In this document: positions 1 to 64,000 of the stretch, in pieces
How positions within the stretch are numbered: the first letter of the stretch is position 1
Layout: each line of letters begins with the position of its first letter
NCBI GenBank assembly: GCA_024330215.1
Contig: JANDLU010000003.1
Location: 57,074 to 121,073, forward strand
From: Candidatus Gaiellasilicea maunaloa
Lineage (GTDB): Bacteria; Actinomycetota; Thermoleophilia; Gaiellales; Gaiellaceae
Direction of reading: 5' to 3'
Length of the DNA stretch: 64,000 nucleotides
The notes under the pieces: model-generated
Told to the model about the DNA's origin: nothing
The model's input: only the letters and a program-made list of their open reading frames with translations
The model's database searches: none
Translations under genes and position numbers: made by a program

Positions 1-1408
1 CGACCCGGGCGATGCGGGCGAAGACCGCGCCGGCGTCGAGCGAGGAAGCGAAGAGCTCGCCCGCCTCGGCGAGCAGGCGCAGGCGGTCGTCGGCCCGACG
101 CTGGCGGGTGGTGTCCATGATCACGGCGCCCACGCCCGTGATCTCACCGTCGTCCGACCTGACCGGGTAATAGCTGGAAAGCCAGTGGCGCCGATCGCCG
201 AGCCGGGCGCCGGCGTCGTCCGTCGACTCGTTGTGGACGATCGGCTCGCCCGTCTCCAGCACCTGCCGATAGAGCGGCTCGAGGATGGGCGCGAGCTCCG
301 GCTTCACGTCGGCGAGCGTCTTGCCGACGTGCTCGACGGCCGCGAGCCCGTTGATCTCGGCGAGCGCGTCGTTCACGCGCACGAAGCGGAGGTCACGATC
401 CCAGAAGCCGATTCCCACCGGCGCCGAGAGGAGCAGCGTGTCGAGCAGGGCATACGACGACCGCAGGGCCGTGTAGAGCTGCGCGTTCTCGACGCCGAGC
501 GCGATCCGGGTCGCCGCCTCCTCCGCGAAGGCGACGTCCTCCGGCGTGTACCGACGGCCTGACTCACCCGTGCCGAGCGCAAGTGTCCCGAGCGTGCGGC
601 CGCGAACCGTCAGCGGCACGACCAGGTACGACGTCGGCTCGAGCCCGCGATAGAGCTCGAGGTGGTGGTCGTCGCGCGCGGTCGTAGCCAGCACGTCCAC
701 GTCGACGCGCTCGATCAGCAGCGGGGAGCCGCGGGCCAGCACCTGTGAGGCCGGGTGGTCGGGGTTTCCGTCCGGTGGATAGAGCCGCCTGACCTCGCGG
801 AGCAACGCCTCCTTTGCCGGGTCGACGTGGCGCAGCGCCCCCTGCCGGAGGGGACCTCCCTCGACGACGAGGTCGACGATGCAGTAGTCGGCTACGGCGG
901 GAACGATCGCGTCGACGAGTCTCGTCAGTGCCAGCTCGAGCTCGATCGGCGACGCCAGCAGGGTGCTCACCTCGCCGAGGAAGCGCGCGCGCTCGCCGAA
1001 GCGACGCTGCTCGGTGACGTCGTAGAAGGCGGTGATCGCGAGCTCGACCTTCCCGCTCTCGCCAGTCACCGGCGTCGAGCGCACGACCGACCACCGCTCG
1101 TCTCCCTGGTCGACGGCGCGGTAGCAGATCGTTCTCTCGGCCGGCCGGCCATCACGGAGCGCGACCTGGCCTGGCAGCTCCTCGAACGGAAGCGGGCGGC
1201 GGTGCTCGTCGAGCAACTCGGATCGCGCGGACAGCTCGCCGGGCGGTGCGGCGAGGAACTCCTTCGCAGACTCGTAGCCGACGAGCCGGGCCGCGGCATC
1301 GTTCGCGTAGACGAGGCGCCCGTCGGCGTGCTCGGCCGTGATCCCCTCCGCGACGGTATCGAAGATGGCTTCGTAGACGGATTCGCGACGGAGGATCTCC
1401 TCCGTCAT
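1..1408 (-). CDS. PAS-GAF-PAS signalling protein, C-terminal part beyond window
   Basis: About 469 codons are visible on the minus strand; the gene runs off the left edge, so the ORF track (which needs a stop) shows only shadows here. My translation gives an N-terminal PAS domain (residues about 5-125, with FDTVAEGI and LVYANDAAARLVGY), a GAF domain (about 130-300, with SYLVVPLTVRGRTLGTLALG) and a second PAS domain (about 310-440, with VGIGFWDRDLRFVRVNDALA). No membrane segment is visible. The output domain (histidine kinase, GGDEF or SpoIIE-type phosphatase are the usual ones) lies outside, so the role cannot be decided. The ATG at 1408 leaves the normal short lead before the PAS domain; an in-frame GTG (1462) and ATG (1513) also exist. 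Confidence 0.85.
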   Translation of the reverse strand, partial: MTEEILRRESVYEAIFDTVAEGITAEHADGRLVYANDAAARLVGYESAKEFLAAPPGELSARSELLDEHRRPLPFEELPGQVALRDGRPAERTICYRAVDQGDERWSVVRSTPVTGESGKVELAITAFYDVTEQRRFGERARFLGEVSTLLASPIELELALTRLVDAIVPAVADYCIVDLVVEGGPLRQGALRHVDPAKEALLREVRRLYPPDGNPDHPASQVLARGSPLLIERVDVDVLATTARDDHHLELYRGLEPTSYLVVPLTVRGRTLGTLALGTGESGRRYTPEDVAFAEEAATRIALGVENAQLYTALRSSYALLDTLLLSAPVGIGFWDRDLRFVRVNDALAEINGLAAVEHVGKTLADVKPELAPILEPLYRQVLETGEPIVHNESTDDAGARLGDRRHWLSSYYPVRSDDGEITGVGAVIMDTTRQRRADDRLRLLAEAGELFASSLDAGAVFARIARV

Positions 1409-1545
1409 ACCAGCGACGGCGACTCGTTCAGCCGAACGATCCTCGCCTCGTCGAACCGACACGTCACGCGACTCCCTGAGCGACTGGCGGGATGGTAGCC
1501 CTGTCCTGCGCATCGCGTTTCCAGCACCCGACTGGGGATCGCGAA

Positions 1546-1618
1546 TGGGCCGTGAAGGGATCGAACCTTCGACCTTGGGATTAAGAGTCCCCTGCTCTAC
1601 CAGCTGAGCTAACGGCCC
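1546..1618 (-). tRNA. tRNA-Lys (anticodon CTT)
   Basis: The reverse complement folds as a full cloverleaf. The acceptor arms are GGGCCGT and ACGGCCC with discriminator A, the D arm is GCTCAGCTGGTAGAGC, the anticodon loop is CTCTTAA, and the T arm is GAAGG-TTCGATC-CCTTC. The anticodon CTT reads AAG lysine codons. The outer pair of the anticodon stem is a G-A mismatch. The 3' CCA is not encoded. It stands alone in the gap between the PAS gene and the nucleotide-sugar operon. Confidence 0.96.
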
Positions 1619-1643
1619 AAACGGCTGACTAGTGTAGCCGCCG

Positions 1644-2687
1644 ATGAAAGTGCTCACCGTCGTCGGGAACCGGCCGCAGTTCATCAAGGCGGCGCCGCTC
1701 TCGCTCGCGCTTCGGGAGGCCGGGATCGAGGAGGTCTCGCTGCACACCGGCCAGCACTACGACCGGGCGATGTCGGCCGTCTTCTACGAGGAGCTCGCGC
1801 TGCCGGAGCCCCTGTACTCGCTCGATCTCCGCTCGGCCGACGCCGCTCTGATGCAGCCGGAGATTCTCTCCGTGCTCGAGCGCGAGCGGCCCGACTGGGT
1901 GCTCGTCTTCGGCGACACGAACTCGACCCGCGCCGGCGCGCTTGCCGGAGTCGAGGCCGGGATTCCTGTCGCGCATGTCGAGGCGGGCCTCCGCAGTGGC
2001 GACGTCGCGATGCCGGAGGAGCGAAACCGGATCGAGGTCGACCGGATCTCGACGCTCCTCCTCTGCCCCGACGAGCGCTCGCGGGAGCTGCTCGCCGCGG
2101 AGGACAAGACGGCCGAGGCCGAGGTGGTCGGCGACGTGATGGCCGATGCGGCGCGGCTCTTCGCCCCGATCGCGCGGGAGCGCATCGCGATCGAGCGCGA
2201 GCCCGGTAGCTATCTCGTCGCGACCGTCCACCGCGAAGCGAACGTCTCCCAGCCGCGGCTCGGACGGATCGTCGACGGCCTGAACCGGCTCGAGGAGCCG
2301 CTCGCGTTTCCGGTTCACCCGCGCACACGCCGGGCGCTCGCGGCGGCGGGACTCGAGCTCGGCGCCCACGTCGACCTGCTCGAGCCACTCGGCTATCTCG
2401 AGCTCGCGGCGCTCGCCTCGCAGACACGCGTCGTCCTCACCGACTCGGGCGGGCTCCAGAAGGAGGCCTACTGGTACGGCGTCCCGTGCGTAACGCTTCG
2501 GCCGTCCACAGAGTGGGTCGACACCGTCGAGACCGGTGCGAACGTTCTCGTCGACGACGACCCCGACCGGCTCGTCCGCGCGGTGCGCGAGGCCCGGCTA
2601 CCCAACAGCCTCCCTCGGCTCTACGGGGACGGCCATGCCTCGGAGCGGGTCGCGCAGGCGCTGCTCGATCGCCGCACTGCTCGGTAG
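1644..2687 (+). CDS. Non-hydrolysing UDP-HexNAc 2-epimerase (WecB/WbpI family)
   Basis: The 347-residue protein begins KVLTVVGNRPQFIKAAPLS and carries the family hallmarks HTGQHYD, VFGDTNST, HVEAGLRSGD..MPEE.NR and LTDSGGLQKEAYWYGVPC. It has the normal length of the UDP-GlcNAc 2-epimerase fold (two Rossmann domains, cytoplasmic). WecB proteins turn UDP-GlcNAc into UDP-ManNAc. The close homologue WbpI instead acts on UDP-2,3-diacetamido-glucuronic acid. The three genes that follow look like WbpA, WbpB and WbpD, so WbpI is the more likely role here, but sequence alone does not separate the two. It is the first gene of a tight + strand operon; the next gene starts 12 bases after the stop. Confidence 0.9.
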   Translation: MKVLTVVGNRPQFIKAAPLSLALREAGIEEVSLHTGQHYDRAMSAVFYEELALPEPLYSLDLRSADAALMQPEILSVLERERPDWVLVFGDTNSTRAGALAGVEAGIPVAHVEAGLRSGDVAMPEERNRIEVDRISTLLLCPDERSRELLAAEDKTAEAEVVGDVMADAARLFAPIARERIAIEREPGSYLVATVHREANVSQPRLGRIVDGLNRLEEPLAFPVHPRTRRALAAAGLELGAHVDLLEPLGYLELAALASQTRVVLTDSGGLQKEAYWYGVPCVTLRPSTEWVDTVETGANVLVDDDPDRLVRAVREARLPNSLPRLYGDGHASERVAQALLDRRTAR

Positions 2688-2698
2688 GATCGGCGGCC

Positions 2699-3970
2699 GT
2701 GACTGACGTAGCCATCGTCGGAGCCGGCTACGTCGGTGTCCCGCTCGCCCAGGTCTTCGCCGAGGCCGGACGCTCCGTCCTGCTCCTCGACGTCGACGCC
2801 GAGCGGGTCGCGATGCTGAACCGCGGCGAGAGCTACATCGAGGACGTCCCCGCGGCGACGATGAAGGCGCTCGTCGAAGAGCGCGGGCTGCGCGCGTCGA
2901 CCGACTTCGACGAGCTGCGTGACTGCGACGCAATCCTGATCGCCCTTCCGACGCCGCTCTCCAAGCAGCGCGAGCCGGACCTCTCGATCGTGAAGGACGC
3001 GAGCCGCGAGATCGGCAAGCGATTGCGCGAGGGCCATCTGGTCGTGCTCGAGTCGACCACGTATCCCGGCACGACGCGTGAGGAGGTGCTGCCGATCCTC
3101 GAGGAGGAGAGCGGCCTGCGCGCAGGCGAGGGATTCCACCTCGCGTTCTCGCCCGAGCGGATCGATCCGGGCCGCACCGACTGGACGACGAAGACGGTGC
3201 CGAAGGTCGTCGGGGGGATCAACGAGGCCTCGACCGAAGCGGCCGCGCAGCTCTACGGAAGCGCGATCGAGAACATCCACCGTGTCTCGACGCCCGAGGC
3301 GGCGGAGCTGACGAAGCTGCTCGAGAACATCTTCCGCTCGGTCAACATCGCCCTCGTCAACGAGCTCGCGATGCTCTGCGACCGGATGGGGATCGACGTC
3401 TGGGAGGTCGTGGACGCGGCGGCGACGAAGCCGTTCGGCTTCATGCGCTTCGAGCCCGGCCCAGGGCTCGGCGGCCATTGCATCCCGATCGATCCCTTCT
3501 ACCTGACCTGGAAGGCGCGCGAGTACGACTTCACGACGCGTTTCATCGAGCTGGCCGGCGAGGTCAACCAGAACATGCCGTACTACTGCCGCTCGGTCGT
3601 CTCGCAGGCGCTGAATCACGGCGCGGGCAAATCGCTTGCAAGCTCGCACGTGCTGATCCTCGGTGTCGCCTACAAGGCCGACATCGGCGACATGCGCGAG
3701 TCGCCGGCGCTGAAGCTGATCGAGCTGCTCCAAAACGCGGGCGCCGACGTCTCCTATCACGACCCGCACGTGCCCGCAGTGGAGGAGCACGGCCTCTCGC
3801 TCCGCTCCGTCGAGCTCGACCCGGGCGCCTACGACGCGGTCGTGATCGTCACCGCACACTCGGGGATCGACTACGGGCAGCTCGTCGCCGACGCGCAGCT
3901 CGTGATCGACTTCCGCAATGCCACCGGTCGGAACGGCGTCGCGCGCGGCACGAAGATCTGGAAGCTGTAG
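2699..3970 (+). CDS. UDP-GlcNAc/UDP-ManNAc 6-dehydrogenase (WbpA/WecC family)
   Basis: I place the start at the GTG at 2699, which gives 423 residues opening with the NAD-binding VAIVGAGYVGVPLAQVFAEAG; the longer track ORF only extends into the 3' end of the preceding gene. The central helix reads EAAELTKLLENIFRSVNIALVNELA, the catalytic cysteine motif is GPGLGGHCIPIDPFYL, and the C-terminal UDP-binding domain has GVAYKADIGDMRESPA. The enzyme oxidises the C6 hydroxyl of a UDP-N-acetylhexosamine to a carboxylate with two NAD+. The GGHCIPIDP form is typical of WbpA/WecC rather than UDP-glucose dehydrogenase. With its neighbours it would supply the uronic acid for the 3-oxidation step. Confidence 0.9.
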   Translation: MTDVAIVGAGYVGVPLAQVFAEAGRSVLLLDVDAERVAMLNRGESYIEDVPAATMKALVEERGLRASTDFDELRDCDAILIALPTPLSKQREPDLSIVKDASREIGKRLREGHLVVLESTTYPGTTREEVLPILEEESGLRAGEGFHLAFSPERIDPGRTDWTTKTVPKVVGGINEASTEAAAQLYGSAIENIHRVSTPEAAELTKLLENIFRSVNIALVNELAMLCDRMGIDVWEVVDAAATKPFGFMRFEPGPGLGGHCIPIDPFYLTWKAREYDFTTRFIELAGEVNQNMPYYCRSVVSQALNHGAGKSLASSHVLILGVAYKADIGDMRESPALKLIELLQNAGADVSYHDPHVPAVEEHGLSLRSVELDPGAYDAVVIVTAHSGIDYGQLVADAQLVIDFRNATGRNGVARGTKIWKL

Positions 3971-3971
3971 C

Positions 3972-4940
3972 GTGGTGCGCATCGGCCAGGCCGGACTCGG
4001 CTACTGGGGCACGAACCTCGTCCGCAACTTCGACGACCTCGCCGAGCTGATCTGGCTCTGCGACGCATCGGAGGAGCTGCGAGCCCAGTTCGCGCAGCGC
4101 CATCCGCAGGCCCGCGTGACAGGCGACTTCGCGGAGCTGCTGGCCGATCCGGAGCTCGACGCCGTCGTGATCGCGACGCCGGTGCCGACGCATCACGCGC
4201 TCGCAAAGCAGGCGCTCGAGGCCGGCAAGCACGTCTTCGTCGAGAAACCGCCGGCGATGAAGGGCGCGGAGATGGAGGAGCTCGTGCGGCTGGCGGCGGA
4301 GCGCGACCTCGTGCTGATGCCCGGGCACTTGCTCCTCTACCACCCGGGCGTCCGCAAGCTGAAGGAGCTCGTCGACTCGGGCGAGCTCGGCGACATCCTC
4401 TGCGTCTACTCGAATCGGCAGAACCTCGGGATCATCCGCCGCGACGAGAATGCGCTCTGGTCGCTCGGCGTGCACGACCTCTCGGTGATCCTCTACCTGG
4501 TCGGCGAGGAACCGGAGGAGGCCGTCGCGAACGGGAACGCCTTCCTCAATCCGGGCGTCGAGGACGTCGTCTTCTGCTACCTCCGCTTCCCCTCCGGGAA
4601 GATCGCGCACATGCACCTCTCCTGGCTCGATCCGCACAAGATGCGCAAGCTGACCGTGGTCGGAAACGAGAAGATGGCCGTCTTCGACGACATGGAGCTC
4701 GAGCGCAAGGTGACGATCTACGAGAAGGCTCCCTGGGAGCCCGCGGGCACCTACGGCGAGTGGCGGACCCGCACCGGCGACATCTTCAGCCCCAAGATCC
4801 CGAACGACGAGCCGTTGCGGCTCGAGTGCGAGCACTTCCTGCGCCTCGTCGAGCAGGGCCCGGGCGACCACCGGGAGGCGCGCGACGGGCTCACGGTCGT
4901 GCGCGCGCTCGACCGGCTGACCGAGAGTCTCCGTGGCTGA
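3972..4940 (+). CDS. Gfo/Idh/MocA sugar oxidoreductase (WbpB-like)
   Basis: The GTG at 3972 (one base after the previous stop) gives 322 residues beginning VRIGQAGLGYWGTNLVRNF, a Rossmann NAD(P)-binding start. The conserved EKP motif (VFVEKPPAMKGAEMEELV) carries the catalytic lysine, and DLSVILYL..GEEPEEAVANG belongs to the C-terminal Gfo/Idh domain. In the Pseudomonas B-band pathway WbpB oxidises C3 of UDP-GlcNAcA before transamination by WbpE. The position between a WbpA-like dehydrogenase and a WbpD-like acetyltransferase supports that role. No aminotransferase of the WbpE type is found beside it. A different sugar substrate remains possible. Confidence 0.85.
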   Translation: MVRIGQAGLGYWGTNLVRNFDDLAELIWLCDASEELRAQFAQRHPQARVTGDFAELLADPELDAVVIATPVPTHHALAKQALEAGKHVFVEKPPAMKGAEMEELVRLAAERDLVLMPGHLLLYHPGVRKLKELVDSGELGDILCVYSNRQNLGIIRRDENALWSLGVHDLSVILYLVGEEPEEAVANGNAFLNPGVEDVVFCYLRFPSGKIAHMHLSWLDPHKMRKLTVVGNEKMAVFDDMELERKVTIYEKAPWEPAGTYGEWRTRTGDIFSPKIPNDEPLRLECEHFLRLVEQGPGDHREARDGLTVVRALDRLTESLRG

Positions 4941-5577
4941 CGTGCATCCGAGCGCAATCGTCTATCCGGGGACGGTTCTCGGCGAGGGCGTCAAGGTGCT
5001 GGAGAACGCCGTCGTCGGCAAGCAGCCGACGCTCTCGCCGCGCTCGACTACGAAGCGCGAGCCGCTGCCGCCGGCGAGGATCGGCGACGGCGCGATCGTC
5101 TCGACGGGCGCGATCGTCTTCGCCGGGACGACGATCGGTGCGCGTGTGATCCTCGGCGACCAGTCGTGCGTCCGCGAGCGAGTCGAGATCGGCGACGACG
5201 TGGTCGTCGGCCGCGGCTCCCTCGTCGAGAACGACACGACGATCGGAGCGCTGACGAAGATCCAGGCCGAGGCCTACATCACTGCCTACTCGACGCTCGA
5301 GGACAACGTCTTCATCGCGCCGTGCGTCGTCACGACGAACGACAACTACATGGGCCGGACCGAGAAGCGCCATGGCGAGATGCGCGGCCCGACGATCAGG
5401 CGCGGCGCGCGGGTCGGCGGCGGCGCGATCCTCTGTCCCGGGATCGAGATCGGGGAGGAGGCATTCGTCGGCGCCGGTGCGGTCGTGACGAAAGACGTGC
5501 CGCCGCGTGCGCTCGTCGTCGGGAATCCGGCAAGAGTCCTGCGCGAGGTCCCGGAATCCGAGCTGTTGGACCGATGA
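4933..5577 (+). CDS. Left-handed beta-helix N-acetyltransferase (WbpD-like)
   Basis: The 214-residue protein starts at a GTG that overlaps the oxidoreductase by 8 bases. It is built of hexapeptide repeats through most of its length (IVYPGTVLGEGVKVLENAVVG, IVFAGTTIGARVILG, ILCPGIEIGEEAFVGAGAVVTKDVPP) and ends with the VVGNPARVLR strand seen in sugar O/N-acetyltransferases. It would be a cytoplasmic trimer using acetyl-CoA; WbpD acetylates the 3-amino group of UDP-2-acetamido-3-amino-glucuronic acid. The motif TNDNYMGRTEKRH near residue 135 places the usual catalytic region. Substrate is inferred from the operon. Confidence 0.87.
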   Translation: MADVHPSAIVYPGTVLGEGVKVLENAVVGKQPTLSPRSTTKREPLPPARIGDGAIVSTGAIVFAGTTIGARVILGDQSCVRERVEIGDDVVVGRGSLVENDTTIGALTKIQAEAYITAYSTLEDNVFIAPCVVTTNDNYMGRTEKRHGEMRGPTIRRGARVGGGAILCPGIEIGEEAFVGAGAVVTKDVPPRALVVGNPARVLREVPESELLDR

Positions 5578-5579
5578 CG

Positions 5580-5933
5580 CTAGAGCTGAATCACCGGCTT
5601 GAAGCCACCGTAGATCATGCGCTTGCCGTCGAAGGGCGCCTTGCTCATGTCGGTCTCGAGCCGCGGGTCCCCCATCACCTTCTTGTTGACGGCGTCGCGG
5701 TCGCGCTTGGACTTGTAGGTGATCCACGAGAAGATCACCGTCTCGCCCTGCTTCAGCTTCACAGCTTTGGTGAACGACGTCAGCTTCCCCACCGGCACGT
5801 CGTCGGCGACGCACTCGACGTAGGAGAGCGCACCGTGCTCCTTCCAGATCTTTCCGGCCTTGCGAGCCATCTTCTTGTACTCCGTCAGCTTCTGCTTCGG
5901 AACTGCGACGACGAATCCGTCGACGTACGGCAT
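5580..5933 (-). CDS. DUF1428 family protein
   Basis: The 117-residue protein MPYVDGFVVAVPKQKL has the whole DUF1428 pattern: YKKMARKAGKIWKEHGALSYVECVADD, the central FSWITYKSKRDRDAVNKKVM, and the tail PFDGKRMIYGGFKPVIQL. The family forms a small dimeric ferredoxin-like alpha/beta barrel; its biochemical role is not known. It is convergent with the acetyltransferase gene (stop codons 2 bases apart) and has about 230 bases without a gene upstream, in which I see no clear element. Confidence 0.9.
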   Translation of the reverse strand: MPYVDGFVVAVPKQKLTEYKKMARKAGKIWKEHGALSYVECVADDVPVGKLTSFTKAVKLKQGETVIFSWITYKSKRDRDAVNKKVMGDPRLETDMSKAPFDGKRMIYGGFKPVIQL

Positions 5934-6160
5934 GCGTCAGCCCTCACTCGGGTTGTGGCCAGCTCTGCTCGAACCCTACCCGCAGCTGGCTCAATGACGG
6001 TGCGGCGACGCGCGCCGAGACTCATCCTCCAGCACGTCTCGAGGAGAGTACCTCGGCGAGCGGCGTCCCCGGTGCGCGCCGGCGACTCGCTGGCTCGACA
6101 CGCCCGGGTCCGGCAGAGTCGCGCAGAACGGGGATTGAGGCGGCCGCGTCGTGAATCCGG

Positions 6161-7795
6161 TCAGGCCTTGACGATGGTCAGCTTGTAGCGGCCGCCGCCG
6201 CGGGAGCCGAGCTTGACCTGGACGTAGTAGGTGCCCCGGGTCGGGGCTCGGTACTCGAGGTACTCGCGGGCACCGGGCCGGGCCGACTGGGCGGCGACCC
6301 GACCCAGCGAGCCGAAGTGCTCGATGCTCCTCGCGCCGGGGCGCCAGAAGATCAGGTTCGTATCGACGCCCGCCGGTCCGCGGACGCTCACGTAGACGGG
6401 CTGGCCCTTCCGGAGACGAATCGCGTAGACGTCGTTCTGGTCGTCCCAGAAATCGAGCGTCGCCTGGAAGCGCTGGATCGGCCCCCAGACTGGCGCGGCC
6501 TGGGCCCCGAGGTCGTCGTTCGGCTCGCGCGCGTCGGCCGGTGGCAGCGTGTCGGCGGCGAGCGTGCGGAGCGCGGCGGCGACGTCGAGCCGACCCCAGC
6601 CGGTGAGCGCGTCGCGCCGGAGTGCACAGGCCCGGCAGCCGGTGCCCGCGTTCACGTCGACGGCCGTGCCGGTGAGGAGCGCGGTCACCTGCTCGGGCCG
6701 GAGCGAGGGCCTGAGCGCGATCAGGGCCGCGGCGGCGGCGCTCACCTGCGGTGCTGCGAACGACGTACCCTCGGCGGCTCGATACTCGTCGGAGCCGCAG
6801 CTCGAGTACCCCTGGTCGGCGCACTCCTTGAACGACGCGGTGAGCGCTCGCGGGAAGGTGGAGAGCAGGCCCTGCCCCGGCGCCGCGAGGTCGTTGTAGA
6901 TCCGATCGCGGTTCGAGAACGCAGGCGAGGAGCCGTTGCGCGCGAGCGCGCTGACCCCGAGGACGTGCGGCAGCGCGGCCGGATAGCTCGCGTACGGCCA
7001 GGGCATGGATGGAGCCGCGTCGCCGTTGCCGACGGCCGCCACGACGACGACTCCTTTCCGTGTCGCGTAGGCGAGCGCGGCCTCCTCGAGCGGCGAGTAG
7101 GTGTCGCGGCTCCGATCGCGCGGGTCGCGCACCCCGCCGAGGCTCATGTTGATCACCCGCGCGCCCTCGTCGACGGCCCAGCGGATGGCGCGCGCCTCGG
7201 CCTCGACGTCGATCGTGCCGTCCTCCGCGACGACCTTCGCAATCAGGAGCTCAGCCGACGGCGCCATCCCGGCGACACCTTCCGCGTTGTCGATCGCAGC
7301 CCCGATCAGCCCGGCGACGAACGTGCCATGGCCGGTCGCGTCCTCGCGGGCCGGCGTGCCGACGAAGCTCTCCGCGGCCACGATCCGGCTCCTGAGATCC
7401 GGGTGGCCCCCGTCGATCCCCGAGTCGATGACGGCGACCCGAACGGGCGGCAGGAGCGGGAGCGTCGGCCAGAAGTCGAAGGCGTGATTCGCCGCCAGAT
7501 GCCACTGCTCGAGCGCGAGTGGATCGTTGGGCTCGAACGACGGCGTGCGGGTGCCGAGGCGCTCGACGTAGGTCGCGCCGGGAAGCTCGAGCAGCAGCGG
7601 CGCTTTCGTGCGCTCGACGACGACAGCGGGCAAGGGAGCGAGGCTCTCGGCGCCCGGGCCGAGAGCCCGCCGGAGCGGCGCGATCGCGTCCAGGCTCTCG
7701 ACTCCGATCGCGTAACGGGCCGCCGCCGCAGAGTGCGGCGCAGCGACGCCGAGGGTCAAGCACGCGAGGGCCGCGAGTCCGAAGCGGCGGCGCAT
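6161..7795 (-). CDS. Secreted subtilisin-like serine protease (S8) with C-terminal PPC domain
   Basis: The ATG at 7795 overlaps the stop of the upstream SpoIID gene (TGATG) and gives 544 residues. A signal peptide (RRRFGLAALACLTLGVAAPHSAAA) is followed by a short propeptide. The S8 catalytic residues are all present: Asp in VAVIDSGIDGGHPDL, His in ATGHGTFVAGLIG, the oxyanion Asn in VVAAVGNGD, and Ser in AAEGTSFAAPQVSAA. A pair of cysteines (GTGCRACALR) lies near residue 395. The last 110 residues (QRFQATLDFWDDQNDVYAIRL ... YYVQVKLGSRGGGRYKLTIV) look like a bacterial pre-peptidase C-terminal beta domain. It should act outside the membrane. Confidence 0.92.
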   Translation of the reverse strand: MRRRFGLAALACLTLGVAAPHSAAAARYAIGVESLDAIAPLRRALGPGAESLAPLPAVVVERTKAPLLLELPGATYVERLGTRTPSFEPNDPLALEQWHLAANHAFDFWPTLPLLPPVRVAVIDSGIDGGHPDLRSRIVAAESFVGTPAREDATGHGTFVAGLIGAAIDNAEGVAGMAPSAELLIAKVVAEDGTIDVEAEARAIRWAVDEGARVINMSLGGVRDPRDRSRDTYSPLEEAALAYATRKGVVVVAAVGNGDAAPSMPWPYASYPAALPHVLGVSALARNGSSPAFSNRDRIYNDLAAPGQGLLSTFPRALTASFKECADQGYSSCGSDEYRAAEGTSFAAPQVSAAAAALIALRPSLRPEQVTALLTGTAVDVNAGTGCRACALRRDALTGWGRLDVAAALRTLAADTLPPADAREPNDDLGAQAAPVWGPIQRFQATLDFWDDQNDVYAIRLRKGQPVYVSVRGPAGVDTNLIFWRPGARSIEHFGSLGRVAAQSARPGAREYLEYRAPTRGTYYVQVKLGSRGGGRYKLTIVKA

Positions 7796-9402
7796 CACCC
7801 GATCCGGAGCTGCGAGCTCAGGCCTTCCGCAAAGCCGGCCGCGGGAGCGACGCGAGCGCGGTAGGTGCCCGGCGCGAGCTCGGGGTCGATGCGGAAGGCG
7901 CCGAGGTCATCGAGCACGGCCACTCCGGCCGGAACCCAGTCGTCCCCTTCGAGCAGCTCGAGCTGGACCGCCGTCCCCGGACTTGCGGGAGTCACTGTTC
8001 CCTCGAGACCGCCGGCCGCCGGCGACAGCTTGACGAGCGGTGCAACCGGCATTGCGAGGACGGGGCCGGCAACGGCGCCCGCGGAGAGCCTGAAGCTCGT
8101 CGGGGCGAGGAGCTTCGTCGTGAACTGGATCGCGCCGGCAGTGGCTCGCGCGGCGACCTGCGTCCAGATCCCGCCCACACGCTGGGCGAGCACCGTGCTG
8201 CCAACGCCCTTCGCATCGGCGCGCACCGTCACGGTCCGGCCGTAGACGACGGGACCCGCCGGCCGGGTCAGCGTCAGCGAGCCGAGGGTCGTGATCCACG
8301 TCGAGCGCAGTCCGAGCCCGGCACGCAGGGCGGCGGCGGTCACCGTCCTCGGCCCGGCCGAGGTCGTGACGGTAGCGGAGCGCACGCGCCCGGAGGCGCT
8401 CCGGGCGAGCTGGAGTCCGAGCACCGAGCTCGCGATCCCGAGACCCCGCCGAACGGTCGAGTCCGTCACCGCCGTCGGCCCCCAGCGGTCGACCGGCGAG
8501 AGGGAGCTGTACGGATCGACGACGGCGGCAAGATACGGCACGGCCGTGCCGAAGACCTCCGCCGCGGACACCGTCCGACCGCCCGAGGTGGAATGGAAGA
8601 GCGCGTCGACGACCTTGCCCTCGTGGAGCAGGATCCGACCCGCCGTTCCCTTGATCGCGGCGGTCGCTCGGGCGTCCTCGCTCGCGATCCCGCCGTAGAC
8701 CTGGCTGCGGACATCGGCATAGAGGTCGAACGCGCGGCCGCTGACGCGGTGGGCCAGCGCGTACGAGCGAGCGGCGATCGCCTGCGCCTTCAGCGCCTCC
8801 ACCGGCCAGGCGGCCGGCATCTCGCGGGGGACGACGCCAGCAAGGTAGTCCTCGAGTCCGACGAGGTTGATCGCGCTCAGCCTCGAACCGGCGACGGTGA
8901 CGGCGAGCCGGCCCCGGAATGGAGTACCGAGCTCGAGCGGCGCCCGGCCGGGAAGAACGACGATCGGGCCGGCGAGCGGGGTCGGGACGCCGTTCAGCAG
9001 CGGCTCGAGCTTCGGCCGGAGCTCGAGCGGCCCCGCAGGGACCGTGTACGTCGTGCCAAGGACGTCGCGAATGCGGAACGGCGCCTTCGAGGAGACGGTT
9101 AGCACCGGCTTCGACTCCGCGAGCAGCACGCGTACGCGCGCGACCGGTGCCGGGCCGAGCGTCGTGCCGGGATAGAAGTGACCGAGGATCTGCGCATGCG
9201 CTCGACCAGCGTTGGCGAACCCGAGCGCGCCGTACTGGCTCATCCCGACACCGTGGCCCCAGCCCCGGCCGCTGACGAGGAACGTGGTCGCGGCGACCGG
9301 TGCGGGCGAGACCGCGCGCACGCCAGCGTCCGCCTGCGCGGCGAGCACGAGCGCCGCGCAGCCGGATACCGAACCGATGAGAGCGAGAAGCGGGCGCCGC
9401 AT
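7795..9402 (-). CDS. SpoIID/LytB-domain secreted protein (amidase enhancer/lytic type)
   Basis: The 535-residue protein has a strong Shine-Dalgarno (GGAGGATACGA before the ATG) and a signal peptide ending near AAQADAG. The SpoIID domain covers about residues 40-350: FLVSGRGWGHGVGMSQYGALGFA, LVGLEDYLAGVVPREMPAAWPVEALKAQAIAARSYAL, and YGGIASEDARATAAIKGTAGRILLHEGKVVDALFHSTSGGRT. The remaining 180 residues are beta-rich repeats (VYGRTVTVRADA...). Proteins of this kind cleave or promote cleavage of peptidoglycan glycan strands; no sporulation gene is nearby, so a wall-remodelling role is more likely. It is coupled to the downstream subtilase through overlapping stop/start codons. Confidence 0.92.
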   Translation of the reverse strand: MRRPLLALIGSVSGCAALVLAAQADAGVRAVSPAPVAATTFLVSGRGWGHGVGMSQYGALGFANAGRAHAQILGHFYPGTTLGPAPVARVRVLLAESKPVLTVSSKAPFRIRDVLGTTYTVPAGPLELRPKLEPLLNGVPTPLAGPIVVLPGRAPLELGTPFRGRLAVTVAGSRLSAINLVGLEDYLAGVVPREMPAAWPVEALKAQAIAARSYALAHRVSGRAFDLYADVRSQVYGGIASEDARATAAIKGTAGRILLHEGKVVDALFHSTSGGRTVSAAEVFGTAVPYLAAVVDPYSSLSPVDRWGPTAVTDSTVRRGLGIASSVLGLQLARSASGRVRSATVTTSAGPRTVTAAALRAGLGLRSTWITTLGSLTLTRPAGPVVYGRTVTVRADAKGVGSTVLAQRVGGIWTQVAARATAGAIQFTTKLLAPTSFRLSAGAVAGPVLAMPVAPLVKLSPAAGGLEGTVTPASPGTAVQLELLEGDDWVPAGVAVLDDLGAFRIDPELAPGTYRARVAPAAGFAEGLSSQLRIG

Positions 9403-9529
9403 TCGTATCCTCCTACGGTTGAGGCTAGCGCAGGAATTGCGCGTCGTCGGGCCTCTTTACCGAACCTTCAACTCGTCCACGGCCGGACCAGCGGTTTTCC
9501 TCCCCGGCGGCGAGGGCACCGAAGCACCG

Positions 9530-10966
9530 ATGACCTCGATCCTGCCACCCCGCTATCGGCAGCCCGAGCGCATCGCGCGGGGCGGCATGGGCGAGATCTT
9601 CCGCGCCGAGGACGGTGTGCTCGGCAGGATCGTCGCCGTCAAGGTGCTCGCGGAGCGCTTCGCCGACGAGGAGGGGATCCGGCGCCGCTTCACGCACGAG
9701 GCGCTCGCGGCCGCACGGCTCTCGAACGCCCCGAACACGGTCACGATCTTCGACGTCGGCGAGCACGACGACCGGCCGTACATCGTCATGGAGTATCTAC
9801 CCGGAGGCTCGCTGGCCGATCGCCTCGAAGCCGAGGGCGCCCAGCCGCCGGGGCGCACGCTCGCATGGCTCGGGCAAACAGCCGCCGCGCTCGATGCCGC
9901 GCACGTCGCCGGGGTCGTGCATCGCGACGTCAAGCCCGCCAATCTGCTCTTGGACGACGAGGGCAACGTACGAGTCGCCGACTTCGGGATCGCAAGCGCT
10001 GTCGGCCTCGACTCGTTCACCGCCGCCGGAACCGTGCTCGGCACCGCCGGCTACCTCGCTCCGGAACAGGCACGAGGCGAGCAGGCGACATCCTCGAGCG
10101 ACCGCTACGCGCTCGCCGTTGTCGCGTTCGAGTTGCTCACGGGCGAGCGGCCGTTCGCGATGGACTCCCCGACCGCCGAGGCGGCCGCACATGTCCACGG
10201 CCCGATCCCGAACGCCTCCGACCGGAACCCGGAGTTGCCGACCGAGGTCGACGCGGTCCTCCTCCAGGGACTCGCCAAGGAGCCGGAGCGACGGTTCGCG
10301 GCGTGCGCCGACCTCGTCCACGCCCTACGCGACGCGCTCGACGCGGCCGCCGGTCATACGACAGTCGGCGCCGTCCCCGCGGTCGAGCGGCAGCGGAGCC
10401 GCAGCCGGCTCCCGCTCCTCGCGGCGGCCGTGACCGCGCTCGCGCTCGGCGGCGTCGCGCTCGCAGCAGTGCTCGGCGGCGAGGATCCTGTCGAGAACGC
10501 GGTCGACTCGGGTCCGCGCACCGTCAAGGAGACGGTGACCCTCGGGGGTACGACGATCGTCGAGACCGTGACGACCGCCCCCGAGCCGGAGCCCACGACC
10601 GAGCCGCCGCCCACCACCGAGCCGCCGCCCACCACCGAGCCGCCGCCGACAACCGAGCCGCCGCCGACGGAGCCCTCGGGCGACCCCTCGGCACTGAACG
10701 ACCAGGGCTTCGCGCTGATGCAGGCCCGCGACTACGACGGCGCGTTGCCGCTGCTCGAGCAGGCTGTGGCGGGCCTCGCCGGCTCGGGCAGCACCACCGA
10801 GGCCTACGCGAGCTACAACCTCGCCTTCACGCGGCTCGCACTCGCGCACTGCGACGGCGTGCTCGACCTGCTCGACCGCTCGGAGGCGGTTCAGGGCGAG
10901 CGCAAGGAGATCACCAGGCTGCGCCGAGAGGCCGAGCGGAACTGCGGCGGCGGAGGCGACGACTAG
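9530..10966 (+). CDS. Membrane-anchored Ser/Thr protein kinase with extracytoplasmic TPR-like tail
   Basis: I start at the ATG at 9530 (MTSILPPRYRQPERIARGG), giving 478 residues; the longer track ORF begins over the divergent gene. Kinase motifs are complete: glycine loop RGGMGEIF, Lys in VAVKVLAE, HRDVKPANLL, DFGIAS and YLAPEQ. One membrane helix (about residues 294-315, LLAAAVTALALGGVALAAVLGG) separates the PknB-like cytoplasmic kinase from a PTTEPP-repeat linker and a tail that reads like two TPR helices (ALMQARDYDGALPLLEQAV). PASTA domains of true PknB are absent, so the ligand is likely a protein rather than muropeptide. It is divergent from the SpoIID gene. Confidence 0.92.
   Translation: MTSILPPRYRQPERIARGGMGEIFRAEDGVLGRIVAVKVLAERFADEEGIRRRFTHEALAAARLSNAPNTVTIFDVGEHDDRPYIVMEYLPGGSLADRLEAEGAQPPGRTLAWLGQTAAALDAAHVAGVVHRDVKPANLLLDDEGNVRVADFGIASAVGLDSFTAAGTVLGTAGYLAPEQARGEQATSSSDRYALAVVAFELLTGERPFAMDSPTAEAAAHVHGPIPNASDRNPELPTEVDAVLLQGLAKEPERRFAACADLVHALRDALDAAAGHTTVGAVPAVERQRSRSRLPLLAAAVTALALGGVALAAVLGGEDPVENAVDSGPRTVKETVTLGGTTIVETVTTAPEPEPTTEPPPTTEPPPTTEPPPTTEPPPTEPSGDPSALNDQGFALMQARDYDGALPLLEQAVAGLAGSGSTTEAYASYNLAFTRLALAHCDGVLDLLDRSEAVQGERKEITRLRREAERNCGGGGDD
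10582..10672 (+). repeat. Short tandem repeat coding for the PTTEPP linker
   Basis: About five copies of an 18-base unit (GAGCCGCCGCCCACCACC with single-base changes) code for a proline/threonine linker outside the membrane in the kinase gene. Copies are nearly identical at the DNA level, so length variation by slippage is plausible. Confidence 0.85.
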
Positions 10967-11970
10967 TCGCGAACCGCCCAGGCCGACTCGACGACAGGGG
11001 CGCGGCCCTTCATCGACTCCCACCACTCGCGATGGGTCTCGTACCAGCGCACGGTCTGCTCGAGTCCCGCCTCGAACTCGATCGACGGTTCCCAGTCGAG
11101 TTCGGAGCGCAGCTTCGACGAATCGAGCAGGTAGCGCCGATCGTGCCCCGGCCGGTCCGGCACGATCGTCATTAGGCTCTCGGGCTTCCCCGTTAGCTCG
11201 AGCACGAGCTCTGCGATCTCGCCGATGCTCTTCTCCACTCCCGAGCCGACGTTGTAGGTCTCGCCGATCCGACCGCGATCGAGCACGAGCTCGATCGCGC
11301 GGCAGTGGTCGAGCACGTGCAGCCACTCGCGCTTGTTCGCGGTCGACGCGTACATCGGCAGCGGCGCGTCGTCGAGAGCGTTCGTGACGAAGAGCGGAAT
11401 CACCTTCTCGGGAAACTGGAACGGGCCGTAGTTGTTCGAGCAGTTGGTGATCGTCACGGGGAGTTCGTAGGTCTCGCTGTACGCGCGGACAGCGTGATCG
11501 GCCCCGGCCTTCGAAGCGTTGTAGGGCGTGCGCGGACGGTACGGCGTGTCCTCCGTGAAGACGTCGTCGCTGTCGAGAGCGAGATCGCCGTAGACCTCGC
11601 ACGTCGAGACGTGATGGAAGCGCTCGACGCGGTGCTGCCTCACAGCCTCGAGCAGCGTCTGCGTCCCGAGCACATTCGTCCGGAAGAACAGCGTTGGATC
11701 GAGCACGGCCAGGCTGTTGTGCGACTCCGCAGCGAAGTTCACGACCGTGTCGATCTCGTGGTCGCGCAGCGTTCTGCCGGCAAGCTCGGCGTCGCCGATG
11801 TCGCCCTGGACGAAGTCGACCCGGTCGCCGAGGTCGGCGATGTTCCTGCGATCGCCGGCGTACGTGAGCAGGTCGTAGACGACGACGCGATCGTCGGGAC
11901 GGTTCTCGCACCAATAGCGAGCGAAGTTCGAGCCGATGAAGCCGGCGCCACCGGTGACGAGCACGCGCAT
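10963..11970 (-). CDS. rmlB: dTDP-glucose 4,6-dehydratase
   Basis: Starting at the ATG at 11970 (MRVLVTGGAGFIGSNFARYW), the protein has 335 residues, the usual RmlB length; the track start 30 bases upstream is less likely. It shows the extended SDR features GGAGFIGSNF, AAESH, the TCEVYGD strand, the catalytic YNASKAGAD (YxxxK), NCSNNYGPFQFPEKVIPLF and YNVGSG. It converts dTDP-glucose to dTDP-4-keto-6-deoxyglucose, the second step of dTDP-L-rhamnose synthesis, in the cytoplasm. The stop overlaps the convergent kinase gene by 4 bases. It is the last gene of the rml cluster, 134 bases beyond the SRPBCC gene. Confidence 0.95.
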   Translation of the reverse strand: MRVLVTGGAGFIGSNFARYWCENRPDDRVVVYDLLTYAGDRRNIADLGDRVDFVQGDIGDAELAGRTLRDHEIDTVVNFAAESHNSLAVLDPTLFFRTNVLGTQTLLEAVRQHRVERFHHVSTCEVYGDLALDSDDVFTEDTPYRPRTPYNASKAGADHAVRAYSETYELPVTITNCSNNYGPFQFPEKVIPLFVTNALDDAPLPMYASTANKREWLHVLDHCRAIELVLDRGRIGETYNVGSGVEKSIGEIAELVLELTGKPESLMTIVPDRPGHDRRYLLDSSKLRSELDWEPSIEFEAGLEQTVRWYETHREWWESMKGRAPVVESAWAVRD

Positions 11971-12104
11971 GGCGGCAGCGTAACGGCTGGTCGATGTCAC
12001 GAAGTCGACACTGATCCGTCACACGCCCGTTGCACCTCGGCCGCTGGCGTTTCGAGTGGGGGCCTTGCTCCCCCATAGGGGATTCGTGGACCGACGCGGC
12101 CGCG

Positions 12105-12575
12105 CTAGTCGCAGACGAACAGCTTCGAGCCGAGCAGGCGCGCGAGCCCGCGGCCGCCGTTCCGCATCACGTGGTTGTGACTCCAACGGAATGCGGGCCT
12201 CCCGATTGGCGCGATCGCGTTCATCCAGGGGATTGTCGTCTCCACGTTCCACTCGTAGGTGACCGCGGTGCCTCTACCCGACCAGAGCCGCCAGCGTCCG
12301 GTGCCACGAAGCTCGCCGTCCGCCTCGCCCTCGAGCAGGAACGGACGCTCGAGGCGGGTGGTGCGCATCCGGAACTCGATGTCGTAGGGAAGCCTACTCC
12401 GCCAGACGTAGCGGTGGATCGAGCCGACACCGTCGCCGTCGCCCTCGCCGAGCCGATCCGCAATCTTCACCCCCCGCCACCACTCCGGCCAGCGCTCGGT
12501 CGCGTGGATCGCCTCCCAGACATCGTCGACTGGAGCATCGAGGGCCCACGTGGTCAGGAACGAGTAGCGCGCCAC
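12105..12575 (-). CDS. SRPBCC (polyketide cyclase/START-like) protein
   Basis: The GTG at 12575 gives 156 residues (VARYSFLTTWALDAPVDDVWEAIHATERWPEWWRG...). The opening strand followed by the APVDDVWEAI helix and WPEWW is the standard start of SRPBCC helix-grip proteins, which bind small hydrophobic molecules. The track merges it with an unrelated upstream frame. It sits inside the rml cluster between rmlD and rmlB in the same direction, 10 bases after rmlD, so it is probably cotranscribed; why a lipid- or ligand-binding fold lies there is not clear. Confidence 0.82.
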   Translation of the reverse strand: MARYSFLTTWALDAPVDDVWEAIHATERWPEWWRGVKIADRLGEGDGDGVGSIHRYVWRSRLPYDIEFRMRTTRLERPFLLEGEADGELRGTGRWRLWSGRGTAVTYEWNVETTIPWMNAIAPIGRPAFRWSHNHVMRNGGRGLARLLGSKLFVCD

Positions 12576-12585
12576 GGAGCGATCC

Positions 12586-13362
12586 CTAGGCCAGCCGGTC
12601 GATGCACTCTCGAAGCCCGTCCCGCCAATGGGGCAGGGTCGGCGCCCCTTTCTCGCTCCGCAGCACCGAATAGGCCGGCCGCGGCGCCGCGCGCCCGAGC
12701 TCGACGGTGGTGATCCGACGGACACGACAGCGGAGGCCGGCGCCGTCGAAGATCGCGTCCGCGAAGTCCGCCCAGGTGCACTCGCCCTCCGCGGCGACGT
12801 GCCAGATCCCCGAGCGGAGCTCGAGCAACTCGCGGGTCGCCGCGGCCAGATGCCCGACGTAGGTCGGCGAGCCGCGCTGGTCGTCGACGACGGCGACCTC
12901 GTCGCGTTCCGCTCCGAGCCTGAGCATCGTGCGAACGAAGTTGTGGCCGGTCGGGCCGAAGAGCCAGGCGCTGCGCACGATCCATGCGGTCTCGCCGGCC
13001 GCCGCCTCACCGTGCAGCTTCGAGCGGCCGTAGACCGAGAGCGGATTCGGGCCGTCGGACTCGACGTACGGCTCCTGCTTGCGTCCGTCGAAGACGTAGT
13101 CGGAGGAGTAGTAGACGAGCGGCGCGCCCAGCTCCGCAACGTTCGCCGTTCCGCCGACGTTGATCGCGGCGGCCCCCTGCGGATCGTCCTCGGCACCGTC
13201 GACGTCGGTCCAGGCGGCGGCGTGGAGGACGATGTCCGGGCGCGTGAGCAGGGCTGGAGCGGGCAGCGCGACGTCCCACTCCGAGCGGGTCAGCGCCAGC
13301 GCGTCCGGAAACTCCTCCGCGAGCGCCTGCCCGAGCTGCCCGCTCGCCCCGGTGATCAGCAA
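12586..13362 (-). CDS. rmlD: dTDP-4-dehydrorhamnose reductase
   Basis: The protein (258 residues from the TTG at 13362) begins LLITGASGQLGQALAEEF and has the SDR features YYSSDYVFDG and the catalytic YGRSKLHGE, then WIVRSAWLFGPTGHNFV and a C-terminal VLRSEKGAPTLPHWRDGL. It reduces dTDP-4-keto-L-rhamnose to dTDP-L-rhamnose with NAD(P)H. The TTG overlaps the rmlC stop (TTGCTGA); no ATG lies near the fold start, and the nearest alternative is a GTG about 48 bases upstream. Translational coupling to rmlC is likely. Confidence 0.93.
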   Translation of the reverse strand: MLITGASGQLGQALAEEFPDALALTRSEWDVALPAPALLTRPDIVLHAAAWTDVDGAEDDPQGAAAINVGGTANVAELGAPLVYYSSDYVFDGRKQEPYVESDGPNPLSVYGRSKLHGEAAAGETAWIVRSAWLFGPTGHNFVRTMLRLGAERDEVAVVDDQRGSPTYVGHLAAATRELLELRSGIWHVAAEGECTWADFADAIFDGAGLRCRVRRITTVELGRAAPRPAYSVLRSEKGAPTLPHWRDGLRECIDRLA

Positions 13363-13820
13363 GCCGCGAGGTCTCGCGCGGAGAGGATCGGCGTCTCGGT
13401 CTTCCACAGGTGCTTGACGCGCGGATCGGCCCAGCAGAGCCCGTGCTCGTCGGGATCGTCGGCGTCGTACTCCTCCGTGACGTGGTAGAGGAAGAGGCAG
13501 TCGGTCAGCGCCTCGTAGCCGTGAGCGTTGAGGCCGGGGATGTAGATCGCGACAGGGTTCTCCTCGCCGATGTCCTCGGTAAAGGTCTCGCCGCTCTCGC
13601 GGTCGAGGACGACCACGCGCACCATTCCGTGCACGCACGCGAAGAGGTCGTCCTGGCCCCGCTCGTGGAAATGGAGACCGCGCACGGCTCCTCGCCGGGA
13701 GAAGACGAGGTTCGACTGGCGGACCGGCTTCGGCAGCGCGCCCGCCCGCATCAACTCGGAGAACCAACCGCGCTCGTCCTCGAACCGCCGCAGCGGGATC
13801 CTGAGCAGACCCTCGATCAC
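13356..13820 (-). CDS. rmlC: dTDP-4-dehydrorhamnose 3,5-epimerase family protein
   Basis: From the GTG at 13820, which overlaps the rmlA stop (GTGA), the protein has 154 residues. The cupin core is visible: RFEDERGWFSEL, QSNLVFSRRGAVRGLHFHERGQDDLFACVHGMVRVVVLDRESGE, IPGLNAHGYEALTDCLFLYHVTEEYDADDPDEHGLCWADP. The catalytic His (RGLHFH) and Tyr (YHVTEEY) regions of RmlC are kept, but it is about 25 residues shorter than typical enzymes. It is the only RmlC candidate between rmlA and rmlD, so I assign this step; a 3-epimerase or 5-epimerase variant cannot be excluded. Confidence 0.85.
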   Translation of the reverse strand: MIEGLLRIPLRRFEDERGWFSELMRAGALPKPVRQSNLVFSRRGAVRGLHFHERGQDDLFACVHGMVRVVVLDRESGETFTEDIGEENPVAIYIPGLNAHGYEALTDCLFLYHVTEEYDADDPDEHGLCWADPRVKHLWKTETPILSARDLAAC

Positions 13821-14602
13821 GCGACCTTGTTCACTCCCGTGCGGGCGATCAGGGCGCCAATCTCCGGCAGCGACTCCTGCGTCCCCGCGTCCTCCCACCA
13901 GCCGGTCACGCGATGGGCCGCGAGGGTGCCGCGCTCGGCGTAGTGGCGATTCACGTCGGTGATCTCGAGCTCGCCGCGCGACGAGGGCCGCAGGTCGCGG
14001 ATCAGGTCGAAGACGCCGTCGTCGTAGCAGTAGAGGCCGACCACGGCGTCGCTCGACGGCGGCGCGTCGTAGCGCATGTCGACGACGCCGGCCTTCTCGA
14101 CGACATCGGTGACGCGGCCCTCGTCGCCGTAGACGACGACGCCGAAGCGCTCCGGATCGGGCACGTCCTTGACGAAGACCGCCGCGCCGTCGTCGCCCTC
14201 GACGAAGGCTCGGATGGCGGCCACCTCCGCGTACTCGAAGATGTTGTCGCCGAGGCAGACGACGAGCTTGTCGGCACCGACGAAGGTCTCAGCCATTCCG
14301 ACAACCTGAGCGATCCCGCCCGCCTCGACCTGCACCTTGTAGGTCAGATCGAGGTCGAAGAGCGGCTCCTCCGAGCCTCGCCTCGGCATCCGGCCATCGC
14401 CGAGCAGGTCGATTAGCTGGCCCGCGTGCCCCTGCCCCGTCACGATCAGGACGTCGTGCACGCCGGCGAGCTGGAGTAGCTGGAGCGGGTAGTAGATCAT
14501 CGGCCAGCCGCCCACCGGGAGCAGGTGCTTGTTGACGACGCGCGTCAGCTCGCCGAGCCGCGTCGCCTCGCCGCCCGCAGCGATCAGTCCCTTCACGTTC
14601 AT
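13817..14602 (-). CDS. rmlA: Glucose-1-phosphate thymidylyltransferase
   Basis: The ATG at 14602 gives 261 residues (MNVKGLIAAGGEATRLGELTRVVNKHLLPVGGWPMIYYPL). The nucleotide-binding loop is GGEATRL in place of the commoner G-x-G-T-R-L, followed by the NKHLLPV motif. VVCLGDNIFEY carries the metal aspartate and GELEITDVNRHY the sugar-binding part. It makes dTDP-glucose from dTTP and glucose-1-phosphate. The start overlaps the upstream membrane-protein gene (ATGA), and the stop overlaps rmlC, so rmlA-C-D are translated as one coupled block. The short form (about 260 rather than 290 residues) is common in actinobacteria. Confidence 0.92.
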   Translation of the reverse strand: MNVKGLIAAGGEATRLGELTRVVNKHLLPVGGWPMIYYPLQLLQLAGVHDVLIVTGQGHAGQLIDLLGDGRMPRRGSEEPLFDLDLTYKVQVEAGGIAQVVGMAETFVGADKLVVCLGDNIFEYAEVAAIRAFVEGDDGAAVFVKDVPDPERFGVVVYGDEGRVTDVVEKAGVVDMRYDAPPSSDAVVGLYCYDDGVFDLIRDLRPSSRGELEITDVNRHYAERGTLAAHRVTGWWEDAGTQESLPEIGALIARTGVNKVA

Positions 14603-15249
14603 GGCTGGGGCGATGCTACTGCGGGAGTGGCGAGGGGCGTTCGCTCGAGCAGCCAGAACGAGATCTCGACCGCAGGCCCGATCCCGAGCGCGAAGACGAG
14701 CGTGCCGATCCCGACGGTGCCGCCCAGGGCGAAGCCGAGCGCGAGCGCGAGCACCTCGATCACGGTTCGTGCCGTTCCGATCCGTAGGCGAAGCCGCCGG
14801 GAGGCGACGAGCATCAGCGAGTCGCGCGGCCCCGCACCCATGCTCGGCGCGATGTAGAACGCCGACCCGACGCCGAAGCAGGCCAGCGCGAGAGGGAGTA
14901 GACCGATCCGAACCGCCAGGGTCTCGTCCGAGAGTGCCGAGATTGCGTCGATCGCCGTGAGCGCGATCACGAAGCTGCCGATCAGGATCGCGTTCAGGAG
15001 CGTGCCGAGACCGATGTGCGCTCGCAACGCCCAGGCGAGCGCGAGGATAACGCCCGAGACGATCAGGTTGGCGGCGCCGAACGAGACGCCGACCTGCTCG
15101 GCGAGCCCTTGGTGGAGGACGTCCCACGGAGGCAGTCCGAGCTCGGACTCGAGGAAGAGGACGATCCCGACCGCGCAGAGAAAGAGCCCGACGATGAGAC
15201 CTGCGAGCCGGATCGTGAAGCCGCCGCGCAGCTCGGGTGGGGCGTGCAC
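14599..15249 (-). CDS. YczE/YitT-like integral membrane protein
   Basis: The 216-residue protein has five to six hydrophobic segments (LAGLIVGLFLCAVGIVLFL, ANLIVSGVILALAWAL, LLNAILIGSFVIALTAI, IGLLPLALACFGVGSAFYIA, VIEVLALALGFALGGTVGIGTLVFALGIG). The motifs ELGLPPWDVLHQGL and SMGAGPRDSLM are the repeated signature of the YczE family, whose transport substrate is unknown. It is the first gene of the rml operon (its TGA overlaps the rmlA ATG). A part in rhamnan or wall-polymer export is possible but not shown. Confidence 0.85.
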   Translation of the reverse strand: MHAPPELRGGFTIRLAGLIVGLFLCAVGIVLFLESELGLPPWDVLHQGLAEQVGVSFGAANLIVSGVILALAWALRAHIGLGTLLNAILIGSFVIALTAIDAISALSDETLAVRIGLLPLALACFGVGSAFYIAPSMGAGPRDSLMLVASRRLRLRIGTARTVIEVLALALGFALGGTVGIGTLVFALGIGPAVEISFWLLERTPLATPAVASPQP

Positions 15250-15284
15250 GCTTCGGAAGCTACCGGTCGGGGTACGAGCCGCCC

Positions 15285-15488
15285 ATGACGGAGAGAGAAG
15301 TCCAGCACGATCCGCAGGTGCTCGAGGGCGAGGACGAGAGTCCGCGCCAGCCGGCGCCGCCGCTCGACCCGTACACGCCCGAGCCGGGGCCGGGCCCCGG
15401 CGAGCGGCGGGCCTTCCGGGTCATGCGGCTCGCGTTCATCGCGATCGCGATCGCCGTCGCGGTCGTCGTCTACGCCGCGATTCGGTAG
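15285..15488 (+). CDS. Small single-span membrane protein
   Basis: The ATG at 15285 gives 67 residues: an acidic/proline-rich N terminus (HDPQVLEGEDESPRQPAPP) and one C-terminal membrane helix (LAFIAIAIAVAVVVYAAI). It diverges from the YczE gene and ends 2 bases before the stop of the marR gene. The track start 48 bases upstream overlaps the divergent promoter and lacks support. No family is recognised; codon use is normal for the window. Confidence 0.65.
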   Translation: MTEREVQHDPQVLEGEDESPRQPAPPLDPYTPEPGPGPGERRAFRVMRLAFIAIAIAVAVVVYAAIR

Positions 15489-15489
15489 C

Positions 15490-15951
15490 TCACCAGATCG
15501 GACGCAGCGGAGGCAGCTCGCCGGCATGGCGCTCGCGGACGATCTGCTCGAGACCGCGGCGGAGAGCGCTCAACTGCGAGGGGCCGACGTGTTCCGCCCA
15601 CTCCGCCTCGAGCCGACGCTGAACGTCCTCTGCTCGACTCAGCAGCTCACGGCCGCGCGACGAGAGCACGAGCAGGACCGAGCGGCCGTCGGCGACGTTC
15701 CGCTCGCGCTCGACGTAACCCCGCTCGACAAGCGAGTCGACGAGCTTGGCCACGCCTTGCTTCGTCATGCCGAGAAGCCCGGCAAGTTGCGTTGCTGTGG
15801 CACCGTTTACCCCGATCCCGTTCAAGGCGAAGCCGTGCGTCGGCCTGAGGTCTGGATGCCCCGCTGCGCGGAGACCCTCGTTCAGCTCGTCCGCGACCAA
15901 TCTGGTCGCCATCAGGAGGAGCCGCGCGAGCGGTAGCTCAGCCATGTCCAT
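15490..15951 (-). CDS. MarR family transcriptional regulator
   Basis: The ATG at 15951 (MDMAELPLARLLL) gives 153 residues; the track extends to a TTG within the operator. A winged helix is evident: NGATATQLAGLLGMTKQGVAKLVDSLVERGYVERERNVADGRSVLLVLSSRGREL, with the wing DGRSVLL. The dimerisation helices are at both ends. It lies divergent from a truncated cupin gene, and a long inverted repeat starts 5 bases before its start codon, so it very likely controls its own expression and formerly the cupin gene. Ligand unknown. Confidence 0.9.
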   Translation of the reverse strand: MDMAELPLARLLLMATRLVADELNEGLRAAGHPDLRPTHGFALNGIGVNGATATQLAGLLGMTKQGVAKLVDSLVERGYVERERNVADGRSVLLVLSSRGRELLSRAEDVQRRLEAEWAEHVGPSQLSALRRGLEQIVRERHAGELPPLRPIW

Positions 15952-15955
15952 CAGG

Positions 15956-16009
15956 ATAGACAACCTGGTGGTAGAACCTTGCTAGGCTTCGGTCAGCTTG
16001 GTTGTCTAT
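15956..16009. promoter_or_regulatory. Inverted repeat in marR/cupin divergent region (putative MarR operator)
   Basis: ATAGACAACC (15956-15965) and GGTTGTCTAT (16000-16009) are perfect 10-base inverted arms, with centres 44 bases apart. One arm abuts the marR start codon, and the other overlaps a TATTAT -10-like hexamer (16007-16012) facing the cupin fragment. The spacing, about four helical turns, would put two dimers on one face. Binding by the adjacent MarR protein is inference. Confidence 0.65.
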
Positions 16010-16029
16010 TATCGAAGGAGCTGAGCTCG

Positions 16030-16135
16030 ATGAAGCTCGCGGATGCAACAGTCTTCGAAACCCCGAATGCGGTCATGCACGTCCATGCCGGCCCTGAGGC
16101 GACCGGCAGCGAGCTCGCGGTCTGGCGGGCCGAGC
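16030..16135 (+). pseudogene. 5' fragment of a cupin-domain gene, truncated at the GH gene end
   Basis: A good ribosome-binding site (GAAGGAG, 9 bases upstream) and ATG open a frame reading MKLADATVFETPNAVMHVHA, then ATGSELAVWRAELSG. This resembles the first strands of small cupins (NAVMTTLA..ELAVWRVE-type starts). The resemblance stops at about 16135, where the sequence becomes the 3' end of the convergent glycoside hydrolase; the frame then continues as arginine-rich noise to 16227. The rest of the cupin barrel, including its metal histidines, is missing. I read it as a deletion remnant with an intact regulated promoter. Confidence 0.55.
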
Positions 16136-17374
16136 TTAGCGGACGAAAAGAGGAGCGCCGTACGTACCGTCGCGCGGGAAGAAGGTGCGCACGAGCGAGC
16201 CGCGCGGCGCGGTCACGGCCGCGCTGAGATAGCCGCGCGCGCTTGTCCGGCGCGTTCCTCCGACGAAGCGCCAGCCGCTGGCGCTGCGTAGCTGCACCCG
16301 GTAGCTCTGTGCGCCGAGCCCAGGCCGCACCTGCCCCCAGAGGACGACGTCGCCACCACTCCGACCCGCTTGGACGAGCGGGAGCGGGAAGGCGAGCGCG
16401 GCGAGCTTCGGCGCACCCGACGTCGTGAAGAGGCCGCTCTGGAAGCGGGCGCTCGTCGGCTCGTCGACGACGAGGTAGTGGATCAGGAGGTCGATGCGCG
16501 GCGCCTTGTAGACCCGGAGCGCAGCCTGGCCGAGCAGCTCGGCCTGCCGCTGCGGCGAGACTCCGCCGGGCCCGGTCTGGTAGCCGTACTCGGTCAGCCA
16601 GATCCGCTTCGGCCCGAACGCCTTCGTCACCTCCGCGAGCAGCCGCTCGAGCGTGGCCATCGTGATCGTCTCACAGTCCGCTTGACGACAACCGCCGGCG
16701 AAGGGGCTGTCCGAGGGTCGGCCGGGATACGGGTGGTGCGCGTAGGCGTCGAGCCTCGCTCCGGCCGCGTCCATCCCCCGGATCCACTTCACCGGGGAGA
16801 CGCCGGCTGAGCCTGCCCGCGGCGCGGTCACGCCGCCGGCAACCCTGGCGCGCGGATTCGCGGCGTGAATCGCGGCATAGGCCGGGTTGAGGAGCGAGCG
16901 GACATACACGGCCGGGGAGGTCGGCTTCAACCAGCGCGCCTGGTTCGGCTCGTTCCAGACGAGCCATTCGCGCACCCAGGCGTAGCGCGAGGCGGCTGCG
17001 CGCGCGAACGCGGCGAAGCTCGCAGCCGTAGGGGCGTAGTTGGACGCGCGCCCGCCGTTCGCCCAGCGAGGCGAGCCGACGAGACCGACGACGGCGCCGA
17101 TCCTCCGCGCCCGTAGGCCTTGCAGGACGGCGTCGCTCGAGGCCCAGTCGGGACTGCCGCGGGTCGGCTCGATCTCGTTCCAATGCAGGTTGAAGCGGAC
17201 AACATCGACGCCGAGGCCCTCGAGCCGGTCGAGCCGGCTCTCGAGCGTGCCGGGACCCTGGGCGAGCCAGGCATCGTCCTGGATCCCGAAGCGGACACCG
17301 CTCGCCGCCGAGCCCGAAGGCGCAAGCACCCCGGACAGGGCACACGTCAATGCGAGCGTGAGAAGCCACCGCAT
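16136..17374 (-). CDS. Secreted clan-A type glycoside hydrolase (GH5/GH39-like)
   Basis: The ATG at 17374 gives 412 residues with a signal peptide (MRWLLTLALTCALSGVLAP). The TIM-barrel pattern is clear: FGIQDDAWLAQGPG, DVVRFNLHWNEIEPTRG, the acid/base glutamate in EWLVWNEPNQARWLKP, DAYAHHPYP, and the nucleophile glutamate in RIWLTEYGYQT. The last 80 residues form a short beta domain (SYRVQLRSASGWRFVGGT). The enzyme should hydrolyse an extracellular beta-glycan; family and substrate cannot be set from sequence alone. The track start 36 bases upstream would put extra charged residues before the signal peptide. Its 3' end now abuts the cupin remnant. Confidence 0.85.
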   Translation of the reverse strand: MRWLLTLALTCALSGVLAPSGSAASGVRFGIQDDAWLAQGPGTLESRLDRLEGLGVDVVRFNLHWNEIEPTRGSPDWASSDAVLQGLRARRIGAVVGLVGSPRWANGGRASNYAPTAASFAAFARAAASRYAWVREWLVWNEPNQARWLKPTSPAVYVRSLLNPAYAAIHAANPRARVAGGVTAPRAGSAGVSPVKWIRGMDAAGARLDAYAHHPYPGRPSDSPFAGGCRQADCETITMATLERLLAEVTKAFGPKRIWLTEYGYQTGPGGVSPQRQAELLGQAALRVYKAPRIDLLIHYLVVDEPTSARFQSGLFTTSGAPKLAALAFPLPLVQAGRSGGDVVLWGQVRPGLGAQSYRVQLRSASGWRFVGGTRRTSARGYLSAAVTAPRGSLVRTFFPRDGTYGAPLFVR

Positions 17375-17437
17375 GACGGACGGTCTCTCCGGCCCTCCCC
17401 AGTGGCACACATCAGGATTCCGTTAGGTGATAGGGCG

Positions 17438-17587
17438 TCAGCGCGAGTCCCGAGGGCTTCGGGACGTCCGGCGCCGGGCCTTCCGCCGCTTGACGGCCGG
17501 CGCGTGGCGGACCGCGGCGTACCAGACGTAGACGCCGAACGCGAGTGCCGCGCCGAGTAGCCGGAGGATCCGTCGGACGAGCGTCAT
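17438..17587 (-). CDS. Small single-span membrane protein (49 aa)
   Basis: The ATG at 17587 opens a 49-residue frame: VRRILRLLGAALAFGVYVWYAAVRHAP, a membrane helix, followed by a strongly basic tail (KRRKARRRTSRSPR). The track shows it only inside a longer noise ORF. It is divergent from hsp20 with a 37-base gap. No family recognised; the helix plus basic tail makes a real inner-membrane microprotein plausible. Confidence 0.5.
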   Translation of the reverse strand: MTLVRRILRLLGAALAFGVYVWYAAVRHAPAVKRRKARRRTSRSPRDSR

Positions 17588-17624
17588 GCGTCGAATCGTA
17601 CGCCTAGGGGTAGGCTCCCGGGGC

Positions 17625-18062
17625 ATGGCGCGGCGCGACATCGACCGCCTGCAAGGGGAGATCGAGGAGCTCTTCGCCGACCTCTGGCAGGTACCCCGGT
17701 TCTCGGGGATGCGACACGGCTTCAGGCCGTCGGTCGACTGCTTCCACACCTCGGAGCCGCATGAGCTGACCGTCGTCGTCGAGCTTCCCGGCGTCGACCC
17801 GGAATCGGTTCGGATCGCCGTCGAGGAGCGCTCGCTGACGATCGCAGGCAAGCGTCCGCGGCCACGGGTCGGAGGCCAGGTCTACCAGCAGATCGAGATC
17901 GAGTACGGCCCCTTCCAGCGAGTCCTCCAGCTCGCCGAGGACGTCGACGTCGCCGCCGCGAGCGCGAGCTACGAGCGCGGTCTGCTCACGATCACGCTCC
18001 CGATCGCCCCGCGGCCCGCGCAGCCCCAGCCCGTGGCGATCCTCGTCGAGAGGATCGGATGA
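17625..18062 (+). CDS. Hsp20/alpha-crystallin small heat-shock protein
   Basis: Starting at the ATG at 17625 (MARRDIDRLQGEIEELFADLW) gives 145 residues. The alpha-crystallin domain runs from about residue 38 (PSVDCFHTSEPHELTVVVELPGVDPESVRIAVEERSLTIAGKR) to the signature ASYERGLLTITLPI. It is an ATP-independent holdase that binds unfolding proteins. The stop overlaps the lon start (ATGA), so chaperone and protease are made together, a sensible heat-stress unit. I saw no CIRCE or HAIR box in the short upstream gap. Confidence 0.93.
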   Translation: MARRDIDRLQGEIEELFADLWQVPRFSGMRHGFRPSVDCFHTSEPHELTVVVELPGVDPESVRIAVEERSLTIAGKRPRPRVGGQVYQQIEIEYGPFQRVLQLAEDVDVAAASASYERGLLTITLPIAPRPAQPQPVAILVERIG

Positions 18063-20464
18063 GCGAGGTCGATGCCGGCGAGGTGCCGCTCGAGACGCCG
18101 TCGCGGCTCCCCGTCCTGCCGCTGAAAGAGACCGTCGTCTTCCCCGAGTCGATGACGCCGCTCGCCGTCGGGCAGGAGCGCTCGATCAAGCTGATCGACG
18201 ACGTCGTGGCGGGCGAGCGGATGCTCGCGCTCCTCACCGTCAGGAACGGCGAGGTCGAGCACCCTGGCTGGGACGATGTCTACGAGGTGGGTACGGTCGC
18301 CGTCGTCCACAAGATGATCAAGGTGCCCGACGGAACCCTGCGAATTCTCGTCCAGGGGCTCCAGCGCGTCCGCCTGCGCGAGCGGATCACGGACGAGCCG
18401 TACCTCCTCGCGGAGTTCGAGGAGCTCGACGACGTCATCCCGAGCTCGCCGAGCGTGCAGGCGCTGACACGCAACGTCCAAGCCCAGTTCGGTCGAATCA
18501 TCGGGATGACGCCGTATCTCCCCGAGGAGCTCCAGCTCGCGGCGGCGAACGTCGACGATCCGAGCGCCCTCTGTCATCTGGTCGCCTCGACGCTGCGCCT
18601 GAAGACCGAGGAGCGCCAGGCTCTGCTCGAGACGGTCGACGTGCTCGAGCGTCTCCGAGCCGTCTCGGTGATCCTCGAGCGCGAGCTCGATGTCTCGGAG
18701 CTCGGGACGAAGATCCAGACACAGGTCGCCTCGGAGATCGAGAAGGGCCAGCGCGAGTACTTCCTCCGCCAGCAGCTGAAAGCGATCCAGGACGAGCTCG
18801 GCGAGGGCGACGAGCAGCAGGCCGAGGCGAACGAGCTGCGCGAGCAGATCGAGGCGAAGCGGCTTCCCGAGGACGCGTACAAGGTTGCGCTGCGGGAACT
18901 CGGCCGGCTGGAGAAGCTGCCGCCCGCCGCCGCAGAGCACGGGGTGATCCGCACCTACCTCGATTGGATCCTCTGCCTGCCCTGGAACGAGTCGACCCAG
19001 GACGACCTCGACCTCGACCGCGCGCGGGAAATCCTCGACGAGGATCATTTCGACCTCGAGAAGGTGAAGGAGCGGATCGTCGAGCATCTCGCCGTCTCGA
19101 AGCTGAAGAACGACCTCTCCGGCCCGATCCTCTGCTTCGTCGGGCCGCCGGGAGTCGGCAAGACCTCGCTCGGCCATTCGATCGCGCGCAGCGTCGGGCG
19201 GAAGTTCGCGCGCATCTCGGTCGGCGGCGTCCGCGACGAGGCCGAGATCCGCGGGCATCGTCGTACCTACATCGGCGCGATGCCGGGCACGATCGTCAGG
19301 GCGCTGCGCGACGCCGAGTCGCGCAACCCCGTCTTCCTGATCGACGAGATCGACAAGATGGGCGCCGACTCGTTTCGCGGCGATCCCGCCTCGGCGATGC
19401 TCGAGGTGCTCGACCCGCACCAGCACTCGAGCTTCCGCGACCATTACCTCGACCTCCCCTTCGACCTCTCGAAGACGCTCTTCATCTGCACCGCGAACAC
19501 GCTCGACACGATTCCCGGGCCCCTCCTCGACCGGATGGACGTGATCCACCTCTCCGGCTACACCCACGACGAGAAGCTCGGGATCGCCAAGCGCTACCTC
19601 GTGCCGAAGCAACTGCGCGAGCACGGGCTGAAGCGGTCGCGGATCGGGCTCGGCGACAAGGCGCTGAGGCTGACGATCGCCGAGTACACACGGGAGGCCG
19701 GCGTCCGGAACCTGGAGCGCCAGATCGCGACGCTCCTGCGCAAGGCGGCAACCCTGGTGGCGCGCGGCGAGAATGCGCGGATCGCGATCGACGAGAACCG
19801 AGTGCGCGAGTGGCTCGGGCCGCGACGGTTCTCGAGCGAGGCCCGGAAGCGCACGGCCGATCCGGGAGTCGCGACGGGGCTCGCCTACACGGCGGTCGGC
19901 GGCGACGTGCTCTTCATCGAGGCGACCGCGTATCCGGGCAAGGGCAGGTTGCAGATCACGGGCCAGCTCGGCGAGGTGATGCAGGAGTCAGCCCAGGCAG
20001 CGCTCTCCTGGACGCGTTCGCACGCGGGCCGGGTCGGACTCGAGCCGGAGTGGTTTGCCGAGCACGACATCCACATCCACGTGCCGGCGGGCGCCGTTCC
20101 GAAGGACGGGCCGTCGGCCGGGATCACGATGGCGACGGCAATCGCCTCGCTCGCACGCGGTGAGGCCGTCTCCGAGGACGTCGGGATGACCGGCGAGATC
20201 ACGCTGACCGGCCAGGTGCTGCCGATCGGCGGCCTCCGGGAGAAGGTGCTCGCCGCGCAGCGTGCCGGCCTGAAGCGCGTGATCATGCCACGGGAGAACG
20301 AGCCCGACCTCGAAGAACTGCCGCAGGAGACGCGCGACGAGCTCTCGTTCGTGCTCGTCGACTCGATCGAGGAGGTGCTCGAGAACGCGTTCGACGGCGA
20401 TGCGCTCGCTCCGCGCAGACGGCGGGCCTCGCTCGAGCGCCAGGCAGCAGCGCCCAGGCGATAG
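18059..20464 (+). CDS. lon: ATP-dependent protease Lon
   Basis: The 801-residue protein has the full Lon layout. The N-terminal LON substrate domain spans about residues 10-210 ([23 protein letters not shown]), followed by a coiled-coil ([22 protein letters not shown]). The AAA+ domain has Walker [10 protein letters not shown] (about residue 361) and Walker [11 protein letters not shown]. The C-terminal peptidase has catalytic Ser in [11 protein letters not shown] and Lys in [10 protein letters not shown]. It degrades damaged and some regulatory proteins in the cytoplasm. It is the second gene of the hsp20-lon operon. Confidence 0.97.
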
Positions 20465-20535
20465 GACCGTTTGGGAGCGTCAGGAGGCGGCAACACTGAT
20501 CCGGCGACTACGACACTCGAAAGGACGAGCCAGCT

Positions 20536-20964
20536 ATGGCGAAGACCAAGGACAGGCTGTACGACACGGCCGACACCGTGCGCCCCTACGTCGACCGTGC
20601 GCTTCACGACGACGACCTCCGCGACAACCTCAAGGAGGCGTTCAACGCCGCCCGGGACGTCTACGCGGAGCTGCTTGGCGGCCGCAACCTGACGGCGACG
20701 GCAACGCGCGTCGCGACCGACAAGGACATCCAGGACAACCTGAAGAAGACGATCGAAGAGCTCCGGACTGCCGCCGACCGGCTTCAGGGCAAGAAGGATC
20801 ACGGCACGCGCAACTCGATCCTCCTGCTCGGCGGGATCGCGGCCGGGATCCTGCTCAACCCGATGACCGGGCCGGCCACGCGCTCCTGGATCATGGAGAA
20901 GATCACCGGCGAGAGCTCGAACGACTTCGGCTACACCTCCGGCAACTCCGACTCTGCCGCGTAA
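20536..20964 (+). CDS. YtxH-like small membrane-associated protein
   Basis: The 142-residue protein is helical and charged (DTVRPYVDRALHDDDLRDNLKEAFNAARDVYAELLGG), with a duplicated pattern around DDDLRDNLKEAF and DKDIQDNLKKTIEEL. A single hydrophobic segment follows (RNSILLLGGIAAGILLNPMTG), a YtxH-type feature. The C terminus is polar. It starts 71 bases after lon on the same strand behind AGGACG, so it may be read from the stress operon. Function is unknown; the family is often stress-induced. Confidence 0.75.
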   Translation: MAKTKDRLYDTADTVRPYVDRALHDDDLRDNLKEAFNAARDVYAELLGGRNLTATATRVATDKDIQDNLKKTIEELRTAADRLQGKKDHGTRNSILLLGGIAAGILLNPMTGPATRSWIMEKITGESSNDFGYTSGNSDSAA

Positions 20965-20967
20965 CCC

Positions 20968-22455
20968 CTAGCTGCGAAGCAAGGCGCCGTCGCCCTCGGC
21001 CGACACCGGGGCGACGAGCGCCCGCTCGAGCGAGCCCGGGTCGAGGCCGCTCGCATTCGAGATATCGGTCGAGCCGAGTAGGAATGCGCCCGGCCGCGGG
21101 GCTGTGGCCGCCGCCGGCACCGGCGGTGCCCAGCCGTAACCAACGGCTAGGGCCAGATCGACGTCGAGGAGCCGGCGCCAGGCCCCGAGGTACAGATAAG
21201 GGTTGACGGCGCCACCTTCGTATCCGAGCGGGAGCAGTGCGACCGGATGGATCTCGAAGTGCACGTGGTACGGCGTGCCCTGGGCATCGCCGCTGTTGCC
21301 GTTGAATCCGATTACCTGACCCGCGCGCACCTCGGTCCCGTCGACCGCGAGCGGACTGTACGCAGAGAGATGGGCGTAGTAGAACTGGTTTCCGGCGCGA
21401 TCGCGGAGCCAAAGCCGCCAGCCGCCAACCGCGTTCCAGCCGACCGAGAAGACCGTTCCGTCCGCGACGGCTAGGACTGGGGCTCCGAGAGGCGCGAAGA
21501 TGTCCGTGCCCTGGTGACGCCCAGTCGTTGCGCGGGGTGCGCCCCAGGTATCGCTGAAGCCTGCGTCCCCGTAGATCGGGAAGACGAAGCCGCCGGGCGA
21601 GAGGGGGGCAAAGAGACTGGTTGGCGCCGGCAGCACTTTCACCCGTGGGATTCCAGAGGGATCAGCTCTCGGTTTCGACGGCTTGGGCAGCTTCTCCCTT
21701 TTCTTGGCGGCTGGGCGGGGATTTGGCGGCGCCGGCTCGGATGTCGTGGTCGTCGTGGACGTCGTGGACGTCGTGGGCGTTGTAGGCGTCGTGGGCGTCA
21801 GCGCTTCGGGCGGGACAGGGACGGAGATCGCCGTCTCCGCATGGCCGATCAGGATCTCGCTGCCCGCCGGCAGCCCGCCGTGCTCGGCGGTCAGCGTCAC
21901 GCGCACCGCTGTCACCGTCGCGTGAGCGTCGATGGTGGAGCCGGTCGTGCGCTCCGCCGCCCCCTCGAGGGTGACGAGCGTGCCCCAGTCGCCGAGGGCG
22001 ACTCGCTGGTTCGGCGCTGCACCGACGGCCTGCCCGGCCACGAGCAGGTTGGTGACCGACGAGCCTGTCGTGTCGGCCGCGAAGCTCGACGATCTCGCAC
22101 GGCCCGCAGCGCCGTCGAGGGTGATCTCGCCGTTGAAGAGGGAGACGCCGAGAACGTCCGTGACGGCGTCGGACGCTCCGCCCGCTTCCGGACTCGCCGA
22201 CGCGCTCGACGAAAGGGCACCTGCTCGCACGATCGAGCCGTCGGCCGGGTAGGCAAAGCTGTTGGCAAGGCTCGTGGGGTCGCCGCCGGGCACGCTGACC
22301 CCACCGGCCGCGGCACCGGCCTGACCCGGCACGATGACGCTGATCGCGTACGCGCTCGCGGAGGCAGCCGGTTGCTGCGCGGTCGTGGCGACGCCGGTCA
22401 CGCCGGCGGCGAGGCCGCCGGCGAGCAACAGGAGTGCTGTGAGCCGATACGTCAT
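20968..22455 (-). CDS. Secreted M23 (LytM-type) metallopeptidase with Thr/Pro-rich linker
   Basis: The ATG at 22455 gives 495 residues; the track start belongs to another reading. A signal peptide (YRLTALLLLAGGLAAGVTGVATTA) is followed by a 200-residue beta-rich region and a threonine linker. The C-terminal LytM domain has zinc ligands in RHQGTDIFAP and the HxH of YHVHFEIHP, with FYYAHLSAYSPLAVDGTEVRAGQVIGFNGNSGDA between. It should act on peptidoglycan cross-bridges or as a divisome activator if inactive; all ligands seem present. Convergent with the YtxH gene, with stops 4 bases apart. Confidence 0.92.
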   Translation of the reverse strand: MTYRLTALLLLAGGLAAGVTGVATTAQQPAASASAYAISVIVPGQAGAAAGGVSVPGGDPTSLANSFAYPADGSIVRAGALSSSASASPEAGGASDAVTDVLGVSLFNGEITLDGAAGRARSSSFAADTTGSSVTNLLVAGQAVGAAPNQRVALGDWGTLVTLEGAAERTTGSTIDAHATVTAVRVTLTAEHGGLPAGSEILIGHAETAISVPVPPEALTPTTPTTPTTSTTSTTTTTSEPAPPNPRPAAKKREKLPKPSKPRADPSGIPRVKVLPAPTSLFAPLSPGGFVFPIYGDAGFSDTWGAPRATTGRHQGTDIFAPLGAPVLAVADGTVFSVGWNAVGGWRLWLRDRAGNQFYYAHLSAYSPLAVDGTEVRAGQVIGFNGNSGDAQGTPYHVHFEIHPVALLPLGYEGGAVNPYLYLGAWRRLLDVDLALAVGYGWAPPVPAAATAPRPGAFLLGSTDISNASGLDPGSLERALVAPVSAEGDGALLRS

Positions 22456-22540
22456 GAGTCGTCCTCGCTTGGGCAGGCCTTCCCTAGGGTACAAGACCCG
22501 GTTCGCCGCTCCTGCGTCGCGCTCGAAAGTTCCAGGGAGG

Positions 22541-22972
22541 CTAGGCCGCGCGGCAGTCGCCGCACTCACCGCGCAGGAGGACCTCGTGCGCCACGATGTC
22601 GTAGCCGAGCTGGGCCGGTAGGACGGAGATCGCGCGCTCGAGCGAGACGTCGGTGAATGCCTCGACTTTGCCGCAGTCGTCGCACACGACGTGATGGTGG
22701 TGCGCGCTGGGAACCGCGGCCTCGAACCGCGAGATCCCGTCGCCGATCTCCACTCGCTGGACGAGCCCGAGCTCGACCAGCGTGTCGAGGACGCGATAGA
22801 CAGTGGCGACCCCGACGCTCCGGCCCCGCGCACGAAGTGCGGCATGGAGCTCCTGGGCGCTGCGGCAGCAATCCCGTCGCGCGAGCTCGTCGATCAGGGC
22901 CGCTCTCGCGCCGCCCGCACGGTGGCCGGCCGTTCGGAGCGCCTCCTCGGTGGTCGCGATCCAGTCGTCCAT
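22541..22972 (-). CDS. Fur-family metalloregulator, probably Zur
   Basis: From the ATG at 22972 (MDDWIATTEEALRTAGHRAGGARAALIDELARRD) the protein has 143 residues. The Fur winged helix (AQELHAALRARGRSVGVATVYRVLDTLVELGLVQRVEIGDGISRFE) is followed by the metal-binding AHHHHVVCDDCGKVEAF and a C-terminal CGDC pair for structural zinc. Its position divergent from znuACB makes zinc sensing the best reading. The track start (ATG at 22996) lies inside the likely operator, so I prefer the inner ATG. Confidence 0.88.
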   Translation of the reverse strand: MDDWIATTEEALRTAGHRAGGARAALIDELARRDCCRSAQELHAALRARGRSVGVATVYRVLDTLVELGLVQRVEIGDGISRFEAAVPSAHHHHVVCDDCGKVEAFTDVSLERAISVLPAQLGYDIVAHEVLLRGECGDCRAA

Positions 22973-22980
22973 TCGCTTGA

Positions 22981-22995
22981 TGATAGCGAGTCTCA
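22981..22995. promoter_or_regulatory. Putative Zur box between zur and znuA
   Basis: TGATAGCGAGTCTCA has the 15-base TGA-N9-TCA frame of actinobacterial Zur boxes and lies in larger GATGA...TCATC arms (22979-22997). It sits in the 44-base gap between the divergent zur (22972) and znuA (23017) starts. The inner positions match the family consensus only partly, so this is a weak-to-moderate call. Confidence 0.45.
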
Positions 22996-23016
22996 TCTTG
23001 CTGCTACGATCGCCGG

Positions 23017-23895
23017 ATGAAAAAGAGAATCGTTCTCAGCACGGTCGGGCTGATCCTGACCGCGGCGGGCTGCGGGAATGGCGGTAGCACCGAAGCCGGC
23101 TCCAACTCGACGATCGTCGCCGCGTTCTATCCGCTGGCGTTCGCCGCCGAGCGCGTGGGAGGCGGCGAGCCTGAGGTACGGAATCTGACGCCACCCGGCG
23201 TCGAGCCACACGATCTCGAGCTCTCGGCCCGCGACGTGCGAACAGTGGCCGACGCCGACCTCGTCCTCTACCTCGGCCAGGGTTTCCAGCCGGCGATCGA
23301 GGACGTGCTCGCCTCGACCGACGCGCGGGCCGTCGATCTGCTCGACGGGCTCGAGCTGCTCGAGGACGCAGAGGAGCAAGGCAGCGAGGGCGGGGGCCGC
23401 GACCCGCACGTCTGGCTCGATCCTCTGCGCTACGCAGCGATCGCGGAGCGACTCGGGGAGGAGCTCGATCGTCCGGAGGCCGCCGGGGATCTCGCCGCGG
23501 CGCTGCGCGCGCTCGACGGCGAGTTCCAAGCGGGCCTTGCAGACTGCGAGCGGCGCGAGCTCGTCACGAGCCACGCGGCGTTCGGCTACCTCGCCGAGCG
23601 TTACGACCTGGCGCAGGTCGCGCTCAGCGGCTTGGAGCCGGAGGCAGAACCGACCCCCCGCGAGCTCGAGCAGGTCGTCCAGGAGGTGCGCGCGCACGGC
23701 GCCACGACGATCTTCTTCGAGACGCTCGTCTCGCCGCGACTCGCGCAGACCGTCGCGCGGGAGGTGGGCGCCAGGACATCGACGCTGAACCCGCTCGAAG
23801 GGCTGACTCCGGAGGAGATCGACGACGGCGCGGACTATTTTTCCGTCATGCGCGCGAACCTCGCGGCTCTCCGCGAAGCCCTCGAATGCCGCTAG
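23017..23895 (+). CDS. znuA: Zinc ABC transporter substrate-binding lipoprotein
   Basis: The 292-residue protein has a lipoprotein signal peptide (LSTVGLILTAAGCGNGG, lipobox AAGC). Cluster A-I metal-binding histidines are seen in PPGVEPHDLEL, DPHVWLDP and LVTSHAAFGYLAERY, with an acidic EDAEEQGSEGG loop where zinc-type proteins usually carry a His/acid-rich loop. ETLVSPRLAQTVAREVGARTSTLNPLEGLTPEE closes the C-terminal lobe. It captures Zn2+ outside the membrane for ZnuBC. The end overlaps znuC by 10 bases. Manganese specificity is less likely given the Zur neighbour. Confidence 0.9.
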   Translation: MKKRIVLSTVGLILTAAGCGNGGSTEAGSNSTIVAAFYPLAFAAERVGGGEPEVRNLTPPGVEPHDLELSARDVRTVADADLVLYLGQGFQPAIEDVLASTDARAVDLLDGLELLEDAEEQGSEGGGRDPHVWLDPLRYAAIAERLGEELDRPEAAGDLAAALRALDGEFQAGLADCERRELVTSHAAFGYLAERYDLAQVALSGLEPEAEPTPRELEQVVQEVRAHGATTIFFETLVSPRLAQTVAREVGARTSTLNPLEGLTPEEIDDGADYFSVMRANLAALREALECR

Positions 23896-24605
23896 CGGTC
23901 GAGCTCCGTGGGCTCTCGTTCGCCTACGGCGGCGGCGCCCGCGTCCTCAGCCGCGTCGATCTCCAGATCGCGACCGGCGAGTTCGTTGCGATCGCGGGTC
24001 CGAACGGCGGCGGCAAGACCACGCTGATGCGCGTGATGCTGGGTCTGGAGCGGCCTTCGGCCGGAGAGGCGCTGCTCTTCGGCGAGCCCGCAGACCGCTG
24101 CTCGCGTCGTTCGACGCTCGGGTACCTGGCCCAGCGGTCGCAGCTCGGGGTGGATGCTCCTGCGACGGTCCGCGAGGTCGTATCGGCCGGTCGCCTCGCG
24201 GTCGGAGGCTTGCTCGGCCCTCTGCGGCGGCGCGATCGCTCGATCGTGGCGGAGGCGATCGAGCGTGTCGGCCTTTCCGACTGCGCCGAGCTTCCGTTGC
24301 GCACGCTCTCCGGCGGACAGCAACAGCGCGCCTTCATCGCCAAGGCGCTGGCAGCGGAGCCTACGCTGCTCGTGCTCGACGAGCCGACGACGGGCGTCGA
24401 CGTCGACGCGCAGGAAGCGCTCGCCGCTCTGCTCGACCGCCTCCACCGCGAGCTCGCGGTGACCGTGCTCTACGTCTCGCACGAGTTCGGCGCCGTGGAG
24501 CGATTCGTCGAGCGCCTCGTCCTCGTCCGAGGCGGGATCGTCTTCGACGGCTCGCCGGCGGAGCTGCCGCACGTCTGGCACGACCCGTCCCATGTCCATG
24601 CTTGA
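23886..24605 (+). CDS. znuC: Zinc ABC transporter ATP-binding protein
   Basis: The 239-residue ATPase has Walker A GPNGGGKTTLMR, the Q-loop region YLAQRSQLG, signature LSGGQQQRAFIAKAL, Walker B LLVLDEPTTGVD and the switch histidine in YVSHEFGAV. Length and layout are those of ZnuC/MntB ATPases. It overlaps both neighbours (znuA by 10 bases, znuB by 14), indicating one transcript and coupled translation. Confidence 0.92.
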   Translation: MPLAVELRGLSFAYGGGARVLSRVDLQIATGEFVAIAGPNGGGKTTLMRVMLGLERPSAGEALLFGEPADRCSRRSTLGYLAQRSQLGVDAPATVREVVSAGRLAVGGLLGPLRRRDRSIVAEAIERVGLSDCAELPLRTLSGGQQQRAFIAKALAAEPTLLVLDEPTTGVDVDAQEALAALLDRLHRELAVTVLYVSHEFGAVERFVERLVLVRGGIVFDGSPAELPHVWHDPSHVHA

Positions 24606-25407
24606 GCTCGAGTTCATGCGCCTGGCCTTCGGAGCGGGGCTCGTCGTCGGCCTGCTCGCCCCCGCCGTCGGCTTCTTCCTCGTCCAGCGCCAGCTCAGCC
24701 TGGTGGGCGACGGGATCGGTCACGTCGCCTTCGCCGGCGTCGCCGCCGGTTACCTGCTCGGCCTGCCGCCCGTGCTCACGGCGCTCGTTGCGTCGATCGG
24801 CGGGGCGGGAGCGATCGAATGGCTCCGGTCCCGGAGGCACACCGCGGGCGATCAGGCGCTCGCGCTCGTCTTCTACACGGGCATCGCCACGGGCGTTGTC
24901 CTGATCTCGCTTGCGGGCGCGCTCAACGTCGATCTCTTCGGGTTCCTGTTCGGGTCGATCCTGACGACGACGCGAGGCGATCTCGCGCTCGTGGCGGTGC
25001 TCGGCATCGCCGGTCTCGGAACGATCGCGCTTCTCTATCGTGCGCTGGCGGCGATCGCCCTGGACGAGGAGGGAGCGAGGGTCGCGGGCGTCCCGGTCGG
25101 GTTCCTGAACGTGGTTCTTGCAGTGCTAGCCGCGACGACCGTTGCGGTGTCGATGCGCATCGTCGGCATCCTCCTGATCGCGGCGCTGATGGTCCTGCCC
25201 GTGATCGCGGCGTCGCGCGTCGCCCGGAGCATGCGCGGCACGCTCCTACTCGGAATGGCGATCGGGCTGGGCAGCGTTCTCGGCGGGCTCACGCTGGCGT
25301 ACTACGTCGACCTCCCGCCCGGCGGCACGATCGTCCTGCTCGCGGCGGCGACCTTCCTGGTCACGAGCGTCGCCGGTGGTCTCCGCCACGCCTCACCTTG
25401 CCGCTAG
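24592..25407 (+). CDS. znuB: Zinc ABC transporter permease
   Basis: The 271-residue protein has eight or nine hydrophobic helices (LAFGAGLVVGLLAPAVGFFLV, VLTALVASIGGAGAIEWL, VLISLAGALNVDLFGFLFGSI, VVLAVLAATTVAVSMRIVGILLIAALMVLPVIAA) and the ABC-3 family motif RIVGILLIAALMVLPVIAA. It forms the membrane channel with ZnuC. It ends 4 bases before the convergent stop of the next gene, so the znu operon ends here. Confidence 0.92.
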   Translation: MSMLELEFMRLAFGAGLVVGLLAPAVGFFLVQRQLSLVGDGIGHVAFAGVAAGYLLGLPPVLTALVASIGGAGAIEWLRSRRHTAGDQALALVFYTGIATGVVLISLAGALNVDLFGFLFGSILTTTRGDLALVAVLGIAGLGTIALLYRALAAIALDEEGARVAGVPVGFLNVVLAVLAATTVAVSMRIVGILLIAALMVLPVIAASRVARSMRGTLLLGMAIGLGSVLGGLTLAYYVDLPPGGTIVLLAAATFLVTSVAGGLRHASPCR

Positions 25408-25799
25408 CGCTGCTCGAGCTGCTTGCGGGCAAAGTCGCGGAAGCGCTCGCGAGCCTCGTCGTCCGGGCAAAGCTGCTCCTCGGCCGCGTACCTCGGATCG
25501 GCGGCGATCTCCTCCGCCACGGCCCGCACCTCGCCCGCGACCGCCGCCCTGTGCGCCGGATCCTTGAGCAGGAGCTCGATCCAGGTATCGGTGCCGTCGT
25601 AGGGAGGCAGGTCGCTCTCGACGAGGAGCTCGCCGAGCTTCATCCCGACCCGGATGTAGGCGAACGTGCGAAAAACGAGGATCCGACGCGGCGAGCGCAC
25701 GAGCCGGTCGATCTCGGGATCGTCTGCTCGGAGCTGCTCGACGATGCTCCCGATCGGCTCGTCGACGAGCGGGAGCCAGATCTCCTCGTGCTCCGTCAT
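25404..25799 (-). CDS. Uncharacterised 131-aa protein
   Basis: The ATG at 25799 (MTEHEEIWLPLVDEPIGSIVEQL) gives 131 residues, mostly helical and acidic, with SPRRILVFRTFAYIRVGMKLGELLVESDLPPYDGTDTWIELLLKDPAHRAAV. A late cysteine stands in EEQLCPDDEA. I recognise no family. Its start overlaps the stop of the upstream TauE gene (ATGA), so it is the second gene of that small operon. The track joins it to a noise frame. Confidence 0.65.
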   Translation of the reverse strand: MTEHEEIWLPLVDEPIGSIVEQLRADDPEIDRLVRSPRRILVFRTFAYIRVGMKLGELLVESDLPPYDGTDTWIELLLKDPAHRAAVAGEVRAVAEEIAADPRYAAEEQLCPDDEARERFRDFARKQLEQR

Positions 25800-26188
25800 G
25801 AGGGCGAAGCATAGGTCGTCGGCCGACACGCCCGCCAGGCGAGCTGGACCGCGACGATCAGGAGCAGGACGGCGAAGAGGCGGCGCAAGGTGACCTCGGA
25901 GAGCTCGGTCGCGATCTGCACTCCCGCCTCGACGCCGGCGATCGATGCCAGTCCGACGACGAGCGCGGTGCGCCAGCGGACGTTGCCGTAGTGCCGCTGC
26001 CTCCACGTGCCCGCGACGACGGTCGGGAGGATCGCGAGCAGAGAGGTCGCCTCCGCGTCGAGCTGGCCCAGCCCGAGTCCGACGAGCGTCGGCACGAAGA
26101 GGATCCCTCCGCCGACGCCGAAGAGCCCGGCCAGGATCCCGGCTCCGAAGCCGAGGAGGAGAGCGAGCGCGACGGTGCCGGCGCTCAT
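25796..26188 (-). CDS. Half-size sulfite exporter TauE/SafE-type permease
   Basis: The 130-residue protein holds one TauE/SafE repeat: the signature FGAGILAGLFGVGGGILFVPTLVGLG, ATSLLAILPTVVAGTWRQRHYGNVRW and a last helix RRLFAVLLLIVAVQLAW. Family members of about 250 residues carry two such repeats, so this would act as a dimer or with the related half-size protein coded 130 bases upstream. The substrate (sulfite, sulfoacetate or another organic anion) is unknown. Its ATG lies within a 10-bp hairpin. Confidence 0.85.
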   Translation of the reverse strand: MSAGTVALALLLGFGAGILAGLFGVGGGILFVPTLVGLGLGQLDAEATSLLAILPTVVAGTWRQRHYGNVRWRTALVVGLASIAGVEAGVQIATELSEVTLRRLFAVLLLIVAVQLAWRACRPTTYASPS

Positions 26189-26211
26189 GGGTTGCTCTCT
26201 GACCCATGAGC
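26183..26211. promoter_or_regulatory. Inverted repeat enclosing the TauE start codon
   Basis: GCTCATGGGT (26183-26192) and ACCCATGAGC (26202-26211) are perfect arms around a 9-base loop. The start codon of the 26188 gene lies in the left arm and the loop would hold the usual ribosome-binding position, so in mRNA the hairpin could hide the start. Whether this regulates translation is inference. Confidence 0.55.
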
Positions 26212-26220
26212 TTTAGGGCG

Positions 26221-26293
26221 TGTGGGGGAACTTGAAAGTTCCCCCACATGGCCAAAGAAGGGGGCTCGTGGGGGAAACATGGTTTCCCCCACG
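26221..26293. repeat. Two copies of a GGGGGAAC/GTTCCCCC palindromic repeat
   Basis: Copy 1 has arms TGTGGGGGAACT / AGTTCCCCCACA around a TGAA loop (26221-26248). Copy 2 has arms CGTGGGGGAAAC / GTTTCCCCCACG around ATG (26267-26293). Both have perfect 12-base stems. Copy 2 and the copy at 26762 share the left flank G-rich AGGGGGCTCG. They look like a small REP/MITE-type family rather than terminators, since no U tract follows. Confidence 0.75.
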
Positions 26294-26318
26294 GGAGCGA
26301 GCCGAAGGCGAGCGACGC

Positions 26319-26660
26319 TCACACCAGGAGCCAGACGGCGATCGACGCGAGCAGGACCGCGAAGCCGAGCGTCAGCGGCCTAGGGTCGAGCCGCTGGGCG
26401 AGCGTCGCGCCGACGACCGCTCCCGCGGCTGCGGGCAATCCGACGAGCGCCGCGTGACCGACATCCAGGTGGCCCTCGAAGCCGTAGCGAGTCGCGCCCG
26501 CGAGGGCTGTGATCCCGATCGCCGCGAGCGATGTCGCGGCCGCGGGGTGCGCAGGCACTCCCGCCGCAAGGATCAGCAACGGCACGATCACGATTCCGCC
26601 GCCGACGCCAAACAGGGCGCTGAAGAAGCCCGCGACAACGCCGATCAGGACGAGTCTCAT
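26319..26660 (-). CDS. Half-size TauE/SafE-type permease (second copy)
   Basis: The 113-residue protein begins MRLVLIGVVAGFFSALFGVGGGIVIVPLLIL, the TauE signature, and continues AAATSLAAIGITALAGATRYGFEGHLDVGHAALVG to a last helix LGFAVLLASIAVWLLV. Again only one repeat is present. It is probably the partner of the 26188 gene; between them lies only the palindromic repeat zone. Three TauE-type starts in 700 bases point to local duplication. Confidence 0.82.
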   Translation of the reverse strand: MRLVLIGVVAGFFSALFGVGGGIVIVPLLILAAGVPAHPAAATSLAAIGITALAGATRYGFEGHLDVGHAALVGLPAAAGAVVGATLAQRLDPRPLTLGFAVLLASIAVWLLV

Positions 26661-26761
26661 GCTCTTCCTCCGACGACGAGCCGACGGATCGCCGGCGAAG
26701 CCGGGCTTGGCCCGGCGCAGCCGCGGAAACGCTTGTGGTCGAAGGCGAAGAGGAGGGGGCT

Positions 26762-26788
26762 CGCGGGGGAACCAGGGGTTCCCCCGCG
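26762..26788. repeat. Third copy of the GGGGGAAC palindromic repeat
   Basis: CGCGGGGGAACC / GGTTCCCCCGCG are perfect 12-base arms around AGG. It sits at the exact point where the third TauE reading frame stops matching its paralogues. A second hairpin (GCCGGGC-TTG-GCCCGGC, 26700-26716) lies 45 bases away in the same intergenic piece. Confidence 0.75.
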
Positions 26789-26790
26789 TC

Positions 26791-26851
26791 GGACGCCAAA
26801 CAAGGCGCTGAAGAGACCCGCGACGACGCCGATGATGATGAGCCGCGGCAT
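26791..26851 (-). pseudogene. 5' fragment of a third TauE/SafE gene
   Basis: The frame from the ATG at 26851 reads MPRLIIIGVVAGLFSALFGV and then breaks at the palindromic repeat, continuing as unrelated RRGGTPGSPASPL to a chance stop at 26657. About 60 bases match the start of the neighbouring intact gene (26604-26660) at roughly 80 % by eye, including GACGCCAAACA and GGCGCTGAAGA. The rest of the gene is gone. Confidence 0.6.
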
Positions 26852-26868
26852 CGCCGTATCCTAGGGCC

Positions 26869-27588
26869 GTGGCCGGAGCCGACCTGATCGCGCGTCTGAT
26901 CCAGGCGCCCGAGCTAGCGGCAATCCTGCTCGACGTCGACGGCGTGCTCGCGCCGATCGTCGACGTCCCCCACGAAGCGGCCGTGCCCGAGGAGACGAGG
27001 ACCGAGCTGAGACGTCTGCACGCCCGCTATGGGCTCGTCGCCTGCATCAGCGGCCGCGCCGGCCCGGACGCGCGCCGCGTCGTCGGGCTCGACGAGCTCG
27101 TCTACGTCGGCGAGCACGGGCTCGAGCTCGTACCGGGGGCGGCGAACTGGAGCGAGCGCCTGCTCGGCCTGGCGGCGACCGTCGACTGGGAGGATGTGGA
27201 GCGCAAGCCGCTGACCGTCACCTTCCACTACCGCCGCGCCGACGACGAGTCGGAGGCGGTTCGCTTTCTCGAAGCGGTGGCCACGCGTGCTCGGGCCGAG
27301 GGGCTCGTCGCTCGCTTCGGCCGCAAGGTGCTCGAGCTGCGCCCGCCGCTCGACGCCCACAAGGGCACGGCGGTCGCGCATCTGCTCGACGAGCGAGGGC
27401 TCGGGCGCGCGCTCTACGCGGGCGACGACACCACAGACCTCGACGCGTTTCGCGCGATCGCGAGCCTCGAGGTCGGCGTGGCGGTCGCGGTGGACTCGGC
27501 CGAGGGGCCGGCAGCGCTCAGAGAGGCGGCGGACATGGTCGTCGGAAGCACCTCCGCTTTCCTCGACGAGGTGCTGCGAGAGCTCTAG
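26869..27588 (+). CDS. otsB: Trehalose-6-phosphate phosphatase
   Basis: The 239-residue protein (GTG start) has the HAD motifs of OtsB: nucleophile region ILLDVDGVLAPIVDVPHEA, CISGRAGPDAR with VYVGEHGLEL, the lysine region PLDAHKGTAVAHLL, and GDDTTDLDAF. It removes phosphate from trehalose-6-phosphate, giving the compatible solute trehalose. No otsA is beside it. It is convergent with the ABC ATPase gene (4-base overlap of the ends). Confidence 0.9.
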   Translation: MAGADLIARLIQAPELAAILLDVDGVLAPIVDVPHEAAVPEETRTELRRLHARYGLVACISGRAGPDARRVVGLDELVYVGEHGLELVPGAANWSERLLGLAATVDWEDVERKPLTVTFHYRRADDESEAVRFLEAVATRARAEGLVARFGRKVLELRPPLDAHKGTAVAHLLDERGLGRALYAGDDTTDLDAFRAIASLEVGVAVAVDSAEGPAALREAADMVVGSTSAFLDEVLREL

Positions 27589-28604
27589 GCCCTGACCGCG
27601 AGCTCCGTCTCCGCGTCGAAGAGATGCAGCTTGTCGCGCGGGATCGAGAACCGCTGCTCCACACCCGTGGGAACACGATCCTCGACCGGAAGCTTCGCGA
27701 GCAGCTTCTCGTCGCCCGCGGCGAGATGGACGAGTTGCTCGTCGCCCAGGTACTCGACCACCTCGACGGTTGCCTGGAAGTAGGCGGCATCCCCGTTCCC
27801 GCCGCCGAGGACGACATGCTCGGGACGGAATCCCGCCAACTGCCCACCGGTACCCGCTCCCTTGACGAAGCCGGCGGGAACGAGGTTCATTGCCGGCGAG
27901 CCGATGAAGCGCGCCACGAAGACGTTCGTCGGCTTGGTGTAGAGCTGCTCGGGCGTCCCCGCCTGTTGGAGCACGCCCTGCTTCATCACCGCGATCCGGT
28001 CGCCCATCGTCATCGCCTCGACCTGATCGTGCGTGACGTAGACCGTCGTCACCTTCAGGTCGCGCTGCAGCTTGAGGATCTCTGCCCGCGTATTCACACG
28101 CAGCGCGGCATCGAGGTTCGAGAGGGGCTCGTCCATCAGAAACGCTTTGGGCTGCCGCACGATCGCGCGTCCGAGCGCGACCCGCTGCCGCTGCCCTCCG
28201 GAGAGCTGCTTCGGCTTGCGCTTGATCAGTTCGGTCATGTCGAGCACCTCGGCCGCCTTCGAGACACGTCGATTGATTTCGTCCTTCGGTGTGCGCACGT
28301 TTCGGAGGCCGAAGGCGAGATTGTCGTAGACCGTCATGTGCGGGTACAGGGCGTACGACTGGAAGACCATCGCGACGTCGCGGGCGCCTGGAGCCAGGTT
28401 GTTGACGACGCGATCGCCGATCAGGATCCGTCCGGAGGTCGTCTCCTCGAGGCCTGCGAGCATCCGGAGCGCGGTGCTCTTCCCGCAGCCCGATGGGCCG
28501 ACGAGGACGAGGAACTCGCCGTCGCTGATCTCGAGCGTCAGCTCGTCGACGGCGACGGTATCGTCGAATCGCTTGGTGACGTTCTCGAACGTGACTGTTG
28601 CCAT
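27585..28604 (-). CDS. MalK/UgpC-type sugar ABC transporter ATPase
   Basis: The ATG at 28604 gives 339 residues: Walker A GPSGCGKSTALRML, signature LSGGQRQRVALGRAIV, Walker B FLMDEPLSNLDAALR, and the switch YVTHDQVEAMTMGDRIAVM. The C-terminal 110 residues form the TOBE/OB regulatory fold (GFRPEHVVLGG..., VEVVEYLGDEQLVHL). It energises the permeases encoded upstream. The track fuses it to a noise frame. Its start overlaps the DUF624 stop (catca), so it is the last gene of the carbohydrate-uptake operon; MalK-type ATPases often serve several sugar transporters. Confidence 0.93.
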   Translation of the reverse strand: MATVTFENVTKRFDDTVAVDELTLEISDGEFLVLVGPSGCGKSTALRMLAGLEETTSGRILIGDRVVNNLAPGARDVAMVFQSYALYPHMTVYDNLAFGLRNVRTPKDEINRRVSKAAEVLDMTELIKRKPKQLSGGQRQRVALGRAIVRQPKAFLMDEPLSNLDAALRVNTRAEILKLQRDLKVTTVYVTHDQVEAMTMGDRIAVMKQGVLQQAGTPEQLYTKPTNVFVARFIGSPAMNLVPAGFVKGAGTGGQLAGFRPEHVVLGGGNGDAAYFQATVEVVEYLGDEQLVHLAAGDEKLLAKLPVEDRVPTGVEQRFSIPRDKLHLFDAETELAVRA

Positions 28605-29254
28605 CAGGATCCGGCCTCCAGGATCGGGTCGTCTGGGAGTGCGAAGCGTGCCGCGGCGAGAAACGAGTAGGCGACGGTGAGCGTCAGCAGTGGAAGCACG
28701 GCGGCAGCCGCGCCGAGCGCGTTGACAAGCAGCAGGAAGAACGCAAGCACGATCGAGGACAGCGGCCGGCGGGCCAGGGCGAAGCCCGACTTGCGCAGCA
28801 CCTCCCGCAGGGGCCGCTCGCGCTCGTCGATCGCGATCGGCCAGAGCTGCACCTGGAAGACCACGAAGAGCGCGAGCACGTAGGCGACAAGGAACGCAAG
28901 CGGCCAGCCGAACGAGCCGGCGCCGGCGTACGAGCGGATCGCGATCGTGCCCGCGAGGAACACGAGGATCGCGATGAGCGAAAGCTCGAGCCCTCGTCGC
29001 CACTGGAGCCGCAGCCCTTCGACCGCGCACCGGAGCGAGAGCTCCTCCTCGTGCACGACGCGGACGGCACAGTGCATGAGGGCCGCGGCGAGCGGGCCCA
29101 GCAAGAGCGCCAGCGCCAGCGCCGACCGCGTGTAGCTCGCCGCGACGAGCAGGCTCAGAACGGCCACCGAGAGGAGGCTGTTCAGGACGACGAAGCGCCA
29201 TGACTGCTCGTAGAAGTCGCGGACCGCGGTGCGCATCGCGTCGCCGATCCTCAT
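28604..29254 (-). CDS. DUF624/YesL-like membrane protein of the sugar ABC operon
   Basis: The ATG at 29254 gives 216 residues with about five membrane helices (FVVLNSLLSVAVLSLLVAASY, ALALALLLGPLAAALMH, LIAILVFLAGTIAI, WPLAFLVAYVLALFVVFQVQLWPI, IVLAFFLLLVNALGAAAAVLPLLTLTVAYSFL). The N-terminal RTAVRDFYEQSWRF and the internal LWPIAIDE match the DUF624 layout. Such proteins often accompany carbohydrate ABC transporters, role unknown. It overlaps both neighbours by 3-4 bases. Confidence 0.75.
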   Translation of the reverse strand: MRIGDAMRTAVRDFYEQSWRFVVLNSLLSVAVLSLLVAASYTRSALALALLLGPLAAALMHCAVRVVHEEELSLRCAVEGLRLQWRRGLELSLIAILVFLAGTIAIRSYAGAGSFGWPLAFLVAYVLALFVVFQVQLWPIAIDERERPLREVLRKSGFALARRPLSSIVLAFFLLLVNALGAAAAVLPLLTLTVAYSFLAAARFALPDDPILEAGS

Positions 29255-30117
29255 CCCTTGACTCCGCTGGCGACGACGCCGGCGACGAAGTAGCGCTGGA
29301 AGAAGACGTAGATCAGCGCGATCGGCAGGATCGCGAGCGCGCTCGCCGCCATCAGCTGCGGCCAGAGGGTCTGGTACTGGAACCGGAACTGCGCGAGGCC
29401 GAGCTGGATCGTGTAGACGTCCGGGTCGCCGAAGCCGAGGATGATCAGCGACCAGAAGAAGTCGTTCCACATGCCCTGGAACGTGAGGATCGTGACCGCG
29501 GCGAGCGCCGGAGCCGCGAGCGGCAGCATCACCTTCCAGTAGGTCTTGAGGAAGCCCGCGTTGTCGAGCTTGGCCGCCTCCTCGAAGTCCTTCGGAATCG
29601 TGAGAAAGTACTGGCGCATCAGGAAGAGCTCGGTCGGAAGCACGAGGTGGATCGCGATGAAGCCGAAGAAGCTGCCGACGAGCCCCCAGTTCGTGAGCAT
29701 CTGGAACACGGGGACGAGGCGGAGCTGATCGGGGATCATCAACGTCGCCAGCACGAGCATGAACAGAACCTCCCGGCCGGGAAAGCGCAGCCGTGCGAAC
29801 GCGTAGCCGCCTAACGACGCGAGCACGAGGTTTGCGACCGTGATCGCGCCCGCGAGGATGAAGCTGTTGAGCGCGAAGCGCGCGAAGTTGAAGTCCGTCA
29901 GCACCTCGCGAAACGCACGCAGGCTGGGGTTGTCGGGGACGAGGTCGAATCCCGTCGTCTCGGGCAGCGACTTCAGCGCAGTCGAGATCGTCCAGAGGAA
30001 GGGGACGAAGAAGAGCGCCGAGACGAGCACGAGCAGCACGTAGACGAGCAGGCGACGAGCCCGGTAGGAGAGCGGCCGCCGGGGGATGGCGGAGGTGCTG
30101 GCAACGTCGACCGCCAT
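29251..30117 (-). CDS. Sugar ABC transporter permease, MalG type
   Basis: The ATG at 30117 gives 288 residues with six helices and the EAA loop DFEEAAKLDNAGFLKTYWKVMLPLAAPALAAV that docks on the ATPase. The N terminus (RRLLVYVLLVLVSALFFVPFLWTISTALK) is typical of CUT1 family inner subunits. Start and stop overlap the flanking genes (malF TGATG start; ATGA with DUF624). The track extends it falsely to 30558. Confidence 0.93.
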   Translation of the reverse strand: MAVDVASTSAIPRRPLSYRARRLLVYVLLVLVSALFFVPFLWTISTALKSLPETTGFDLVPDNPSLRAFREVLTDFNFARFALNSFILAGAITVANLVLASLGGYAFARLRFPGREVLFMLVLATLMIPDQLRLVPVFQMLTNWGLVGSFFGFIAIHLVLPTELFLMRQYFLTIPKDFEEAAKLDNAGFLKTYWKVMLPLAAPALAAVTILTFQGMWNDFFWSLIILGFGDPDVYTIQLGLAQFRFQYQTLWPQLMAASALAILPIALIYVFFQRYFVAGVVASGVKG

Positions 30118-31025
30118 CAGGCGGTGTCGGGTCGACCGAAGAGAAGGCGCTGCACCAGCGTCACGGTGAAGATCAGGACGAAGAGCACGATCCCCATCGC
30201 CGCGGCGTAGCCGAAGCGGATGTCCCCGATCGCCGTCCGATAGAGGTAGAGGACGGCCGTCAGGGTCGAGGAGTTCGGTCCGCCCGACCCGTTCGAAACG
30301 ATAAACGCCTGGTCGAAGACCTTGAGCGCCCCGACCACCGAGACGACGCCGACGAAGAAGTGGCCCGGCTTGAGCAGCGGAAAGGTGATCTTCCAGAACG
30401 TTCGCCAGGCGCCGGCGCGGTCGATGGCCGCAGCCTCGTAGACGTCGGTCGGAATCGCCTGAAGCGAGGCGAGGTAGAACAGCATCATCGTCCCGGAGGT
30501 CGTCCACGCGTTCAGCCCGACGATCGAGAAGAGCGCCGTGTCGGAGTCGCCGAACCACGGCCGGTTGCCGCCGATGATCGCGTTCAGCAGGCCGTCAGCG
30601 GAGAGGATGTAGATCGCAATCGCGGTGATCGCCGCCGACGAGGCGAGCGAGGGAAAATAGAACGCGGAGCGGAAGAACGTCTTGCCGCGGATGCCGGCGT
30701 TGACGATCACCGCCATCGCGAGCCCGAGGGCCATTTGGATCGGCACCACGAGCGCCGTGTACAGCAGCGTGTTCTTCAGCGCCTTGTGGAAGATCTCGTC
30801 GCGGTAGAGCTCGCGGTAGTTCTCGAACCCGAGCGTCTCGATCTTCCCGAACACGCCCCAGTCGTAGCGGCTGATGTAGACCGCGTAGGCGAGGGGCCAG
30901 ATGAAGAAGAGCAGGAAGACCCCCATCGGCACGAGGATAAACGCGTAGGCGACGAGCGCCTCGCGAAGCTTGGCCGACCCGACCGAGCGGTGCCGCGGCG
31001 CGTTCTCGACTGTGGCCAAGCTCAC
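30117..31025 (-). CDS. Sugar ABC transporter permease, MalF type
   Basis: The 302-residue protein has six helices (LVAYAFILVPMGVFLLFFIWPLAYAVYIS ...) and the EAA motif YEAAAIDRAGAWRTFWKITFPLLKPG. It pairs with the MalG-type permease in a CUT1 importer. It follows the binding-protein gene after a 70-base gap that holds a strong hairpin, so its level is probably lower than that of the binding protein. Confidence 0.93.
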   Translation of the reverse strand: MSLATVENAPRHRSVGSAKLREALVAYAFILVPMGVFLLFFIWPLAYAVYISRYDWGVFGKIETLGFENYRELYRDEIFHKALKNTLLYTALVVPIQMALGLAMAVIVNAGIRGKTFFRSAFYFPSLASSAAITAIAIYILSADGLLNAIIGGNRPWFGDSDTALFSIVGLNAWTTSGTMMLFYLASLQAIPTDVYEAAAIDRAGAWRTFWKITFPLLKPGHFFVGVVSVVGALKVFDQAFIVSNGSGGPNSSTLTAVLYLYRTAIGDIRFGYAAAMGIVLFVLIFTVTLVQRLLFGRPDTA

Positions 31026-31038
31026 CTCACAGGGGTCG

Positions 31039-31081
31039 GCCAGGATCCTCCACGCATGGAATGCACGTGGAGGATCCTGGC
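31039..31081 (-). terminator. Strong intercistronic hairpin after the binding-protein gene
   Basis: GCCAGGATCCTCCACG (31039-31054) and CGTGGAGGATCCTGGC (31066-31081) are perfect 16-base arms around an 11-base loop. No T tract follows, so it fits an mRNA-stabilising or partial-termination element between malE- and malF-type genes, as in the classic malE-malF interval, rather than a full terminator. Confidence 0.7.
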
Positions 31082-31095
31082 GGGGCGGGGCGGAG

Positions 31096-32337
31096 CTAGC
31101 GCAGGGCCTCGTTCGCGGCCTTGTCGACCTTAGTCAGCATCGCGGCCACGGACTGCTTTCGCTCGATCACCGCGGACAGCTCGTTGTTCGCGATATCGAT
31201 CACCTTCGTGAACGTCGGCGCGAACTGCCACGGGCGGGCAGCAGGGGCAGCGGCGATGAAGTTCTCGCGGCCCGCCGGTGCCCTCACGTCGCTACGGGAC
31301 GGGAGCGCGAGCCCCTTCGACGTCCACGTCTTCATCCCGGGCTGGCCGACGAGGTAACGGATCAGCTGCCACGCAGCATCCTTGTTCTTGGAGTCGCGCG
31401 CCATCGAGTAGCTGACGGTGAAGGCGAGATTCCCCTCCTGCTTGCCGCGGATCATCTTGTTCACCGTGAAGCGGACGTCCGGGAACGTCTCGGCCATGAA
31501 CGGCACGACCCAGTTGCCCTCGAAGATGATCGCCGCCTTCGCCTTGCCGAGCGCCTCACCGCACCAGCCGACGCCGAGCTGAGCCGGCGTGCCGGCGAGG
31601 CCCTGGTTGATCAGCGTCACATACCACTCGGCGGCCCGCCGGACGGCGGTCGTGTTGACCGTCGACCTCGTCTTCGAGGCGTTCAGGAACGTGCCCCCGT
31701 TCTGGTAGACGAACGCGAGCAGGCGATCCCAGCTCGGTGAGAGACAGATGGGCCGGCCGCCGGGAACCTTCCCCTGCAGCTTCCGGGCCGCGGCTCTGAG
31801 CTCATCCCAGGTCTTCGGCGCTTTCGTGCCCGCCGCTGCGAGGAGGCGGTTGTTCGTCTCCATCGCGAGCGGAGACCAGTCCTTCGGGAAGCCGTAGGTC
31901 TTGCCATCGGGGCCCTTGAACCCTCTCAGCAGCGATGGGAAGAACGCCGACGTCTTGAGCTTGCTCTTCGCAACGTACGGGTCGAGCGGCTCGAGCAGCC
32001 GCTGCTTGATCCAATCCGGCGCCACATTCGAATCGACGTAGAAGACGTCGGCGGGCGTGCGCGCGGCGAACTTCGCCAGCATCGCGGCCGGGTAGTCACC
32101 GGAGATCGGCGCGTAGTTCACCTTGACGCTCGGGAACGTCTTCTCGAAGCCGCGGATGACCTCTTTGAGCAGCTTCGTCTCGGTCGGCGACGAAGCCCAG
32201 CCCGAGAGCGTGACCTCCCCGGTTGCCGCGACGCCCGTCGTCCGATCGGTTGTTCCCTGGCTCGTGCTCGCGGCGATGCCCGCGAAGACCACGAGGCCGA
32301 GGAGCAGAGCCGGGAGTAGGAGCCTGTAACGCTTCAT
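31096..32337 (-). CDS. Carbohydrate ABC transporter solute-binding protein (CUT1)
   Basis: The ATG at 32337, behind GGAGGG, gives 413 residues with a signal peptide (KRYRLLLPALLLGLVVFAGIAAST) and no cysteine lipobox. The family-1 extracellular binding fold is shown by GEVTLSGWASSPTETKLLKEVIRGFEKTFPSVKVNYAPISGDY, LAAAGTKAPKTWDELRAAARKL and a late AWQLIRYLVGQPGMKTW. It is the promoter-proximal gene of the uptake operon and lies under a LacI-type operator. Substrate is unknown; the neighbouring glucosidase and the alpha-galactosidase remains suggest an alpha-linked oligosaccharide. The track start is 9 bases upstream. Confidence 0.92.
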   Translation of the reverse strand: MKRYRLLLPALLLGLVVFAGIAASTSQGTTDRTTGVAATGEVTLSGWASSPTETKLLKEVIRGFEKTFPSVKVNYAPISGDYPAAMLAKFAARTPADVFYVDSNVAPDWIKQRLLEPLDPYVAKSKLKTSAFFPSLLRGFKGPDGKTYGFPKDWSPLAMETNNRLLAAAGTKAPKTWDELRAAARKLQGKVPGGRPICLSPSWDRLLAFVYQNGGTFLNASKTRSTVNTTAVRRAAEWYVTLINQGLAGTPAQLGVGWCGEALGKAKAAIIFEGNWVVPFMAETFPDVRFTVNKMIRGKQEGNLAFTVSYSMARDSKNKDAAWQLIRYLVGQPGMKTWTSKGLALPSRSDVRAPAGRENFIAAAPAARPWQFAPTFTKVIDIANNELSAVIERKQSVAAMLTKVDKAANEALR

Positions 32338-32388
32338 CTGGTGCACCCTCCCTGGTAGACCTCATTTGTCTCGAGACCGACAATCGTC

Positions 32389-32417
32389 TTAGATGACGAG
32401 TGTGGAACCGCTTCCAA
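32389..32417 (-). promoter_or_regulatory. Promoter with LacI-type operator, binding-protein/debranching gene divergence
   Basis: On the minus strand TTGGAA (32412-32417), a 17-base spacer and ATCTAA (32389-32394) form a plausible promoter for the ABC operon. The 14-base TGGAAGCGGTTCCA (32403-32416) overlaps the -35 and spacer. It differs in one base from the perfect TGGAAGCGCTTCCA over the lacI start, so the nearby LacI protein is the likely repressor. A weaker TAAAAC hexamer (32433-32438) could serve the divergent gene. Confidence 0.65.
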
Positions 32418-32513
32418 ACCTTCGAGCGAGAGTAAAACACCTCGTGCCGACGGGCGCAAGCCGACGAGGTCGGTCGTCTATCCTCGGCGGCGCACGCCCG
32501 GATTGAGGTCTAG

Positions 32514-34604
32514 GTGCCGCTCACGATCCTCGAGGGCTCGACCTTCTGCATTTCCGATGAGCAGGGCGACATCGGCGCCGCCGCCGACGGGCTCTTCGCC
32601 GCCGATACCCGCTACCTCTCGCGGCTCGTACTCACGCTCGGCGGCAAGCGGCCGCTGCTTCTCACGGGCCGCGCGCTCGTCCCCGCCGAGGCGAGCTTCG
32701 TGTTGCGGAATCCGCGTCTGCCGGGCCTCGGCCCCGACACGCTCGCGATCCTGCGGCACCGGACGGTGGCGGACGGGCTACGCGAGCACGTCGAGGTGCG
32801 CAACCTCACCGCGCAGAGCGTCGCGGTCACGCTCGAGCTCGAGCTAGGCTGCGACTTCGCGGACATCTTCACGGTCAAACGGCACGACTTCGGCGTCAAC
32901 GGCGACGGGCCCCCGGCACCCGCTCCGGCCAACGCAGTCCCTGAGCTCCGTGCCGGCGGAACCGAGCTCCGCTTCGAGGACGCCGACGCGTCCGGAGCCG
33001 AGCTTCAGGTCGTCCTCTCGAAACCCGCTGCGGTGAGCGGGGGCCGGCTCGGCTACGCGCTCGAGCTCGGCCCGCATGAGCGCTGGAGCCTCGAGCTCGA
33101 GGTCGTCCCCTCCGCCGAAGGCGCGCTCGGCTCTCCTACCGGGGCCGCCGCCAGGTTGGAGGCCGGGCGGCAGAGCGCAGCCGCGTCGCTCGCCGCCTGG
33201 CAGTCGAGCGTCCCCACCCTGACCGCCTCGTGGGTCGATCTCGATCGGAGCTACCGCCAGGCGGTGCGGGACATCGCCGCTCTGCGGATGCGCGTCGGCG
33301 ACACGGGCGAGCTGATCGCGGCCGGCATGCCGTGGTTCATGACCGTCTTCGGCCGCGACACGCTGATCGCGAGCCTACAGACGCTGCCGCTCGGCGAAGG
33401 CCTCTCGCGCGCCGGGCTGCTCGCGCTCGCCGCGCTTCAGGCAGACGCCGACGATCCCTCGATCGACGCCGAACCCGGCAAGATCGTGCACGAGATCCGG
33501 CGTGGCAAGGCGGCGCAGAGGTGGTTCGCGCGGTACTACGGCACCGTCGACGCAACACCGCTCTTCCTCGTCCTTCTCTCCGAGCACTGGCGCTGGACGC
33601 GCGACGACGCCCTCGTCGAGCGGCTGCAGCCGAACGCGCTGCGAGCGCTCGAGTGGATCGACGTCCACGGCGACTCTGACGGTGACGGCTTCGTCGAGTA
33701 CGAGCGTCGCGCTCCGCAGGGGATCGCCAACCAGAGCTGGAAGGACTCGCACGACTCGCAGCTCTTCCACGACGGCACGCAGGCCCGCGGCGCGATCGCC
33801 GCGGGTGAGGTGCAGGGCTACGTGTACGACGCAAAGCTTCGCCTGGCGGAGCTCGCCCGCGAGGTCTGGCGTGATCCGACACTCGCGACGCGACTCGAAG
33901 CGGAGGCGGCGCTGCTCCGCGAGCGGTTCGACGCGGCGTTCTGGTGCGAGCGCGGCGGCGAGCACACCTACGCACTTGCGCTCGACGGCGAGAAGCGACC
34001 GGTGAACTCGCTCACCTCGAACATCGGGCATCTCCTCTGGAGCGGGATCGTCCTCGACGAGCGCGTCGACACGATCGTCGCCCAGCTTGCCGGCGACTCC
34101 CTCTGGTCGGGGTGGGGCGTGCGCACGATGGCGGCGGACGACGCCGGCTACAACCCCCTCGCCTACCACGATGGCACCGTCTGGCCGCACGACAACTCCC
34201 TGATCGCATGGGGCCTCGTTCGGGCCGGGCGCCACGACGAGGCGCTCCGAATCGTGCGCGCGATGCTCGAGGCGGCGTCGTACTTCGACTACCAGCTACC
34301 CGAGGTGTTCGCCGGTTTCGCCCGCTCCGAGGTCGCGCACCCGATCGTCTATCCCACCGCGTCGCGGCCGCAGGCCTGGGCGGCAGGAACCGTCGTGCTG
34401 CTGCTCCGGCTACTGCTCGGGCTCGAGCCCGACCCAACTGCGCGCCGGCTCGTGACGACGGCGCCCGGACGCCTGCCGGACTGGCTCGGAACGCTCCAGC
34501 TCGACCGCATTTCGGCTTTGGGAACGACGTGGTCGGCGGCGGTGGAGGACGGTGCCGCGCGCGTCTGGGAGAACGACGGCGAGAGCCTGCTACCTGCGAG
34601 GTGA
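32514..34604 (+). CDS. Glycogen-debranching-type amylo-alpha-1,6-glucosidase
   Basis: The 696-residue protein (GTG start) has the bacterial debranching N-terminal beta domain (TFCISDEQGDIGAAADGLFAADTRYLSRLVLTLGG) over about residues 1-200. A (alpha/alpha)6 catalytic domain follows (MPWFMTVFGRDTLIASLQTLPLGEGLSRAGLLAL, IANQSWKDSHDSQLFHDG, WGVRTMAADDAGYNPLAYHDGTVWPHDNSLIAWGL). GRDTLI and the late DGTVWPHDN carry the expected acidic residues of the GH63/GH133-like clan. No signal peptide: it should act in the cytoplasm on imported oligosaccharide or glycogen. It is divergent from the ABC operon and shares its operator region. Confidence 0.9.
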   Translation: MPLTILEGSTFCISDEQGDIGAAADGLFAADTRYLSRLVLTLGGKRPLLLTGRALVPAEASFVLRNPRLPGLGPDTLAILRHRTVADGLREHVEVRNLTAQSVAVTLELELGCDFADIFTVKRHDFGVNGDGPPAPAPANAVPELRAGGTELRFEDADASGAELQVVLSKPAAVSGGRLGYALELGPHERWSLELEVVPSAEGALGSPTGAAARLEAGRQSAAASLAAWQSSVPTLTASWVDLDRSYRQAVRDIAALRMRVGDTGELIAAGMPWFMTVFGRDTLIASLQTLPLGEGLSRAGLLALAALQADADDPSIDAEPGKIVHEIRRGKAAQRWFARYYGTVDATPLFLVLLSEHWRWTRDDALVERLQPNALRALEWIDVHGDSDGDGFVEYERRAPQGIANQSWKDSHDSQLFHDGTQARGAIAAGEVQGYVYDAKLRLAELAREVWRDPTLATRLEAEAALLRERFDAAFWCERGGEHTYALALDGEKRPVNSLTSNIGHLLWSGIVLDERVDTIVAQLAGDSLWSGWGVRTMAADDAGYNPLAYHDGTVWPHDNSLIAWGLVRAGRHDEALRIVRAMLEAASYFDYQLPEVFAGFARSEVAHPIVYPTASRPQAWAAGTVVLLLRLLLGLEPDPTARRLVTTAPGRLPDWLGTLQLDRISALGTTWSAAVEDGAARVWENDGESLLPAR

Positions 34605-34644
34605 GGCCGAGCCGACCGCTCCGACCCGACACCGCCGCTCGAAT

Positions 34645-34984
34645 CCTGACGGCGGGCTTCGAGCCGGGCTTTGGACGGCACCGTTCCTCGTGAGCGAGCG
34701 GAGCGCGCTCGCGCGAGAGCATCCCGGAGTGGCTGGTCGGCGGCGCCGATGCCGGCCGGAACTGGCACCAGCGGCTCCGGGTGCTCGATGTCACGAATCC
34801 CGGCGCTGCCGCCCATCTCGAGCCGTCTACGCGACGCTCACACATTGGGGGTTCAGCTTCCACAAGCTCGACTCCCTCTACGCCGGTGCGCTCGACGGGC
34901 GCCAGCACGCGGACTGTTCTCCGATCGAGGTCGGCCGCGCGGGGCTGCGCCTGATCCGTCGCGCGGCGGGGCCGGAAGCCACGC
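34645..34984 (+). pseudogene. Frameshifted remnant of a GH36 alpha-galactosidase
   Basis: Three pieces in two frames read like consecutive parts of the GH36 catalytic barrel. GLRAGLWTAPFLVSERSALAREHP ends near 34722 and is followed by EWLVGGADAGRNWHQRLRVL (+1 frame, to about 34817). The first frame then resumes with YATLTHWGFSFHKLDSLYAG and the following GLRLIRRAAGPEA. In functional enzymes these follow as GFRAGLW.APFLV..., EHPEWLV... and F.KLDFLYAGAL. The N-terminal half and everything after GPEA are missing, and the remains run into the lacI 3' end. Two compensating frameshifts plus both truncations mark it as dead. Confidence 0.75.
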
Positions 34985-36028
34985 CTAACGCTTTCGCGGG
35001 CCCGTCGATCTGCGGACGACGAGCTCGAGCGGCAGCGTCTCGGTGCGGACGGCGAACGGCTCGCCCGCCAGCGCCTGGAGCAACAGCTCGGCGCCGCGCC
35101 GACCACTCTCGAACAACGGCTGGCGCACCGTCGTGAGCCCCACGTAGGAGGCCGCCTCGATGTCGTCGAAACCGACGACGGAGAGCTCGTCGGGAACGCG
35201 GATACCCAGGTCCCGTGCTGCCTCGAGCACTCCCAGCGCCTGCGTGTCGGAGGCGGCGAAGATCGCGGTCGGCGGCTCGGGCAGTCGCAAGAGCTCCTCC
35301 GCGATGCTCCGCGCGACATGACGGCTCTGCGTTCCCTGGCGCACGTACCCGGGCTGCCGCTCGAGCCCGGCGCGGGCGAGTGCCCGGAGATACCCCTCGG
35401 TCCGGTCGCGACTCGAGCGGAACCGGAAGCGGTCCGGCGGTTTGTCTCCGACGAATGCGATCCGCCGGTGGCCGAGGTCGAGGAGGTAGCGGGTGGCGAC
35501 CTCGCCCCCTGCGACGTCGTCGGACACGACGCACGGCAAGGAAGGATGTGGCGCGTCGACGAGCACGCAGGGAATCTGCGCCGCCTCGAGGCGGGCGAGC
35601 TCGGCATCGGGGGGGACAAGCGAGACCGCGAGCAATCCGTCCGCCCTGTCTCCTCTGCCGAACATGTCGAAGGCCCGCCGCCGACGGTCCGGCGACTCGA
35701 CGTCGAACAGCGCCAGGTCGTAGGGCGAGGCCTCGAGCCCGGCCACGATGCCGCGCACGCGCTCGACCGCCGAGTCGCTGGTGAAGAACGGGACGACCAC
35801 CCCGATCACGAACGTACGGCGGAGGGAGAGGTTGCGCGCGACGGAGCTCGGCCGGTAGTCCAGCTCGAGGATGGCGGCGAGCACTCGCTCCCGGGTTGGC
35901 CCGGCGACGTTCGGATGGCCGTTGACGACCCGCGAGACGGTCGCCAAGCCTACGCCCGCGCGCGCCGCCACGCCGGCGATCGTCGCCGGCTGTCCGCTTT
36001 TGGGAGGGGTGTCTGGAAGCGCTTCCAT
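34985..36028 (-). CDS. LacI family transcriptional regulator of the carbohydrate locus
   Basis: The ATG at 36028 ([13 protein letters not shown]) gives 347 residues. The helix-turn-helix and hinge helix are [54 protein letters not shown]. The periplasmic-binding-like sensor follows ([69 protein letters not shown]). It should release DNA on binding a sugar. A perfect palindrome covers its own start codon, so it represses itself. The track start seven codons upstream would leave the operator inside the gene. Confidence 0.92.
36014..36027. promoter_or_regulatory. LacI-type operator over the lacI start codon
   Basis: TGGAAGCGCTTCCA is a perfect 14-base palindrome with the CG centre typical of LacI-family operators. 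It begins inside the fifth codon of the regulator and ends one base short of its start codon's first base. Its near twin lies at 32403, before the ABC operon. Autorepression is a strong inference. Confidence 0.75.
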
Positions 36029-36067
36029 GCCGCGTCCGCACTTTCCCACCCGGTGACCGCCGAGTCA

Positions 36068-36100
36068 AACCGGGGAGCAGGGCGCGCCCGCTCCCCGGTT
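36068..36100 (-). terminator. GC-rich hairpin after the DHA2 exporter gene
   Basis: AACCGGGGAGC (36068-36078) and GCTCCCCGGTT (36090-36100) are perfect 11-base arms 12 bases past the exporter stop. There is no long T tract, as is usual in such high-GC genomes. It separates the exporter from the lacI promoter region. Confidence 0.65.
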
Positions 36101-36112
36101 GGACGCGCGTGA

Positions 36113-37555
36113 CTAGGCGGCGTCGAGCGCCGGCACGGCGTCGACCGCGTCCTCGCTCTCGAGCTCGTCGCGGCGGATCAGCGTGATCGCGACCACGATC
36201 CCGAGTGCGCCGACGACCAGCGCTGCCCAGAACGCGCCCTGGAAGCCGTCGACCAGGCCGACCGGCAGGGCGGCGCCGTCTTCCACGGAGCTCGTCGTAC
36301 GGCTGGTCGCGATCGCGGAGAGCGCGGCGATCCCGAGCGCGCCCCCGATCTGCTGCGAGGTGTTGAACAGGCCGGAAGCGAGACCCGCCTCGGCCGGCTC
36401 GACCCCCGCGAGCGCGGCGATCGAGATCGGCACGAACGAGAAGCCGAGCGCAATCCCGATCAGGAGGAAGCCCGGCAGGAGGTCGCCGAGGTACGAGCCG
36501 CCGACCGAGACCTGGGTGAAGTAGACGAGCCCGGCCGTCAGGAAGGCCATGCCCGCGATCATGACGGGCTTGACGCCCACCTTGGTCACGAGTTGGGCGG
36601 CGACCGCCGACCAGAGGATCGCCGTGCCGGCCACCGCCAGATAGGCAACACCGGTCTTCATCGCCGAGTAGCCGAGCACCTGCTGCATGTAGAGCGTCAG
36701 CATCAGGAACATGGCGAACATCGCCGTGCCGAGAATGAACCCGGCGACGTTCGCGCCAAGCACGGTGCGGATCTTGAGGATCCCGAAGCGCATCAGCGGC
36801 TCGGGATGGCGTAGCTCCCAGACGACGAACGCGCCGAGGAGGGCGAGTGCGCCGGCGAAGATCGCCCACGTCGTCCCCGAGGTCCAACCGAAGTCGTTCG
36901 CCTCCGTGATCCCGTAGACGAGCGCCATCAGCCCTCCGGTCACGAGCACGGCGCCCGGCGCGTCGAAGCGCTTGACCTTGGCGTCCTTGCTCTCGCCGAG
37001 GAGAAGCGGCGTCAAGGCCAGGCCGGCGATCCCGACCGGAATGTTGACGAAGAAGATCCACTCCCAGGAGAGCGCGTCGGTGAGGACGCCGCCGAGCAGA
37101 ACGCCCGCCGCGGCGCCGAAGCCGCCGACGGCACCCCAGACCCCGAGCGCGAGATTGCGTTCCTTGCCCTCGGCGAACGTCGTCGTCAGGATCGAGAGCG
37201 CCGCCGGGGAGATCACCGCCGCGCCGAGGCCCTGCAGCGCCCGCGCAGCGATCAGCGAGCCCTCGCTCCACGCCAGGCCGGCGAGCAACGAAGCGACGGT
37301 GAAGAGGATCAGGCCGGCGATGAAGATCCGTCGTCGGCCGAGGATGTCGGCGAGCCTGCCGCCGAGGAGCAGGAACCCACCGAAGACGAGCGCGTAGGCG
37401 CTGATCACCCATTGCAGGTTCTCCTGCGAGAAGCCCAGGTCGACCTTGATCGACGGCAGGGCGACGTTCACGATCGCGATATCGAGGACGACCATGAACT
37501 GCACCGCGCTGAGAAGCGCCAGTGCGAACCATCTCTTGTCAGTCGAAGCAGCCAT
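36113..37555 (-). CDS. DHA2-family (EmrB/QacA) drug:H+ antiporter, 14 TMS
   Basis: The 480-residue membrane protein has the DHA2 motifs: motif D1 FMVVLDIAIVNVALPSI, motif A GGRLADILGRRRIFIAGL, and motif C of antiporters (GVLLGGVLTDALSWEWIFFVNIPVG). About 14 hydrophobic helices can be counted. It should export a toxic compound using the proton gradient. It is divergent from an HxlR regulator and has its own 17-spacer promoter over the shared palindrome, so it is probably induced by the compound sensed by that regulator. A ribosome-binding site (AAGGGAAAG) precedes the ATG. Confidence 0.93.
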   Translation of the reverse strand: MAASTDKRWFALALLSAVQFMVVLDIAIVNVALPSIKVDLGFSQENLQWVISAYALVFGGFLLLGGRLADILGRRRIFIAGLILFTVASLLAGLAWSEGSLIAARALQGLGAAVISPAALSILTTTFAEGKERNLALGVWGAVGGFGAAAGVLLGGVLTDALSWEWIFFVNIPVGIAGLALTPLLLGESKDAKVKRFDAPGAVLVTGGLMALVYGITEANDFGWTSGTTWAIFAGALALLGAFVVWELRHPEPLMRFGILKIRTVLGANVAGFILGTAMFAMFLMLTLYMQQVLGYSAMKTGVAYLAVAGTAILWSAVAAQLVTKVGVKPVMIAGMAFLTAGLVYFTQVSVGGSYLGDLLPGFLLIGIALGFSFVPISIAALAGVEPAEAGLASGLFNTSQQIGGALGIAALSAIATSRTTSSVEDGAALPVGLVDGFQGAFWAALVVGALGIVVAITLIRRDELESEDAVDAVPALDAA

Positions 37556-37587
37556 TTCTTTCCCTTCTGCGGTATGCTGAGCTTGCG

Positions 37588-37632
37588 AAGTTACACCATC
37601 TGCTTGCTAAATGCAAGTTAGCACTGTAGATT
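37588..37632. promoter_or_regulatory. Divergent promoters with central palindrome (HxlR operator)
   Basis: Toward hxlR: TTGCTA (37604-37609), 17 bases, TAGATT (37627-37632). Toward the exporter: TTGCAT (minus strand, 37611-37616), 17 bases, TAACTT (37588-37593). Between them GCTAA-ATGCAAG-TTAGC (37606-37622), with an inner CTTGC/GCAAG pair, covers both -35 boxes. One bound dimer could shut both genes. This patch is clearly more AT-rich than the surroundings. Confidence 0.75.
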
Positions 37633-37664
37633 GTGAAGTACAGGTGTAGATCAGGGGAAGTGAA

Positions 37665-38279
37665 GTGAAGCGCTACGACCAGTACTGCCCCGTCGCCCAC
37701 TCGCTCGGCCTCGTCGGCGAGCGCTGGTCGCTGCTCGTCGTCCGTGACCTCATCGACGGCCCGAAGCGCTACACGGACCTCGTCGAGGGGCTGCCCGGAA
37801 TCGGCACGAACATCCTCGCGTCACGACTCAGGGACCTCGAGGCCGGCGGAATCATCCGGAAGACGAAGCTGCCGCCGCCGGCGGCCTCTACGGTCTACGA
37901 GCTGACGGAGTGCGGCCACGACCTCCGGCCCGTCCTCCACGAGCTCGCCCGCTGGGGAGCGCGTACGCTCGGCCCGCCGCCGCTCGATGCGCTCCGGCCC
38001 GGTTGGCTCAAGAACGCGCTCCAGATCGCACTCTCACCCGTCGCGAACGAAGGTCGGCTCGCCTTCCGGGTCGGCGAGGAGGAGGCGTCGGTCGTGGACG
38101 GCCAGTCGTCGGCCGGGATCGTCGCGGACGCGGACGTCCTTGTCGAGACAGACGCCGCGGGCTTCTACCACTTGCTCGTGAACCGCGAGCTCGAGGGCGT
38201 GCGGGTGGAAGGCGACGCGGAGCTGCTCGAGCGCGTCGTGAACGCGGTTGCGACCCAGCCGCTTCCCGCGTCCATCTGA
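37665..38279 (+). CDS. HxlR-family transcriptional regulator with C-terminal SCP2-like domain
   Basis: The GTG at 37665 gives 204 residues. The N-terminal HxlR winged helix reads KRYDQYCPVAHSLGLVGERWSLLVVRDLIDGPKRYTDLVEGLPGIGTNILASRLRDLEAGGIIRK, with the typical redox-capable cysteine near the start. Residues 115-204 (ALQIALSPVANEGRLAFRVGEEEASVV ... VNRELEGVRVEGDAELLERVV) resemble a sterol-carrier-type ligand pocket, so small hydrophobic ligands may act as inducers. It is divergent from the DHA2 exporter. Confidence 0.9.
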   Translation: MKRYDQYCPVAHSLGLVGERWSLLVVRDLIDGPKRYTDLVEGLPGIGTNILASRLRDLEAGGIIRKTKLPPPAASTVYELTECGHDLRPVLHELARWGARTLGPPPLDALRPGWLKNALQIALSPVANEGRLAFRVGEEEASVVDGQSSAGIVADADVLVETDAAGFYHLLVNRELEGVRVEGDAELLERVVNAVATQPLPASI

Positions 38280-38287
38280 CGCTGCGC

Positions 38288-38740
38288 CTACTCGGCCCGT
38301 CGCGGCACATCGTAGATGAACCAGAGCTGATCGCCTGTCTGCGAGCCCGTAGGAGCCTGGGCGGTGATCTGTCCGATGTCGGGGTACTCGGCGACCTCGG
38401 GCGAGCCGAGGGTGGAAACCACGACGAACCGTGCAGGACCGTCCGTCTCGTTCGTCAGCCCGTGCGCGCCGTCAGGCCCGACTGGAAAGTGAACGACATC
38501 GCCTTCGGAGAGCATCTTCGTGCCTTCCGAGGTGCGCAAACTCGGACGGCCGTGGAGGACTACCAGGAGTTCCTCCCACCGATGATGGAAGTGGTAGACG
38601 AGGAAGTTCCCAGGATCGAGCTCATAGACGGTCGCGCCCAAACCGTCGCCTCGGGGCAAGCGTTTGCTCCGGCCTCCGCCGCCCGACCAGTCATCACCCT
38701 GCTCTCCCCACTCGTCCGACCAGATGTTGCTGTCGGTCAT
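38288..38740 (-). CDS. Cupin-domain protein
   Basis: The 150-residue protein has one cupin barrel: YELDPGNFLVYHFHHRWEELLVVLHGRPSLRTSEGTKMLSEGDVVHFPVGPDGAHGLTNE. Motif 1 has two histidines and a glutamate (FHHRWEE) and motif 2 a histidine (GPDGAHG), so it could bind a metal. It is convergent with hxlR (8 bases between the stop codons). Substrate unknown. Confidence 0.88.
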   Translation of the reverse strand: MTDSNIWSDEWGEQGDDWSGGGGRSKRLPRGDGLGATVYELDPGNFLVYHFHHRWEELLVVLHGRPSLRTSEGTKMLSEGDVVHFPVGPDGAHGLTNETDGPARFVVVSTLGSPEVAEYPDIGQITAQAPTGSQTGDQLWFIYDVPRRAE

Positions 38741-38795
38741 GTGCGCAATCTACGCCCGCCACCCTCGTTCACCTAACCTCGCTCGCGCGGAGCGC

Positions 38796-40109
38796 TTACG
38801 CGGCCGGCGTCTTCGAGGCCTCCCGCCTGAGCAGCTCCCAGGCCAGCCGCACGTCCACTTCGGTCGTACGCGCGCTCCCGACCGCGAGCCGCAGCACGTA
38901 GCGACCGTTCAGCCTCGTGTGCGAGAGGAAGATCTCGCCGCTTGCGTTGACGCGCTCGAGGAGCGCCTCGTTCTCCTCGTCCGAGCCCTCACGTCGAAAG
39001 CAGACGAGCGAGAAGGGGCGCGGCGCGGCGAGCTCCCAACCGGGCTCCTCGCGCACCCAGCCCTCGAAGAGCCCGGCGAGCCGAACTGCCTCGCGGATCC
39101 GCTCCTGCAGCCCCTCGCGGCCGTAGCAGCGCAGGACGGCCCAGAGCTTGAGCGCCCGGAAGCGGCGGCCGAGCGCCGGGCTGTACTCCGAAAGGCTCGC
39201 CACCTCCTCGCTGACGCGCAGGAACTCGGGGACGAGTCTGAAAGCGGCGCGCAGGTCCTCCGGCCGGCGTGTCCAGAGAGTCGAGCAGTCCATCGGCGTC
39301 AGGAGCCACTTGTGGGGGTTGACGACGATCGAGTCGGCGCGGTCCCAACCGGCGAAGTGATGACGCAGCTCGGGACAGACCGCCGCCGAGCCCGCATACG
39401 CGGCGTCGACATGCAGCCAGACGGACTCCCGAGCCGCTGCGTCCGCGACCGCAGCGACGGGATCGACAGAGCTCGTGGACGTCGTCCCGACCGTGGCCAC
39501 GACGGCGCAGGCGGCGGTGAGGTCGAGCTCGTCCAGCCGGATCCGGAAGCCGTCGTCCACCGGCGCCTTGCGCAACTCGAGCTCGAGGAGGCGGCAGGCC
39601 TTCTCGACCGACGAGTGCGCGTGCTCGGAGCAGACGACGACCCGGGCGCCCGGCTTCGCGTGGCGGGCAGCCGCGAGCGCCGCCATCGTCGCCGTCGAGG
39701 CGGTGTCCTCGATGTGGCCGTGCAGGCCGGACGGAAGGCCGAGCAACTGTGCGAGCCAGTCGAGCGTCAGCTCCTCCAGCTCCTGCAGCGCCGGCGAGGT
39801 ACGCCAGAGGATTCCGACCTGGTTCAGTCCCGCTGCGAGGAGCTCCGCAAGGATCCCCGGCTCGGAGGCGGTCGCGGCGAAGTAGGCAAAGAAGCGCGGG
39901 CTCTGCCAGTGCGTGAGCCCCGGCAGGAGGACGTCGTCGAGGTCGCGGAGGACGTTCGCGAACGGCTCGGCCTGCTCGGGCGGCGAGGCCGGCAGGCGCG
40001 AGCGGATCTCGCCCGGCTCCACCTGCGCGAGCACCGGCAGCTCGCCGACGCGCTCGAGGTAGGAGGCGACCCACTCGAGCGCGGCGGCGCCGTCCTCGCG
40101 AAAGCTCAC
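38796..40109 (-). CDS. PLP-dependent aromatic-L-amino-acid decarboxylase family
   Basis: The GTG at 40109 gives 437 residues. Fold-type-I features are plain: THWQSPRFFAYFAATASEPGILAELL, IEDTASTATMAALAAARHA, VVCSEHAHSSVEKACRLL, WLHVDAAYAGSAAVCPE, and the PLP lysine in SIVVNPHKWLLTPMDCS. It resembles eukaryote-like DDC/tryptophan decarboxylases, releasing an arylamine and CO2. The GTG overlaps the stop of the toxin gene (GTGA), putting it in the toxin-antitoxin transcript. It is slightly shorter than animal DDC (about 480). Confidence 0.9.
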   Translation of the reverse strand: MSFREDGAAALEWVASYLERVGELPVLAQVEPGEIRSRLPASPPEQAEPFANVLRDLDDVLLPGLTHWQSPRFFAYFAATASEPGILAELLAAGLNQVGILWRTSPALQELEELTLDWLAQLLGLPSGLHGHIEDTASTATMAALAAARHAKPGARVVVCSEHAHSSVEKACRLLELELRKAPVDDGFRIRLDELDLTAACAVVATVGTTSTSSVDPVAAVADAAARESVWLHVDAAYAGSAAVCPELRHHFAGWDRADSIVVNPHKWLLTPMDCSTLWTRRPEDLRAAFRLVPEFLRVSEEVASLSEYSPALGRRFRALKLWAVLRCYGREGLQERIREAVRLAGLFEGWVREEPGWELAAPRPFSLVCFRREGSDEENEALLERVNASGEIFLSHTRLNGRYVLRLAVGSARTTEVDVRLAWELLRREASKTPAA

Positions 40110-40435
40110 GCGTCGTCCGCCGGCAGCTCCAGCGCCACTGTGGCGGCGGTTGATGAGCGCCCGTCCTGGATCGTCGCGATCACAACGCGATCCTCGTCTT
40201 CGTAGACGTCGTAGACGATGATCATCCATCGCCACGGGCCGAGCACGAAGCGGAAGCCTTCCCACCCGCGGGCCTCGAGCCCAGCCCCCTCGAGCGCAGT
40301 CCCGAGTCGAGGAAAGCGGCCGAGCGACCGGATCGAGCGTCTCACGCGAGCATTGGTGTCCGCGGGCAAGCGGTGAGTGACGCGAAGGCGCGCGAGATCC
40401 TCGGCCGCCGCCGGGCTGACCTCGACACGCGCCAT
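40106..40435 (-). CDS. ParE/RelE-like toxin of a type II toxin-antitoxin pair
   Basis: The ATG at 40435 gives 109 residues: MARVEVSPAAAEDLARLRVTHRLPADTNARVRRSIRSLGRFPRLGTALEG, then FRFVLGPWRWMIIVYDVYEDEDRVVIATIQDGRS. The helix pair followed by a beta-sheet with the penultimate YDVYEDEDRVVIATI strand is the ParE/RelE plan. The target (ribosome-bound mRNA or gyrase) is not decided. It follows the RHH antitoxin by 2 bases and its stop overlaps the decarboxylase start. The track extends it falsely to 40720. Confidence 0.8.
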   Translation of the reverse strand: MARVEVSPAAAEDLARLRVTHRLPADTNARVRRSIRSLGRFPRLGTALEGAGLEARGWEGFRFVLGPWRWMIIVYDVYEDEDRVVIATIQDGRSSTAATVALELPADDA

Positions 40436-40437
40436 TG

Positions 40438-40695
40438 TCAGAGGTCTTCGAGCGAAATCGTCCGACCCGACCGACCCTGTTCGCGCCCGAGGTTCGCCCG
40501 CTCCAGAGCGCCAGGAATGCCGTCGAGCAACTGGACCATCGTCTCGGCATCGAGGTCGGCCTCGTCGATAGCGCGCGTGAGGAGCGAGCGTGCGAGCGTC
40601 CCCTGCTGCGTGTACGCGCGCTCGGCCATCCGGCTGAGCTTCTCCGCATGCTCGCCGTCGAGGGTGACGTTCAGCCGAGTCGCTCGCTCCGCCAT
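40438..40695 (-). CDS. Ribbon-helix-helix (CopG-like) antitoxin
   Basis: The ATG at 40695 gives 85 residues: MAERATRLNVTLDGEHAEKLSRMAERAYTQQGTLARSLLTRAIDEAD. The strand RLNVTLD and two helices form an RHH DNA-binding domain; the C-terminal half (AETMVQLLDGIPGALERANLGREQ) should wrap the toxin. As in other pairs the antitoxin is first and represses the operon. The upstream 40 bases contain no obvious long palindrome. Confidence 0.8.
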   Translation of the reverse strand: MAERATRLNVTLDGEHAEKLSRMAERAYTQQGTLARSLLTRAIDEADLDAETMVQLLDGIPGALERANLGREQGRSGRTISLEDL

Positions 40696-40737
40696 TCCCG
40701 GAGCGTACACGACCGGCCACGAATCGTGCAGACCGTC

Positions 40738-40837
40738 ACTTGCGGAGCTTCTCGATCTCGGCCCACGGGCGCGTGTTCAGGATCTGCTCTTCGCAGCTAC
40801 ACCCGACGCGCCTGCGCGGTCCCATCCCGACGCTCCG
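40738..40837. repeat. Duplicated copy of the polX 3' end
   Basis: This stretch aligns with 41355-41455 at roughly 80-85 % by eye. Shared blocks are GAGCTTCTCGATCTC versus AAGCTTCTCGATCTC, GCCCACGGGCGCGTGTTCAG, and GCCTGCGCG. At 41355 the sequence codes the last 30 residues of PolX; here it forms part of the tail and downstream flank of the 2H phosphoesterase gene. Two copies in direct orientation thus bracket that gene. Confidence 0.75.
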
Positions 40838-41358
40838 AACGGCAGCGCCTCGAGCTCCCGCCAGCGTTCGGGCTCATACTCCTCGAGCAGGGATGCGGCG
40901 CCGATCGAACAGGCCACCGGCAGCAGCGGCGTCAGTCGAGTGCGCACTCGTTCGAGGCTGATCGCCACCCGCGCAAAGCTAGCGATCGTCGCATGCGGCA
41001 CGGGCTCGTCGAACGCGCCTCCGTAGGGAGGAGTGTCCGGATAGCTCTTCCATAGACTGCGCATCGACTCCTTCAGCTCGCCCTGCGGCTCGGGAGCGAC
41101 GTATGCGACGACGTCGGGGAATTCCTCAACCCTCACAAGCGCGAACTGGAGCGGCGCGCGTTCGGCGAAGAATCCGAGCAGACCGTCGACCAACTCTGGC
41201 GTGACCGCTCCACGGGGAACGAACGGATGGAGCAGCGTGAGATGCAGACCGATGCGAGCTGCCCCTGCCGGATCGAGTTCGGCTCGCGCCTCAGCAACAG
41301 CCGGAGCGGCGTCATCGAGCATCAGCGAGATTGCCGTGCGAGGCGGTGACCCGCTCAC
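40777..41358 (-). CDS. 2H phosphoesterase / 2'-5' RNA ligase-like protein
   Basis: The GTG at 41358 overlaps the polX stop (GTGA) and gives 193 residues. Both catalytic HxT motifs are present, HLTLLHPF and PHATIASF, separated by about 75 residues as in the family, with the first strand RTAISLMLDDA. Members act as cyclic phosphodiesterases or RNA ligases on 2'-phospho ends; which is unknown. The last 20 residues (FGASGWDRAGASGVAAKSRS) are coded inside the duplicated polX end, so the C terminus was probably remade by the duplication. Confidence 0.85.
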   Translation of the reverse strand: MSGSPPRTAISLMLDDAAPAVAEARAELDPAGAARIGLHLTLLHPFVPRGAVTPELVDGLLGFFAERAPLQFALVRVEEFPDVVAYVAPEPQGELKESMRSLWKSYPDTPPYGGAFDEPVPHATIASFARVAISLERVRTRLTPLLPVACSIGAASLLEEYEPERWRELEALPFGASGWDRAGASGVAAKSRS

Positions 41359-43064
41359 TTCAGAAGCTTCTCGATCTCCGCCCACGGGCGCGTGTTCAGG
41401 ATCTGCTCCTTCGAGAGCCACGCGCGCCGGGCCTGCGCGATCCCGAGCTCGACGTAGCCGAGCGCGCCGGTGGAGTGGCCGTCGCTCGAGACGACGAGCG
41501 TCAGGCCAGCCTCGCCGGCGAGCCGCGCGTTCGCGTCGCGGAGGTCGAGCCGGTCGGGCTGCGAGTTGATCTCGAGGAACGTGCCTGTCGCGAGGGCACG
41601 CTCGACCACGCGCTCGACCGCGATCGTCGAGGGCAGGCGCTTGCCGATCTTACGGCCAGTCAGGTGGCCGATGCAGTCGACGTGCGGGTTCTCCAGCGCC
41701 GCGAGCACGCGGCCCGTCGGATCGTTCTCGAAGCTCGAGTGCACCGACGCCATCGCCCAGTCGAGCTGCTCGAGCAGCTCGTCCGCGAGATCGAGCTCGC
41801 CGTTCGCGCGGATGTTCACCTCGATCCCCTTCAGGATCCGGAAGGGCGCGAGCCACTCGTTCAGCGCGTCGATCTCCTCCCACTGGCGCTCCAGCCGGCC
41901 CTCGCGCAACCGCTGCGAGTGGTCGCACATCGCGAGGTAGTCGTGCCCGAGCTCGCGTGCCGCGAGCGCCATCTCCTCGATCGTCGCCTTCCCGTCCGAC
42001 CAGGTCGAGTGCGAGTGGAGGTCCCCGCAGAGGTCGGCGCGCTCGACGAGCGTCGGCAAGTTGCCCTCGCGCGCGGCCGCCAGCTCACCGCCGTTCTCGC
42101 GCAGCTCGGGCGGGATGAACGCGTAGCCGAGATGCGCATAGACGGCCTCTTCGTCCTCGGCGCTGAAGACCTCGCCGGTCTCGGTCGTCGTGATCCCGTA
42201 CTCCGACACGGAGAAGCCGCGCCTGACGGCCTCCTCGCGGAGGGCGACGTTGTGCTCCTTGGAACCCGTGAAGTGCTGGAGCAGGTTCCCGTACGACTCG
42301 GGCGGAACGACGCGGAGGTCGAAGCGGAGACCGTCGTTCGAGATCACCGTTGCCTTCGTCTCGCCCTTGGCGACGACGTCCGCGACCCAGACGAGCTTCG
42401 TGAAGTAGTCGATCAGGGCGGGCGGATCGGTCGAGGTGGCGATGAGGTCGAGGTCGCGGAAGGTCTCGCGGCGCCGGCGTACCGAGCCGGCCTCGGAGAC
42501 CTTCACCGCGGCCGGATGCTCGCGGAGAACGGAGACGACGGCGAGCACCGCCGGCAGGCCCGCCCCCAGCAGGCGGCGCGACTCGCGCGGGTCCTTCGGC
42601 GTCTCGGCGAGCGCCTTCAGGATCTTCGCCTCGGTCGTCGCTCCCAGCCCGGCGAGCGTGCGCAGCCGCTCGCCCTCGGCCGCGGCCTTCAGCTCCGCGA
42701 CGGTCGTCACCCCGAGCTCCTGCCAGATCCGCCGCGCGGTCTTCGGGCCCAGGCCGGGCAGGTGCATGAAGCGGACGACCTCCTCGGGAATGAGCGCCTT
42801 CCTCTTCGTTAGCGCCTTCATCTCCCCGAGCTCGACCACCTCGACGATCTTCCCTTCGATCGTGGCGCCGATCCCGGCGAGGCTCTTGGCCTTGCCGTCG
42901 AGCGCGAGCTGGGCGACCGGGCCGCCGGTCTCGCGGATCCGGGTCGCCGCGCGCCGGTAGGCGAGCACGCGGAACGAGCTCTCGCCCTCGAGCTCGCTCA
43001 GATCGGCCAGCAGCTCGAGCTGCGCCGCGAGCTCGTCGTTCCTCGGCAGGGTTGCAGAGCTCAC
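41355..43064 (-). CDS. polX: DNA polymerase/3'-5' exonuclease PolX
   Basis: The 569-residue protein (GTG start) has the X-family polymerase part (HhH motifs MHLPGLGPKTARRIWQEL and LAGLGATTEAKIL; palm GSVRRRRETFRDLDLIAT with the metal aspartates). It is followed by a PHP phosphoesterase domain (DLHSHSTWSDGKATIEEM, AMCDHSQ, GIEVNI, DWAMASVHSSF, EINSQPDRLDL, SSDGHS). This is the standard bacterial PolX layout, used in base-excision and gap repair. It is followed by the coupled 2H gene, and a repeat of its 3' end lies beyond that. Confidence 0.95.
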   Translation of the reverse strand: MSSATLPRNDELAAQLELLADLSELEGESSFRVLAYRRAATRIRETGGPVAQLALDGKAKSLAGIGATIEGKIVEVVELGEMKALTKRKALIPEEVVRFMHLPGLGPKTARRIWQELGVTTVAELKAAAEGERLRTLAGLGATTEAKILKALAETPKDPRESRRLLGAGLPAVLAVVSVLREHPAAVKVSEAGSVRRRRETFRDLDLIATSTDPPALIDYFTKLVWVADVVAKGETKATVISNDGLRFDLRVVPPESYGNLLQHFTGSKEHNVALREEAVRRGFSVSEYGITTTETGEVFSAEDEEAVYAHLGYAFIPPELRENGGELAAAREGNLPTLVERADLCGDLHSHSTWSDGKATIEEMALAARELGHDYLAMCDHSQRLREGRLERQWEEIDALNEWLAPFRILKGIEVNIRANGELDLADELLEQLDWAMASVHSSFENDPTGRVLAALENPHVDCIGHLTGRKIGKRLPSTIAVERVVERALATGTFLEINSQPDRLDLRDANARLAGEAGLTLVVSSDGHSTGALGYVELGIAQARRAWLSKEQILNTRPWAEIEKLLK

Positions 43065-43075
43065 TGCGGGACGAC

Positions 43076-43197
43076 CACACGCTGCCGGGGCGCGCCGCCC
43101 GCGTGCGATGCAAGGACGCAGGGAGCGGCGATAGCAGCGCTATCGCCGCGACTGAGGACGCCGCAGCGTGCCGGGCGGCGCGTCCCGGCGGCCTGTG
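43076..43197. mobile_element. 122-bp MITE-like element with terminal inverted repeats and central hairpin
   Basis: The left arm CACACGCTGCCGGGGCGCGCCGCCCG and the right arm, whose complement reads CACAGGCCGCCGGGACGCGCCGCCCG, match over about 26 bases with few differences. A perfect central hairpin (GCGGCGATAG-CAGCG-CTATCGCCGC, 43125-43149) lies midway. No ORF inside. It fills the gap between the divergent polX and mannosyltransferase genes. Structure is seen; mobility is inference. Confidence 0.55.
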
Positions 43198-43244
43198 CTT
43201 CGTTCCGAAGGGAGCTCCTAGCCACTTCCCGCGATGATACGGAG

Positions 43245-43958
43245 GTGAGAGCGATGGTTTGCTTGCCCACATACGATGAGCGCGAGAGCCTCGAGCCGAT
43301 GCTGCGCGCGCTCGGCGAGGTGCTCGGACCGGACGACCGCGTGCTCGTGATCGACGACAACTCCCCCGACGGCACCGGCGAGCTCGCCGACCGACTCGCG
43401 GCCGAGCTTCCCTTCGTCGACGTGCTCCACCGGCAGCGGAAGGACGGACTCGGGCGCGCGTACATCGCCGGCTTCCGGATCGCGCTCGACCGCGGCGCCG
43501 AGCTCGTCCTCGAGCTGGACTGCGACTTCTCGCACGACCCGAGAGACGTGCCCCGGTTGATCGAGGCGGCGGGCTCCGCCGATCTCGTGCTGGGCTCGCG
43601 CTACGTGGCGGGCGGCGGGGTGCGGGACTGGGGGCTCGTCCGCCGCCTGATCTCGCGAGGCGCGTCCCTCTACACTCGCCTGCTGCTGATGCCGGTGCGG
43701 GATGCCACCGGCGGCTTCAAGTGCTTCCGCCGTGAGGTGCTCGAGCGGCTCGATCTCGACGCGATCACCTCGCGTGGCTACATGTTCCAGATCGAGACGA
43801 CGTTCCGCGCCCGTCGCGCCGGCTTCCGGGTCGTCGAGATCCCGATCGTCTTCTCCGACCGCGAGGTCGGCGGGTCCAAGATGTCGCGGGCAATCGTCGC
43901 GGAAGCGATCTGGAAGGTGCCGGCGCTGCGGCTTGCGTCGCTGCGAGGGCGGCTGTGA
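43245..43958 (+). CDS. Polyprenol-monophosphomannose synthase (Ppm1/DPM1 type)
   Basis: The 237-residue GT2 enzyme shows VCLPTYDERESLEPMLRAL, VLVIDDNSPDGTGELAD, GLGRAYIAGFRIALDRGAELVLELDCDFSHDP (DxD), and GSRYVAGGGVRDWG with RDATGGFKCFRREVL. These are the DPM1 signatures; there is no C-terminal membrane domain. It would move mannose from GDP-mannose to polyprenyl phosphate, feeding lipoglycan or protein mannosylation. It opens a + operon; the next gene overlaps by 4 bases. Confidence 0.92.
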   Translation: MRAMVCLPTYDERESLEPMLRALGEVLGPDDRVLVIDDNSPDGTGELADRLAAELPFVDVLHRQRKDGLGRAYIAGFRIALDRGAELVLELDCDFSHDPRDVPRLIEAAGSADLVLGSRYVAGGGVRDWGLVRRLISRGASLYTRLLLMPVRDATGGFKCFRREVLERLDLDAITSRGYMFQIETTFRARRAGFRVVEIPIVFSDREVGGSKMSRAIVAEAIWKVPALRLASLRGRL

Positions 43959-44275
43959 GGCAGGCGACGGACGCGAGCTTCGCGGACGACGTGCTCGCCG
44001 CGGCCGGCCCTGTGATCGTGGACTTCTGGGCACCCTGGTGCAAGCCGTGCAAGGCGCTCGAGCCGATCCTCGAGGCGCTCGCCGCCGAGCACGGGCTCGG
44101 CCTGGTGGGGCTGAACATCGACGAGCACCTCGGCGTGCCGTCCCGCTACGGCGTCCTCTCGCTGCCGACGGTGATCCTGTTCGAGGGCGGCGAGCCGCGC
44201 TCGGAGGTGATCGGAGCCCGGCCAGGCTCCCACTTCGAGCGGGCCTGGGCCGGCTGGCTCGGCGGCGGCGGATGA
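43955..44275 (+). CDS. Thioredoxin-fold protein with WCKPC active site
   Basis: The 106-residue protein has the thioredoxin core AAAGPVIVDFWAPWCKPCKALEPILEAL, NIDEHLGVPSRYGVLSLPTVILFEGGE (cis-proline in LPT). The active site is WCKPC rather than WCGPC, which should shift its redox behaviour. It is coupled on both sides (GTGA with the mannosyltransferase, ATGA with the methyltransferase). Confidence 0.93.
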   Translation: MRQATDASFADDVLAAAGPVIVDFWAPWCKPCKALEPILEALAAEHGLGLVGLNIDEHLGVPSRYGVLSLPTVILFEGGEPRSEVIGARPGSHFERAWAGWLGGGG

Positions 44276-44928
44276 GCGAGGTGCGCTACGACGGGCATGC
44301 GGACTGGTTCGATGCCATCGCGACCTCTGAGCTCGGCCTCTTCGGCCGTCGGATCGTGATCGAGCTGTTGGGTTCGGGTCCGGGTGCGCTCGTCGACGTC
44401 GGCTGTGGTGGTGGCTCGCACGCCGCCGCGTTTGCGGAGCTTGGCTGGAGCGTCACCGGGATCGACGTCTCGGAGGATCAGTTGCGCCTGGCGCGCGCCC
44501 GTGGAATCGACGCGCGGCTCGGGCGCGCAGAGGAGTTGCCCTTTGCAAACGCGAGCTTCGACGCCGCCGTCTCGATGTGGACACACACCGACGTGGACGA
44601 CTTCGACGCGGAGGCGCGAGAGATCGCGCGCGTGCTTCGGCCCGGAGCGCCGTTCGTCTACTTCGGCGCGCACCCCTGCTTTGTCGGGCCGCACACGCGC
44701 TTTGTCGTCGACGAGGGGCTGCCCGAGCTGCACCCTGGCTATCGCACGACAGGCCGCTACGACAACGCCCACCGGCCCGACGGAATCCGAGCACGGGTCG
44801 GCGCGGCACATCTCCCGCTCGCGCTTCTTCTGCGAGCCTTCGTGGAAGCTGGGCTTCGCCTCGAGCGAATCGAAGAACCGGGTGACCGCGAGTACCCGTA
44901 CACGCTGGCGCTGCGTTGGCGTCGGTAG
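44272..44928 (+). CDS. Class I SAM-dependent methyltransferase
   Basis: The ATG at 44272 gives 218 residues. The SAM-binding motif I is ALVDVGCGGGSHAAAFAELGWSVTGIDVSEDQLRLARARG, followed by RAEELPFANASFDAAVSMWTHTDVDDFDAEAREIARVLRPGAPFVYFG, the UbiE/Methyltransf_11 pattern. The substrate is unknown. Start and stop overlap the neighbours (4 and 13 bases). The track joins it to a wrong upstream frame. Confidence 0.9.
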   Translation: MSEVRYDGHADWFDAIATSELGLFGRRIVIELLGSGPGALVDVGCGGGSHAAAFAELGWSVTGIDVSEDQLRLARARGIDARLGRAEELPFANASFDAAVSMWTHTDVDDFDAEAREIARVLRPGAPFVYFGAHPCFVGPHTRFVVDEGLPELHPGYRTTGRYDNAHRPDGIRARVGAAHLPLALLLRAFVEAGLRLERIEEPGDREYPYTLALRWRR

Positions 44929-47156
44929 CCGAATCCGCCTGGCTGCAGATCCTCGAAGGCGAGGAACTCGCCTACCTCGGCACGGAGCCGGCTCGCGCGG
45001 GCCGAGCCGAGCCGTTTCCGGACGATCTCGACCCGCGCGTCGCCTCAGCGCTCGTTGGGCTCGGGATCGCGTCGCTCTGGCGTCACCAGGCCGAGGCGTG
45101 GGAGGCGGCACGCGCCGGCGGCAACCTGATCGTCACGACCGGCACCGCGAGCGGCAAGAGCCTCGCGTTCAACCTGCCCGTGCTCGACCTGCTCGCTCGG
45201 GAGCCGAAGAGCCGTGCGCTCTACCTCTATCCCACAAAGGCGCTCGCGCAGGATCAGGCGCGGGCGCTGCAGGCGTTCGGGCTGAAGGGCGTGAAGCCGG
45301 CGATCTACGACGGCGACACGGAGACCGAGAGGCGCTGGCAGATCCGCAAGTGGACGAACGTCCTCCTGACGAACCCGGACATGCTCCACGTCGGGATCCT
45401 CCCGCGGCACGACCGCTGGGGCGACGTGCTCTCGAACCTTCGCTTCGTGGTCGTGGACGAGGCTCATGTCTACCGCGGCGTCTTCGGCTCGCACGTCGCC
45501 AACGTGCTGCGGCGGCTGCGGCGGCTCGCGCGGGCATACGGCGCCGAGCCGCAGTTCATCCTCGCCTCGGCGACGATCGCGAACCCCGGCGAGCTGGCGG
45601 CGGCGCTGCTCGGGGAACCCGCCACGGTGATCGAAGGGGACGCGGCTCCGAGGGCCGAGCGGACGATCGCGCTCTGGAACCCGCCGCTCACGGATCCCGA
45701 GCTCGGGTTGCGGGCCAGCTCGCTCGGCGAAGCCTCCCGGCTCCTCGCCGGCTTCACGCAGCGCGGCCTGCGGACGATCTGCTTCGCGAAGAGCCGCAAG
45801 GCGGTCGAGCTGATCCATCGCTTCACGGTCGAGCGCGTCGACGACGCCGCCGCAAAGCGGCTCGCTCCCTACCGCGCCGGCTACACGCCCGCGCAGCGGC
45901 GCGAGATCGAGGGGCGACTGATGGCCGGCGAGCTGCTCGGGGTGACCGCGACCGACGCGCTCGAGCTCGGGATCGACATCGGCGCGCTCGACTGTGCGAT
46001 CTCGGTGGCGTTCCCCGGTACGGTCTCCTCGCTGCGGCAACAGTGGGGTCGCGCCGGGCGCAGGGGTCACGGCGTCGCCGTCCTCGTCGCGAGCGAGGAC
46101 GCGCTCGACCAGTTCTTCATGCGCGATCCCGAGGCGCTCCTCTCCCGCATCGTCGAGGCGGCGATCCTCGACCACGCGAACCCTCGCGTGCTGGACGGGC
46201 ACGTGCTCTCGGCCACGTTCGAGGGACCGATCGACGCGGCGGATGCGCAGACGCTCGGGCCGGAGGCGCTCGAGCGAGCGGCCGTGCTCCCGGAGCTCAA
46301 GCACACCGCCGCCGGCTGGATCTGGGCGGGCACGGACTATCCGGCCGCGCGGGTCGGGCTCCGCTCCGGCGAGCCCGAGTCGTTCACCGTGGTCGACCGC
46401 GAGACCGGCGCGGTGCTTGGGCTCGTCGAGCGCTCGCGCGCCTACTCGACGGTGCACGAGGGCGCCGTCTACCTCCACCTCGGCGAGCAGCACCTCGTCC
46501 GCGAGCTCGACCTGGAGGCGCGGACCGCCGTCGTCAGCTCGGCCGCGGTCGACTGGTACACCCAGGCGAAGAAGGAGACGCAGACCGCGATCGTGGAGCC
46601 GCTTCGGATGGAAACGCGGCTCGGACTCGAGCTCTACTTCGGCCGGGTCTCCGTGACGGAGCAGGTCGTCGCCTACCAGCGCAAGTCGATCAGTGGCGGC
46701 GACACGCTCGAGACCGTCCCGCTCGACCTCCCCGAGACGAGCTTCGAGACCGAGGCCGTCTGGTTCGCGCCGACGGCCGCACAGCTTGAGGGGCTCGAGG
46801 AGATGCCGAAGCTCCTCTCCTCGCTACACGCCGCCGAGCACTCGCTGATCGCGCTGCTGCCGCTCTGGGCGATGTGCGACCGCTGGGACATCGGCGGGCT
46901 CTCGACGAACGTCCACTTCCAGACCGGGCTGCCGACGATCTTCGTCTACGACGGCCACGCTGGCGGAGTCGGGATCACCGAGCGCGGCTTCGAGCGTTTC
47001 GAGGGTTGGGTCGAGGACACGGCGCGGATGCTCGCCGGCTGCCCCTGCTCGGCCGGCTGCCCGAGCTGCGTCCAGAGCCCGAAGTGCGGCAACCTGAACG
47101 AGCTCCTGGACAAGGCGGGCGCGCTGCTGCTACTCCGGCGGCTGCTCGCCGGCTGA
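44916..47156 (+). CDS. MrfA/Hrq1-type DEAD/DEAH-box helicase with zinc-binding DUF1998 tail
   Basis: The 746-residue SF2 helicase has motif I TTGTASGKSLAFNLP, Ia LYPTKALAQDQ, II VVDEAHVYRG, III ILASATIANP, V ATDALELGIDIGALD, and VI QQWGRAGRRGHGVAVLV. The C terminus has the four-cysteine MZB cluster CPCSAGCPSCVQSPKCGN. This is the plan of B. subtilis MrfA, needed for UvrA-independent repair of mitomycin damage, and of yeast Hrq1. The TTG start overlaps the methyltransferase by 13 bases. The 3' end overlaps a convergent gene by 27 bases. Confidence 0.92.
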   Translation: MASVAESAWLQILEGEELAYLGTEPARAGRAEPFPDDLDPRVASALVGLGIASLWRHQAEAWEAARAGGNLIVTTGTASGKSLAFNLPVLDLLAREPKSRALYLYPTKALAQDQARALQAFGLKGVKPAIYDGDTETERRWQIRKWTNVLLTNPDMLHVGILPRHDRWGDVLSNLRFVVVDEAHVYRGVFGSHVANVLRRLRRLARAYGAEPQFILASATIANPGELAAALLGEPATVIEGDAAPRAERTIALWNPPLTDPELGLRASSLGEASRLLAGFTQRGLRTICFAKSRKAVELIHRFTVERVDDAAAKRLAPYRAGYTPAQRREIEGRLMAGELLGVTATDALELGIDIGALDCAISVAFPGTVSSLRQQWGRAGRRGHGVAVLVASEDALDQFFMRDPEALLSRIVEAAILDHANPRVLDGHVLSATFEGPIDAADAQTLGPEALERAAVLPELKHTAAGWIWAGTDYPAARVGLRSGEPESFTVVDRETGAVLGLVERSRAYSTVHEGAVYLHLGEQHLVRELDLEARTAVVSSAAVDWYTQAKKETQTAIVEPLRMETRLGLELYFGRVSVTEQVVAYQRKSISGGDTLETVPLDLPETSFETEAVWFAPTAAQLEGLEEMPKLLSSLHAAEHSLIALLPLWAMCDRWDIGGLSTNVHFQTGLPTIFVYDGHAGGVGITERGFERFEGWVEDTARMLAGCPCSAGCPSCVQSPKCGNLNELLDKAGALLLLRRLLAG

Positions 47157-47579
47157 CCCCGACTCGGTCAGCGCGCCCTCGATTTTCGCAATCGCAGCCG
47201 CTTCTACGTCGTCCCCGCCTCCCGCGGCAGCCGACACCGAGCGGGCGAGCTCGAGGACGAAGGCGCGATACGCCTCGAGCTCGTCGGGGGCCTTCGTCCG
47301 CAGCAGCTCGGCCGAGGAACGGAGCGCCTCCAGCGTTCCCGACTCGACGTCGCCGGCCGTTGCCGTCAGCCCGAACCCGGTGCCACGTCCCTCCGCGAGT
47401 CGCTGGATCAGCGGGCTCTGGGAGCTCCGCTTGGCCGCGACGAGATGCTTCGCGATTGAGCCGGCCTCCTTGAACGTGTCGAAGAAGCCCTTGTCGCTGA
47501 CCGCGACGAGCAAGCCGGCGCCGGTGGCACCCGTGCGCAGGGTCTCGATCTCGGTGTCGCTCAACGGCTGTGCGTTCAT
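47130..47579 (-). CDS. Uncharacterised 149-aa protein upstream partner of the Mn-catalase locus
   Basis: The protein (MNAQPLSDTEIETLRTGATGAGLLVAVSDKGFFDTFKEAGSIAKHLV) is soluble and helical: three or four amphipathic helices with small-residue stretches (ARSVSAAAGGGDDVEAAAIAKIEGAL). I do not recognise a family, though the four-helix look would allow a ferritin- or TerB-like fold. It lies 42 bases after the manganese catalase on the same strand, and convergent into the helicase gene. Codon use is normal. Confidence 0.7.
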   Translation of the reverse strand: MNAQPLSDTEIETLRTGATGAGLLVAVSDKGFFDTFKEAGSIAKHLVAAKRSSQSPLIQRLAEGRGTGFGLTATAGDVESGTLEALRSSAELLRTKAPDELEAYRAFVLELARSVSAAAGGGDDVEAAAIAKIEGALTESGSAGEQPPE

Positions 47580-47621
47580 GTCCGCTCCTTTGTCGTGAGG
47601 TCGCCTCGAGCCGTCGAGCGT

Positions 47622-48614
47622 TTACTTCTTCCAGCCGGCCTTCTTCATGGCTGCCCGCCTCGGCTTCGCCGACGGGCCACTTCCGTTCGCGACCTCTCCG
47701 GTCGGCTGCTTCGGGAGGCCCGCTTGCGTGCGCAGCTTCTGCGCGATCTCCGCGATCTCCTCGGGCGCGTAGTCGGGCGCGAAGACCGCGGGCTGAGAAG
47801 GCAGATCGTGGGCGGGCACTCCCTCGGGCGCCTCGTCGACGACGACGAGCTCCTCCCCGGTCTCCGGGTGCGGCCCGTTGAAGACGGCGCCGAGCTCGTG
47901 GTAGTCCGCCGGCGAGAAGCGATAGAGCCGGAGATGGTCGCCGCGCTCGATGTGCGGCCTGCACTCCGGGATCTTCTCCGTCGGGATGCGCGGCGAGGGG
48001 AAGAGCTTCGTCAGGTCGGCCCCGGTCAAGCGCTCGAGTGCGCGTGCGTAAGCCACCTGGTGAACCCCACCACGGACGAGCAGGTAGCCGGTCAGCGCTC
48101 GCGCCGCCGGGTGCTCGACCATCTCGTACACCTTGAGCTTGCCGTTGCGGGCCCCCGTTTCGAGGAAGAAGTTGTGGGTCAGATCCTCCACGAGGTCGCC
48201 GGACGAGAAGACGTAGCTGCCGTCCCACGGCTGACCCAGCGAGTTCTGTGGGAGCGCCCCCTGGCCACCGACGAGGAAGTGATGCGGATTGCCGATTCCC
48301 TTCACCTTGGCCAGCGCGGCCTTCGGCGCCTTCCCGTCGGTCACGGGCGTAGCACCGGTGAGCATCGTGTTGATCGTCGCTGCGACGAGCTCAACGTGTC
48401 CGAACTCCTCGGCCGCGATGTTCGCGACGAGATCGTAGAAGGGCCGCGCTCCCTGCCGGTTGCGGAAGTTGAACGACTGGAACGTGTAGTTCATGAACGT
48501 CGACATCTCGCCGAAGCGTCCGCCCATCAGCTCCTGCACCGCGGCTGCTCCCGCGACATCCGGCTCCGACGGGGGCGGCAACTCGGTGGCGATGCGATCG
48601 ATCCTGCGAATCAT
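47622..48614 (-). CDS. Manganese (non-haem) catalase
   Basis: The 330-residue protein has the ferritin-like four-helix core with the dimanganese ligands: GRFGEMSTFMNYTFQSFNFR, NIAAEEFGHVELVAATIN, LETGARNGKLKVYEMVEHPAARALTGYLLVRGGVHQVAYARALERLTG. The C-terminal 45 residues are a lysine-rich extension (KPRRAAMKKAGWKK). It breaks down H2O2 without haem. Full length compares well with other Mn catalases (about 280-300 plus the tail). Confidence 0.94.
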   Translation of the reverse strand: MIRRIDRIATELPPPSEPDVAGAAAVQELMGGRFGEMSTFMNYTFQSFNFRNRQGARPFYDLVANIAAEEFGHVELVAATINTMLTGATPVTDGKAPKAALAKVKGIGNPHHFLVGGQGALPQNSLGQPWDGSYVFSSGDLVEDLTHNFFLETGARNGKLKVYEMVEHPAARALTGYLLVRGGVHQVAYARALERLTGADLTKLFPSPRIPTEKIPECRPHIERGDHLRLYRFSPADYHELGAVFNGPHPETGEELVVVDEAPEGVPAHDLPSQPAVFAPDYAPEEIAEIAQKLRTQAGLPKQPTGEVANGSGPSAKPRRAAMKKAGWKK

Positions 48615-48753
48615 GAGTGTCCTCCAGTTCTGTTGGTGTTCTGTGCCATTACGCGCAGGCTGAGGCGAGCGAACGAGCCACTCCCGGTGCGACCGGTGTC
48701 ACGGCCCCACCGGGAAGTCGCCGCGCCCAAAACAAGGCCGGTACCGACGCTCC

Positions 48754-49095
48754 TTAGCGTCCAGTCCGTGCCCCGCTCGGCCGCTCGTCGTGATCCGCCC
48801 AATACGGGTCGCGGCTTCCTGCCTTCGCGAGCCCCCGGCTGACCATGTACGCCGACGCCGTGATGGCGACGTAGAGCCAAGCGCGAACCGCCGGGAAAGC
48901 GTCCGTCGGATCGTCACCGTTGCTGCCGCCGGTGTTGCCGTCTCCCTCGCCAATGAGCGCCGAGGCGATCAGGATGCCGACCACTACCGCAACCATCGCC
49001 CAGAACTCCGTCGTCTTGAACGCCTGTTTGGTCTCTGTCGTAAGCCGCATAGCGTCGCGCGTGCCTTGCCGAGCCGTGCCATTGTCTGGTGCCAT
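48754..49095 (-). CDS. Small membrane protein (113 aa)
   Basis: The ATG at 49095 behind a strong AGGAGGGG gives 113 residues. The N-terminal part is polar (TTETKQAFKTTEFWAMV), followed by one helix (AMVAVVVGILIASALIG), a Gly/Asn/Asp linker (GEGDGNTGGSNGDD) and a second helix (AWLYVAITASAYMVSRGLAKAG). No family recognised. It lies upstream of the Mn catalase, same strand, with a 139-base gap. Confidence 0.7.
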   Translation of the reverse strand: MAPDNGTARQGTRDAMRLTTETKQAFKTTEFWAMVAVVVGILIASALIGEGDGNTGGSNGDDPTDAFPAVRAWLYVAITASAYMVSRGLAKAGSRDPYWADHDERPSGARTGR

Positions 49096-49280
49096 CGAGC
49101 CCCTCCTTAGCGAATGTGCCGCATGAGCCGGGGTCAGGGGCCGTAGCGAACTTCGACGGTGACGTCCCCTCTCACCCGCTCCACAAACGTCACGCTCGAG
49201 GCTCACGCGAGCATGAGAATGTTGTCGGGAGTGCGAACCAGTACGGAAAGGACTGGCCGCTGCCCGGTTATCATCGTGCG

Positions 49281-49655
49281 GTGGCATCCAGTACCGAGCG
49301 AGCAGCCGTGGCCGGGCTAATGGACGACGAGGAGCTTCCCGTGGCCCTTCGACGGCTGATGGCCGTCACCGAGGCATCGTTCGAGCACCGCGCACAGCTC
49401 GAGCGTGCTCTCAAGACGAGAATCGTGGTCGAGCAGGCAAAGGGGGTGTTGACGGAGCGCTTTCGTGTGAGGCCCGACGAGGCGTACGAGCTCCTGAGAG
49501 GAACAGCCCGGTTTCGCCAGATCAACGTCCACGAGCTTGCGCGCGCGGTTGTCGACACCTCCGACACGCCGGCCGCAATTCTTGCGTACATCCAGAAGTC
49601 GATGACTGAGAGCACCGACGCTCCGAGTGTCGAAGGGCTGCGTGAAGGCTCATGA
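49281..49655 (+). CDS. ANTAR-domain protein
   Basis: The GTG at 49281 gives 124 residues. The ANTAR three-helix domain is LERALKTRIVVEQAKGVLTERFRVRPDEAYELLRGTARFRQINVHELARAVVD, with the conserved A-KG-L and AY-LLR positions. ANTAR domains bind paired RNA hairpins and act as antiterminators. There is no attached GAF or PAS sensor, only a short N-terminal helix. The stop overlaps the next small gene (ATGA). Confidence 0.88.
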   Translation: MASSTERAAVAGLMDDEELPVALRRLMAVTEASFEHRAQLERALKTRIVVEQAKGVLTERFRVRPDEAYELLRGTARFRQINVHELARAVVDTSDTPAAILAYIQKSMTESTDAPSVEGLREGS

Positions 49656-50002
49656 GCGGGCACGGTCAGCACGATGAGCGAGCCCGCCGAATCGGAGTGA
49701 ACGAGGGCTTGTTCCGCAACATGAACGAGCAGCTCCAGCGGCTTGCAGAGCAGTTCGAGCTGGACGACCAGCTCCTATTGGTCTGCGAGTGCGGATACCC
49801 CGAGTGTGAACAGCGTGTCCGTGTCCCCGCTGAGGAGTACGAGGGAATCCGTTCGGATCCCCGCCTCTTTGCGTTGGTTCCCGGGCACGAACTCGAAGAC
49901 GTCGAGGAGGTCGTGGCCGAACGGGAGGGCTACAACGTCGTGAAGAAGCATGACGGAACACCGGCCCGGGTCGCGAGAGAAACCGACCCGCGCTCCGACT
50001 AG
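49652..50002 (+). CDS. Small cysteine-containing protein cotranscribed with the ANTAR gene
   Basis: The 116-residue protein has NEGLFRNMNEQLQRLAEQFELDDQLLLVCECGYPECEQRVRVPAEEYEGIRSDPRLFALVPGHELEDVEEVVAEREGYNVVKK. The C-E-C-G-x-P-x-C cluster could hold zinc; the pattern of EYE.IR.DP..F.VVPGHE..DVE.VV recurs in many actinobacterial small proteins of unknown role that I have seen near signalling genes. ATGA overlap with the ANTAR gene implies linked function. Confidence 0.8.
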   Translation: MSGHGQHDERARRIGVNEGLFRNMNEQLQRLAEQFELDDQLLLVCECGYPECEQRVRVPAEEYEGIRSDPRLFALVPGHELEDVEEVVAEREGYNVVKKHDGTPARVARETDPRSD

Positions 50003-50050
50003 AGACTTCCCCGCGTTTTCTCGGCAACCGTCCGGGGAGATCACCCGCGA

Positions 50051-50557
50051 GTGGAACTGCTTCTTGTTCTCTTTGTGTTCTTCGCGCTGACCTCGTTGGT
50101 GAGCCGCGCGGTGCGCCGCCGGTCCCGGAGGGCGGCGGAGAATCGGCAGGCGGAGTACGAGCGGGCAGTCGAAGCCGGTGAGATCGAGCCCGAGGCGATC
50201 TCGCCATTCGGGATGTTCCCGTTCGGGGGGATTCTCGAGGAGTTGATGCGCTCGCAGGGGATGAGTCGCTCGTCCGAGATCGATCCGGAGACGGGCGAGT
50301 GGGTCGAGATCACGGAACGAGAACCGGAGCCGCTGCCCGAGCCGGCGCCAGCGCCGGTGCCTTCCGGGGCAAGCGATGCCGAGCGCCGCGCCGAGGCGAA
50401 GCGTCGTCGCCGGGCGACCAGCGCCGCGAAGGCCTCGCGCCCGAAGAGTCCCCTCTCGATGCTGGGCGGGAGCGAGACTCCGTCAGTTATGCACGAGGAC
50501 TTCCTCGAGGGTCTGAGCCGGGTGCGCGAGCCTGCACCCAGCACCAGTTTCGTCTGA
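50051..50557 (+). CDS. Membrane-anchored 168-aa protein with charged, Pro-rich tail
   Basis: The GTG at 50051 gives 168 residues: an N-terminal membrane helix (LLLVLFVFFALTSLVSRAV), a basic stretch, AEYERAVEAGEIEPEAISPFGMFPFGGILEELM, then a P/E-rich linker and a basic tail ending HEDFLEGLSRVREPAPSTSF. No family recognised. It starts 48 bases after the previous gene. Confidence 0.7.
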   Translation: MELLLVLFVFFALTSLVSRAVRRRSRRAAENRQAEYERAVEAGEIEPEAISPFGMFPFGGILEELMRSQGMSRSSEIDPETGEWVEITEREPEPLPEPAPAPVPSGASDAERRAEAKRRRRATSAAKASRPKSPLSMLGGSETPSVMHEDFLEGLSRVREPAPSTSFV

Positions 50558-50576
50558 AGTGGATGACCGCCCGCGT

Positions 50577-50714
50577 CTAGAACAGGTAGATGCAACCGTT
50601 GACGGCGAGCGTCAGGAAGACCGAGATTCCGAGGGAGACGGCGAGGCAGCCCGGCGAGCAGCCGTAGACCTTGACCCGGCCGTCCTTGTACTCCCGTGGC
50701 GAGAAGAAACCCAC
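50577..50714 (-). CDS. 45-aa single-span membrane microprotein
   Basis: This ORF is below the track's length cut. From the GTG at 50714 it reads VGFFSPREYKDGRVKVYGCS, then PGCLAVSLGISVFLTLAVNG and CIYLF. The charged SPREYKDGRVKVYGCSPGC head and single helix look like a small membrane-protein pattern common in this bacterial group. Codon third positions are nearly all G/C. It is divergent from the DGPF gene pair. Confidence 0.6.
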   Translation of the reverse strand: MGFFSPREYKDGRVKVYGCSPGCLAVSLGISVFLTLAVNGCIYLF

Positions 50715-50791
50715 GGCGGCTTCCTGTCCGGCTGTCGATCTCGCGACACCTCGTTCGTCTTCATGGTGGAATCGACCGCAAAGGAGGCTGC

Positions 50792-51160
50792 ATGCAGTAT
50801 CTGGCGATGATCTACGGCGAGGCGGGCCGATGGGAGGCGCTCTCCGACGACGAGCGCACCGCCGTCTACGCCCGTTACACCGCCTTCGCGGAGGAGGCAG
50901 GCGCGGCAGGAGTGCTCGCCGACGGCGCCGAGCTCGCCCCCACGACGAGCGCCACGACGGTGCGCGTCCGGGACGGCGAGACGCTCGTCACCGACGGGCC
51001 CTTTGTCGAGGCGAAGGAGGCGCTCGGCGGCTACTTCCTGCTCGAGTGCGCCTCGATCGACGATGCAGTCGACTGGGCGGCGCGGATCCCCGGCGCCGAG
51101 CACGGCGCGATCGAGGTCCGGCCGTGCTACGTCGACGAGACCGAGGAGGTCGTGGCATGA
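50792..51160 (+). CDS. YCII/DGPF-domain protein
   Basis: The ATG at 50792, behind AAAGGAGG, gives 122 residues: MQYLAMIYGEAGRWEALSDDERTAVYARYTAFAEEAG, VRVRDGETLVTDGPFVEAKEALGGYFLLECASIDDAVDWAARIPGA. The DGPF motif and ferredoxin-like fold are typical. Such proteins occur beside ECF42 sigma factors and are thought to have a sensing or enzymatic part in that system; no activity is proved. Coupled to the next DGPF gene by ATGA. Confidence 0.92.
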   Translation: MQYLAMIYGEAGRWEALSDDERTAVYARYTAFAEEAGAAGVLADGAELAPTTSATTVRVRDGETLVTDGPFVEAKEALGGYFLLECASIDDAVDWAARIPGAEHGAIEVRPCYVDETEEVVA

Positions 51161-51522
51161 AGTACGCGCTGGTACTCACCAACAGCCTCGAGGATCGCGA
51201 GCGCTGGGAGTCGATGAGCGAGGACGAGGCGCAGGCAGCGCGCGCGGCCGAGGTGCCACGGTGGAACGCGCTCTTCGGCGAGCTCGGAGCGGGCGGGAAG
51301 CTTCTCTCCGGCAGCGAGCTCGACGATCCCGGAACGGCGAAGACGGTGCGGCTGCGCGACGGGGAGCGCGTCGTCACCGATGGGCCGTTTGCCGAGACGA
51401 AGGAGCAGATCGGCGGTCTGATGGTGATCGAGGCGGACGATCTCGACGAGGCGATAACGATCGCAGCGCGGATCCCGGTCGTCGAGCGGGCCTCGGTGGA
51501 GATCCGCCCCCTGGTGGGGTAA
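51157..51522 (+). CDS. YCII/DGPF-domain protein (second copy)
   Basis: The 121-residue paralogue reads [100 protein letters not shown]. It shares the motif VTDGPFxExKExxGG with its neighbour but is clearly diverged. It lies between the first DGPF gene (4-base overlap) and the sigma factor (10-base gap), and the three probably form one operon. Confidence 0.92.
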
Positions 51523-51532
51523 TCGAGCTCGG

Positions 51533-52741
51533 GTGATCGAGCCGATCTTCCGGGAGGAGTGGGGCCGTGCGGTCTCGATCCTCACCCGCGTCCTCGGCGA
51601 CCTCGCTTTCGCCGAGGACGCGGTGCAGGACGCCTTCACGGTCGCGCTGGAACGCTGGCCCGGTGACGGGTTGCCGAGCAATCCGGGCGCCTGGATCGTC
51701 ACGACCGCCCGCAACCGCGCGATCGACCGGATCCGGCGCGAGCAGGTCTTCGCGCGCAAAGCCGAGCTGCTGGCGCGCCTCGAATCGCTGCCCGCCGAGG
51801 AGGATGACGTGAGCTCGATCCCCGACGACCGGCTCGCGCTCGTCTTTACCTGCTGCCATCCTGCGCTCGCCCCCGATGCACGGATCGCGCTGACGCTGCG
51901 CGAGGTTGCCGGCCTGACGACGACCGAGATCGCGCACGCCTTCCTCGTCGCGGAGCCGGCGATGGCGCAGCGGCTCGTCCGGGCAAAGCGGAAGATCCGC
52001 GAGGCGGGGATCCCCTTCCGAGTCCCGCCCGACCATGTCCTTCCCGAGCGGCTCCGCTCCGTCCTCGCAGTCCTCTACCTCGTCTTCAACGAGGGCTACT
52101 CGGCGAGCGGCGGCGACGAGCACGTCCGTGCCGACCTCTGCGAGGAGGCGATCCGGCTCGCGAAGCTCCTCGCCGTTCTGATGCCCGACGAGGCCGAGGC
52201 GCTCGGGCTGCTGGCGCTGATGCTCTTCCATGACGCCCGGCGCGAGGCGCGCACCGCGGCAAACGGCGGGGTCGTCCTGCTCGCCGAACAGGATCGCCGT
52301 CGCTGGAACGCGGCGCGGATCGCGGAGGGCGTCCGGGTGCTCGAACGGGCGATGTCGCTGCGCAGCCCCGGCCCGTACCAGCTTCAGGCCGCGATCGGCG
52401 CGCTCCACGTCGAGGCCCGCCGGCCCGAGGAGACGGACTGGGAGCAGATCGCCGGTCTCTACGACGCGCTCGCCCGATTCGCTGCCTCTCCGATCGTCGC
52501 CCTCAACCGCGCCGTCGCCGTCGCGATGGCCGAGGGGGCCGAGCGCGGGCTCGAGCTGATCGACGCAATCGAGCTACCCGGCTATCACCTCCTGCCCGCG
52601 ACGCGCGCCGATCTGCTGCGCCGCCTCGGCCGGCTGGAGGAGTCCGCCGCCGCCTATGCGGAGGCGCTCGCCCTAGAGATGAACGCCGCCGACCGGGCCT
52701 TCCTGGAGAAGCGCCTCGCCGAGGTCACGTCGGGAGCATGA
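51533..52741 (+). CDS. ECF42-group sigma factor with C-terminal TPR extension
   Basis: The 402-residue protein (GTG start) has sigma region 2 ([56 protein letters not shown]) and region 4 ([43 protein letters not shown]). A long C-terminal part has helical TPR-like pairs ([73 protein letters not shown]). The NEGY motif and the DGPF neighbours identify ECF42. No anti-sigma gene is adjacent, as is usual for this group; the extension itself tunes activity. Confidence 0.93.
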
Positions 52742-52751
52742 CAATGCGGGC

Positions 52752-52892
52752 ATGCGCGCCTACGCCAGGGTCGATCACGCCCTGAAGGCAACAACGGAGC
52801 TCGCGGGAGCGCAGTTCGAGACCGACCGGGCACGCGCGGCGTTCTCGAGTCAACGACGGACGCTAGCCGACCTCGTGGCAAGATCCCGCTGA
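52752..52892 (+). CDS. Possible 46-aa protein before the VOC gene
   Basis: A short frame (MRAYARVDHALKATTELAGA, continuing as a charged helix to LADLVARSR) runs from the ATG at 52752 and ends TGATG over the VOC start. Third positions are mostly G/C and the overlap is of the coupled kind, but no homologue is recognised. It may equally be chance. Confidence 0.3.
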   Translation: MRAYARVDHALKATTELAGAQFETDRARAAFSSQRRTLADLVARSR

Positions 52893-53311
52893 TGGAGCAG
52901 CGCGTCTCGCTCGTAACGCTCGGAGTCGCAGACCTCGTGCGGGCCCGAGCCTTCTACGAAGCGCTCGGCTGGCACACCGACTCCGATCCCGCCCAAGGCG
53001 TTGTCTTCTTCCAGGCGGGCGGGATGATCGTCGGGCTGTGGGATCGTGGCGAGCTTGCGAAGGACAGCGCCGCCGAGGATGCCGGCGGCTGGGGTGGGAT
53101 CACGCTCGCCCACAACCTTCGCTCGCCGGGTGAAGTCGACGCCGTGCTCGCGGAGGCCGAGGGAGCCGGCGCGGAGATCAGGCGCCCCGGCGCGCCGACC
53201 TTCTGGGGCGGCTATTCCGGCCTCTTCGCCGATCTCGACGGCCACGCCTGGGAGGTCGCGCACAACCCCGGCTGGCAGCTCGCAGACGACGGCTCGATCA
53301 GCCTCGCCTGA
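52892..53311 (+). CDS. VOC/glyoxalase-fold protein
   Basis: The 139-residue protein has two beta-alpha-beta-beta-beta modules: VSLVTLGVADLVRARAFYEALGWHTDSDPAQGVVFFQAGGMIVGLW and ITLAHNLRSPGEVDAVLAEAEGAGAEIRRPGAPTFWGGYSGLFADLDGHAWEVAHNP. The D-x-x-R-A-x-x-F-Y-E and DLDGHAWEVAHNP ends are typical of VOC superfamily members. The histidine/glutamate pattern allows a metal site. Substrate unknown. Confidence 0.9.
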   Translation: MEQRVSLVTLGVADLVRARAFYEALGWHTDSDPAQGVVFFQAGGMIVGLWDRGELAKDSAAEDAGGWGGITLAHNLRSPGEVDAVLAEAEGAGAEIRRPGAPTFWGGYSGLFADLDGHAWEVAHNPGWQLADDGSISLA

Positions 53312-53424
53312 ACTGCACCATCGCGCCTGGCTTGACTTCGCCCAGCAGCGCGTTATCGTCGGCTGCGGCAACGAGGGAGGAAAGCGATGGCCCTGGATGT
53401 TGCTGCGGCGGCTGGATCGGCGCG

Positions 53425-53913
53425 ATGAGCGCGCAATCGGTCGATGACGCTCTCGTCGCCGCTCTCGCGCGCGCCTCGGTAGAGCGCGCTGCGCCCGAGG
53501 AGCTGCCTCTCTTCCGGGCGACGAGCACGGCGTACTTCGAGAATCCCGCGGCGCTCGAGCAGCGGCGCTCCCGCGACGAGATGCTCGGCTTCGGCGTCGA
53601 CGCGGCGGTGATGCTCGTGACCCCGGTGGCGCTCGCGGTCGCGAAGGACGTGATCGAGTTCATCGGGACGCAGCTCCGTGCGCGCGCCGAGAAGGAGGGC
53701 GAGGGGGCGATCGACCGCGTGTTGAACCGGCTGCTCCGGCGCGACGAGAAGGAGGCTGCATCGCCCGAGCCTGCGGGCGTGCCGGAGCTGACCGACGAGC
53801 AGCTCGAGCAGGTGCGAGCGCTCGCGCTCGAGAAGGCGAAGCAGCTCAAGCTCTCCGACGCCAAGGCGGAGCTGCTCGCCGAGTCGCTCGTCGGCAGCCT
53901 CGCCACGGCATGA
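53425..53913 (+). CDS. Uncharacterised 162-aa partner of the M48 peptidase
   Basis: The ATG at 53425 (MSAQSVDDALVAALARASVERAAPEELPLFRATSTAYFENPAALEQ) gives 162 residues. A hydrophobic stretch (FGVDAAVMLVTPVALAVAKDVIEFIG) precedes a charged helical C terminus (LTDEQLEQVRALALEKAKQLKLSDAKAELLAESLVGSL). Its stop overlaps the peptidase ATG (ATGA), so they are made in fixed ratio. No family recognised. The track start lies in the preceding gap. Confidence 0.7.
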   Translation: MSAQSVDDALVAALARASVERAAPEELPLFRATSTAYFENPAALEQRRSRDEMLGFGVDAAVMLVTPVALAVAKDVIEFIGTQLRARAEKEGEGAIDRVLNRLLRRDEKEAASPEPAGVPELTDEQLEQVRALALEKAKQLKLSDAKAELLAESLVGSLATA

Positions 53914-56201
53914 GTGGCGTCGGCTCGACTGAGCCGACAGAGAGCGCAGCGCCGCCGCGCCCTCGGCTGAACCCGTTCGTCTTCCCGTCCGAGACGACCT
54001 TCCGCTTCGGCCTGCTCGTCACCGCCGTGCTCGGGGCGAGCCTCTACGTCTGGAACTGGATCTCGACCGTGGTCGCCGACCCGGCCGAGGAGGTCGCCGA
54101 GTTCCGCGCCTGTTTCGTGCTCTCGCCGCTCGTCACGGGCGTGACCGACGTCGACGAGTTCTCCGCCGCGAGCGACGCCTTCACGGCCTGCCTCAACGCC
54201 GCGAACCGGGACGTGCTCTGGTGGATGCTCGGCGGCACCGCCGGTCTCGTCGCTCTGACGATTGCGTTCGTCCTTGCCGCGCCTCGCTGGATCGAGCGGC
54301 GGCGGCGCCTCGAGCCGCTGACCGAGGAGGAGGCGCCGGCTGTACGGGCGCGGTTGCGCGAGCTCGTCCGCGAGGCGGGCCTCGACGAGGAGCCGCGCTT
54401 CCTCTGGAACCCGCTCGACCAAACGGCGACCGGGCTCGCGTACGGCTACGCGGGCACCTACTCGGTCGCCCTCACCGGTGGCCTCGTGATCCGCCAGATC
54501 GCGGATCCACCCGCCTTCGATGCGGTCGTCCGCCACGAGCTCGCTCACATCCGCAACCGCGACGTCGCCATCACCTACGCCACCGTGGCTCTCTGGTATG
54601 CGTTCCTCGTCGCCGCAGTCGCACCGTTCTTCCTCACGCTGCTCGACGATGGCGGCGACGGGCTGAGCAATCTCTCCTGGCGGGTCGTCGCGCTCGCGGC
54701 GCTCGTCTACGGAACCCGCAACTCGGTGCTCCGGTCGCGGGAGGTCTACGCCGACGTCCGGGCCTCGGCCGGCGAGGGGCGCCGAGGCGGTCTGCGTCGC
54801 GTACTCGGCTCCTTGCGGAAGCCGGTCGGCGGGGTGTTCGCACGACTACGGCGGCTGCACCCCGATCCCGCCGTGCGTCTCGCCGCCCTCGACGACACGC
54901 GACCCCTCTTCCGCTTCTCGCCGCTCGTTGCCTTCGGCTCGGGCGTGGCGGCGACGATCGCGTACGAGAACGTGGTCACGCTCGTCTCGTTCTTCGTCGA
55001 CGACCCGATCGACATGCGCTTCGTCGCCGCCCTCGCGTTCGCGCCGTTCGCGGTCGGGATCGTCGGCTACGGGATCTGGCGGGCCACGTTCGCCGCGGTT
55101 GCCGAGGGCGGAACGGGAATCCCTACGGTGAAGATCGGGCTGGCGCTCGCAGCAGGGTTCCTCGTCGGGCCGGAGCTCTCGCTTGCCCAGTTCATCGTCA
55201 CCGACGACGATGCGCTCCTCGCGTCGCTCCTCCGAGGCAACGATTTCCCCTGGGGCGCGGCGCTCGTGCTCGGGCTCGTCCTCTTCAGCGGCTGGCTCGG
55301 CACCGTCGCCTCCTACTGGGCGCGTTCGCTCGGCGACCGGCGGCCGCAGATACCCGCGTTCCTGACGTTGCTCGCCGGCTCGGCGGTGCTGAGCGCCTTC
55401 ATGGGTGTCTTCTACGTCGCTCGGGACACGCGCGAAGCGATCGACTTCTCGACGAAGGGGAGCGCGCTCCAGCACGCGGCGGTGGCGGAGACCGCGTGGG
55501 CAGGTCCCGTCTGGCTCTGGCAGGCGCTCCTGGATCCCGCGTTCCTCGTCGTCGCGCAGCGCCCGTTCATCCCGCCTGCGCTCGCGCTCCTTTGTGCCGT
55601 CCCGCTCGCGGCCGTGCTCGTAGGCGGAGGCCGGCGTGACGGCGTGACCGACTGGGCATTTCTCGACCCGGGCGGACAGCTGCGCCCCTCTCGGCTCGGG
55701 CTCGACGTCGTGCGGCCACTCGCGATCGGACTCGGCGCGGGACTCGCGTTCTGGGCGCTCCTCCTCGTCCTCCGCTTCTCGCTCCACAACGGCGTCTCGG
55801 CCGAGACGCGGGCGACGGACGCCTTCCTGCTCTCGTTCTACTTCTGGACGCTCGTGCTCGCGCTGGCCGCCCAGCTCGCGGCGGGGGCGCTCGCCGCGTT
55901 CCTTTCCCGAAACCCGAATCGCCTCGTAGACGCGCTCGCTGCCGGCTTCGTGGCCGGCTCGCTCGCAACGCTCGGGATCGTCGGCGGCCCCTCGGTCGCG
56001 AGCTGCATCGACCCGATCGCACTCAATCCAGCGCCCTGCGCCTGGACTGTCAGCGCCTCGTTCTCGTGGGACGTCTTTCGCCAGGTCGTGGCTCAGGGAG
56101 CGCTCGGCTCGCTCGCAGGCGGCGGCCTCGCCCTCGGGCTGCGCGCGTGGCTCGATCGGCGCCGCGCCGACGAGCTGAGCGCCGCCGGCGTGCCAGGCTA
56201 G
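53910..56201 (+). CDS. Multi-spanning membrane M48-family zinc metallopeptidase
   Basis: The 763-residue protein has two N-terminal helices flanking a short outer loop with two cysteines (EFRACF, DAFTACL). The M48 domain follows: ETRFL-like EEPRFLWNPLDQTATGLAYGYAGTYSVALTGGLVIRQIADPPAFDAVVRHELAHIRNRDVAITYATVAL, with HELAH as HExxH, and SREVYADVRAS as the third-ligand region. Eight or more helices follow over residues 330-740, much longer than HtpX (about 290). It may process membrane proteins under envelope stress. It is coupled to the 162-residue partner. Confidence 0.85.
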   Translation: MSGVGSTEPTESAAPPRPRLNPFVFPSETTFRFGLLVTAVLGASLYVWNWISTVVADPAEEVAEFRACFVLSPLVTGVTDVDEFSAASDAFTACLNAANRDVLWWMLGGTAGLVALTIAFVLAAPRWIERRRRLEPLTEEEAPAVRARLRELVREAGLDEEPRFLWNPLDQTATGLAYGYAGTYSVALTGGLVIRQIADPPAFDAVVRHELAHIRNRDVAITYATVALWYAFLVAAVAPFFLTLLDDGGDGLSNLSWRVVALAALVYGTRNSVLRSREVYADVRASAGEGRRGGLRRVLGSLRKPVGGVFARLRRLHPDPAVRLAALDDTRPLFRFSPLVAFGSGVAATIAYENVVTLVSFFVDDPIDMRFVAALAFAPFAVGIVGYGIWRATFAAVAEGGTGIPTVKIGLALAAGFLVGPELSLAQFIVTDDDALLASLLRGNDFPWGAALVLGLVLFSGWLGTVASYWARSLGDRRPQIPAFLTLLAGSAVLSAFMGVFYVARDTREAIDFSTKGSALQHAAVAETAWAGPVWLWQALLDPAFLVVAQRPFIPPALALLCAVPLAAVLVGGGRRDGVTDWAFLDPGGQLRPSRLGLDVVRPLAIGLGAGLAFWALLLVLRFSLHNGVSAETRATDAFLLSFYFWTLVLALAAQLAAGALAAFLSRNPNRLVDALAAGFVAGSLATLGIVGGPSVASCIDPIALNPAPCAWTVSASFSWDVFRQVVAQGALGSLAGGGLALGLRAWLDRRRADELSAAGVPG

Positions 56202-56212
56202 CGCCGGGGGCC

Positions 56213-58546
56213 CTAGCGCAACGAGCTCAGCGCCGCACCGAGCGCCTGCCTGGTTGTGAGCACACCCTCGAAGAGATCGCCTTCGCGGGCGACCCTGTCC
56301 AGCACTGCGTCCATCGTGAACGCGGCCGGATCGAGTGCCGCGTTCAGCTCCTCCCAGCGCAGCGGCGTCGAGATGGGCGCGCCCGGCTTCGGCCGCACCG
56401 AGTAGACCGAGGCGATGGTCTTTCCCTCCCCGTTCTGGTTCGAGTCGATCAGGACGCCCTTCCGCTTGGCCTTCGTCCACTCGGTCGTCGCAAGCCGCGG
56501 CTGGGCGCGGGCGATCGCGCCGGCGACGATCTCCGAGAACTCGCGCGTCTGGTCGAAGGTATGCCGACGGTCGATCGGGACGAGAACGTGGATCCCTTCC
56601 GAGCCGCTCGTCTTCGGGAAGGAGACGAGCCCGACGAGGGCGAGAGCCTCCTTGACGAGGAGCGCCACCTCCACGGTTTCCGCGAAGCCGACGTCGGGCG
56701 AGGGGTCGAGGTCGAAGAGGACGAAGTCGGGCCGCGAGGGCCTGTCCACGCGCGAGTACCACGTGTTCAGGTCGATGCAGCCCATGTTCACGACCCAGAG
56801 GAGCGCCAGCTCGTCGTTCACGAGCGCAAAGTCGATCTCACGGCGCGTGCGCGGCGACTCGCGGGTAGACACCTCGAAGCGCCGCGTCGGGATCCAGTCC
56901 GGCATATGCGTCGGCGCATTCTTCTGGAAGAAGAACTTCCCACCTGCGCCGTCGGGATAGCGCTTCATCGTGAACGGCCGGTCGCGCAGGTGGGGCAGCA
57001 GCACAGGCCCGATGTCGCGGTAGTAGGTGAGCAGGTCGCCCTTCGTGATCCCCTCTTCCGGCCAGAACGGCTTGTCGAGGTTGGAGAGCTTGAGAACCCG
57101 CTTCCCGCGTCGCACCTCCGGGCCGATCGGCTCGACCTCGCGTCGCACCTCCTCGGGGCGCTTGTCCTCGCGCAGCCCCTGATAAGAGGGCGCCCGGAGT
57201 CGGCCGTCGTGCGTCCACTCGATGAACTCGACCTCGCAGACGAGCTCGGGCTCGACCCAGACGATGTCGGCCTTGCGCACCTTCGCCAGCCTCGGTGCCA
57301 CGTCGAACGGAGTGCTCGTGCGCTCGAGCGGCCGCAGCAGCGCCTGGAGCTTCTGGATCTCCGCGTCGTTGAACCCGGTGCCGACGTTCCCCACGTAGCG
57401 GAGCCCGCCCTCTTCCCGGACCGCGAGGAGCAGCGAGCCGAACCGCCCCGTGCGTCGTCCCTGGCCCTTCGTGTAGCCGGCGATCACGAACTCCTGACGA
57501 CCGTGGGTCTTGATCTTGAGCCAGGCCCGCGAGCGCTTGCCCGGCTCGTAGCGGGAGTCGGCGCGCTTGGCGAGGATTCCCTCGAAGTGCTGCGCCTGCG
57601 CCGCCTGGAAGAGCGCCGCGCCGTCGTCGAAGGCATCCGAGAGCTGGACGCCGCCGCGCCGGAGGTCGACGACGGCCTCGAGGCGCTCGCGGCGCTCGCT
57701 GAGGGGCAGCCCGACGAGCGCCTCGCCTTCCACCTCGAGCAGATCGAACGCGACGTACAGGTAAACCGTGCCCTCCTTCCCCTGCTGCATCGCCGAGAAG
57801 GTGGCGCGCCCGTCTTCGCCCACCGCGACGACCTCGCCATCGAGCACGCAGTCGGGGGTACGGAGGCTGCGCTCGAGCGCACGTACCACGCTGGGGAATC
57901 GCTCCCCGAGCGGGTTGTCGTTGCGGCTGCGCAGGTCGATCTCGCCGCCCCGGATCGTCGCGAGCGCCCGATAGCCGTCCCACTTCACCTCGAAGAGCCA
58001 ACCCGCGCCGGACGGAACGTCGCTCGCGAGCGTTGCGAGCATCGGCTTGTAGCTCTTCCTCTCCGAAAACGAGACTCCGTCTCGTTTTCGGACCAGCAGC
58101 CAGTTCTTGGGATCTCCCGAGAGCTTCGCGGGCACGAGCGTCCAGAGCCCCTGCAGCCGCTCGCCGTGGAGACGCACGGTCAGGCCGCCGTCGCGCTTCT
58201 CCTCCACGAGGTCGTAGGTGCCGCGATCCCAGATCTCGACCGTCCCGGCGCCGTAGTTGCCCTTCGGGATCTCGCCCTCGAAGCTCGCGTACTCGAGCGG
58301 ATGATCCTCGACGTGGACGGCGAGGTGCTGCGTGCCGGACTCGAGCGGAACGCCCTTCGGGACGGCCCAGCTCGCGAGCGCCCCGTCGCGCTCGAGCCGG
58401 AAGTCGTAGTGGAGCCGGGTCGCGTCATGGCGCTGGACGACGAAGATCGAGCCTCCGTCGGCCGCGGCTGCGGGAGCACGATCTCCCGCGAACGGCTCGG
58501 GCGTCCTCGCCGGATCGCGCTTCTCGCGATAGTCGCGGGCCGGCAT
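56213..58546 (-). CDS. ligD: Multifunctional DNA ligase D (PE-LIG-POL)
   Basis: The ATG at 58546 (MPARDYREKRDPARTPEP) gives 777 residues. The order is: 3'-phosphoesterase (about 35-165; VVQRHDATRLHYDFRLERDGALASWAVPKG), ATP-dependent ligase (about 185-480; adenylation lysine in EVKWDGYRA, DGEVVAV, LAKRADSRYEPGKRSRAWLKIKT), and primase-polymerase (about 510-770; LDKPFWPEEGITKGDLLTYY, FVLFDLDPSP, FPKTSGSEGIHV). This is the Pseudomonas-type order, unlike POL-PE-LIG of mycobacteria. It repairs double-strand breaks with Ku; no ku gene is in the window. Confidence 0.95.
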   Translation of the reverse strand: MPARDYREKRDPARTPEPFAGDRAPAAAADGGSIFVVQRHDATRLHYDFRLERDGALASWAVPKGVPLESGTQHLAVHVEDHPLEYASFEGEIPKGNYGAGTVEIWDRGTYDLVEEKRDGGLTVRLHGERLQGLWTLVPAKLSGDPKNWLLVRKRDGVSFSERKSYKPMLATLASDVPSGAGWLFEVKWDGYRALATIRGGEIDLRSRNDNPLGERFPSVVRALERSLRTPDCVLDGEVVAVGEDGRATFSAMQQGKEGTVYLYVAFDLLEVEGEALVGLPLSERRERLEAVVDLRRGGVQLSDAFDDGAALFQAAQAQHFEGILAKRADSRYEPGKRSRAWLKIKTHGRQEFVIAGYTKGQGRRTGRFGSLLLAVREEGGLRYVGNVGTGFNDAEIQKLQALLRPLERTSTPFDVAPRLAKVRKADIVWVEPELVCEVEFIEWTHDGRLRAPSYQGLREDKRPEEVRREVEPIGPEVRRGKRVLKLSNLDKPFWPEEGITKGDLLTYYRDIGPVLLPHLRDRPFTMKRYPDGAGGKFFFQKNAPTHMPDWIPTRRFEVSTRESPRTRREIDFALVNDELALLWVVNMGCIDLNTWYSRVDRPSRPDFVLFDLDPSPDVGFAETVEVALLVKEALALVGLVSFPKTSGSEGIHVLVPIDRRHTFDQTREFSEIVAGAIARAQPRLATTEWTKAKRKGVLIDSNQNGEGKTIASVYSVRPKPGAPISTPLRWEELNAALDPAAFTMDAVLDRVAREGDLFEGVLTTRQALGAALSSLR

Positions 58547-58724
58547 CAGGCTCGTGCGACCGGCTCGCGGCAGATGTTTCGGCCGCCCGGGCTCGGGAAT
58601 GGACAGCACCAGCGGGGGTCCTGTTGAGGTCGGCGGTTGCCGGCCTCAACGCATTCTCGGGCCGGTTCCGATCCCGATCCCGGCCGGGGGAAAAGCCTGT
58701 GGAAGATGTGGAAAGCCGGATCGG

Positions 58725-59657
58725 TCAGGCGAGCACGCCCATCGAGCGGAACTTCTGCCGCCGCCGCGCCCGCAGCTCGGCCTGTGGAACGCCCTCGAGG
58801 CCGTCGAAGGCGTCTGCGAGCGCCGCTCCGAGCAGCCTCGCCGCCTCGTCGTGGCTCTCGTGCGCACCGCCCACGGGCTCGGGGACGATCCCGTCGATCA
58901 CGCCGAGCTCGAGGCAATGGGCGGCGTCTGGCTTGAAGGCCGCCGCTGCCTTCTGCCGCTCGCCGGCGTCGCGCCAGAGGATCGCTGCGCAACCCTCGGG
59001 CGAGATCACCGAGTAGATCGCGTTCTCCTGCATGAGGACGGTGTCGGCGAGCGCGATCGCGACCGCACCCCCGGAGCCGCCCTCGCCGATGATGCACGCC
59101 ACCGTCGGCACCTTCAACCGCGCCATCGCGGCCTGCGAGCGGGCGATCGCGCCGCCCTGGCCATGCTGCTCGGCCGCGACTCCCGGGTAGGCGCCGGGCG
59201 TGTCCACGAAAGTCGCGAGCGGGCAGCCGTGGCGCTCGGCGATCTCCATCACCCGCATCGCCTTCCGGTAGCCCTCCGGATAGGCCATCCCGAAATTCCG
59301 GTTCGACCGCTCCTTGATGTCGCGGCCCTTCTGGTGCCCGACGAGCGCCAGCGTGCGGCCCTCGAGCTTGCCGATCCCGGCGACGAGCGCAGCGTCGTCG
59401 CCACGACCGCGGTCGCCGTGGAGCTCGAACCAGTCGTCGAAGAGCCGCTCCACGTAGTCGAGGGTGTACGGGCGCTCCTCGTGCCGGGCGAGCTCGACCT
59501 TGCTCCAGATCTCCTCGTCGGTCGGCTCGGCCTCGATCCGATCGATCTGCCGCTTCAGTCGCTCGAGCTCGCCGGAGAGCCGGGCGCCGCGCAGGAGGTC
59601 GAGTCCGCTCAACTTGCTCAACCGATCCCTGAGTCGAATCTCTGCATCGTTGGCCAC
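58725..59657 (-). CDS. accA: Acetyl-CoA carboxylase carboxyltransferase subunit alpha
   Basis: The 310-residue protein (GTG start) has the AccA features ELHGDRGRGDDAALVAGIGKLEGRTLALVGHQKGRD, NFGMAYPEGYRKAMRVMEIAERHGCPLATFVDTPGAYPGVAAEQHGQGGAIARS, IIGEGGSGGAVAIALADTVLMQENAIYSVISPEGCAAILWRD. With AccD it transfers carboxyl from carboxybiotin to acetyl-CoA, giving malonyl-CoA for fatty acid synthesis. It starts directly at the accD stop (GAGCGCTGAGTGG). Confidence 0.96.
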   Translation of the reverse strand: MANDAEIRLRDRLSKLSGLDLLRGARLSGELERLKRQIDRIEAEPTDEEIWSKVELARHEERPYTLDYVERLFDDWFELHGDRGRGDDAALVAGIGKLEGRTLALVGHQKGRDIKERSNRNFGMAYPEGYRKAMRVMEIAERHGCPLATFVDTPGAYPGVAAEQHGQGGAIARSQAAMARLKVPTVACIIGEGGSGGAVAIALADTVLMQENAIYSVISPEGCAAILWRDAGERQKAAAAFKPDAAHCLELGVIDGIVPEPVGGAHESHDEAARLLGAALADAFDGLEGVPQAELRARRRQKFRSMGVLA

Positions 59658-60503
59658 TCAGCGCTCCCCGAAGAGCCGCAGCAGACGCGCGAGCGTCGGG
59701 CGCAGCTCGGATCGGCGGACGATCGCGTCGACGTGTCCGAACCGGAGATTGGACTCGGCGAGGCCGAAGTCGTCGGGCAGCTTCTCCCGCGTGGTCTGGG
59801 CGACGACGCGCGGACCGGCGAATGACATCAGCGCGCCCGGCTCGGCGAGGAGGACGTCACCCAAGCTCGCGAAGCTCGCGAGCAGGCCGCCCGTCGTCGG
59901 GTGGGCCATCACGCTGAGGAGAGCGCAGCCGGACTCGTGCAGCTCCTCGACGGCGCAGACAGTCTTCGGCATCTGCATCAGCGCGAGGATTCCCTCCTGC
60001 ATCCGGGCGCCGCCCGAGGCCGAGATCGAGACGAGCGGGATTCCCGCTGCCGCCGCGCTCTCGCAGGCGCGCGCGAACTTCTCGCCCGTCACCGAGCCCA
60101 TCGAGCCGCCCATGAACGAGAAGTCCATCACCGCCAGCTCGCACGACTGCTCCTCGATCGTGGCGCTCCCGATCAGGAGCGCGTCGCCGAGCCCGGTCGC
60201 GACCTCGGCCTCCGCGAGTCGATCCTTGTAGGAGCGGAGGTCGAAGAAGTCGAGCGGGTCGGCCGATCGAAGCTCGGCGGCCTCCTCCACGAAGCTCCCG
60301 GGATCGGCGAGTTGCTCGATCCGCTTGCGCGCTTTCACCGGGAAGTGGTGGTCGCAGTGCGTGCAGACCCGGAGGGCCGCGTCGAGCTCGTCGTCGCGAA
60401 AGTGCGAGCCGCAGGTCGGGCACGTGTTCGGGTGCTTCTTCGGCGGCGGCTCCGGTGCGTGCTTGTGCTCGATGGAGACGTCGATCCTGCTTGCTTCGAC
60501 CAT
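59658..60503 (-). CDS. accD: Acetyl-CoA carboxylase carboxyltransferase subunit beta
   Basis: The 281-residue protein has the N-terminal zinc ribbon (CPTCGSHFRDDELDAALRVCTHCDHHF) and the crotonase-like core FSFMGGSMGSVTGEKFARACESAAAAGIPLVSISASGGARMQEGILALMQM, MAHPTTGGLLASFASLGDVLLAEPGALMSFAGPRVVAQT. It is the partner of accA, transcribed first. Many Actinobacteria use fused AccD-type propionyl/acetyl carboxylases, so a split AccA/AccD pair is in keeping with a deep-branching class. Confidence 0.96.
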   Translation of the reverse strand: MVEASRIDVSIEHKHAPEPPPKKHPNTCPTCGSHFRDDELDAALRVCTHCDHHFPVKARKRIEQLADPGSFVEEAAELRSADPLDFFDLRSYKDRLAEAEVATGLGDALLIGSATIEEQSCELAVMDFSFMGGSMGSVTGEKFARACESAAAAGIPLVSISASGGARMQEGILALMQMPKTVCAVEELHESGCALLSVMAHPTTGGLLASFASLGDVLLAEPGALMSFAGPRVVAQTTREKLPDDFGLAESNLRFGHVDAIVRRSELRPTLARLLRLFGER

Positions 60504-60551
60504 GCCTGATCTTAGACCTGCTCCCGCCGTCCGAGGTTGCAGAGAGGGAGG

Positions 60552-61328
60552 TCAGAGGTGGAGGGCGGCGCAGAGCCGCGTGAGCTTCGGCACATTCGCC
60601 GGATCGCCCACGAGGCCGGAGAGCCCGGCACCCGCCACGGTCGAGCTGACCGCGATCGAGCGCAGCAGCTCCTCGAGCTCGGCGAGCCGGAACCCGTTCG
60701 GCTCGGGCATGAAGACTGCGAGCTCGTCCGGCTCGACCGAGTCGCCGTCGAGTGCGACGTACACGGCACCCGTACCTCCGAGCGCCCGCTCGACCGCCCC
60801 GTCGCCCGTGTGGAGCCCCGAGGTCGCGATGAACTCGACCTCGGCCGGGTCGAGGTTCCGCGCACCGACGAGCGCGACGTTCGCGGGCTCGATCGCGCCG
60901 TCGTCGAGCAGCAGCCGCAACGGCATCCCCCAGGCATTCCCGGACGGCGAGCCGGCTGGAGTGTTCAGGTCACCGTGCGCGTCGATCCAGACGACGGCGA
61001 GCGGCTCCTCGCCCGACGCAAGTCGCTCGATCGCTCCCATGTGCGCGCAGCAGCAGCCGCCGAGGACGAGCGGGCGGTCGGGAAGCTCGGCTGCGACCAT
61101 CAGCGTCTGCTCGGCGAGCGAGGAGGCCTCGACGACGCCCGTCTCGGGATAGGGAAGCTCGAGCCACGCGGCCTCGACCATCGCTTCGCCGCCGTCTCCC
61201 CACGCGCGCGGGACACGCACGAGCCCGGCAGCGAACTCGCGGCCGCACGAGTGGCACTGGTACTCGGGGCCGATCGCGACCGCGGTGAGCGTCCGACAAT
61301 CGGGACAGCGGGCGCGAAGGCGGCTCAC
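60552..61328 (-). CDS. Arginase/ureohydrolase-fold protein with N-terminal zinc ribbon
   Basis: The 258-residue protein begins with a zinc ribbon (CPDCRTLTAVAIGPEYQCHSCGREF), then an arginase fold: LVLGGCCCAHMGAIERL, AVVWIDAHGDLNTP (DAHxD metal motif), AVYVALDGDSVEPDE. The first metal motif, normally GGDHS, is replaced by GGCCCAH, so the ligand set or substrate differs from arginase and agmatinase. It is last in an operon with the double GNAT and HAD genes (GTGA overlap with GNAT). A guanidino or related amide hydrolase is likely; the substrate is open. Confidence 0.8.
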   Translation of the reverse strand: MSRLRARCPDCRTLTAVAIGPEYQCHSCGREFAAGLVRVPRAWGDGGEAMVEAAWLELPYPETGVVEASSLAEQTLMVAAELPDRPLVLGGCCCAHMGAIERLASGEEPLAVVWIDAHGDLNTPAGSPSGNAWGMPLRLLLDDGAIEPANVALVGARNLDPAEVEFIATSGLHTGDGAVERALGGTGAVYVALDGDSVEPDELAVFMPEPNGFRLAELEELLRSIAVSSTVAGAGLSGLVGDPANVPKLTRLCAALHL

Positions 61329-62284
61329 GTCCGGAGCTCCCGCGCATCCTCGCGCGTCGGCTCACGAGCTGCACGCAACTCCTTCTCGTAGACGATCGCA
61401 TGCCAGAGCGTCCGCATTCCGGCGCGTTCGTAGACTCGGGTCGCGCCGGTCGGGCTCTCGGCATCGACGCCCAGGCCGACCTTGCGCTCGCCTCGGCGAA
61501 AGAACTCGGCGAACGCGGTCGTAAGGAGCGCCTCCGCGATCCCGCGGCGCCGGTAGGCCGGCCGCACGCCGAGCACGTCCACCCAGCCCTGATCGGGGTC
61601 ACGACGCTGCTCGCCGAAGACGAGACCCGCGATCTCCTCGCCGTCCGCGGCGACCCACCAGAGCGTTGGGTCGAACGTCTCGCGCCCGAACCACTTCTTC
61701 TCCCACTCCTGCCAGGGAGTCGGGCGATGCTCCCAATGGCCGGCGAACGACTCTTGGTGGGCGGCGTGGTAGGTGCGCGCCTCGTCGGGATGACGGTATG
61801 GGCGGATCTCGATCCCGGGCACCGCGGCGGGCACCGGCGCCTCCTCGAGCTCGATCACCATGCCACGGAATCCGCGCACCGCCTCGTAGCCGCGCTCGCG
61901 GTAGAAGCTCACCGTGAGCTCGTCCTGGTTCAGGGTCGCGTTCTGGAGATAGACCCGCTCGCCGGCCGGCACGTTCGACTCCTCCTCCTTCGCCCGCTCC
62001 TCGGTGAGGCGAACGATCTCCGAGCCGATCCCGCGGCCGCGGAGCTCCGGCTGGACGTAACCGTCCGCGTTCAGTCGGCCGCCTCTCGTCGAGAAGTCGG
62101 CATAGCCGACGACTCTGCCGTCCAGCTCGAGCACCCACGCGTCGCGCGCCAGATCGAGGTCGGCCCAGGTCTCGACGAGCTCGCTCGCCGTCCAGTCCGA
62201 GTCGCCGGCGACGGCGATGTCGGCTGCGCGCATCAGCTCGAGCACGGCGTCGAGATCGCCAGCGTCGGGCCGGCGGACGTTCAC
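61325..62284 (-). CDS. Double-GNAT acetyltransferase (mycothiol synthase MshD-like layout)
   Basis: The GTG at 62284, overlapping the HAD stop, gives 319 residues with two GNAT domains. The first covers about 1-160 (acetyl-CoA loop VQPELRGRGIGSEIVRLTEE) and the second about 165-315 (VRPAYRRRGIAEALLTTAF, VDAESPTGATRVYERAGMRTLWHAIVYEKEL). Two tandem domains of this length are the MshD plan, but many actinobacterial double-GNAT proteins have other targets. Coupled to genes on both sides. Confidence 0.82.
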   Translation of the reverse strand: MNVRRPDAGDLDAVLELMRAADIAVAGDSDWTASELVETWADLDLARDAWVLELDGRVVGYADFSTRGGRLNADGYVQPELRGRGIGSEIVRLTEERAKEEESNVPAGERVYLQNATLNQDELTVSFYRERGYEAVRGFRGMVIELEEAPVPAAVPGIEIRPYRHPDEARTYHAAHQESFAGHWEHRPTPWQEWEKKWFGRETFDPTLWWVAADGEEIAGLVFGEQRRDPDQGWVDVLGVRPAYRRRGIAEALLTTAFAEFFRRGERKVGLGVDAESPTGATRVYERAGMRTLWHAIVYEKELRAAREPTREDARELRT

Positions 62285-62952
62285 CGCGGGACGAGCTCGT
62301 CGAGCGCGCTCGGCAGACCGGAGAGATCGGGCAGCTCGACGTCCGGATCGTGCTTCGCCCTTTCGCCGAGCCGGTTGATCCACACCGTCTTGAGACCGAG
62401 CTCCTTGCTCGGCGCGATGTCGTGGAACAGGCTCGCGGCGACGTGAACGTGGTGCTCGCGATCGGCGGTGAGCTCGTCGAAGCGCTGCCAGTGTCCGTGC
62501 TCAGGCTTGTAGGAGCCGACGTCCTCGGCGACGACCACGAGGTCGAACGGGACGCCGAGCTGCTTCTGCGAGGCGGCGATCAGGTCGCGATCCGAGTTGG
62601 AGAGGATCGCGAGGCTCCAACCGCGGGTGCGAAGCTCGGCGAGCGCCTCGGGGACCTCCGGAAAGGGCGGCCAGTCCGGGAGCGACTGCGGCAGGGCGCC
62701 GCTCTCCCCCTCGGGGATCCCGTAGCCGACCTCGTTCGCGAGCCGCTCGAGCGTGAGCGTCAGCACCTCGGCATAGGAGCGGTAGCGCTCGGCCTGGACC
62801 TCGGGCTCGAGCTCGTGGAAGCGGCGCAGGAGCTCCGGCGCCTGCTCCGCACCCCCGATCTCGGAACCCCAGAGACGCTCGAGCACGCCGCCGATCCCGG
62901 CGTTCCAGTCGATCAGCGTGCCATAGCAGTCGAAGGTGGCCCAACGGGACAT
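62281..62952 (-). CDS. HAD-superfamily hydrolase, haloacid dehalogenase type II-like
   Basis: The 223-residue protein has motif I with the nucleophile (WATFDCYGTLIDWNAGI), motif II (SLAILSNSDRDLIAASQKQLG), motif III lysine (DVGSYKPEHGHWQ) and motif IV (VAASLFHDIAPSKELGLKTVWINR). The FDCYGTLIDW and HVAASLFHD blocks are those of type II haloacid dehalogenase-like proteins; phosphatase activity is also possible. It is the first gene of the HAD-GNAT-arginase operon. Confidence 0.9.
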   Translation of the reverse strand: MSRWATFDCYGTLIDWNAGIGGVLERLWGSEIGGAEQAPELLRRFHELEPEVQAERYRSYAEVLTLTLERLANEVGYGIPEGESGALPQSLPDWPPFPEVPEALAELRTRGWSLAILSNSDRDLIAASQKQLGVPFDLVVVAEDVGSYKPEHGHWQRFDELTADREHHVHVAASLFHDIAPSKELGLKTVWINRLGERAKHDPDVELPDLSGLPSALDELVPR

Positions 62953-62975
62953 GCGAGGAGCTTACTGTCAGCCTG

Positions 62976-63449
62976 ATGCGGATCGAACCGTTGCGCGAGG
63001 CCGACTGGCCCGCCGTAGTTGCCATCTTCGCGGAGGGAATCGCGACGCGGCTCGCGACCTTCGAGACCGCAGCTCCAACGTGGCAGGCGTGGGACGCGGG
63101 CCATCTCGCAGAGCATCGATTCGTAGCGTCCGACGAGACCGGCGTGGTCGCCTGGGCCGCACTCTCCCCGTACTCGCACCGGCCCGCGTACGCCGGCGTC
63201 GCCGAGGTCAGCGTCTACGTGGCCGCCGGAGCGCGCGGCCAAAGGGTCGGCCGCGCCCTCCTCGCCGCCCTTGTCGAGAGCGCGCGCACCGGCGGCCTCT
63301 GGACGCTCCAGGCGGGCATCTTTCCGGAGAACGAGGCGAGCCTCGCTCTCCATCGCTCGCTCGGCTTCCGGGAGGTCGGAGTCCGCGAGCGGATCGGCAG
63401 GCTCGGCGGCACCTGGCGAGACGTCGTCCTCCTGGAGCTACGTCTCTAG
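62976..63449 (+). CDS. GNAT acetyltransferase of the PAT (phosphinothricin acetyltransferase-like) family
   Basis: The 157-residue protein reads MRIEPLREADWPAVVAIFAEGIATRLATFETAAPTWQAWDAGHL with the acetyl-CoA loop VSVYVAAGARGQRVGRALLAALVESA and LQAGIFPENEASLALHRSLGFREVGVRERIG..GTWRDVVLLEL. These are the marks of PAT/MddA-type enzymes, which acetylate methionine sulfone/sulfoximine or amino acid analogues. It is divergent from the HAD gene by 23 bases. Confidence 0.9.
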   Translation: MRIEPLREADWPAVVAIFAEGIATRLATFETAAPTWQAWDAGHLAEHRFVASDETGVVAWAALSPYSHRPAYAGVAEVSVYVAAGARGQRVGRALLAALVESARTGGLWTLQAGIFPENEASLALHRSLGFREVGVRERIGRLGGTWRDVVLLELRL

Positions 63450-63466
63450 CCCGGTCGCCCGTTTGG

Positions 63467-64000
63467 TCACAGGGCAACCTGTCCGACGACCTCGACCGCC
63501 TCTGCGATCGCCTGCGCGAGCGGCAGCTCCCGTCCTTCGGCCTCCAGCCGGGCGAAGGCGTCCTCTCCGAGCCCGAGCTGCAGCCGAGACACGGCACGCT
63601 CGTAGCCGTTTCGCTCCTCCGGCCCGATCGGAATCCCGAGGTGCTCCAGCATCGCGATCCCCGCTCCCAGCAGCCGTGCGGCGTCGCGCTCGTGTCCGGC
63701 GACCGCCGCGAGCTCGCCGATTCCCTCCAGACAGTAGGCGATCACTTCCTTGTACCCGAGCCCGGCGCTGAGCTCCAGGCTCTCGCGCAGGCGCCGCCGC
63801 GCGTCGTCGAGACGCCCCTCGTTCAGGGCGGCTCGTCCGAGATTGTGCAGCGAGATCGACGTCTGATCCTGGTCTCCCTCGCTGCGCGCGACCGCGAGCG
63901 CCTCCTCGCCGAGCGCGCGAGCGCGGCCGTGCCTTGGGCTCAAGACCCAGCTGCGCCAGGAGTGTCCGCAGCGACGCGAGCGCCGCTTCGGCTTCACTCC
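63467..64000 (-). CDS. C-terminal part of a TPR regulatory ATPase, probably frameshifted near 63920
   Basis: The last 150 residues are TPR repeats (GEEALAVARSEGDQDQTSISLHNLGRAALNEGRLDDARRRLRESLELSAGLGYKEVIAYCLEGIGELAAVAGHERDAARLLGAG). The closing helix pair (GPEERNGYERAVSRLQLGLGEDAFARLEAEGRELPLAQAIAEA) is usual at the end of LuxR/AfsR-like NB-ATPases. Before residue about 28 this frame becomes Arg/Trp-rich, while the next frame reads EAEAALASLRTLLAQLGLEPK, suggesting a frameshift in the GC repeat near 63915-63935. The gene continues past the right edge. Confidence 0.6.
   Translation of the reverse strand, partial: GVKPKRRSRRCGHSWRSWVLSPRHGRARALGEEALAVARSEGDQDQTSISLHNLGRAALNEGRLDDARRRLRESLELSAGLGYKEVIAYCLEGIGELAAVAGHERDAARLLGAGIAMLEHLGIPIGPEERNGYERAVSRLQLGLGEDAFARLEAEGRELPLAQAIAEAVEVVGQVAL

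Follow-up and report, generated by a model that had tools for sequence, protein, structure and literature searches.

TmGalA of Thermotoga maritima is a GH36 alpha-galactosidase of solved structure (PDB 1zy9, 5m0x), whose catalytic nucleophile is Asp327 (PMC6089974). A shorter gene of this type is carried by G032, the soil actinobacterial MAG AC_19 (VAWZ01000057.1), which belongs to the same family as the organism studied here; it encodes an open 434-residue GH36 protein (L044:13178-14482, minus strand), and a PF02065 scan of 129 order-level genomes gave its only match above cut-off in that genome. Here we describe a related sequence in the window, a 64,000-nucleotide stretch of the Candidatus Gaiellasilicea maunaloa genome, for which the original prediction was a decayed GH36 gene inside a LacI/ABC carbohydrate locus.

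The setting is as predicted, as the neighboring LacI, MalK, permease, sugar-binding protein (SBP) and glucosidase genes confirm. The locus runs from OtsB (plus strand) through MalK, a small membrane protein, permease 2, permease 1 and SBP (all minus strand) to a GDE-type glucosidase on the plus strand, followed by the GH36 relic (plus), LacI and an MFS gene (both minus). The relic begins 29 bases after the glucosidase ends and lies between the stop of that gene and the convergent lacI; the glucosidase, SBP and LacI genes are all open and intact. The gene for the small membrane protein overlaps that of permease 2, and well-covered relatives keep it together with the transporter. No RNA genes were found near the relic, a single tRNA-Lys lying far off at 1545-1619.

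Features of the GH36 remnant and its surroundings (window coordinates)
Feature	Position	Strand	Basis or remark
OtsB-like trehalose phosphatase	26869..27588	+	Pfam 101 bits; syntenic in G009, G011, G012
MalK-type ATPase	27585..28583	-	orthologous loci carry ~70-80% identical copies
Small membrane protein in the operon, without Pfam match	28604..29470	-	conserved with transporter
ABC permease 2	29251..30117	-	kept in orthologous loci
ABC permease 1	30117..31025	-	kept in orthologous loci
Sugar-binding protein (SBP) of ABC transporter	31096..32346	-	Pfam; solved-structure comparison
LacI operator-like palindrome TGGAACCGCTTCCA, in the SBP–glucosidase gap	32403..32416	.	one of two exact genome matches
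GDE-type glucosidase, intact (GDE_N_bis + amylo-alpha-1,6-glucosidase-like)	32514..34604	+	Pfam 142.8 bits; PDB 7vma E 1e-82
GH36 (TmGalA-like) pseudogene remnant, whole	34634..34983	+	tblastn/phmmer/tree
Remnant piece A, AARILTAGFEPG	34634..34669	+	ordered-piece alignment to G032 GH36
Remnant piece B, LWTAPFLVSERSALAREHP, other frame than A	34669..34725	+	
Remnant piece C, EWLVGGADAGRNWHQRLRVLDVTNPGAAAHLE	34727..34822	+	
Remnant piece D, AVYATLTHWGFSFHKLDSLYAG...GPEAT; Asp codon 34870-34872 aligns with TmGalA nucleophile Asp327	34822..34983	+	
LacI-family regulator, intact, convergent with remnant	34985..36049	-	Pfam; 69% to G099/G095 LacI
LacI operator-like palindrome TGGAAGCGCTTCCA, at lacI start	36014..36027	.	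other exact genome match

The remnant comprises 350 bp in four pieces that alternate between two frames (f2/f1/f2/f1), with changes near 34669, 34726 and 34822. The three peptides on which the prediction rested were recovered on the plus strand of the glucosidase–lacI gap, in their predicted order and two frames; the predicted extent (34645-34984) was in the right place, though the real remnant is slightly longer and has four pieces. Joined in sequence order, they yield 116 residues, corresponding approximately to residues 200–315 of the 434-residue G032 protein; ~199 residues are missing from the N-terminal end and ~119 from the C-terminal end, and the middle quarter of the gene is left. No complete GH36 reading frame is thus present, and the stretch is well supported, from its sequence, as a pseudogene of the GH36 family rather than a working member. 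A search of 34450-35100 for direct repeats of ≥14 nt, as insertion marks at the remnant edges, found none.

Used as a query, the intact G032 protein retrieves the remnant in the remnant's own genome with E = 3.3e-23, and the ordered 116-residue reading is 68% identical to the G032 protein (E ~1e-46, against a small set of retrieved loci). Because both matches are significant, the homology is not due to chance. The ordered remnant also matches TmGalA (E = 1.9e-20) over a barrel segment in matching order, confirming that the pieces are neighboring parts of the GH36 barrel. In a tree of 40 sequences, the remnant, G032 and the Chloroflexi soil MAG L081 are grouped with support of 100/100, the terminal branch being 0.40 for the remnant versus 0.20 for G032. 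Together with the missing ends and frame changes, these results uphold the prediction of a decayed GH36 gene. A single-frame fragment of the remnant scores 10.7 bits with Pfam Melibiase, below the cut-off of 27, and the intact G032 relative reaches 32.4 bits. The name beta-L-arabinopyranosidase, offered by NCBIfam, was rejected, as the fragment and its intact homologues score a marginal 24–42 bits against a cut-off of 1100.

The nucleophile aspartate is kept in the remnant, where KLD (34864-34872) aligns with KID of TmGalA, and Ser replaces the Phe of the KxDF motif common to the sampled homologues. The acid/base aspartate motif (RIGPD in G032, equivalent to Asp387 of TmGalA) is present in five of five intact homologues aligned; it lies past the end of the remnant and is absent. 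At conserved columns the remnant deviates in 6 of 29 positions, with no excess of substitutions over G032 or L081 (6 of 33 each). Decay at the level of substitutions is thus mild, which would fit a fairly recent inactivation.

Short-type GH36 genes are sparse in these lineages. With the G032 protein as query, matches were found in 3 of 399 class genomes, namely the window's own, G032 and a contig-edge fragment in G081. The transporter, counted by an SBP match of E ≤ 1e-60, is present in 12 of 103 family genomes, of which two have a detected GH36 gene and ten do not; several of the compared genomes are incomplete drafts, and these absences are provisional. When GH36 presence was set against that of the transporter in the family genomes, a Fisher test gave p = 0.035, or p = 0.013 without the G081 fragment, though related genomes are not independent and the association is only suggestive. 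The sole other genome of the same genus (69% complete) gave no match to GH36, glucosidase or SBP. A search restricted to the GH36 family found no second gene of this kind in the window's 97%-complete genome; the predicted loss of the hydrolase is borne out to this extent, and the organism can probably no longer hydrolyze alpha-galactosides by way of GH36.

The prediction also allowed that a relative might keep the gene intact, and this holds for G032, where it lies immediately 3' of MalK in the orthologous ABC operon (MalK 70%, permease 1 65% and SBP 55% identical to those of the window). In G032, frame changes are seen in SBP and permease 2, and a LacI-like gene matches over its C-terminal part only (L044:8480-8800, L044:10960-11180 and L160:4252-4500); each may reflect decay or draft errors. 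In the Chloroflexi MAG L081, GH36 is convergent with a LacI gene, with no glucosidase of the window's type nearby. An intact GH36 between glucosidase and lacI, which was expected in relatives, was sought and found in none. More widely, short-type GH36 genes are often close to other ABC sugar transporters: a MalK-like match lies within 5 kb of them in 23 of 79 loci, and permeases, ~24–36% identical to those of the window, in 14–15; the family as a whole occurs in imported-sugar loci. A Gfo/Idh/MocA or zinc-dependent dehydrogenase directly adjoins short GH36 genes at L083:8839-9990, L081:8864-9928 and L086:8913-9992, and these neighbors may point to an unusual sugar substrate.

Comparison with orthologous transporter loci bears on whether GH36 ever belonged to the operon. 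In G009, G011 and G012 the transporter is flanked by OtsB and TSUP genes, and in G009 and G011 the glucosidase directly adjoins a PLP decarboxylase; in the window these two genes are 4.2 kb apart, the decarboxylase lying beyond 38796. The intervening 4.2-kb block (34605-38795), comprising the GH36 relic at its left edge, LacI, MFS, HxlR and cupin genes, is absent from G009 and G011. It is therefore possible, if the less probable reading, that this block is an addition in which GH36 arrived as a fragment or never served the transporter; this would still make it a GH36 pseudogene, and contests only its former membership of the operon. That GH36 could be such a passenger is in keeping with its different placement in G032, and with a transporter tree in which the window's genome (G000) is unresolved and not paired with G032. 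Since G032 instead groups with G095 and G099, in which no GH36 was detected, the gene is rare and patchy relative to the transporter. Against a passenger origin, GH36 adjoins the orthologous transporter in G032, and the block is not wholly foreign, as LacI is a true partner of the transporter: its 69%-identical orthologues neighbor the transporter in G099 and G095, and an operator-like site precedes SBP and the glucosidase.

The LacI protein has the helix-turn-helix and sugar-binding domains of its family (Pfam), and palindromic putative operators lie near its candidate targets. The 3.85-Mb genome has just two exact copies of the palindrome TGGAANCGNTTCCA, which bracket the interval from glucosidase through remnant to lacI. 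In G099 and G095 the gap between LacI and SBP holds a near copy that agrees at 13 of 14 positions; there the LacI orthologue is divergent from SBP and the glucosidase is found 3' of MalK. Transporter loci with no LacI orthologue detected have a best match of 11 of 14. Because the operator pair is unique and its variants accompany LacI in G095 and G099, the most likely targets of LacI are the transporter, the glucosidase and its own gene, and these probably still form a working local regulon. The position of the remnant between the two palindromes ties it to the same regulon. For an uncultured soil actinobacterium, the operator pair marks out a small sugar regulon open to testing, and is the more useful by-product of the analysis.

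Our analysis thus favors, with considerable confidence, a history in which an intact TmGalA-like GH36 gene once lay between glucosidase and lacI and was lost through end deletions and frame changes. A short gene of ~434 codons would formerly have occupied the plus strand of this gap, although the ancestral order glucosidase–GH36–lacI is reconstructed with no relative found to have an intact GH36 there. It would most likely have been transcribed from a promoter ahead of the glucosidase, with control by LacI through the operator at 32403; we lean towards such co-transcription on the grounds of position, as the relic immediately follows the glucosidase and shares its strand. Both ends (~199 and ~119 codons) would then have been deleted and at least three frame changes acquired, in an order that we can only infer, leaving a dead 350-bp relic beside an intact transporter, glucosidase and LacI. 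In itself this is ordinary gene decay in a known enzyme family.

The further proposals that the operon once handled alpha-galactosides, and that the relic gives a first clue to the substrate of the transporter, fare less well. The operon holds an alpha-galactosidase only as a remnant. Among solved structures, SBP is most like a putative maltose-binding protein and other proteins that bind sugars, with low similarity, and the glucosidase is most like an archaeal-type glycogen debranching enzyme (7vma). In 10 of the 12 transporter genomes no GH36 was detected, the transporter is accompanied in relatives by a GDE-type glucosidase and OtsB, and the position of GH36 differs between its two hosts. 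The relic thus offers a weak hint of substrate, and a role of the present transporter in alpha-galactoside uptake is not established. We read the relic as a dead accessory gene beside what is probably an alpha-glucoside-type locus, whose core substrate would be alpha-glucoside-like, with GH36 as an optional side activity. This serves as a warning that the substrate of a transporter should not be named from a dead neighboring gene. It is unlikely, although conceivable, that the LacI/ABC/glucosidase core has repeatedly gained and lost GH36, with reciprocal decay in two soil lineages; if so, the hydrolase is broken and the transporter intact here, while in G032 the hydrolase is intact and the transporter damaged.

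That assembly or sequencing indels interrupt an otherwise complete gene, an alternative raised in the original prediction itself, is very improbable. The genome is a 200-contig draft, and the frame changes in SBP and permease 2 of G032 suggest that draft errors may occur in such data; however, a complete gene would need ~1300 bp and the intact flanking genes leave 380 bp between them, while these neighbors are open across hundreds of codons. As both GH36 ends are missing between intact abutting genes, indel errors cannot be the sole cause. It is scarcely credible that a short functional peptide, or a recoded (frameshifted) piece of the enzyme, is still produced, as the 194-codon open frame that overlaps part of the remnant also runs through non-homologous stretches and the antisense of lacI, three frame changes fall within ~190 bp, and most of the barrel is absent along with the acid/base region.

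Set against known systems, the remnant resembles TmGalA in the order of its barrel segments and in its nucleophile aspartate, and differs in lacking the N-terminal part, the Asp387 region and the C-terminal end, and in being split between frames. The AC_19 gene shares 68% identity and adjoins an orthologous ABC transporter, but is intact and placed 3' of MalK, in an operon whose own SBP and permease 2 genes bear frame changes. The LacI-regulated loci of G095 and G099 share the regulator (69%), the order of transporter genes, an operator-like palindrome before SBP and a GDE-type glucosidase; they differ from the window in that no GH36 was detected and in that lacI is divergent from SBP, whereas here it lies downstream of the glucosidase.
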